Shown: piece after piece, positions 1 through 23,124 of the stretch
Numbering within the stretch: position 1 is the stretch's first letter
Layout: each line of letters starts with the position of its first letter
IMG/VR virus record: IMGVR_UViG_3300009329_000162
Span: 1-23,124 of that record
Reading direction: 5' to 3' (one strand)
DNA length: 23,124 nucleotides
Origin: a virus
Made by a program: the position numbers and the translations under genes
The notes under the pieces: generated by a model
What the model saw: the letters and a program-made list of their open reading frames with translations, nothing else
Told to the model about the DNA's origin: nothing
The model's database searches: none

Positions 1-399
1 GATAAATAGCTGGGTATCACTATACTTTTTAGATTTATCACTAAATTGAGAGAGTATGCCATTATGAGCCATAACTGTTTTATGAGTGATACAAGATGTC
101 TCTCTTAAAAGTAGTTTTTTAGAGGTGATGACGAATGGGTGCGTATTACCGCTATCTACTCGCCCAGAGGTCGCAAGGCGGAAGTGGACAATTACCTCGT
201 CATTATCTTGAATATCCTGCTGTATTAAGGTATTATAGAAGTCGTCAAACTTCATAAAACCTTTTTGGATATAGACGTTCTCTTGATTTTCTTTATGGAT
301 AGCAAATCCCACACCATTGGGATTATTTGTAAAGCACCTATCCAGCAAGTCTTTGTCTGGCAGGTTTATTCCTTTAGGTTTTACGCAAATTATACACAT
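1..399 (-). CDS. Class II glutamine amidotransferase-like protein (partial, C-terminus off window)
   Basis: An open frame runs on the - strand from an ATG at 399 to the window edge, giving 133 residues without a stop. Cys2 directly follows the initiator Met, as expected for the N-terminal nucleophile of class II (Ntn) glutamine amidotransferases. Other family-like blocks are NPNGVGFAIH (26-35), HFRLATSG (72-79), NTHPF (85-89) and AHNGIL (111-116), which match the glutamine-binding Arg/Thr and oxyanion Asn-Gly regions. SDTQ (127-130) follows where the family often has SDTE. Such domains release ammonia from glutamine for a partner enzyme. The start overlaps the end of the upstream amidoligase gene by 10 bases, with a GAAAGGAG ribosome binding site inside that gene, so the two are probably translationally coupled. 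The partner is therefore probably the amidoligase. The synthase or second domain, if any, lies outside the window. Confidence 0.85.
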   Translation of the reverse strand, partial: MCIICVKPKGINLPDKDLLDRCFTNNPNGVGFAIHKENQENVYIQKGFMKFDDFYNTLIQQDIQDNDEVIVHFRLATSGRVDSGNTHPFVITSKKLLLRETSCITHKTVMAHNGILSQFSDKSKKYSDTQLFI

Positions 400-1628
400 A
401 GTCTTGCTCCTTTCAGATATTTATACAAAAAATTAGAGTTGATTTTTGTATAATCAAAAAACTCTCGCCAGATAACATCAGCGTCTCTATTCAATAAAAA
501 TCCAGCTCCTACCTCTTTTATAAAAGAGACTACACAGTCGCAAAGGCATAATGAAGCCCAGAAGCGTTTAAAATTTAATGTCCCTCTAAATATCCTTATC
601 TCAATAGTAGAGAGGTTGTTAAAATTTAAAGCGCTGTATCTGTTGCAATATGAATGAGCGTTCAGCTTTGTCAAGATATGCACAAGGGTATGGCTTCCTC
701 TTTTCTTGAGGTCTGTATAACTTGGCTGATTAAAGTTCGCCCATTGACGCAAATTCGCAGGTGTGCGTTGTGAAAACTTTGTCAATGGTTGCTGGCATTT
801 ATGAAAAAACATATCCAGCTTGTGTTGTTGTAAATTACTCAAAGCAGAGCGGGATATATGAACGTGTAGCCCGCAGTGGCCGCCTGTATAGCTTTTTGTC
901 CCAGCCCTGCGCAGTTCATTTAACATCTTCCGCCATTGGCAATCTCTGTGCGCCAGTAATGTATGAGGTTCAGAGACTATTTCAAAGCCATCAATTGAGC
1001 CATCGTCTTTGAGATAAAAACTATTGTTGCTGTTATACTTTTCTAACAAGTCTACAGTGTCCTCTGTATCATCTGGCTCTACTTCTAATTCAAAGCCCAG
1101 ATATAACCTCTTTGCAGGTATTAAACAAAGGGTATTATTCTTATAGGTTTTGTGCTTAAAGCGTGGTGAAGGTTTATATCCTGCGGAGTGTATGTTTTGA
1201 TGTCTATCAGCTACATCGCTATAGCAATTTTCACAATATAGACTGGCATTATGCCCGAAAGCGTCATCTCTGGAGCATACCTCATTACATTGAGCGCAGT
1301 AAAAATATCTTTCAGTAAAGCAGTCGTTGCAATAGTTATTATCTTCGTTTGGTGATGAATAGCAGTCATCATTATTGAATATTTCCCCGCAGTCATCACA
1401 AGTGAAGTAATGGTCATCATAGCAGTCTGGGCAAATATAGTTCCCAGCTACATCGGTGAAACATTTAGCTCTTTCTACATAATTATCGCAGTCGTCGCAT
1501 TGGGTAAAAGTTTCTCTAAAACATTTGTCGCAGTAATAAATCTTGTTGTGTTTGGTTGTGCCAGTATCCGCATTTAATTGGATATTGCACTCACTACACA
1601 ATAAAGCTATTTGTTTTGTGTCCTGCAT
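390..1628 (-). CDS. Zinc-ribbon amidoligase (Amidoligase_2 / COOH-NH2 ligase family)
   Basis: This 412-residue protein has two parts. Residues 11-135 hold eight CxxC knuckles at 11, 33, 44, 66, 77, 100, 111 and 132, forming four tandem zinc-ribbon or LIM-like modules of about 33 residues. Residues 177-355 carry the signature of glutamine-synthetase-fold amidoligases: GFELEVE (178-184), DDGS (208-211), FEIVSEP (215-221), HCGLHVHIS (251-259) and IEIRIFRGT (342-350). These acidic and His residues are expected to bind metal and ATP. The family is predicted to form amide or peptide bonds between carboxylates and amines. The substrate is unknown. The adjacent glutamine amidotransferase would supply ammonia, or the pair may act on a peptide or cell-wall component. 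The zinc modules could hold the target or nucleic acid. A GGAAC ribosome binding site precedes ATG 1628. The gene is transcribed away from the virion genes. Confidence 0.85.
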   Translation of the reverse strand: MQDTKQIALLCSECNIQLNADTGTTKHNKIYYCDKCFRETFTQCDDCDNYVERAKCFTDVAGNYICPDCYDDHYFTCDDCGEIFNNDDCYSSPNEDNNYCNDCFTERYFYCAQCNEVCSRDDAFGHNASLYCENCYSDVADRHQNIHSAGYKPSPRFKHKTYKNNTLCLIPAKRLYLGFELEVEPDDTEDTVDLLEKYNSNNSFYLKDDGSIDGFEIVSEPHTLLAHRDCQWRKMLNELRRAGTKSYTGGHCGLHVHISRSALSNLQQHKLDMFFHKCQQPLTKFSQRTPANLRQWANFNQPSYTDLKKRGSHTLVHILTKLNAHSYCNRYSALNFNNLSTIEIRIFRGTLNFKRFWASLCLCDCVVSFIKEVGAGFLLNRDADVIWREFFDYTKINSNFLYKYLKGARLCV

Positions 1629-1723
1629 AATTTGTTCCTTTCTGGTTTATACTACTGGTTGATATTCTTTTTTTCTTATATTGTCTTATCACCCCCTTTA
1701 TTATAGGTTATTATAATGTATTG

Positions 1724-1738
1724 TATACTATTAGTATA
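1724..1738. promoter_or_regulatory. 15-bp palindrome, candidate operator
   Basis: TATACTA-T-TAGTATA is a perfect 7-1-7 inverted repeat. It lies 6 bases downstream of the -10 box of the leftward promoter, over the predicted transcription start. That is a typical place for a repressor site. The repressor is not in this window, and AT-rich palindromes can arise by chance. Confidence 0.4.
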
Positions 1739-1744
1739 TAGTAT

Positions 1745-1774
1745 ATTCTAACAAATGGCAAGGATAGATGTCAA
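1745..1774 (-). promoter_or_regulatory. sigma70-type promoter for the amidoligase cassette
   Basis: Read on the - strand there is a perfect TTGACA -35 box (1774-1769), an 18-base spacer and TAGAAT as -10 box (1750-1745, five of six consensus bases). Start would fall near 1738, giving a leader of about 110 bases before the amidoligase ATG at 1628. Confidence 0.6.
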
Positions 1775-1932
1775 GAAAAATCTTTATATAATAGAATATA
1801 ATCTAATAGACAAGCTCTGGCGTTCTAAAGTTTCTAAAATCATAAGCCCTAAAATATATTTTTATAAGGTCTATTCAAGCATTAAAGCGTTAAATCTTTA
1901 TACTTCTCTATATGCTATATAGCTGACGCTTT

Positions 1933-1974
1933 TATGAGAGTATGAGATTATTATTCTTATTATTATGAGAGTAT
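1933..1974. repeat. Direct repeat TATGAGAGTAT, two copies 31 bp apart
   Basis: The 11-mer occurs at 1933-1943 and 1964-1974, within a stretch rich in ATT triplets. The spacing is near three helical turns, which would place bound proteins on one face. A GCTATATAGC palindrome lies just upstream at 1914-1923. It could be part of an origin or a regulator site. Confidence 0.35.
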
Positions 1975-2033
1975 TCTAATTATTCTATGACTATGATTAT
2001 TATTATTCTAATGATGATATATATAAAAAGAAT

Positions 2034-2085
2034 AAAAGAAGAGAGAGAAAGAGAGAGCAGAGAAAAAGAAAGGAAGAGAAAGGAA
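2034..2085. other. 52-base purine tract with a single interruption
   Basis: Every base from 2034 to 2085 on the + strand is A or G except C2058. The composition is GA-repeat-like (GAGAGAGAAAGAGAGAG at 2041-2057). Such tracts can form triplex DNA or act as strand-biased initiation or packaging sites. None of these roles is shown here. Confidence 0.6.
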
Positions 2086-2132
2086 CTACTACTATCTTAA
2101 TAAGATAATTAGGTCATCTCTTTATATCTCAT

Positions 2133-2161
2133 TTGACAATTCAATCTATATATGGTATGCT
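2133..2161 (+). promoter_or_regulatory. sigma70-type promoter for the rightward operon
   Basis: A perfect TTGACA (2133-2138), a 17-base spacer and TATGCT (2156-2161, four of six consensus bases) point rightward. Start would be near 2168, giving a leader of about 160 bases before the zinc-ribbon gene at 2329. It is the only good + strand promoter I see upstream of the packaging genes. Confidence 0.5.
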
Positions 2162-2255
2162 TCAAGCAAATGATATACAGTATCTTGGGGTATCAAGTTA
2201 ACATAATCTTTTATTATAGGACATTGAGCGCCCTTGAGAAAGGTGTAGGGGGGAG

Positions 2256-2303
2256 GGGGTAGGCACTTTGCCATTGGGGCAGAGATACCCCTCAACTTTT
2301 TTT
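2256..2303 (+). terminator. G-rich hairpin plus T7 run in the leader (attenuator-like)
   Basis: GGGGTA (2256-2261) can pair with TACCCC (2286-2291), enclosing a small GGCA-CTT-TGCC hairpin (2262-2272). Alternatively GGGG (2276-2279) pairs with the same CCCC. A run of seven T (2297-2303) follows. It lies inside the leader of the rightward transcript, so it may attenuate transcription. The stems are short, so this is tentative. Confidence 0.35.
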
Positions 2304-2328
2304 ATAAGTTTTGACCTGGAGCTAACCA

Positions 2329-2502
2329 ATGTTTAATCTTTCAAAAATTAAGAGAATATCTGATACAGATCAATTTCTATTACGCTTTGGGATGTGCAAT
2401 AAATGCGGTGGAGAAATTAGACTTATCTGGGTTAGTTTTTTAGAAGGCCAGCAGATTACTTCGTTACAATGCGGAAATTGTAAAGCTATTTTTATGTTAT
2501 GA
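2329..2502 (+). CDS. Small zinc-ribbon protein
   Basis: This is a 57-residue frame with two knuckles, CNKC at 23-26 and CGNC at 48-51. Between them lie aliphatic and aromatic residues of the kind that form the beta hairpins of a zinc ribbon. A GGAG ribosome binding site lies 9 bases before ATG 2329. The spacing of the knuckles suits one bound zinc. No enzyme motif is present. Phage proteins of this kind are often transcription factors or nucleic-acid adaptors, but that is only a possibility here. It is the first gene after the rightward promoter, and its stop overlaps the start of a 28-residue frame in ATGA form. Confidence 0.65.
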   Translation: MFNLSKIKRISDTDQFLLRFGMCNKCGGEIRLIWVSFLEGQQITSLQCGNCKAIFML

Positions 2503-2585
2503 AGAAACGGATATTCCTAACAATTATCAGGCATTTGAAAGGTATTATTTGTGCTATAGAAGATTTGATTGAAATAGAAAATTAG
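2499..2585 (+). CDS. Very small hypothetical protein (28 residues)
   Basis: The ATG at 2499 overlaps the stop of the zinc-ribbon gene in the ATGA arrangement usual for coupled phage genes. The product starts MKKRIFLTIIRHLKG and ends in an acidic tail. It is too short to assign. The only support is the overlap and the position in the operon, so it could be a chance frame. Confidence 0.25.
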   Translation: MKKRIFLTIIRHLKGIICAIEDLIEIEN

Positions 2586-2677
2586 AGAGCTCGTTTGAAG
2601 TGTTCGCTAAGGTTCACCGGCCAGTTACCCTTGAGCTAATATAACTTCGGCTACCTCTCAAAACTGTAGATTATTCA

Positions 2678-2725
2678 CCCTCTTTTGGAGGCTCGATAAA
2701 GCTATCTGAAAGAGGGTTTTTATTT
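2678..2725 (+). terminator. Hairpin with T-rich tail overlapping the RBS of the next gene
   Basis: CCCTCTTT (2678-2685) pairs perfectly with AAAGAGGG (2709-2716), and a small GATA-AAGC-TATC hairpin sits inside the loop. TTTTTATTT follows directly, as in an intrinsic terminator. The 3' arm carries AGAGGG, the only ribosome binding site for the ATG at 2726. The hairpin could therefore both end upstream transcripts and hide the ribosome site. Confidence 0.55.
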
Positions 2726-3124
2726 ATGAGTAACGGAAATGGTGATAGTAAAACTAATATCCAGAAGGCCCTGGAAGCCAAACGTAGATACAAGGAAGAA
2801 GAAAAAGAGCTTCTACAGGCAGCAGATACGATAGGGAAGGCTAATGACATACTTGATAGCGCCCTTATAAAAGCAGTTAAGGTCATGGTGCGCTTAATGA
2901 AAAGCCGTAATCCTAATGTGAAATATAGAGCTGCAAGGAGTATTCTTAATAAACGTATTCCTGATTTGGCTTTAAACCCGGAGAAAGGTAAGGCTGGTAA
3001 TTCTACTTATATAGCCATAGTAGATAAATCAGGCCGGGTTAGGATGGCCAAAAAGGATAAAGATAAAGAAGGGGTAAGAGATGCAGTCAGAGAAGACATT
3101 GATCCTGCCTCCGATGTGGAATAA
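2726..3124 (+). CDS. terS: Candidate terminase small subunit
   Basis: This 132-residue protein is highly charged. A Lys/Glu-rich helical stretch (14-32) is followed by a helical segment around ALIKAVKVMVRLMKS (46-60) and NVKYRAARSILNKRIPD (64-80), which resembles small-subunit or packaging adaptor helices. I assign it mainly by context: it lies directly upstream of the large terminase gene and overlaps it by 44 bases. Small subunits recognise the phage packaging site and pass DNA to the large subunit. The charged tail (about 105-132) is encoded over the start of the large-subunit gene. I do not see a clear helix-turn-helix, so another packaging accessory role is possible. The ribosome site AGAGGG is embedded in a hairpin. 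Confidence 0.55.
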   Translation: MSNGNGDSKTNIQKALEAKRRYKEEEKELLQAADTIGKANDILDSALIKAVKVMVRLMKSRNPNVKYRAARSILNKRIPDLALNPEKGKAGNSTYIAIVDKSGRVRMAKKDKDKEGVRDAVREDIDPASDVE

Positions 3125-4379
3125 GCAGGAAGCATTTGTAGAAGATAAACACCGTTTTACAATCTGTTCCTCCGGGACAAAGACTGGTAAGACGCTTGGG
3201 AGCGCTATCTGGCTTGTGAAGAAGGCATGGATGAACCCAAAATCATTATGGTGGTGGGTGGCCCCAGTTTATAAACAGGTTGATATAGGGTTTCGTAGGT
3301 GCAGAGAGCTGATACCAGAGGAACATAGAAGAGTTAATGAGGCAGAGAAAAAGATACGTCTTGATAACGGCAGTATTATTGAAGGAAGGTCAGGAGAAAA
3401 ACCTGACAACCTGTATGGTGAAGGTGTGTTTGGAGCCGTCCTTGATGAAGCTGATCGTATGCGTGAAGAAGCCTGGCAGGCCTTTAGAACTACTATTACT
3501 CAAACACAGGGCCCGGTCAAACTCATTTCAAATCCCGTAAAAAAAGGAAGCTGGTTCCATAATTTGTGGAAAGAAGGAAGGCGTAACCTGCCTGATAGTA
3601 TGATTTCCTCCCATATGATGAAAACTATCGAGAATCCCTTTATAAACCCAGAAGAAGTTGATATTGCCAAAGGCCAGCTTCCAGAGGATGTCTTTCGTTC
3701 TCTATATGAAGCTGAATGGCCGGAAGGGGAAGGCCTTGTCTTTAGGAACTTTACGCATTGTATTATGCGGGATATTAACAATGTAGATAATTATTTTGCG
3801 CAGGGGCCGAAGAGTTATTACACATACATAATTGGATGCGATTTAGCAAAGACAGTAGATTTTACAGTTCTGATTGTTATGGAGCGTGAGACTCGAAGGG
3901 TAGTAGATATTTTAAGGATGCAGAATGTTAACTGGAATGAGCAGAAATCAAAAATGATGGAGATGTCCTTAAAATGGAATAATGCGCAATTGGTAATAGA
4001 TGAGTCTGGTGTTGGCGTTCCTATCTGCGATGATTTAGAAGTGTTTGGATATAACATCGTAAGAGTTAAAACGCATGTAGATAAAAAAGATGTAATACAA
4101 AAACTTACAGTTGCTTTAAATCAGCGGCTTATAACCTTTCCAAAGGTTGATTGGCTTTTGGAGGAGCTTGAGGTCTACGGATATGAGCTTACACGCACCG
4201 GGAAAGTCCGATATACCGCACCGCATGGATATTCTGATGACGGTGTTATTGCTCTTGGCCTTTGCTGTGTAGGGCTTGATACATTTTTATATCAGAATAT
4301 ATACCATCAGAATATTTCAAATTGGGAGCAAGAGAATTATATTAAATCAATGGGAGTTTGCTATGGCGAGCAAGAATGA
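3081..4379 (+). CDS. terL: Terminase large subunit
   Basis: This 432-residue protein is the ATP-driven DNA packaging motor and nuclease. The N-terminal ATPase shows a Walker A-like loop SSGTKTGKT (30-38), Walker B GAVLDEAD (118-125) ending in the catalytic Glu, and a coupling motif LISNP (148-152). The C-terminal RNase H-like nuclease shows CDLAKTVDFTV (253-263), VIDESGVG (305-312) and YSDDGVIA (384-391), which supply the acidic metal ligands (about D254, D307, D386/D387). Length is near the usual 420-500. ATG 3081 has an AAGGGG-type ribosome site and overlaps the small-subunit gene. The 3' end overlaps the next gene by 17 bases. Nothing seems to be missing. Confidence 0.95.
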   Translation: MQSEKTLILPPMWNKQEAFVEDKHRFTICSSGTKTGKTLGSAIWLVKKAWMNPKSLWWWVAPVYKQVDIGFRRCRELIPEEHRRVNEAEKKIRLDNGSIIEGRSGEKPDNLYGEGVFGAVLDEADRMREEAWQAFRTTITQTQGPVKLISNPVKKGSWFHNLWKEGRRNLPDSMISSHMMKTIENPFINPEEVDIAKGQLPEDVFRSLYEAEWPEGEGLVFRNFTHCIMRDINNVDNYFAQGPKSYYTYIIGCDLAKTVDFTVLIVMERETRRVVDILRMQNVNWNEQKSKMMEMSLKWNNAQLVIDESGVGVPICDDLEVFGYNIVRVKTHVDKKDVIQKLTVALNQRLITFPKVDWLLEELEVYGYELTRTGKVRYTAPHGYSDDGVIALGLCCVGLDTFLYQNIYHQNISNWEQENYIKSMGVCYGEQE

Positions 4380-4815
4380 TAAAGAAGATAAGGCATTGCT
4401 TTCAAAGTTTATATTTGCAGCAGCTGCTTCAGAACCGACAAAAGAAAAGGTCAAGGTAGGCTTTATTCCAATAAATAGAATATCCGAACAGAAGGAAAAA
4501 TTTGGTTCTAACTTGAAAGAGGTTTTATACAATAAACGCAGTCCGTTTTATGAGGTTAATTCAAGGCTTTTTAAACTCGCAGATAGCCCTAAAAAAATGA
4601 ATGACGCTGATAAAAAGGCATGGGGGGATTCTCAAAAGGTAGCTTCTTTGATTATGGATAAAAGAATTGACGATCCTACAAAAGGGGCTGTATTTATGCT
4701 GGCACCAAATGAAGCAGAGTCAGCTTCGAAGGCATGGCCCAGGTGGAATGAGATAGATCCTGATTTTGTAGAGGGGAGTTATCATAGATTTTATAGATTT
4801 TCAGGAGGAGAATAA
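4363..4815 (+). CDS. SleB-like (Hydrolase_2 fold) protein, perhaps catalytically altered
   Basis: The 150-residue product shows the pattern of the SleB/CwlJ cell wall hydrolase family: INRI (37-40), then FGSNLKEVLYNKRSPF (47-62), then DDPTKGAVFM (103-112), W125/W128 and a closing GSYHRFYRF (138-146). Family members are lytic transglycosylase-like enzymes acting on peptidoglycan. In my alignment the catalytic Glu expected about 18 residues before the NR pair falls on Ala20, with the second family Glu kept as E24-P25. It may therefore be inactive or structural. It has no signal peptide. ATG 4363 has GGGAG six bases upstream and is preferred over an in-frame ATG at 4276 that lies deep in terL. 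It sits between terL and portal, an unusual place for a lysin. Confidence 0.6.
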   Translation: MASKNDKEDKALLSKFIFAAAASEPTKEKVKVGFIPINRISEQKEKFGSNLKEVLYNKRSPFYEVNSRLFKLADSPKKMNDADKKAWGDSQKVASLIMDKRIDDPTKGAVFMLAPNEAESASKAWPRWNEIDPDFVEGSYHRFYRFSGGE

Positions 4816-4816
4816 A

Positions 4817-6880
4817 ATGGCTAAAGAAAAAAAGAAGGTTCATCCAGAATCTTTAGAAAAACAAAATGAGGTGAAATTTTCATCTGAAGATATACGAAAT
4901 CAATTTGTAAAAGACCTTAATGGCGAGATTGACGATGCAATAGCTGCCAGAGGAAAATGGGAAAATCGCCAGACGAGATGGTATAAAAAGCGATATGGAA
5001 TAAGGCCTAAAAAAAGTTTCCCCTGGCCTGGATGTGCAAATCTTCATATTCCTCTTACTGATAAAACCATTAGAAAGATAAAGCCGAGTTATGTCAATTT
5101 AATCTGGGCATCGATGCCGTATGTATGTGATTTTGTAGGTATGGGAATGGGCCCGGAGGATGATACTGCGGCAGCAGAACTCAATGAGCCTTTTTTTGAT
5201 TGGCTGTTTAAGGTTAGGATGAGAGCTTTTAAGCCGACAGTTTTACTTGTAGATAAAATGCTTGAAAAGGGTTTTAGTCTTGCAAAGATTCTCTGGGAAA
5301 CTAAAACCCGAAGATATACACAGACTATTTCTTTAAAAGATATACCCCCTAAATGGCGCCAGGTTATTGAAGACCCTTTGACTACGGATGATGAACTTGC
5401 TCAATATTTAGCAGATGCTGTAGAGTTTAATCTGGATGACGAAAATGAATCAAAGCAGGTTTGGGATGCAGTCCGTAAATACCGAGAGGGCGATCAAGAG
5501 TTTCAGTTTGAAATGGAGGAGTTTGAGTATAATGCCCCGAAGCTTTTGTGTAAAGACCCAAAGGATGTTATTGTGCCAGCTGATACAACTGATTTACAGC
5601 TTGCGCGCTGGATTGCTGACAGGAGTTGGTTTACTTATAATGATTTAAAATTAGGAGCGTATGATGAAAAATATGAAGATTCGGCTGTTAAGGATTTAGG
5701 CGCAAGGCTTAATAAGACTTCAACCGGACAAAAGCCTAATGTTAAAAGAGACCTTTCTCAATATTCGACTTTAGAGTCTACAAAAGATAATAGAGAAGGG
5801 ATGAGCGATTTTATAGCAAATTCTGATTTGATAGAAATTATGGAGGTCTGCTGCTACTATGATATAAATGGGGATGGAATTGATGAAAAATGTATCCTGA
5901 CCTATCCAAAAGAATATCCAGAAATAATTTTAAGGTTTATTGAATATCCTTACGCTCATAATAGATGGCCGTATGTGAAAATTCCTTTTGAATATAATGA
6001 CGAGCGCTATCATTCTCCGCGAGGAGCAGTAGAGATATTAGATCCAATCCAAACTGAAATTACGGTCCAACATAATAACAAACTTGATAGACAGACTTTA
6101 ACAACTGCCCCGTTTTTTAAATTCGTTCCTGGAACAATCAATCCAAGCAATATCCGATTTATCCCAAATCAAGGCGTACCTGTCCCGCGAATGGATGTAT
6201 TAGAAGTAGTCCAGCTTCAAGATATGAGTTATAGCTTTGAGAAAGAAGAGATGATTTTAAAGGCATGGGCAGAGGAATATATCGGGGTAATGGATTTTGG
6301 AATAGGCAATGTTGCAAAGATGAGCGAGCGCAGAACTGCTACAGAAATAGATGCCTTAAAGCAAGATAGAAATCAGGTTTTTAGTTTGGACGCGCGGATA
6401 TTTCAGGATGCAATGGCAGAAGTATATTATCAAACCTGGGCATTATGGATGCAGTATGGCGAGGATGAAATACATATTAAAATAACCGGACAGCCTAAAC
6501 CTCGTATGGTGAGAAAAGAAGATATAATGGGGCAGTTTAATATAGTTCCATCCGGGACGTTACAAAATACGAATCCAGTTATGGAGGCGCAGAAATCTTT
6601 AGCAGACATAACGCAGTTTGCGAATGACCCATATATAGACCAATATGAATTAAGAAAGGATTATTGGCTGCGCAGGGATGTAAAAAAGATGATGAGGGTT
6701 CTTAAACCCAGAAAGATGGCTGAAGCTGAAATTAAACAGAATCAGCAAATGCAGATTAGAATCGAATTGGCAAAAGCCGGTCGAACCAATATAGATTTGA
6801 CTGAAGGGCAAAAACGGAGAGGGCAAAACGTGAATGTTCAGCAGAACTTACCGCAGTCGTTAACACAGCTCAATAGATAG
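4817..6880 (+). CDS. Portal protein
   Basis: This 687-residue protein matches large portal proteins, which form the dodecameric ring at one capsid vertex through which DNA passes. Landmarks are SFPWPGCANLHIPLTD (67-82), an N-terminal clip and wing region common in P22-like and marine podovirus portals, and SERRTATEIDAL (about 503-514), the helical motif found in many portals near the DNA channel. The C-terminal 80 residues are Lys/Gln/Asn-rich and probably helical, as in barrel regions. A GGAGGAG ribosome site precedes ATG 4817, one base after the previous stop. Length is in the normal range. Its neighbours, terL upstream and scaffold and capsid downstream, fit. Confidence 0.9.
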   Translation: MAKEKKKVHPESLEKQNEVKFSSEDIRNQFVKDLNGEIDDAIAARGKWENRQTRWYKKRYGIRPKKSFPWPGCANLHIPLTDKTIRKIKPSYVNLIWASMPYVCDFVGMGMGPEDDTAAAELNEPFFDWLFKVRMRAFKPTVLLVDKMLEKGFSLAKILWETKTRRYTQTISLKDIPPKWRQVIEDPLTTDDELAQYLADAVEFNLDDENESKQVWDAVRKYREGDQEFQFEMEEFEYNAPKLLCKDPKDVIVPADTTDLQLARWIADRSWFTYNDLKLGAYDEKYEDSAVKDLGARLNKTSTGQKPNVKRDLSQYSTLESTKDNREGMSDFIANSDLIEIMEVCCYYDINGDGIDEKCILTYPKEYPEIILRFIEYPYAHNRWPYVKIPFEYNDERYHSPRGAVEILDPIQTEITVQHNNKLDRQTLTTAPFFKFVPGTINPSNIRFIPNQGVPVPRMDVLEVVQLQDMSYSFEKEEMILKAWAEEYIGVMDFGIGNVAKMSERRTATEIDALKQDRNQVFSLDARIFQDAMAEVYYQTWALWMQYGEDEIHIKITGQPKPRMVRKEDIMGQFNIVPSGTLQNTNPVMEAQKSLADITQFANDPYIDQYELRKDYWLRRDVKKMMRVLKPRKMAEAEIKQNQQMQIRIELAKAGRTNIDLTEGQKRRGQNVNVQQNLPQSLTQLNR

Positions 6881-6888
6881 GAGGAGAT

Positions 6889-7248
6889 GTGGATATTAAA
6901 AACAGATTAGAGCGGCTGTCAGACAGCGATAGGGTTTATTTTGGAAAGGTTATAGAAGATTTTATGCAATCAGAAGCCTATGAATTGTTAAAGGTTATAA
7001 CGCAAAATGAGATTACAAATTTACTGACAATATTAAGCAGCGATCAACATAATCCAAATGGTAAGTCAGATAAGTATTTAGGGCAGCTCTGCGCATATCA
7101 AAAGATTTTAAATGATATTGAAGGATTTGTTAAGGATAGGGATGCATTGCTTGAAAAACGCAGGAAAGAGCGCACATTAAAAGAAGAAGAGACTGATACA
7201 AATGAAGAGCCCCAGCCAAAATATGAAGGAGCGGGAGGGGTAGTATAA
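6889..7248 (+). CDS. Small unknown protein between portal and scaffold
   Basis: The 119-residue product uses GTG 6889, placed just behind a strong AGGAGG (6880-6885). An out-of-frame ATG at 6887 stops after seven codons, so the GTG is favoured. The protein looks helical throughout (1-100), with a Lys/Arg/Glu-rich segment around 85-103 and a loose acidic tail ending in GAGGVV. Genes of this size in this position are common in podovirus-like genomes and may help assembly, but I recognise no family. It could be a portal or scaffold cofactor. Confidence 0.7.
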   Translation: MDIKNRLERLSDSDRVYFGKVIEDFMQSEAYELLKVITQNEITNLLTILSSDQHNPNGKSDKYLGQLCAYQKILNDIEGFVKDRDALLEKRRKERTLKEEETDTNEEPQPKYEGAGGVV

Positions 7249-7259
7249 AGTCCATTATA

Positions 7260-7376
7260 GTCCAGAGTTTACCTTCGTAGAAGGTAGCTGGACTTGATAT
7301 ATCGGCAGAAAAGGTAAAGGTTATTTTACCATCTTAAAATAACCAACCAGGCTGCCTCGCCGAACAGCTTGGTTTT
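7260..7376 (+). promoter_or_regulatory. Tandem hairpins with mutually exclusive pairings before the scaffold gene
   Basis: Three hairpins lie in the 154-base gap. The first pairs GTCCAG (7260-7265) with CTGGAC (7288-7293) and, inside it, TACCTTC (7270-7276) with GAAGGTA (7280-7286). The second pairs GGTTATTTTA (7319-7328) with TAAAATAACC (7335-7344). The third pairs AACCAGGCTG (7345-7354) with CAGCTTGGTT (7365-7374) with one G-U, followed by TT and A bases. GGTAAA (7313-7318) can also pair with TTTACC (7325-7330), which excludes the second hairpin. The set resembles an attenuator or an mRNA stability or processing element. Confidence 0.55.
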
Positions 7377-7402
7377 AAAAAGGTGAGGGATAGGAGGCAT
7401 TT

Positions 7403-8344
7403 ATGCCAGGTCCAGAGGAAAAGAAAAAACAAGCCAACGGAGCCGGTGAATCCGAAGAAGAATCCTCAACTTCTAAAAAAACCGAGAACGAGGGTCTTGG
7501 TGGTGTAGGAGAGGAAGGCGCTGACGAAGAGGGCGAAGGAAAAGAAGAGAAGAAAGAGGAAGAAGGGGAAGAAAAAGAAGAGGAAGGAGAAGGTGAGTCA
7601 GATGACACTTCTGGTGAAGGCGAAGGCGAAGAGTCTGAAGAGGTAAAGAAGCGTAATAAGACCTTTTCTGATATGCGAAGAGAAAACCGCTTATTGAAAG
7701 ATAAGATTGGCACTCTTGAGGAAAAGGTTAATGCAATTACAACCTCTAAAAAAGACGATAAAAAAGAGAAGGAATGGACTGTCGCAGACATCCAGAAAAT
7801 TCTCTATAAAGCCAAAAAAGGTGAGTATGGTGAAGAGTCGCTTGATTATGAAGTTTGGGCGATTGATAAGCTTACTGACCTTAAAGCCGAATCCAAAGCT
7901 AAAGAGAGTGATAAATCGCGTAGTGAGTCTGATCAGAAGAAGTCTTTAAAGCAGTCTCACAAACAGTATTGGGCAACTGCGTGTCAGAGGTTTTCTAATT
8001 TGGGTACTCCGAATAAACCTAATGAAGAAGATCCTCATTTTATACTCGCTGATAGCTTCTTTAAAAAGGATGGCTTTTTACAGCAACATCCGGCTGGTCC
8101 ACTTGTAGCTGCGATTTTAGCTGACTATGAGATGAAATGGGCCAACCAAGAGCAGGCCACCAAAAAGAAAAAGGCCTTTGATAAAAAATTCAAAAAAGAC
8201 GCTAAAAAAACTGGGCTTGCAGGCGCTGGCAGAGCTGGCGGCAGCGCGTTAGACGCCAGCCAACTGGCAAAGCTTGAAAAAGCTGCTATGGAAGCTGGCT
8301 CTGGAACTCCAGAAATGCATAAATACATTAAGGCTCTTAAGTAA
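7403..8344 (+). CDS. Scaffold-like protein with acidic N-terminus
   Basis: This 313-residue protein lies directly before the capsid gene, the usual place of the scaffold that guides procapsid assembly and then leaves. Residues 11-82 are a low-complexity Glu/Gly/Lys stretch, residues 88-112 look like a coiled coil (MRRENRLLKDKIGTLEEKV), and the C-terminus (about 225-313) is basic and Lys/Ala-rich. Scaffold proteins are typically acidic, helical and basic at the capsid-binding end, which fits. AGGAGG lies before ATG 7403. I recognise no specific family. The acidic stretch is unusually long and pure, and may be disordered. A structured leader precedes the gene and may set its level relative to the capsid. 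Confidence 0.7.
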   Translation: MPGPEEKKKQANGAGESEEESSTSKKTENEGLGGVGEEGADEEGEGKEEKKEEEGEEKEEEGEGESDDTSGEGEGEESEEVKKRNKTFSDMRRENRLLKDKIGTLEEKVNAITTSKKDDKKEKEWTVADIQKILYKAKKGEYGEESLDYEVWAIDKLTDLKAESKAKESDKSRSESDQKKSLKQSHKQYWATACQRFSNLGTPNKPNEEDPHFILADSFFKKDGFLQQHPAGPLVAAILADYEMKWANQEQATKKKKAFDKKFKKDAKKTGLAGAGRAGGSALDASQLAKLEKAAMEAGSGTPEMHKYIKALK

Positions 8345-8373
8345 AAATCTTTGAAGAAAGGAGGAAATAGGCG

Positions 8374-9276
8374 ATGGCTGTATTGGTTACTTACGACGAT
8401 GGCAATAGGCTCGAAGATGTAATGCGGGCTGTTGTTCAGATGTCTCCTACCGACACTCCTTTTATGTCGGGAATAGGTAAAACCAAAGCATCCAACACTT
8501 TACACGAGTGGCCGGAAGATACCCTTGCAACGCGTAGTGATAACGCGGTGATAGAAGGAACAAGTTACTCCTACGGGACAAGAACTGCTCCTTCCAGGGT
8601 AAATAACTTTACTCAAATCTTTGAGAAGACGTTTCACGTTTCTTCTACAGAGCGTTGGGTAAAAGGCGCTGGTGTTGACGATCAGAAAGCTTATCAGAAG
8701 CAGAAAGCTATGTTAGAAATTGCCAATGACATTGAACATGCGTTGTTACGCGGTTCAAAGGCATCTGGCAATGCTACTGTGGCTCGAAGGCTTGCTGGGG
8801 CGATCAATTTCGTTACCACTAATGCTACGGCTGTAGCTTCGGGGACAAAACTTACTGAATCATTTTTTAATGGTTTAGCAGAGCTTTGTTGGACGCAGGG
8901 CGGGAACCCTGACGAAGTTTACGTTGGAGCGAGGTTAAAGAGGATCATATCCTCTTATACCGCTGGAGGCACCAAAAATACAGAACTCGATGATAAGCGC
9001 CTTACGAATGCTGTTGATGTCTATGAGTCAGACTTCGGTCTTGTAAAGATTTTCAAGGCCAGGGACATGGTAACAGGTGCCGTTGCGGAATCTCTTCTTA
9101 TGATTGAGAATAAGAAGTTTAAGATGGCAATTGGTGAACCTATCCGTGAAATCCCAGATGTTGCTCAAGATGGACACGGTACGAAAGGTGTAATTAGAGG
9201 CGAGTTAACTCTCGAAGCTCTTGCTGAAAGGCACAACGCGAAAGCGACAGGTCTTTCACAGACTTTCGTAGTATAG
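8374..9276 (+). CDS. Major capsid protein (SU10-like, DUF5309 family)
   Basis: This 300-residue protein shows the pattern of SU10-type HK97-fold capsid proteins: DGNRLEDVMRAVVQMSPTDT (9-28) near the N-terminus, TPFMSGIG (28-35), LHEWPEDTLA (43-52), FTQIFEKTFHVSSTERWV (79-96) and DIEHALLRGSKASG (119-132), with the GAINFVTTNAT stretch (142-152) that starts the middle domain. The protein forms the icosahedral shell. GAAAGGAGGAAA precedes ATG 8374, one of the strongest ribosome sites in the window, as expected for the most abundant product. A terminator follows 6 bases after the stop. The length is typical, so no delta-domain seems fused to it. Confidence 0.88.
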   Translation: MAVLVTYDDGNRLEDVMRAVVQMSPTDTPFMSGIGKTKASNTLHEWPEDTLATRSDNAVIEGTSYSYGTRTAPSRVNNFTQIFEKTFHVSSTERWVKGAGVDDQKAYQKQKAMLEIANDIEHALLRGSKASGNATVARRLAGAINFVTTNATAVASGTKLTESFFNGLAELCWTQGGNPDEVYVGARLKRIISSYTAGGTKNTELDDKRLTNAVDVYESDFGLVKIFKARDMVTGAVAESLLMIENKKFKMAIGEPIREIPDVAQDGHGTKGVIRGELTLEALAERHNAKATGLSQTFVV

Positions 9277-9281
9277 ATTGG

Positions 9282-9325
9282 GCAGGGGAGGAGACCGGAA
9301 CTTCTCCCCTGCACTTATTTTTAAT
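9282..9325 (+). terminator. Strong intrinsic terminator after the capsid gene
   Basis: GCAGGGGAGGAG (9282-9293) pairs with CTTCTCCCCTGC (9301-9312), a 12-bp stem with one G-U pair around a 7-base loop, followed by ACTTATTTTTAATT. It would cut transcript levels for the genes downstream unless an antiterminator or partial read-through operates. No promoter is obvious just after it. Confidence 0.8.
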
Positions 9326-9338
9326 TGGGGGAATAGAA

Positions 9339-9773
9339 ATGTTAGATACAAAACCTTGCGTTACGCAGGATGATGTTATTTGGCGTATGGTAAATGAAGG
9401 CTACGCTATGGAAGAGATAAAGCGTAAACATGCCGGTAATATTAAAATTATACTTTTTTGTCTATCTGATACATCTGCTGAAGCGCATTATTTCCCTATT
9501 TTTTACAGTGATAATTTAGAGGATGTTTGTAATAGATATTCTGATTTATTTCCTATTGAACTTGAGACGTGCATTAAAGAGGTTCAAGCAATAAATCAGA
9601 ATCTTTATCACGAAAATGCCATGAGCAAGGAACGCCTTAATATGGCAAAACTCAAAATTCCTTTGACGCTATATAAGATTTTAGATGCCTTTGATGAAGA
9701 ATTTTGGCAATTGACATCAAAGAAAGTCAAATGGCTCCAAAAATATTTTAACAAATTTAAGGTGGGGAAATGA
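9339..9773 (+). CDS. Hypothetical protein (144 residues)
   Basis: I do not recognise this gene. The product begins MLDTKPCVTQDDVIWRMV and reads as mixed alpha/beta at the N-terminus (1-60), with a Cys-containing hydrophobic strand (IKIILFCLS, 35-43). The C-terminal half is helical and Lys-rich (100-144). No signal peptide or membrane span is seen. A GGGGGAA ribosome site precedes ATG 9339. Its stop overlaps the next start as ATGA (9770-9773), so the two are likely coupled. It is the first gene behind the capsid terminator. A structural, head-completion or regulatory role is possible. Confidence 0.65.
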   Translation: MLDTKPCVTQDDVIWRMVNEGYAMEEIKRKHAGNIKIILFCLSDTSAEAHYFPIFYSDNLEDVCNRYSDLFPIELETCIKEVQAINQNLYHENAMSKERLNMAKLKIPLTLYKILDAFDEEFWQLTSKKVKWLQKYFNKFKVGK

Positions 9774-10006
9774 AAAATTGTAAAGCTTGGAAACTTTTAG
9801 AGGATCATTGGTTGATAAAGGCGTTAAAAAAACAGGGATTTGTAATTATTCATAAAAGCAAACTATCAGAGGAGACAAAAAAATGGCTAATAGAAAACAA
9901 AGTGAAAGCGGAAATTGGGGAGGGCCAGGCTGCCCAGGGGGACGTAAAATCAGAAGCAAAGGAAAAGGAAGAGGGCTTGGAAGAGGTAAAGGAAAAGGCC
10001 CAATAG
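9770..10006 (+). CDS. Small Lys/Glu-rich protein with an A7 slippery site
   Basis: The 78-residue 0-frame product starts MKNCKAWKLLEDHWLIKALK and turns into a charged Lys/Glu/Ala tail (45-78). The first 38 codons lie before the slippery run at 9877-9883. After that point the -1 frame also encodes a plausible Gly-rich protein. If ribosomes slip there, the first 38 residues would join the 55-residue Gly-rich frame to give 93 residues. The first domain is unrecognised. The start overlaps the previous gene by four bases. Confidence 0.55.
   Translation: MKNCKAWKLLEDHWLIKALKKQGFVIIHKSKLSEETKKWLIENKVKAEIGEGQAAQGDVKSEAKEKEEGLEEVKEKAQ
9877..9883 (+). promoter_or_regulatory. In-phase A AAA AAA slippery heptamer
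   Basis: In the frame of the gene starting at 9770 the sequence reads ACA AAA AAA TGG, so the run is in the X-XXY-YYZ phase used for -1 frameshifting. A -1 slip would continue at ATG 9883. AGGAG (9870-9874) is just upstream. It is closer than the usual stimulatory spacing, and it could instead be the ribosome site for the ATG at 9883. Confidence 0.4.
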
Positions 10007-10050
10007 GTGTTCCAATTGGAAAAAAGCAAGGCTTTACCATTTGGGGATAG
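9883..10050 (+). CDS. Gly/Lys-rich small protein in the overlapping -1 frame
   Basis: ATG 9883 opens a 55-residue frame in the -1 phase relative to the 9770 gene and overlaps it by 124 bases. The product is MANRKQSESGNWGG, then a basic Gly-rich segment (GKGRGLGRGKGKGPIG, 27-42), then VPIGKK and FTIWG at the end. It has an AGGAG site 8 bases before the ATG. It fills the region up to 10050, with only 33 bases to the next gene, which supports a real gene. The basic Gly-rich segment could bind nucleic acid or be a disordered linker. It could be made alone or as a frameshift fusion. No family is recognised. Confidence 0.5.
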   Translation: MANRKQSESGNWGGPGCPGGRKIRSKGKGRGLGRGKGKGPIGVPIGKKQGFTIWG

Positions 10051-10083
10051 AGCAGGTTAAAACGGTGGCGGGAAGGATAAAAA

Positions 10084-12456
10084 ATGCTAAAGATTAACAA
10101 TAAGGAATATGGATTAGCGCTTAATTTTATTTGTAGAGACGAAGAAGATACTCTTTTGAAAATGCTGGAATCTATCCAAGATGTAGGTTTTGATGAGGTA
10201 ATCTGCGGATGGACAGGCTCTAACCCTAAAACAAAAGAGATTCTTGATAAATTTAAGGTTGCTGTTTATAAGTTTGATTGGGTGAATGATTTTTCAAAGG
10301 CTCGAAATTTTGTTAAGGATAAAACTAAATCAGAATACATAATGTGGCTTGATTCTGATGATATTCTTCAAAAAGGACATTTAATTAAGAAGGTTTGTGA
10401 GGCTGAATTTTCAAAAGATTCTATGCTTGGAGCAATATGGTTTAGGTATGATTATGATTTTGATAAAGACGGTAATTGTGTAATGCAATTTTGGAGAGAA
10501 AGAGTTGTTAGAAAAGATTGGTTTGATTGGCGGGGGGCATTACACGAGACTTTAATACAGAAGCATTTGTGCCATCATTGCCTTGAGACAGATATTTCGA
10601 TAAAACATAATACAACGACTGAACGTATCCAAGACGGAGCTATGCGAAATCTCAATATTATTATAGCAAAATACAAAGAAGAAATTGGTAAGGGAGCTGT
10701 GGATCCGAGAGTCATATATGATTTAGCCCGCAGTCTTGCTGCCATAGGGCATAAAACAGAAGCAATAACAAAATATTTTGATTTTATTCGCCAGACTGGA
10801 AATGATGATGATAGATTTGAAGCTTATATTAGAATGGGCAAAATTTATCGAGATCAGCGTTTTTACGGAGAGGCCCGTAGAGCTGATTTAATGGCTCAAG
10901 GCCTTCGTCCTACATGGCCCGATTCTTATCTTGGATTGGCTCAAACTGCCTATTGTGAAGAAAAATGGGATGAAGTTATTACTTATACAGAATTAGCAAG
11001 CCTTTTAAAGCCTCCAGTAGGTATTATGCCGATAGACCCAATGGAATACGAAGCAAAGCCTCTATTATGGCTTCAACGTGCTTTATGTATGAAATCTTAT
11101 GTAAAACCCGGCAATGAAGCAAAAAGCCTTATAAATAGAGCATATGAAATAGCCCAAAAGGCTTTGAGATTTTATCCTTCTAATCAATGGCTTAAAGATT
11201 GCATAGGAAGTATGGAAGAGGCACAAAAGCATCTTTTGATTGAAGAGGCAGCTTTGGCAGTTGTTGAGTGGATGAAGGAAAATAAAAAGAGTGAAAATAT
11301 CCCCAAATTTATAGACCTTTTACCTGATATAGATAGGACTCATCCGTCATTGGTAAGGATTAAAAATGAATATTCAGCAAAGTCTTCTTCAAATCGTATA
11401 GTTATAATGTGCGGGCCTACAGCGGAACCCTGGTCGCCTTTAACTGCAAAGACAGGCGTAGGCGGGAGCGAAGAAGCAGTTATACACCTTGCGCAGGAAC
11501 TTACGAAATTAGGCTGGATAGTTGATGTATATAATGAATGTGAAAAGGCGGGGAATTTTGACGGAGTAAATTATAATTATTGGGAGAGTTATGACAAAAA
11601 AGCTCCTTGCGCTATTTTTATTGGATGGCGCCTTAATGAATTTGTCGATGTTGCTCCAGAAAATGCTTATAAAGTTTTATGGCTGCATGATGTTCAGAAA
11701 GAAGAATGGTATGCTCCAATGCGTACAGTGAAGATAAATAAGCTTTTTGTTTTATCTAAATGGCACCGCACAACTGTTGATTGGATACCTGATAACCAAG
11801 TCCTTATCACGGCAAATGGTATAGACCCATCTCATTTTAATATAGGCCTTTCTCGTAATCCCTTAAAGTGTATATATGCCTCTTCTCCTGATCGCGGCCT
11901 TGATTGTTTATTGGATATGTGGCCGAAGATTAGAGAAAAGGTACCTGAAGCAACTTTGCATATTTTTTATGGATTTACAAGGACTTATGATAAATGCCAC
12001 GAAAACGATATACGCTGGAAACAAATGAAAGAGCGTATCCTTAAAAAGCTCAATCAACCGGGAATATTTTATCGCGGGATGATAGGGCATAAGGATTTAG
12101 CGAATGAATTTTTAACATCGGGCACCTGGTTGTATCCAACTGAATTTACTGAAATAAGTTGTATTACTGCTATGAAGATACAAGCTGCGGGGGTTATCCC
12201 TGTCTGCACAAATGTTGCTGCTTTAGATGAGACTGTGCAGTATGGAATTAAGATAAATTGCAGTGATATTTATACGAATATAGAAAAACAAAAGAAATTT
12301 ATTGAGGCCACTGTATATTCTCTTACAAACGGATTTAATAGAGAAGAGATGATTAAATGGGCTAAAGAAAAATTTAGCTGGCAGAATGTAGCAAAAAAAT
12401 GGGATGTATTTTTTAGAGAGGCTTTGGTATGCGAAAACTCATCTTCCCAGATATAG
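10084..12456 (+). CDS. GT2-TPR-GT4 bifunctional glycosyltransferase fusion
   Basis: This 790-residue protein combines two sugar transferases. Residues 1-130 form a GT-A (family 2) domain: LALNFICRDEED (11-22), FSKARNFV (70-77) and the nucleotide-sugar/metal motif DSDD (90-93). Residues about 200-400 are helical with TPR-like repeats and include YDLARSLAAIGH and EAYIRMGKIYRDQRFYGEA. Residues 438-760 look like GT-B family 4: IVIMCG (439-444), GVGGSEEAV (458-466), ANGIDPSHF around 577, and an acidic C-terminal block TEFTEISCITAMKIQAAG around 686-703 in the donor-binding position. It probably adds two sugars to one acceptor. AAGGA precedes ATG 10084. Sugar donor and acceptor are unknown. Confidence 0.82.
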   Translation: MLKINNKEYGLALNFICRDEEDTLLKMLESIQDVGFDEVICGWTGSNPKTKEILDKFKVAVYKFDWVNDFSKARNFVKDKTKSEYIMWLDSDDILQKGHLIKKVCEAEFSKDSMLGAIWFRYDYDFDKDGNCVMQFWRERVVRKDWFDWRGALHETLIQKHLCHHCLETDISIKHNTTTERIQDGAMRNLNIIIAKYKEEIGKGAVDPRVIYDLARSLAAIGHKTEAITKYFDFIRQTGNDDDRFEAYIRMGKIYRDQRFYGEARRADLMAQGLRPTWPDSYLGLAQTAYCEEKWDEVITYTELASLLKPPVGIMPIDPMEYEAKPLLWLQRALCMKSYVKPGNEAKSLINRAYEIAQKALRFYPSNQWLKDCIGSMEEAQKHLLIEEAALAVVEWMKENKKSENIPKFIDLLPDIDRTHPSLVRIKNEYSAKSSSNRIVIMCGPTAEPWSPLTAKTGVGGSEEAVIHLAQELTKLGWIVDVYNECEKAGNFDGVNYNYWESYDKKAPCAIFIGWRLNEFVDVAPENAYKVLWLHDVQKEEWYAPMRTVKINKLFVLSKWHRTTVDWIPDNQVLITANGIDPSHFNIGLSRNPLKCIYASSPDRGLDCLLDMWPKIREKVPEATLHIFYGFTRTYDKCHENDIRWKQMKERILKKLNQPGIFYRGMIGHKDLANEFLTSGTWLYPTEFTEISCITAMKIQAAGVIPVCTNVAALDETVQYGIKINCSDIYTNIEKQKKFIEATVYSLTNGFNREEMIKWAKEKFSWQNVAKKWDVFFREALVCENSSSQI

Positions 12457-13250
12457 GCGAATTAGGATGGGCTTTGTATTTAGCTGCGTATATAAAATGG
12501 CTTCAAAAATATACAGATGATGTAGTCTGTGTCATGACAACGCCTGATAGATTTTGTTTGTACGAATGTGATGTAAGACTCCTTCCATTAGATTTTATAG
12601 ATAAATATAAAGATTTTCCGCAAGATTGCTTTGGGAGATATGGAATAGGTGATGCAGAGCTCAAGAGTTATTTTAAAGATAAGTTACCAGAAGGATATAT
12701 TATTCCTGAATATTTTTCTTTTGGGTTAAATAGATTTTTTGATGGTAAGGCTATTTTTGAATCATATAAAGTTTCATCTAATATTTTAATATTCCCAAGA
12801 AATAGAAAACAATTTCATCATTCTTTTAGGAATTTACCCGAAAGATTTTACGTTGATTTAATAAATATCCTTTGTCGTAAATTCTCTGACAAAAGAATTG
12901 TATCAATAGGGAGTAAAGAGGGCGCCCACGATATTATTTTAAACCATAGAAATTATTATAATAAAATCGGGCAAACCTCAATTCAGGATATTATTGATTT
13001 ATGTGATTATTCTGTAGCAGCTATAGGAGGAACTTCGGCTCCTCCTAAAATAACGCTTTTACAAAAAGTCCCTACATTTATTATAGGGCACGAGATAGAT
13101 AGATTTACTAAAAAAGAAAATTGGAATAATACAGATGTATGTTTTTGGGAGATTAAGAAGGAAGAATATTCTACTTTTAATGATTTTCGATGTATAGATA
13201 AAATAGTGGAGTTTGTGCAAAATGCGAATCAGCGCAGGCCTTATAACTAA
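12429..13250 (+). CDS. GT9-like glycosyltransferase
   Basis: This 273-residue protein fits the GT-B fold of heptosyltransferase-type (family 9) enzymes, in shortened form. The N-terminal Rossmann part begins LIFPDIGELGWALYLAAYIK (4-23). The C-terminal half carries ILIFPRNRK (119-127), RIVSIGSKEGAH (155-166), TSIQDIIDLCDYSVAAIGG (184-202) and the TSAPPKITLLQKVPTFIIG block (203-221), the usual donor-binding region. Typical family members are 320-350 residues, so this one is trimmed, and catalysis is inferred from fold pattern. It overlaps the preceding fusion gene by 28 bases and the next gene by 29. It could act on the same glycan. Confidence 0.62.
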   Translation: MRKLIFPDIGELGWALYLAAYIKWLQKYTDDVVCVMTTPDRFCLYECDVRLLPLDFIDKYKDFPQDCFGRYGIGDAELKSYFKDKLPEGYIIPEYFSFGLNRFFDGKAIFESYKVSSNILIFPRNRKQFHHSFRNLPERFYVDLINILCRKFSDKRIVSIGSKEGAHDIILNHRNYYNKIGQTSIQDIIDLCDYSVAAIGGTSAPPKITLLQKVPTFIIGHEIDRFTKKENWNNTDVCFWEIKKEEYSTFNDFRCIDKIVEFVQNANQRRPYN

Positions 13251-14637
13251 AAACGAAGATTTTTGTTTGGAGCAATCTATCCTATCTTATATAGATTATG
13301 TGGATAAGCTTGTCGTTATAGATGACAATTCTACGGATAATACTATTTCAATTATACAAACATTACAGAGAAGCTATCCAAAAATAGAACTTATTCAGGG
13401 AACATATAATGGGGATAAAGGTAAACAGCGCCAGGAATATCTTAAGAGAATGGATGGAGATTGGATTTTTTGTTTTGACGGAGACGAGGTCTTATCACGA
13501 AAATCTATAGAATGGCTTAAAAATTTCATAACTTCATGCCCAGATAATGATGTTGTTATAGGAGAGCATTTACATTTCTGGAAAGACTTTAGGCATGTTA
13601 TTAAAGGGCACGTTTGGCAGCAGGACCTACAGCGCGTATTTAGAAATATCCCGGGCCTTACTTATAAATATTGCCATCATTCCGTATGTTATGAAGATGG
13701 AAGAAATTTATATTCAGAGGCGAGTAAGAATGGCCGAGTAGGTATAGAGAAAAATGAATTTAAGATTTTCCACTATGCTTATTGTAAACCATCTAAAAAC
13801 ATACGAGACAAAATAGCATATTATATAAAAAGAGATAATGTAAATTATTCAGTTGATGATTTTTCTTATTTCAGCGGGAAGTTTGATTATCAGAGATATG
13901 GTAAGTATGGATTTAAGTTTTGCGGAAACTATAAAGATAACTTGAATTATTATTGGCAGGATGAAGTCGTAAAATGCGAAGGTAGTCATCCAAGAATAAT
14001 GAAAAATCATCCTTTATGGGAAAGGCTGCATAATAGAGTTATTGAGATAAATAAGTACATGGAGGAGCATTGGCAATTTAATAATCATTTAAGCTATCCG
14101 CATCATCAGAGAAGATTAGAAGAAACTGCTAAAGTATGCGAAGGTAAAACTGTCGAAGTAGGATGCGCTAATGGCGATTCGATAATGTATATGCAGAAGT
14201 TTAATCCACAGGCTGCATTTTTTGGAGTTGAGCCTACAGATTGGGGTTATAGAGAAGCAAGGAAAAAGGTAGGGACCCTATTGGTTTTTCAAGACTATGC
14301 AGAGAATCTTTCTTTCACAGATAAGAGTTTTGATACTGTATTACTGTCAGAAATAATCGAACATGTATTAGACCCAAAATTTATTTTAGATGAGGCTTTT
14401 AGAGTGGCAAAGAAAAGAGTTGTAATAACAACTCCTGCAAAACCTCATCCGGACCCAGATCATAAAAGAGTTATAACAATAAATGATATGAGAGGCCTTC
14501 TTAAAGATTATTGCGATGAAGTTGAAATAAAAGGATTGACTTTCGAAGGATGGGGTAATCCCCCAAAGGTAGCAAATAAGGAAGAGGATATACATTTTCA
14601 AATTGTAATAGCTAATTGTAGAAAGGTTGCAGAATAA
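13222..14637 (+). CDS. GT2 glycosyltransferase-methyltransferase fusion
   Basis: ATG 13222 gives 471 residues. An in-frame TTG at 13213 is less likely because it sits only a base or two behind the GGAG site. Residues 1-100 are a family 2 domain: AGLITKNEDFCLEQS (5-19), VVIDDNSTDNT (31-41) and FDGDE (85-89) for the metal-bound donor sugar. Residues about 280-470 are a class I SAM methyltransferase: TVEVGCANGDS (310-320) is the SAM loop, FFGVEP (about 334-339) is the strand-2 acidic motif, and SFDTVLLSEIIEHVLDP fits motifs IV-V. A sugar may be added and then methylated. It sits inside the overlapping glycosyltransferase run. The acceptor is unknown. Confidence 0.83.
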   Translation: MRISAGLITKNEDFCLEQSILSYIDYVDKLVVIDDNSTDNTISIIQTLQRSYPKIELIQGTYNGDKGKQRQEYLKRMDGDWIFCFDGDEVLSRKSIEWLKNFITSCPDNDVVIGEHLHFWKDFRHVIKGHVWQQDLQRVFRNIPGLTYKYCHHSVCYEDGRNLYSEASKNGRVGIEKNEFKIFHYAYCKPSKNIRDKIAYYIKRDNVNYSVDDFSYFSGKFDYQRYGKYGFKFCGNYKDNLNYYWQDEVVKCEGSHPRIMKNHPLWERLHNRVIEINKYMEEHWQFNNHLSYPHHQRRLEETAKVCEGKTVEVGCANGDSIMYMQKFNPQAAFFGVEPTDWGYREARKKVGTLLVFQDYAENLSFTDKSFDTVLLSEIIEHVLDPKFILDEAFRVAKKRVVITTPAKPHPDPDHKRVITINDMRGLLKDYCDEVEIKGLTFEGWGNPPKVANKEEDIHFQIVIANCRKVAE

Positions 14638-14638
14638 A

Positions 14639-15439
14639 ATGCTGGAATATCCTGTGCACATAGAATATGAAGTTACAAATCGTTGTAATATGTCTTGTAT
14701 TATGTGCCCTCATAAAATTATGAAGCGTAGACATGGCGATATGAGTATGGGAACCCTTATGAAAGTATCTGATGAATTGAGGGGCCATGCAAAGACTTCG
14801 TATTTACATCAAATAGGCGAACCTCTTATGAATAAGCATATTATTGATATGATAAATTATGTTGCGAGCGCAAATATCAGGTCAAGTATTTCTACCAACT
14901 GTATGCTTCTTGATGAAGAGATGACAGATAGGATTTTAAATTCAAAACTTGAAGAGATTATACTTTGTGTAGATAGTCTCAAAGAGAAGACTTATCAGGA
15001 AATTCGTAAAGGCGGAGATTTATATACGGTTTTGTGGAATATAAGGAATTTTTTAGCCGAGAAGAAACACCGTAAATCAAACATATATGTTCAAATTCAA
15101 ATGATAAAAATGCAGGAAAATAAGGATGAATGGGAAACTCTCCCAAAAAGTTTTCAAGATGAAGCAGTAAATAATATCTGGATGAAAGAGTATTCTACTT
15201 TTGCTGGCCATATTATAAAAGGAGAATCTGTTTCTCCTCGTAGATTTACTTGTTCAAAACCTTTTACGCATTTAACTATTCAATGGAATGGAGATGCTGT
15301 TGTATGTTGTAGAGATTATGATGGTGAGGCCGTAATGGGCAACGTGAATAATCAATCTATAAAAGACATATGGCACTCAGATAGATACAACAAGTTCAGA
15401 AAGACATTTAGAGAATCAAAATTTTGTAAGGAGTGCTGA
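14639..15439 (+). CDS. Radical SAM / SPASM-like protein
   Basis: From ATG 14639 (preferred over in-frame TTG 14627, which has no room for a ribosome site) the product is 266 residues. TNRCNMSCIMCPH (13-25) carries the CxxxCxxC motif (C16, C20, C23) that holds the 4Fe-4S cluster used to cleave SAM. The barrel follows, with KEEIILCVDSL-like strands and RKGGDLYTVLWNIRNFL. The C-terminal 65 residues hold extra Cys around 204, VVCC (221-224) and FCKEC (262-266), as in SPASM-type auxiliary cluster domains. Such proteins modify peptides, sugars or other small molecules by radical chemistry. A phage copy within a glycan cassette suggests sugar or glycoconjugate modification, but the substrate is unknown. 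It overlaps the next gene by one base. Confidence 0.85.
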   Translation: MLEYPVHIEYEVTNRCNMSCIMCPHKIMKRRHGDMSMGTLMKVSDELRGHAKTSYLHQIGEPLMNKHIIDMINYVASANIRSSISTNCMLLDEEMTDRILNSKLEEIILCVDSLKEKTYQEIRKGGDLYTVLWNIRNFLAEKKHRKSNIYVQIQMIKMQENKDEWETLPKSFQDEAVNNIWMKEYSTFAGHIIKGESVSPRRFTCSKPFTHLTIQWNGDAVVCCRDYDGEAVMGNVNNQSIKDIWHSDRYNKFRKTFRESKFCKEC

Positions 15440-16008
15440 TGAAGATAGGCGTATTTATACCATATTGTATACAGCTTAATGAATATCTTGGCGCAGTTGT
15501 AAAACAATTTAGCCAATGGGACGAAATTGTTATTATGAATTATGATTTTAAGAAAGAACGCCAAGAAGACTGTCGTAATAAAGGAATTGCGAAACTTGAA
15601 CATTGCGATTATGTGTTTACTGTAGATGCTGATGAATTGATACTTGAAGAAGGCCAAAGGAAGATTATTGAAAGGGCAACAAAGGAAAAAGCCGATGTGG
15701 TTTTTTGCCCGGTTATTCATTATACGCAGGATCTAAATTATAAATATAAGATGGCGGAACATATGCCTGTAATATTACTTAATCCTAAAAAAGTTAAATT
15801 TTATGAAACAAGATGCGTTAGGTTTAATGAACCTATTTATTGCAAAGATATTTTTGTTCATCATTTAGGCTTTACTCATAGTAAAGAAACTATGAAATGG
15901 AAAAATAAAAATTATTGGAATATAGGTAACTTAAAGGAAGTTGAACAGATTATGGACAGGGAAAAAGAATTTTGTCAATTTCCAGAGGAGTTAAGAAATG
16001 CAATATGA
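15439..16008 (+). CDS. Short GT2-like glycosyltransferase
   Basis: This 189-residue protein begins MKIGVFIPYCIQLNEYLGAV and has the DADE donor/metal motif at 63-66, inside a family 2-like core (about 1-120). The usual family length is 230-300 or more, so it is short and lacks a long C-terminal acceptor part. ATG 15439 is preferred over GTG 15433, which overlaps the AAGGAG site. The start overlaps the stop of the radical SAM gene by one base. The H-rich segment DIFVHHLGFTHSKETM (about 137-152) resembles those of short GT2 proteins found in other polysaccharide clusters. The sugar is unknown. Confidence 0.68.
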   Translation: MKIGVFIPYCIQLNEYLGAVVKQFSQWDEIVIMNYDFKKERQEDCRNKGIAKLEHCDYVFTVDADELILEEGQRKIIERATKEKADVVFCPVIHYTQDLNYKYKMAEHMPVILLNPKKVKFYETRCVRFNEPIYCKDIFVHHLGFTHSKETMKWKNKNYWNIGNLKEVEQIMDREKEFCQFPEELRNAI

Positions 16009-16525
16009 ATCCCAAGAAATACAATCCTTGCTTGATATTGTAGAGCCCGAGAAGATTATAAAAAAGGATAGTTTAAATAAAGAGCAAAATTTTAAACAGG
16101 AAGAGGCAACTAAACCGATAGAAAAAGAACCTCGAGCAAAGAACGTATTTGACTATTTTGATATTGAAAATCCTAAAGAGCTTGATTTTTTAACTCTTGA
16201 GAAAGTTTATAAGATTACCGAAATGATAAAAGGGGATAAAGGCGATAATGCCTATATTTTTGATGTCTTGCATGAGCTCGGAAAATGTATAAACAATATT
16301 ACGGACCCTATATCTAAAGTAGATAAGCTGTATGAAGCTGTAAGAAGCCTTCATTTAAGAAAGCCAGAGGGCCAGGGATTTTTAGAATATTTATTAGGAG
16401 AAGGTATTATCAATATGGATATTTTAGCAGATGAAGCTGCAAAGACAGGTAATTGGGTTCCTTATTTAAAATTTGCTGATAAGAAAAAGGTGGAAAGTGG
16501 CGCTAAAAATAGCAGTGATTTATGA
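15998..16525 (+). CDS. Hypothetical protein (175 residues)
   Basis: I do not recognise this protein. It starts MQYESQEIQSLLDIVEPEK, has a Lys/Glu/Gln-rich, probably disordered stretch (18-47), and then a more ordered helical core (50-165) with VFDVLHELGK-like and FLEYLLGEGIINMDILAD segments. GAGGAG precedes ATG 15998, and the gene overlaps the glycosyltransferase end by 11 bases. It closes the cargo block and may be part of it, or may be the first of the next group. No signal peptide or membrane span is seen. Confidence 0.6.
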   Translation: MQYESQEIQSLLDIVEPEKIIKKDSLNKEQNFKQEEATKPIEKEPRAKNVFDYFDIENPKELDFLTLEKVYKITEMIKGDKGDNAYIFDVLHELGKCINNITDPISKVDKLYEAVRSLHLRKPEGQGFLEYLLGEGIINMDILADEAAKTGNWVPYLKFADKKKVESGAKNSSDL

Positions 16526-16664
16526 GGATTCAACTATATTTGCGCAATATAATCCAAAGGATTTTCGCAAGTTGCTCAAATGCTATTTTAATGAATATAA
16601 AGATTTAGATAAGGCATTAGATATGATAGAAAATGACCTTAAAAAAGAAGTTGCAAGGAGATAG
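16497..16664 (+). CDS. Small hypothetical protein (55 residues)
   Basis: A 55-residue frame from GTG 16497 begins (M)ALKIAVIYEDSTIFAQYNPK and ends in a Lys/Glu helix (DKALDMIENDLKKE). An AAGG/AGGTGG ribosome site lies just upstream. The frame also opens further upstream at TTG 16473, but that start has no clear site. It overlaps the previous gene by 29 bases, and its stop is two bases before the next gene. Its tight position supports a real gene. Function is unknown. Confidence 0.5.
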   Translation: MALKIAVIYEDSTIFAQYNPKDFRKLLKCYFNEYKDLDKALDMIENDLKKEVARR

Positions 16665-16666
16665 AA

Positions 16667-17107
16667 ATGAGTTATGAGTCGGAAATTCTACAAAAAATTA
16701 CTCGGCAGGATTTAAACATAATTGGCATACGAGCGCTTTTATATGGCTTAAATAGCACAACTGCTGTTCTTCTTAAGGTTGATTCTAATGGTGTTTTACA
16801 TATACAGCAAATAGGGGCAGCAGCTATTACAAGTGGGCGAAAAGCTATTGCTACAGCTGGAACTCGCGAGAGATTAGTAGCTAATTCAACCCCTTGTTTT
16901 AGGGTAGATGTGTATGCTGATTTAGGTAATACAAATCCTGTAGTAATAGGAGGTTCTGGTGTCATTGCAGCTTCAGGTTCTCAAGAAGGAATAGTTTTGA
17001 TACCCGGCAACGATCCTGTAACAATTTATATTGATGATGTAACAAAACTATGGGCTGATGTTCAGACAAATGGTGATGCGGTCTGTTTTAACTATTATAC
17101 ATATTAA
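16667..17107 (+). CDS. Virion structural protein, beta-rich
   Basis: The 146-residue protein starts MSYESEILQKITRQDLNIIG. From about residue 75 it shows a beta pattern common in small phage virion proteins: NPVVIGGSGVIAASGSQEGI (89-108), LIPGNDPVTIYIDDVTKLWA (110-129) and a closing VCFNYYTY. Such proteins often sit on capsids or link fibres, where a Gly-Ser loop followed by a proline-glycine turn is frequent. The exact place is unknown. It is directly followed by the tail fibre gene, so a fibre-base or decoration role is a fair guess. AAGGAG precedes ATG 16667. Confidence 0.6.
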   Translation: MSYESEILQKITRQDLNIIGIRALLYGLNSTTAVLLKVDSNGVLHIQQIGAAAITSGRKAIATAGTRERLVANSTPCFRVDVYADLGNTNPVVIGGSGVIAASGSQEGIVLIPGNDPVTIYIDDVTKLWADVQTNGDAVCFNYYTY

Positions 17108-17115
17108 AGGTAAAA

Positions 17116-20100
17116 ATGGCTATTCAAGTTAAAGATGATGGTGTTAGTCAAGGTTATGTGGCCAGATTAGATTTTCTTAATGGCCCCAACGTAACCAGAA
17201 GTGGGATAGAAGCAGATATAGATTTTGCTTTCTTGGCTACTGACTATCTTAAAATTGATACTTCCAATAACCCTCTTACCGGTAACCTTGAAATAGAGAA
17301 AGCTGACCCAGAAATCCGCCTTACTGATATAGGTGATAATAATTGTACAAGAATAGTTCGTTCTGATGTCTCTGCCTTAGCTGCAAGATATAATACTGTC
17401 TTAAAACCTACCGAAGCCTTTTCATATTTAAGTGTTTCTGCCGGTAGTAAATATGTAGACACCACTATAGCAACTGATATTGGAGCTGGTGATTTTACCA
17501 TAATGGCTTGGCAAAAAGGAACTACTCAAAACTATGGTATTACTCAAGCGGATAACGATGCTCCGTATTCAAGTTCATTTATTTTTCCTTATAGTTCAAA
17601 TGAGTTTTGGTATAACGGCACAACTGTCGCTTCTGGTGTAGATTTTGATGATGGAAATTGGCATCATTGGGCAGTGGTTTGGGATGAAAGTGAAAGTACT
17701 TTTGAAGCATTTGTTGCAGGGGTTAGTGTTGGGACAAGTGGTGTAGTTAGTAGAGATGTTGCTATTACAACGATAAAAATAGGTGCGAGTGGTGTTGGTG
17801 CAGGTATTTCAAATATGCAATGGGATGAGGTAGGTTTTTGGCAGGAGAAATTATCTGCTAATGATATATCCGATGCTTATAATGCTGGTGCTGGATTGTA
17901 TCTCGATCCTGCTGATAACTGGCCTACTGACGGAGATTCTATTGGAAGTAATCTTATTGCTCTTTATCACTTTGACGAAGGAGAAGGGGCTACTGCCGCA
18001 GATGCTTCTGGTAATGAAAATACAGCAACTTTAGAGGGCGGTGCAAGTTGGGCAGCAGGAATTGTACCTGCACCAGCGGGAGCTGATGTTGAAGTTTTAG
18101 TTTGGTCAAGCCAAGATGGTGTGGCAGTTGATGAAGAAGGTATTCAAACTTTTGGAGACTCTAATGGACAAACAAGAATAGATGGTAGTATTGTTCATTT
18201 ACAGGAGGGTGGAGTCAATATATTGTCAATAGATGGAGGGTATGTAGGTGTAAAAACTCCAACTCCGCGTGCTCCATTAGAAGTTTATGGTGGTGATGGT
18301 GTATTAGACTTAGGCTCTTATAGAAATTTATTCTTAACTGCCGTTGCGGGTTCAAATTATTATCCAGGATTCGGTATGCAATTAGGAAATGGTAATATAG
18401 GGATGATTATAAGTTCTGATGGTACAACTTTAATTCAGCGTAGGGATGCAGATTTTGGTAATTCTTTAGGTATAGCTTATTTTAATAATAGTGGTAATAC
18501 AGGCTTCAGAGAAAGTGCTCCAGAAACTTTGGTAGAATTAACCCATACAGCACCTTATATAACTCTGCATAATTCTACTCATGAAGATATAGATGGAGGC
18601 AGAGAAAGTAAACTTATAGCAAAAGGACATCAGTCAGGAGCAGAGGAAACTACATTAGGCAGTCAAGTTTTTAGCCACGATGGTGTTGCAAATGACCAGA
18701 AAGGTAAGTGGGAGTTAAATTTAAATGCTACCGCTGACGGGAATAATCCAAGTAATGTAATTACTGCTTTGAGTAGTGGAAAAGTAGGAGTTAATATAAT
18801 TCCTAAATCCCTCCTACATGTATCACAAGACGGAACAACCCCAGCTGCTGCATTTCTTTCAGGGACTGAACCAGTTATACATGTAACTGGTGCTGGACAG
18901 AATATTATCCAAACAGTTTCTCAAGCATCAAGTAATGCTACGCAAAGACCAATCTTACAATTTAGAAAAGCAAGAAATACTCTTGCAAGCCCAGAGGCTG
19001 TTGTAGATGATGATTTATTAGCTTCGTTTAGTGCAGGTGGTTATGATGGAGATGAGATTGTTTTTTCAGCAGAAATTGACTTTTATGTAGATGGGGCAGT
19101 AGCAAATGATACAGTTCCACAGAGAATATCTTTTGTTACAGGAACAAATGCAGGTAATAGAACTGAGAGAATGGTAGTTAAGAATGATGGTAAGGTAGGT
19201 ATCGGAGAACCAGACCCAGATGATTTGTTTCATATAACGAAAAATCAAGCTGCTATTACAAGAATTGATATTGAGAATACAGATGCAAACGGAGGGCAAA
19301 ATTTTAGATTTATTGGGCCAGCTGGCGCAGCAGTAGCTGGTAATTATTATAATAATGCTACTTTACATTATAAAATAGCTTCTTATTTAGCTAATTCTAC
19401 ACTGGGATTATATACTGAAGATACTGTTGCATTAACAATAGATGAAAATCAATATGTCGGCATAGGACAACCAATTCCCACCGCCAAAACCCACATAAAA
19501 GCAGACGCTAATGGTGTATGTTTAAGACTTGAAGAAACAGGAGCAGGAACTGAATACTATGATATAAAAGTAGACTCAAGTGGTGATTTAAACTTTTATA
19601 GTGATGGTGGAACGCAAGCACTGGAATTAAAAGATGTAGGAGCTTATGTCAACGTAAGTAGTAGATTAGGTCATATTGGGGATAGTGATACCTATTTTGA
19701 TTTTACTACTAATGATATTGAGATGTATGCGGGGGGCGAGAAACTCCTACGACTCTATGCCGCAGGTGTGCAGGATTATGTAAAACTGGGCGATGGTGGT
19801 GATGTAGATATATACATAGGTGGTGAGATATTTATAGATTCAGGGAATAATACTATCTACTTCTATGATAATTTAGATCTTACTAATCAAGCAAATGCTA
19901 CAAGATTTTCTTATGTTAAAAGTAAACCTGTATATTGGTTTGATGCATCACCAATTGCTCTTATTACTGTAGCTGATGGAGAAGTTATTACAGATATGTG
20001 GGTGGAGGTTGTTACTTTATTTGATGGTGCTGCAATGACATTTACACTTGGTGATGGAAATGACGCTAATGGGTTTATGGATGAAACAGGCGCAGGCGGG

Positions 20101-20295
20101 CCTATCAATTTAGGAGCAGTAGGTTACTATGGACAAGACCACGATACAAGAGGAGATTATCTATACGATGCAGTAAATGGACATGATAGAGATAAAGTTT
20201 ATGCAGGTGTAGATACAATAGATGCTGTATTTAATTTTGGTGGGGCAGCTCAAGGGGAACTTGTTGTTTATGCAGCGGTAACTAAAATAAAATAG
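17116..20295 (+). CDS. Tail fibre / receptor-binding protein with LamG domain and VGIG repeats
   Basis: This 1059-residue protein probably contacts the host surface. Residues 105-265 read as a LamG/concanavalin-like sugar-binding domain (DFTIMAWQKG at 126-135, GNWHHWAVVWDE at 180-191, MQWDEVGFWQEKLSANDI at 234-251). Residues 280-315 (LIALYHFDEGEG, then DASGNENT) resemble the first strands of a second LamG domain that is not completed. Five fibre repeats of VGIG-type follow at about 376-390, 461-475, 555-569, 692-706 and 779-793 (for example GKVGIGEPDPDDLFHI). Residues 935-1059 form a compact C-terminal domain (VADGEVITDMWVEVVTLFDG; FTLGDGND). I see no intramolecular chaperone. Trimerisation is likely but not shown. 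Confidence 0.82.
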   Translation: MAIQVKDDGVSQGYVARLDFLNGPNVTRSGIEADIDFAFLATDYLKIDTSNNPLTGNLEIEKADPEIRLTDIGDNNCTRIVRSDVSALAARYNTVLKPTEAFSYLSVSAGSKYVDTTIATDIGAGDFTIMAWQKGTTQNYGITQADNDAPYSSSFIFPYSSNEFWYNGTTVASGVDFDDGNWHHWAVVWDESESTFEAFVAGVSVGTSGVVSRDVAITTIKIGASGVGAGISNMQWDEVGFWQEKLSANDISDAYNAGAGLYLDPADNWPTDGDSIGSNLIALYHFDEGEGATAADASGNENTATLEGGASWAAGIVPAPAGADVEVLVWSSQDGVAVDEEGIQTFGDSNGQTRIDGSIVHLQEGGVNILSIDGGYVGVKTPTPRAPLEVYGGDGVLDLGSYRNLFLTAVAGSNYYPGFGMQLGNGNIGMIISSDGTTLIQRRDADFGNSLGIAYFNNSGNTGFRESAPETLVELTHTAPYITLHNSTHEDIDGGRESKLIAKGHQSGAEETTLGSQVFSHDGVANDQKGKWELNLNATADGNNPSNVITALSSGKVGVNIIPKSLLHVSQDGTTPAAAFLSGTEPVIHVTGAGQNIIQTVSQASSNATQRPILQFRKARNTLASPEAVVDDDLLASFSAGGYDGDEIVFSAEIDFYVDGAVANDTVPQRISFVTGTNAGNRTERMVVKNDGKVGIGEPDPDDLFHITKNQAAITRIDIENTDANGGQNFRFIGPAGAAVAGNYYNNATLHYKIASYLANSTLGLYTEDTVALTIDENQYVGIGQPIPTAKTHIKADANGVCLRLEETGAGTEYYDIKVDSSGDLNFYSDGGTQALELKDVGAYVNVSSRLGHIGDSDTYFDFTTNDIEMYAGGEKLLRLYAAGVQDYVKLGDGGDVDIYIGGEIFIDSGNNTIYFYDNLDLTNQANATRFSYVKSKPVYWFDASPIALITVADGEVITDMWVEVVTLFDGAAMTFTLGDGNDANGFMDETGAGGPINLGAVGYYGQDHDTRGDYLYDAVNGHDRDKVYAGVDTIDAVFNFGGAAQGELVVYAAVTKIK

Positions 20296-20304
20296 GAGAA
20301 TATC

Positions 20305-20526
20305 ATGAGCATTAGATATGAAATAATTGATAGAAATAACATCAGAAGAATAGAGATTGATGAGGTTACAAGAAATTTATCCTGTGAGGAATTAGAACGA
20401 GAGATACTGGAATTTCAACAGGATATAAATACTCATAATGATGAGATTAGAGATGTGCAAGCGAAGATAGCGGAGAGACAGGAAATGCTGCAATTACTAA
20501 ATGCGGAAAGGGCAAAAGGCCAATAA
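20305..20526 (+). CDS. Small coiled-coil protein
   Basis: The 73-residue product begins MSIRYEIIDRNNIRRIEIDE, and residues 27-68 form a heptad-like helix rich in Glu, Gln, Ile and Leu (EELEREILEFQQDINTHNDE onward). Similar small coiled-coil genes sit between the fibre and tail genes of many phages, possibly as fibre assembly or chaperone factors, but no family is recognised. TAGGAG precedes ATG 20305. It has no membrane segment. Confidence 0.7.
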   Translation: MSIRYEIIDRNNIRRIEIDEVTRNLSCEELEREILEFQQDINTHNDEIRDVQAKIAERQEMLQLLNAERAKGQ

Positions 20527-20559
20527 AAGTTGAAAATATAGAATTATAAGGAGACCGAT

Positions 20560-21504
20560 ATGTTAAATCTATATCAAATGGAATATAAAGTTGCTGAAAA
20601 ATTTGATAGGGAAACTGAGACAGATTATCTTTCAAAAGTCGGAAGCTGGCTTAATGACCATTATGAACGGCTTTGGAATAAATATTTATGGAAAGAAATC
20701 TGTGTTATTGACCGTATAGTAAATACAGTGTCAGGGACAGCTATTGTTACACTTCCTTCTGATGTAGGAGAGATTCTTTATTTAACTGAACGGCAAAACA
20801 ATGTTTTATTGACAGGAATGGATGCAAGGATTTTTCAGCAAAGATATTTAGCAGAAATTACATCTCAATCTAATCCTGTAAGTTATATGCGCGTAGCAGA
20901 CGCAGGAGTAGAAACACAATTAAGCGCAAATGGGGCGGTAGAAATCGTATCAGATGATAATTCTGATACGACTCAAACAGTTCGAGTTTGGGGAAAAGAC
21001 GCAAATGAACATGAGATCCAAGAGCAAATCACTTTAAATGGTACAACTGCTGCTGTGGGCACAAAAACATTTAGTGAAATCTTGACTGTTTCTAAATCGG
21101 ATGTTACTGCTGGAAATATTAGCATAAGGACATCAGGAGGGGCAACTACTCTGGCAGTTATTCCACCCAGAGAATATGGAGTGAGGTATAAAAGAATACA
21201 ATTACATTATGTGCCAAATGCTATTTATCCACTTTATCTTGGATATAAAAAACCCTTTAGAAGATTGCAATTTGCTGAAGATATTCCGCAGTTTGAATGT
21301 GGCAGGCTAATAATAAAGGGGGCATATGCAGAAGCCCTAAAAAAGGAGCGTCAGTTTGCAAAATCAAGGATGGAAAGACAGGAACTTGAAGGAGAGATTA
21401 GCGAATTTTTAATGTTAAAAACTCAACAGGCAGATGGGCCGCCTATATTTATGCCGCATGTTGAGACTTCAGATATTGATAAATATGGATATGGCAATAT
21501 ATAA
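20560..21504 (+). CDS. Head-tail adaptor-like protein with inserted beta domain
   Basis: This 314-residue protein begins with an amphipathic helix and DYLSKVGSWLNDHYERLWNK (22-41), then TVSGTAIVTLPSDVGEILYL (56-75), a pattern seen in podovirus adaptor proteins that bind under the portal. Residues about 112-205 form an inserted beta sandwich, DTTQTVRVWGKDANEHEI (136-153) with EQITLNGTTAAVGTKTF (155-171). The protein then returns to LHYVPNAIYPLYLGYKKPFR (215-234) and ends in a helical bundle (250-290). Adaptors join portal to nozzle. AAGGAG precedes ATG 20560. The partner nozzle gene follows. The fold is inferred, not proven. Confidence 0.65.
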   Translation: MLNLYQMEYKVAEKFDRETETDYLSKVGSWLNDHYERLWNKYLWKEICVIDRIVNTVSGTAIVTLPSDVGEILYLTERQNNVLLTGMDARIFQQRYLAEITSQSNPVSYMRVADAGVETQLSANGAVEIVSDDNSDTTQTVRVWGKDANEHEIQEQITLNGTTAAVGTKTFSEILTVSKSDVTAGNISIRTSGGATTLAVIPPREYGVRYKRIQLHYVPNAIYPLYLGYKKPFRRLQFAEDIPQFECGRLIIKGAYAEALKKERQFAKSRMERQELEGEISEFLMLKTQQADGPPIFMPHVETSDIDKYGYGNI

Positions 21505-21516
21505 AAGAGGTAATTG

Positions 21517-23124
21517 ATGGCAAATTTAGAGTTGAGATTAGAAGAGGAAATGCTGGATGACCCAATATTAGTGTATAGAAATTACTCTATAGCAAGCGGA
21601 GTAAATTCTTGGGTTTTCCCTACAGATATAAAAGATGATCAAGTCGCAGATATTCAAAATATAGACATCTCTATACCAGGTAAGCGCAAGAAGGTCCCTG
21701 GATATACAGCAAAGTTTGATTTAGGGGCTAATCTTGTTTCAGGCGGAGCCTTATTTGCCCCTACTGGAGGCAGTAAACTCTTAATATCAGAATCTGCCGG
21801 CAATATTTATTCTTGGGATTTTGCTGCTGCTTCTGCTACAGAGCGTCAAGCAGGCCTTACTTCAACTGATCAAGTAGATTATCTTGTTGCCGGAGATACA
21901 ATCTACAGACTTAATTCAGTAGATAATATTTATTATTCAACAGATGGATTAAGTTGGTCTAATTATGATGCTTCTGTTGCAACGAATTTCCCTAAATGTA
22001 CACACGGGGTTTATTTAGTAGGAAGAATTTTTGTGGCAGGTAATCTTACGCATCCAGATTGGATTTATTTTTCAAATACTTTTAATGCTACTGGAGGCGC
22101 TTGGGGACAGAATACTCGTGCTCTTAAGATTGAGACAGGTGATAATCAAGTATTAAGAGGGCTGGTGCCCTGGAGGCAGATTGGTAAGACAGTTCCATTT
22201 TTAGTAGCTTTTAAGGATAGGTCTATTTGGCAGATTGATATATCTAATCCTTCTCCATATCTATGGTATGCTGCGCCATTGAGCTTAAGACACGGTTCTT
22301 GTTCAAGGAGAGCTGTAACTGCTGTAGGAGATGATGTATTCTTTTTGTCTTTTAGAGATGGGGTCAGGAGCTTGTTAAAAACTATAGCAGAAACAACATC
22401 CGGGGGAAGCGAACCTTTATCCAGGCCTATCCAGAGCTATATCGACAGGATTAACTGGCAATATGCGGTAGATAAGGCCTGTTCTGTGTTTTATGATAAT
22501 AAGTATTTTATAGCTGTTCCACTGGATACATCTACCTATAACAATTATGTTTTTATTTATAATCCATTAAACGATTTGCAAAGAATTGGAAACGCATGGA
22601 CTATAATCCCAGATGTAAATGTAAATCACTGGATAATTACAGATTACAACAACGTAGAACAGCTTTATGCTGGAGAGGCTTCTGCCGATGGGAAGATGTA
22701 TCTTTTTTGGGATTTAGATTCTACGGATTTTAACGGGACGGCAATCACCTATCAAGAAGATTCAAAAAGGATAAATTTTGGATTACCTGACCATGATAAA
22801 ACCGGTATCTTTTTAGAAGTAGAAGCATTGATTACAGAAGCAGCAGAACTTTTAGTATATGCGCAGCTTGATGGCAATGGCTGGACAGAGATAAAAATGA
22901 CTAATGGAGAGAGATTGGATTTGGGAAGCGGGACTCCTTCTTTACCAGTTGATTTACCTTTTGACCTTGTTGGCAATGTTAAAGTGAGGGGTAAATATCC
23001 ATTAGGAAAGTTAGGCAGGTTTCGTAATATTCAATTTAGGTTTAAACAGGAAACCGATAATGTAGATTGTCAAATTGTAAATTGGAGTACTGCGGCATTT
23101 AAGGAGGTAGTAGAACTTGGCTAA
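21517..23124 (+). CDS. Tail nozzle / hub protein (propeller-rich, T7 gp12-like or P22 gp10-like)
   Basis: From ATG 21517 (AGAGG six bases upstream; TTG 21514 is too close) the product is 535 residues and ends at the last base of the window. The start carries DDQVADIQNIDISIPGKRKK (40-59, counted from the ATG), the usual opening of podovirus nozzle proteins, where an N-x-D/R segment and a K/R-x-P-G turn lead into a beta propeller. Repeated Trp/Gly/Asp blades follow (SWDFAAAS, SNYDASV, WIYFSN, FKDRSIWQID), and then LRHGSCSRRAVTAVGDDVFF with LSFRDGVRSL, a motif frequent in these proteins. The C-terminal 130 residues are beta-rich. It probably closes the tail tube after packaging. Confidence 0.75.
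   Translation: MANLELRLEEEMLDDPILVYRNYSIASGVNSWVFPTDIKDDQVADIQNIDISIPGKRKKVPGYTAKFDLGANLVSGGALFAPTGGSKLLISESAGNIYSWDFAAASATERQAGLTSTDQVDYLVAGDTIYRLNSVDNIYYSTDGLSWSNYDASVATNFPKCTHGVYLVGRIFVAGNLTHPDWIYFSNTFNATGGAWGQNTRALKIETGDNQVLRGLVPWRQIGKTVPFLVAFKDRSIWQIDISNPSPYLWYAAPLSLRHGSCSRRAVTAVGDDVFFLSFRDGVRSLLKTIAETTSGGSEPLSRPIQSYIDRINWQYAVDKACSVFYDNKYFIAVPLDTSTYNNYVFIYNPLNDLQRIGNAWTIIPDVNVNHWIITDYNNVEQLYAGEASADGKMYLFWDLDSTDFNGTAITYQEDSKRINFGLPDHDKTGIFLEVEALITEAAELLVYAQLDGNGWTEIKMTNGERLDLGSGTPSLPVDLPFDLVGNVKVRGKYPLGKLGRFRNIQFRFKQETDNVDCQIVNWSTAAFKEVVELG

Follow-up and report, generated by a model that had tools for sequence, protein, structure and literature searches.

Amidoligases of the glutamine synthetase (GS) fold and class II glutamine amidotransferases (GATases) form a minimal unit of two genes, which are nearly always found together in phages and in bacterial mobile-element settings. 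Here we describe such a unit at the end of a phage contig, where a ligase that carries a long amino-terminal LIM-like zinc-finger array is encoded directly upstream of, and overlapping with, its GATase partner. Both families, with intact motifs and conserved folds, are coupled in this manner across phages and mobile elements. Because the glutaminase gene is nearly inseparable from the gene for the GS-fold ligase, a glutamine-dependent amidating enzyme is the best reading of this arrangement, and the pair probably constitutes one two-component ligase of this kind.

Phage amidoligase/GATase pairs have been noted since 2009, usually with a cell-wall or superinfection role assigned as a hypothesis, and have already been published in phiEco32, LUZ24-like phages, Marvin and MEP401. 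The phiEco32 pair was discussed by Iyer et al. (2009) and the Marvin pair by Mageeney et al. (2012), both as cited in PMC10580990, and a larger cassette has been described in podoviruses (PMC5498523, PMC3890496). Superinfection exclusion or a role at the cell wall has been put forward as a hypothesis for such pairs (PMC10580990, PMC5498523), while a role in nitrogen metabolism was proposed for a planctomycete phage, based on gene content and growth tests (PMC10945688). Our search, which covered part of the literature, returned no description of a LIM-like array on these ligases and no enzyme assay of any member. New here are the strictness of the two-gene linkage, the presence of a long LIM-like array on most ligases, and the delimitation of the minimal unit.

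The stretch of DNA analyzed (the window, positions 1-23,124) is an entire IMG/VR record of 23,124 bp, part of a phage genome whose capsid, portal and terminase genes are of SU10 type and lie on the + strand; these genes support the phage context assumed in an earlier note on this DNA. The pair occupies the left contig end on the - strand, divergent from these late structural genes. The ligase gene (390..1628, -, stop included) is complete and encodes 412 amino acids; the GATase ORF (1..399, -) is open at the record end, which the gene leaves at base 1, and comprises the first 133 residues of a protein that measures ∼240-350 amino acids in intact relatives. The two genes overlap by exactly 10 bp, as previously noted, at the stop/start junction ATGTGTATAA (390..399, -), which places the GATase start codon within the last codons of the ligase. 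Shine-Dalgarno-like motifs can be read in the sequence 7 nt 5′ of each ATG: AGAAAGGA (1636..1643, -) precedes the ligase, and AAAGGAG (407..413, -), located inside the ligase gene, precedes the GATase. A promoter-like site, TTGACA-18-TAGAAT (1745..1774, -), lies ∼120 bp upstream of the ligase and is a candidate by its consensus match (11 of 12 positions, with a TG before the second hexamer), the region containing 17 such sites versus a mean of 11.0 (sd 3.2) in shuffled sequence. The ∼1.1 kb that separates the divergent pair from the nearest late gene (1629-2725) contains A/T-rich low-complexity stretches and no convincing gene; Rfam and tRNA searches of the window, including this interval, identified no RNA element and no tRNA.

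The protein encoded at 390..1628 (-) combines an amino-terminal LIM-like array with a GS-fold Amidoligase_2 domain, whose predicted active site looks intact. Pfam Amidoligase_2 (PF12224) matches it with an E-value of 2.5e-9 (37.8 bits, cut-off 22), and also matches 54 of 60 ligase relatives at E 0.01. In an AlphaFold2 model (pLDDT 88.8), the LIM-like fingers are amino-terminal and the GS fold is carboxy-terminal, the catalytic domain spanning residues 170-412 (393..1121, -) according to VIA-align. VIA-align of model residues 163-412 yielded Z-scores of 12.7 for YbdK (221 residues), 11.9 for plant glutamate-cysteine ligase and ∼11.7 for glutamine synthetase; the best 50 matches listed are all GS-superfamily enzymes, bearing out the earlier assignment to the GS-fold amidoligases. 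Seven residues (E180, E182, D209, E216, H255, E343 and R345) are invariant in the 60 relatives, which share 20-35% identity with the window protein. These fall within G-x-E180-x-E182 (1083..1097, -; a putative metal/ATP site), D209-G-S211 ... E216 (981..1004, -; S211 conserved in at least 90%), G253-L-H255-V-H257 (858..872, -; G253 also invariant, H257 conserved in at least 90%) and E343-I-R345 (594..602, -; invariant, a putative phosphate/metal site), and their putative role, by analogy with GS, is the binding of metal, ATP and phosphate. The GS-like fold and the conserved acidic, His and Arg motifs that mark the glutamine synthetase superfamily, including YbdK, are thus both present in the ligase, although identity to these enzymes is only ∼13%, and the window ligase differs from them in its added LIM-like array and in being paired with a glutaminase instead of drawing on free ammonia.

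The array itself (residues 9-138; 1215..1604, -) contains eight CxxC motifs, in columns that are at least 90% conserved, and profile and Foldseek searches match it to the LIM domains of CRP1, PINCH and LMO2. We refer to it as LIM-like because the resemblance is apparent in both profile and model, while the Pfam LIM cut-off is not reached (21.3 bits vs. 22.9, E 3e-4; 7 of the 60 relatives match at E 0.01). The ‘zinc ribbon’ of the earlier note is refined here to a multi-unit array rather than a single ribbon. Among 108 non-redundant relatives (those with a locatable catalytic start), 69 harbor an array of at least four CxxC motifs amino-terminal to the catalytic domain, 20 have one to three, and 19 have none, indicating that the array is dispensable for the core reaction.

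LIM domains are generally protein-binding modules. The prevalence of the array, along with Foldseek matches of the ligase model to PafA and Dop, which are GS-fold protein-modifying enzymes, is consistent with a pair that modifies proteins, in which the array would recruit a protein of the host or of the phage; amidation of a carboxylate on one of its side chains or at its C terminus (or ligation of that carboxylate to an amine) would then alter its activity during infection. LIM-like or treble-clef fingers may bind nucleic acids instead, however, and the 19 relatives without CxxC also argue against this explanation, which we put forward tentatively, as one possibility. The array could serve as bait in a search for the substrate, and with two small genes the substrate question is directly testable.

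The ORF at 1..399 (-) is, by its sequence, a class II glutamine amidotransferase with a predicted active site that looks intact, in keeping with the earlier identification based on Cys2. Pfam GATase_4 matches the 133-residue protein with an E-value of 6.5e-8 (32.3 bits, cut-off 23), and a profile of 53 relatives, when compared with the PDB, retrieved the glutaminase domains of GlmS (3e-13) and PurF (5e-11), EgtC not being among the matches. The motifs Met-Cys2, H-F-R74, N85-x-H-P-F, H112-N-G114 and D128 align with the GlmS glutaminase domain; in the printed alignment, HFR, THG, N-x-HPF, HNG and SDT fall on their GlmS counterparts. Cys2 (394..396, -), the predicted glutaminase nucleophile, is invariant in the 53 relatives. 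Also invariant are H and R of H72-F-R74 (178..186, -), a putative glutamine-binding Arg motif that aligns with H-T-R-W-A-T-H of GlmS; H112-N-G114 (58..66, -), a putative oxyanion-hole motif that aligns with the GlmS HNG; and D128 (16..18, -), a putative glutamine-binding Asp that forms an invariant column in alignments A4 and A6 of the relatives. The protein accordingly displays the N-terminal Cys nucleophile and the R, HNG and D motifs of class II enzymes, a pattern and fold held in common with GlmS and PurF, from which it differs in being a separate subunit with a GS-fold ligase as its partner. The contrary outcome envisaged in the earlier note, in which this gene would encode an Ntn hydrolase of another kind, for example a protease, is ruled out: among solved structures, its nearest relatives are the glutaminase domains of GlmS and PurF.

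GATase-fold proteins may nevertheless be gamma-glutamyl hydrolases, a counterpoint to ammonia transfer that arises from EgtC, matched at lower rank. By an EgtA/EgtC-like logic, the ligase would join a small amine to a gamma-glutamyl group, which the GATase-fold protein would later remove, with no transfer of ammonia. The top fold match of the ligase, YbdK, which we take to be a glutamate-cysteine ligase, fits such a scheme, as does the EgtC match of the GATase model; yet in that model, built for an intact relative (locus L048, pLDDT 88.2), GlmS is the best match and lies far above EgtC (4e-7 vs. 9e-4), and the sequence profile returns GlmS and PurF, not EgtC. Moreover, such a cycle would be futile in a system of only two genes, since no enzyme would use the gamma-glutamyl product before the group is taken off again. 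We consider this scheme quite unlikely.

In order to determine how strictly the two genes are kept together, viral contigs were searched separately with a ligase alignment (79 loci) and a GATase alignment (80 loci), profiles were run over every ORF of all loci, and ligases more than 80% identical were removed, leaving 111 two-gene loci. In 110 of these 111 non-redundant phage loci, the two genes share a strand and the ligase comes first, a figure that covers the subfamily represented by the best matches to window-like sequences rather than all Amidoligase_2 proteins. The genes are within 100 bp of each other in 89 loci and separated by -40 to +15 bp in 71, and 16 of the 110 share the exact -10 junction of the window; given this recurrent order and overlap, spurious ORFs overlapping by chance can be ruled out. 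Members with the 10-bp overlap are no closer to each other than average (mean identity 25% vs. 26%), suggesting that the junction is old or recurrent, and pairwise ligase and GATase distances are weakly correlated (r 0.22; the highest value among permutations was 0.16). None of the loci surveyed encodes both domains fused in one ORF, and loci lacking a partner are accounted for by contig ends (L087 and L151), with the one exception of Clostridioides phage AR1086-1.

A comparable linkage is seen in bacterial genomes, mostly of Oscillospiraceae, where the pair is present in 65 of 69 loci, so that the functional coupling of ligase and amidotransferase anticipated in the earlier note extends to both settings. 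Members of a resolvase-like recombinase cluster occur in 27 of the 69 bacterial loci, indicating mobile elements. An amidoligase and GATase pair is also present on a Mycobacterium intracellulare plasmid (L242, 2719-4391), where the GATase is annotated as glucosamine 6-phosphate synthetase. Clostridioides phage AR1086-1, by contrast, encodes a ligase without a Cys array and no such GATase anywhere in its 130-kb genome, from which it appears that ligases of the wider family can act alone; the next gene after this ligase resembles a nucleotidyltransferase at its start (L008, 3581-5770), and the ligase has close relatives on C. difficile plasmid records.

The pair is not a fixed component of the capsid lineage to which the window belongs. 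Both genes are absent from the complete sister phage ctKR88, whose major capsid protein is 71% identical, which suggests that they are gained or lost as a unit, and none of 10 loci recovered by terminase and capsid searches (partial contigs) contains the pair.

Clustering of neighboring genes recovered one family of the pair in 106 phage and 59 bacterial loci and the other in 103 and 56, a frequency that nothing else approaches, and Pfam scans of ∼200 flanking genes revealed no recurrent partner family. Given that most loci share no gene family beyond these two, the pair seems to be sufficient as a unit. PADLOC models gave no match to any of four proteins at E 0.1, and the pair was accordingly rejected as a known anti-phage defense system. 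Some pairs are located near replication genes, such as the primase, helicase and polymerase of MEP401, and zinc fingers could bind DNA, both of which would suit a pair that amidates a carboxylated base or nucleotide and thereby shields phage DNA from restriction. However, there is no recurrent base-hypermodification gene beside the pair, nor an enzyme to make a carboxylated base, and a DNA-hypermodification neighborhood was rejected on that account; we regard such a function as very unlikely.

The Mycobacterium phage Marvin/Raela pair (Raela genes 114-115; both annotated ‘glutamine amidotransferase domain protein’) shares gene order, the two-gene unit, a Cys-rich ligase N-terminus and a Cys2 GATase with the window, although the Cys-rich region is shorter and the ligases are 27% identical over 77% of their length. 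Methylophilales phage MEP401 (gp05-gp06, PMC10580990) has the same order and the same 10-bp overlap, but its ligase, ∼24% identical to that of the window, has a longer and different N-terminus, with two CxxC motifs before the catalytic domain. The phiEco32/LUZ24-type cassette likewise has a ligase followed by a GATase, but additionally encodes a RimK-like ligase, a gamma-glutamyl cyclotransferase and a COOH-NH2 ligase; its ligase lacks CxxC, its GATase is 510-676 amino acids in length, and similarity to the window pair is weak.

We used the phiEco32 and LUZ24 proteins as queries for these three accessory genes in the loci. Eleven non-redundant loci contain a RimK-like ATP-grasp gene, which in nine of them starts no more than 600 bp past the GATase end; all nine are beside ligases with one to three CxxC motifs (9 of 20 such loci), whereas the gene is absent from all 69 loci with a LIM array and from every bacterial locus, a split that may follow one marine lineage. 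Gamma-glutamyl cyclotransferase genes occur in nine loci and the COOH-NH2 ligase in no relative's locus; RimK-like and COOH-NH2 ligase genes are absent from the window, which ends inside the GATase. In L133 (8001-9679), L134, L136, L143, L147, L149 and L162, the ligase, GATase and RimK-like genes are consecutive, an arrangement that stands midway from the minimal pair to the phiEco32 cassette.

These distributions bear on the version of the amidating-ligase model proposed for phiEco32, in which the pair would amidate or cross-link a cytoplasmic peptidoglycan precursor and so exclude superinfecting rivals at the stage of adsorption, DNA entry or lysis. Class II amidotransferases AsnB/LtsA amidate peptidoglycan, and the ligase-then-GATase order shared with phiEco32 and LUZ24, the RimK-like gene directly after the GATase in the nine loci, and the published proposals of cell-wall modification (PMC10580990, PMC5498523) are all in accord with it. 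On the other hand, the accessory ligases are missing from the LIM-array loci, the phiEco32 and LUZ24 ligases are only remotely related and without CxxC, the pair is found in phages whose hosts' envelopes differ greatly, and the phiEco32 proposal is itself a hypothesis. We regard a cell-wall role, like protein modification, as a tentative possibility.

For the amidating ligase that we favor, the simplest reading of a glutaminase combined with a GS fold is amidation with glutamine-derived ammonia, not peptide addition. The GATase subunit, with Cys2 as the nucleophile, would hydrolyze glutamine to release ammonia, which would be handed to the GS-fold subunit; there, a carboxylate would be converted by ATP to an acyl phosphate, and attack by ammonia would give a carboxamide. 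The LIM-like array would most likely bind either the GATase itself or a substrate of macromolecular size, be it a protein or a precursor that bears a peptide, for instance a lipid-linked unit of the cell wall. The two genes are presumably co-expressed and, to judge from their junction, would be translationally coupled, separately from the divergent late structural genes. A host cell-wall precursor and a host protein are about equally likely substrates, and we agree with the earlier note that the substrate is not readable from sequence; its suggestion that the pair tags the envelope or phage products with an amide or peptide and excludes rival phages is speculation. A more specific proposal, which we consider rather unlikely, is that LIM-array pairs are self-contained, mobile, glutamine-fed protein-modification systems, in which the array picks a host or phage protein that is amidated during infection or in lysogens, the target being distinct from that of the multi-ligase phiEco32 cassette.

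Other genes on the contig include a sub-threshold, weak match to Cell Wall Hydrolase (Hydrolase_2, 1.9e-5) at 4276-4815, between terminase and portal. Between the capsid and tail genes lies a glycan-type block (10084-16008) encoding a 790-residue GT2-TPR-GT1 protein, a GT2-methyltransferase fusion, a further GT2 and, at 14627-15439, a radical SAM protein that includes a SPASM domain; the equivalent place in ctKR88 is likewise occupied by glycosyltransferase and methyltransferase genes.

Follow-up and report, generated by a model that had tools for sequence, protein, structure and literature searches.

To our knowledge, only a few cases of virion glycosylation are known in phages. The mycobacteriophages Che8, Corndog and Myrna are described as having glycosylated virions (Freeman et al. 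2023, as cited in PMC12363180 and PMC12619734). For GmaR of Listeria, the TPR domain is proposed to take part in flagellin recognition (PMC9638930), and in FlmG flagellin is bound by the TPR domain (PMC7591256). A literature search covering titles and the beginnings of abstracts, with few subscription papers and preprints, found no description of a unit linking glycosyltransferase (GT) and capsid genes or of radical SAM in such cassettes. Sugar-coated phage virions are not new in themselves; the capsid-linked GT2-TPR-GT4 unit described here would be a new form of such a system.

The window, i.e., the whole stretch of DNA analysed, is the entire IMG/VR record of 23,124 bases, and its features are listed in Table 1. 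The five genes of the cassette overlap and follow the order GT2-TPR-GT4, a gene without family assignment (gene 2), GT2-methyltransferase, radical SAM/SPASM and GT2. ATG codons at 13222, 14639 and 15439 are as likely starts as the listed TTG/GTG codons. The protein encoded by the ORF that overlaps the end of the cassette has 10 matches among the fetched loci, including the window and two duplicate loci. The virion genes around the cassette encode the SU10-type major capsid protein (MCP), which is 70–75% identical to the MCPs of the nearest contigs, a portal protein, a terminase and a protein with a weak match to SU10_adaptor. The sequence-only reading had placed five overlapping genes, two of them fusions, at 10084–16008 between a capsid terminator and tail genes. 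The ORF coordinates, the flanking genes, the Pfam matches and a hairpin directly after the MCP stop codon bear this out in part; its GT9-like label for gene 2 gained no support. Comparable hairpins were found 3′ of the capsid gene in many relatives with a looser script. Terminator-like sites in the region 9200–16800 number 6, versus 3.4 (SD 1.8) in shuffled sequences.

Table 1. Features of the capsid–cassette–fibre region in the window.
Feature	Coordinates	Strand	Support and remarks
SU10-type MCP; genetic anchor of the unit	8374..9276	+	Pfam SU10_MCP 3.4e-72
Terminator-like hairpin just 3′ of the capsid gene	9282..9312	+	12 pairs, T-rich tail after MCP stop
Small conserved protein, g9339 family, between capsid gene and GT fusion	9339..9773	+	
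GT2-TPR-GT4 fusion of 790 aa, putative protein glycosyltransferase adding two sugars	10084..12456	+	
Gene 2, 273 aa; GT9-like in the sequence-only reading	12429..13250	+	
GT2-methyltransferase fusion	13213..14637 (start 13222 equally likely)	+	Pfam
Radical SAM/SPASM protein	14627..15439 (start 14639 equally likely)	+	Pfam; BtrN best in PDB; cysteines
Short GT2-type protein	15433..16008	+	Pfam 1.1e-6
Protein overlapping the cassette end; ties cassette to fibre genes	15998..16525	+	
Large fibre-like protein, concanavalin A-like lectin domain	17116..20295	+	Laminin_G_3 1.2e-9

The first gene, encoding the GT2-TPR-GT4 fusion, is the key gene of the cassette. Pfam assigns it a GT2 domain (8.7e-13) and, weakly, GT4 and TPR. 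The best solved relatives of the GT2 domain are GmaR, the best PDB sequence match (8.1e-15), and SunS, and a profile search adds OGT and TPR proteins for the TPR part. The structural model has a pLDDT of 91.1, with helices at residues 179–430; its pTM is only 0.57, and therefore the placement of the domains is uncertain. The best Foldseek matches of the model are SunS/ThuS (SunS 7msp_B, 289 columns, 2.9 Å), and OGT/SPY are also found. The GT-B part aligns with MshA with a Z-score of 30.6 over 315 residues at 2.5 Å, and further GT4-type chains are among the top structure matches listed for it. Judged by sequence comparison and the predicted fold, the GT2-TPR half is similar to SunS and GmaR, both protein glycosyltransferases. 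Two features of that class, a GT2 domain with a metal-binding DXD motif and a TPR-like helical domain after it, are present, and D90/D92/D93 are conserved in 123/123 aligned fusions (alignment columns). The GT-B fold is of the GT4 type, but the usual GT4 motif, EX7E, is mostly not kept. The second Glu is replaced by Lys in most fusions, with EX7K in 110 and EX7E in 5 of 118 aligned fusions; hence, the GT4 step may differ. This Lys is mostly common to cellular relatives too. The score of 29.3 bits against the NCBIfam SunS equivalog model is far under the cut-off of 350, and so the fusion is not filed as SunS.

Relatives of the fusion were found in 340 viral stretches versus only 13 loci in bacterial genomes, most of which match the GT4 half only. 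This distribution does not fit fixed segments of host chromosomes lacking phage links, which the sequence-only reading had named as the case against it. The best 80 of the 340 viral stretches were taken into the cluster analysis, and the resulting 89 clusters therefore lean to close relatives. The counts given for clusters, cassette content, turnover, membrane segments and g9339 co-occurrence rest on ORFs picked by a custom script and on HMMs built for this analysis instead of curated models. A search starting from the MCP alone located the fusion at most 6 kb downstream in 38/40 contigs with an MCP identity of at least 44% and in 1/28 contigs below that value. The MCP lies upstream of the fusion in 78 of 85 clusters, at a distance of no more than 1.3 kb in 71. 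The unit usually consists of MCP, conserved small protein and fusion, and this exact triad occurs in 64/85 clusters. Arrangements that speak against the linkage include an MCP without a nearby fusion (L120 and L152), a fusion about 6 kb from the MCP, behind large genes (L012 and L014), and GT genes between terminase and portal (MW202497). A pattern scan with the window portal alone found no relative, and the corresponding scan with the MCP returned only distant MCPs, eight full ones 29–35% identical and one more (L010) in pieces. In these distant-MCP contigs, tblastn of 21 window proteins (1e-3) matched nothing except the MCP.

The g9339 family has 83 matches among the gene models of the fetched loci, a count that includes the window and duplicates of loci. 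It also occurs without the fusion (L156, L158, L159 and L161) and is therefore not specific to the sugar system. The model of the window protein is confident (pLDDT 89.6) but gave no convincing fold match, with a best BFVD E-value of 0.07 and a best Z-score of 2.9 over 68 residues; such an absence of a match does not demonstrate a new fold.

The genes downstream of the fusion are variable. Of the 53 clusters that have 3 kb of sequence downstream of the fusion, 41 carry a gene for a GT, a methyltransferase, an epimerase, LicD or a radical SAM protein ahead of the tail genes. The 38 pairs with an MCP identity of at least 70% share on average 37% of their cassette genes, and 14 of these pairs share none (duplicate loci included). 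The tailoring genes behind the fusion turn over faster than the backbone. Gene 2 has no match in Pfam (E 0.1), PHROGs (0.01) or the NCBIfam models, and a PDB profile search gave nothing credible (best E 0.1), so the GT9 identity previously proposed for it is unsupported. Its only relative in the gene models examined comes from one other contig (L014/L028); it is 44% identical and, in L014, lies two genes downstream of the fusion. Gene 3 combines GT2 (7.1e-17) and methyltransferase (4.6e-11) domains in Pfam. A relative of gene 5, 50% identical, directly follows a methyltransferase behind the fusion in L012. Gene 4 matches Radical_SAM (1.6e-14) and SPASM (7.5e-18) and has the cysteines of radical SAM/SPASM proteins, C20/C24/C27 (CX3CX2C) and C209/C227/C267/C270 (SPASM/twitch). 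Its best PDB relative is BtrN (1.7e-16), a 2-deoxy-scyllo-inosamine dehydrogenase, which acts on an aminocyclitol. A single-protein pattern scan of viral contigs with this protein found nothing, and a tblastn search of phages yielded no more than three remote matches, at about 24% identity. Radical SAM genes lie downstream of the fusion in 6/53 clusters, window included. They had been called unusual in a phage cassette, which agrees with this count but not with the printed precedent in pelagimyophages (PMC7029224, as described there).

The cassette is probably a late-expressed system for glycosylation of virion proteins with interchangeable tailoring. Gene content, linkage, turnover and domain similarity were observed; the acceptor, the sugars, the order of the steps and the benefit are inferred. 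The TPR superhelix of the fusion would dock a virion protein by an exposed region, with the capsid protein as the first choice and the adjacent small protein or the fibre as the second. The GT2 domain would attach the first sugar to a side chain, and a second sugar would then be added by the GT4 domain. The downstream genes may then lengthen and edit the glycan, with further sugars added by GT2 enzymes and a cap placed on one by the methyltransferase, while the radical SAM/SPASM protein might oxidise or otherwise rearrange a sugar or the acceptor residue. Proximity of genes does not identify the target, however. The large fibre-like protein is a possible acceptor or glycan reader. The succession of a capsid gene, a double enzyme similar to protein glycosyltransferases and interchangeable sugar-editing genes suggests a changeable sugar coat on the particles of a large, uncultivated phage group. 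The core enzyme is retained beside the capsid gene, whereas the genes for tailoring are exchanged, so that related phages would carry different coats.

Earlier, decoration of virion proteins and a change of the host surface had been proposed side by side. The former gains support from the MCP linkage, the protein-glycosyltransferase likeness of GT2-TPR and the lack of membrane segments, and the latter is now less supported. Remodelling of host LPS, capsule or S-layer glycan, blocking superinfection or aiding progeny exit, is unlikely as the role of the cassette. Its gene types (GT2, GT4, epimerase, LicD) are typical of surface polysaccharide loci and the cassettes lie near fibre genes; moreover, pelagimyophage GT regions are interpreted in this way in print (PMC7029224). 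Against it, the core enzyme resembles protein glycosyltransferases and is linked to the capsid gene, and by a hydropathy scan none of the five window proteins has a membrane segment, with a borderline one in only 7/174 labelled cassette proteins. Serotype conversion of the GtrABC type involves a GtrA flippase and a membrane-bound GT on a temperate phage. The window proteins show no membrane segments, and among 27 records, which may be fragments, GtrA occurred in none and integrase in two.

Maturation of a RiPP-like product, with the radical SAM protein and its partners acting on a ribosomal peptide or other protein and the GTs S-/O-glycosylating a peptide instead of the virion, is quite improbable. 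SunS, by its NCBIfam name, glycosylates a peptide, and SPASM maturases appear among the NCBIfam matches under the cut-off; however, radical SAM is confined to the few clusters counted above, and the nearest solved relative of the protein points to an aminocyclitol substrate. Sugar modification of phage bases against restriction is known for phage GTs elsewhere (PMC12619734), and the fusion relative in MW202718 bears the depositors' label beta4glucosyltransferase. The usual source of hydroxymethyl bases is the thymidylate-synthase family, which was found in 0/27 records (most may be fragments) and in 9/14 control genomes. No DNA glucosyltransferase is among the best matches listed, by sequence or fold. 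DNA hypermodification, the least probable of these readings, leaves the TPR and the capsid linkage unexplained. The thymidylate-synthase, GtrA and integrase counts thus weaken both DNA modification and serotype conversion.

Virion-protein glycosylation can be extended, tentatively, to an undescribed lineage-defining capsid-modification module. The fusion, inherited with the capsid gene, might prime the capsid with a disaccharide, and the swap-in cassette might give each phage its own coat, in hundreds of uncultivated podovirus-like phages, with radical SAM at times independently recruited; this would be comparable to virion antigenic variation. If the virion reading is true, the occurrence of the capsid-linked fusion in hundreds of environmental contigs would make virion glycosylation an ordinary property of a large phage group, the fusion would serve as an easily read genomic marker of virions with a sugar coat, and the cassettes would offer a natural set of tailoring enzymes, radical SAM included, for capsid-glycan tests. 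It also raises the question of which pressure (defence, grazing, adsorption or stability) maintains a changing coat on the particles.

Among known enzymes, the peptide S-glycosyltransferases SunS/ThuS share with the fusion a GT2 followed by a helical domain, but their acceptor is a peptide and the solved chains have no GT4 half. OGT lacks an N-terminal GT2, and the GT-B of the fusion, in contrast to OGT and FlmG, has its nearest counterparts in MshA and similar GT4 enzymes. The order TPR then GT-B is common to FlmG, OGT and the fusion; the FlmG TPR selects the protein acceptor, and FlmG is described without an N-terminal GT2 (PMC7591256). GmaR has the N-terminal GT2 then TPR of the fusion, but is described with linker and antirepressor domains after them, without a GT-B domain, and with flagellin as the target for GlcNAc (PMC9638930). 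The pelagimyophage host-recognition region is likewise variable, lies beside tail genes and contains GT and radical SAM genes, but it is interpreted as changing host LPS, and the account available describes no constant core fusion linked to the capsid gene (PMC7029224). In Che8, Corndog and Myrna, compared here by description, phage-encoded glycosyltransferases sugar-coat the phages' own capsid and tail tube proteins; the available descriptions mention no GT2-TPR-GT4 fusion beside the capsid gene, whereas the present locus has one, and its tailoring includes radical SAM.

The window, a complete IMG/VR virus record of 23,124 bases, contains genes for a terminase, a portal, a scaffold-like protein, the SU10-type major capsid protein (MCP) and two small products, then the cassette, fibre-like genes and adaptor-like and stabilisation-like genes; the scaffold and stabilisation labels were taken from gene order and from names in an annotated relative. 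The five cassette genes share one strand and overlap one another, the last also overlapping the gene beyond, and most are preceded by a plausible ribosome site. Pfam matches were obtained for four of the five domain assignments of the sequence-only reading, and the fifth, "GT9-like", found no support in Pfam, PHROGs, NCBIfam or a PDB profile search. Hairpins after the MCP gene were seen again in many relatives, using a looser script than for the window. Two overlapping ORFs in different frames, the 55-codon one Gly/Lys/Arg-rich and with a good ribosome site, are alternative candidate genes. On the strand opposite to the virion genes, an amidoligase gene adjoins a glutamine amidotransferase fragment, possibly as a peptide-tagging pair.

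Positions of features in the window and in related contigs
Feature	Location	Position	Strand	Remark
Class II glutamine amidotransferase fragment	window	1-399	-	GATase_4 6.5e-8
LIM-like zinc-ribbon and amidoligase protein	window	390-1628	-	Amidoligase_2 2.5e-9
MCP	window	8374-9276	+	
Hairpin	window	directly 3' of MCP stop		12 pairs, T-rich tail
Small protein (g9339 family)	window	9339-9773	+	
Candidate ORF	window	9770-10006		78 codons
Candidate ORF	window	9883-10047	+	55 codons
GT2-TPR-GT4 fusion	window	10084-12456	+	790 aa
Fusion residue 698	window	12175-12177		second Glu position of EX7E
Split fusion	L021	9751-12925		
Split fusion	L023	11331-13761		
Two distinct radical SAM genes	L061	13437-15312		
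HNH endonuclease gene	L022	14062-14538		

The core enzyme, the GT2-TPR-GT4 fusion, belongs with the capsid gene. In the nearest annotated relative, MW202718 (Manatee Spring), the MCP, small protein and fusion (71%, 36% and 43% identical to those of the window) are ordered as in the window, with different cassette genes downstream. A scan with an alignment of eight fusions found fusion relatives in 340 viral stretches, the best 80 of which were fetched, and at 13 bacterial-genome loci. Collapsing at 95% identity gave 89 fusion clusters, 85 with room upstream. A same-strand MCP lies within 7 kb of the fusion in 78 of these and within 1.3 kb in 71, the small protein within 1.3 kb in 75, and the exact triad of MCP, small protein and fusion occurs in 64. 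Bias from the fusion-first search was removed by a scan starting from the MCP (80 loci). At an MCP identity to the query of at least 44%, 40 contigs extended 1 kb or more beyond the MCP, and the fusion was present in 38 of them (all but L120 and L152); below 44% it was present in 1 of 28. In these two groups, 9 of 49 and 3 of 31 loci, respectively, had been set aside as too short, and L140, among the nine, nevertheless shows the fusion start. An earlier MCP scan had yielded 11 loci. Nine of them (L013, L014, L016, L017, L018, L019, L021, L022 and L023) carry the fusion, whole or as split halves; in L015 and L020, with 3.1 kb and 0.35 kb of downstream sequence, respectively, it was not seen. 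In MW202497 the GT genes are located between terminase and portal instead, which agrees with a virion module and disagrees with a fixed place at the MCP.

Among the bacterial-genome loci, the match spans fusion residues 47-773 in L101, a 4.4-kb contig (genome_contigs) binned to a Ca. Taylorbacteria MAG and carrying the small protein and the GT fusion, and matches reach from residue 11 to 777 in a Rhodothermales locus; the remaining 11 of 13 match the GT4 part only. The binning of L101 is at most a hint of Patescibacteria among the hosts of these phages.

The fusion model (pLDDT 91.1, pTM 0.57; domain names from domain and fold searches) comprises GT2 (GT-A) strands and helices at residues 1-175, helices at 179-430 and a mixed GT-B part at 438-790. 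The GT2 part is closest by sequence to GmaR and SunS, and the profile search extends to OGT via the TPRs. Fold searches placed SunS and ThuS on top for GT2-TPR and OGT/SPINDLY for TPR-GT-B; the GT-B part alone best matched MshA and other GT4-type enzymes. Residues D90, D92 and D93 are invariant (123/123), and the GT4 glutamate E690 is kept in all 118 fusions with a letter at that column. The usual GT4 motif is EX7E; the second Glu is Lys (EX7K) in 110 of the 118 and in most bacterial-genome relatives of the GT4 half, which suggests that the fusions and their cellular relatives belong to a GT4 subgroup whose motif has changed. In L021 and L023, the GT2-TPR and GT4-like parts are encoded by two genes, in L021 with a methyltransferase gene between them, and the halves of the fusion may therefore work as two chains.

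The genes behind the fusion vary. In 41 of the 53 clusters with 3 kb of downstream sequence, one or more genes of six types stand ahead of the tail genes (GT2 in 31 clusters, GT4 in 17, methyltransferase in 16, epimerase in 8, radical SAM in 6, including the window, and LicD in 5), as counted with our own HMMs seeded with Pfam-labelled genes of the window and relatives. The L022 cassette is a full sugar-building set, with methyltransferases, a GDP-mannose-dehydratase-like protein, GT2, radical SAM/SPASM, a GT and a PIG-L deacetylase. In L019 and L039 no other cassette genes accompany the fusion. Directly downstream of the GT fusion in L022 lies an HNH endonuclease gene, possibly a homing agent able to help cassette exchange. 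In 38 pairs with MCP identity of at least 70%, some of which involve duplicate loci of the same contig, the shared fraction of cassette genes averages 37%, and 14 pairs have no cassette gene in common. The GC-content of 0.32-0.34 across 12-16.5 kb, versus 0.36-0.44 elsewhere (1.5-kb blocks, one exception), is compatible with the accessory genes having arrived later.

The radical SAM protein of the window has a BtrN-like cysteine pattern and falls below every NCBIfam cut-off. Eight others, from seven fusion-bearing contigs, are 17-23% identical to it and have little in common beyond the CX3CX2C and GEP motifs; separate recruitments thus seem likelier than one old gene. Two such genes adjoin in a single cassette in contig L061.

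A virion protein is the fairly probable target of these enzymes. The MCP and neighbouring genes would be expressed late, and the fusion would bind a virion protein through its TPRs, the GT2 domain adding the first sugar and the GT4 domain the second. The cassette GTs could then lengthen the glycan, to be edited by the methyltransferase and the radical SAM protein, and reduced read-through beyond the MCP hairpin would hold enzyme levels under that of the capsid. Alternatively, the cassette may change the host surface instead of the virion, as PMC7029224 proposes for pelagimyophages, whose variable regions, rich in GTs and carrying radical SAM genes, were assigned to host LPS change. Against this, membrane segments are nearly absent, GtrA was found in 0 and an integrase in 2 of 27 records. 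Were the GTs to act on phage DNA, thymidylate-synthase family members might accompany them, but they occur in 0 of the 27; many of the records may be fragments, so these absences are weaker than they look.

Glycosylation of a virion protein has counterparts in known systems. Mycobacteriophage virions with a sugar coat are known, as cited in PMC12363180 and PMC12619734. The GT2-TPR and TPR-GT-B relatives named here act on proteins or peptides: GmaR (PMC9638930) is a GT2-TPR enzyme with flagellin as substrate, close by sequence to the GT2 part of the fusion, and FlmG (PMC7591256), added from the literature, is a TPR-GT-B enzyme targeting flagellin through its TPR domain; for SunS and OGT, the substrates were judged from record names. 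No description of a TPR between two active sites was found in the literature searched, and, as far as that literature extends, a capsid-bound GT2-TPR-GT4 family followed by interchangeable tailoring genes is new.
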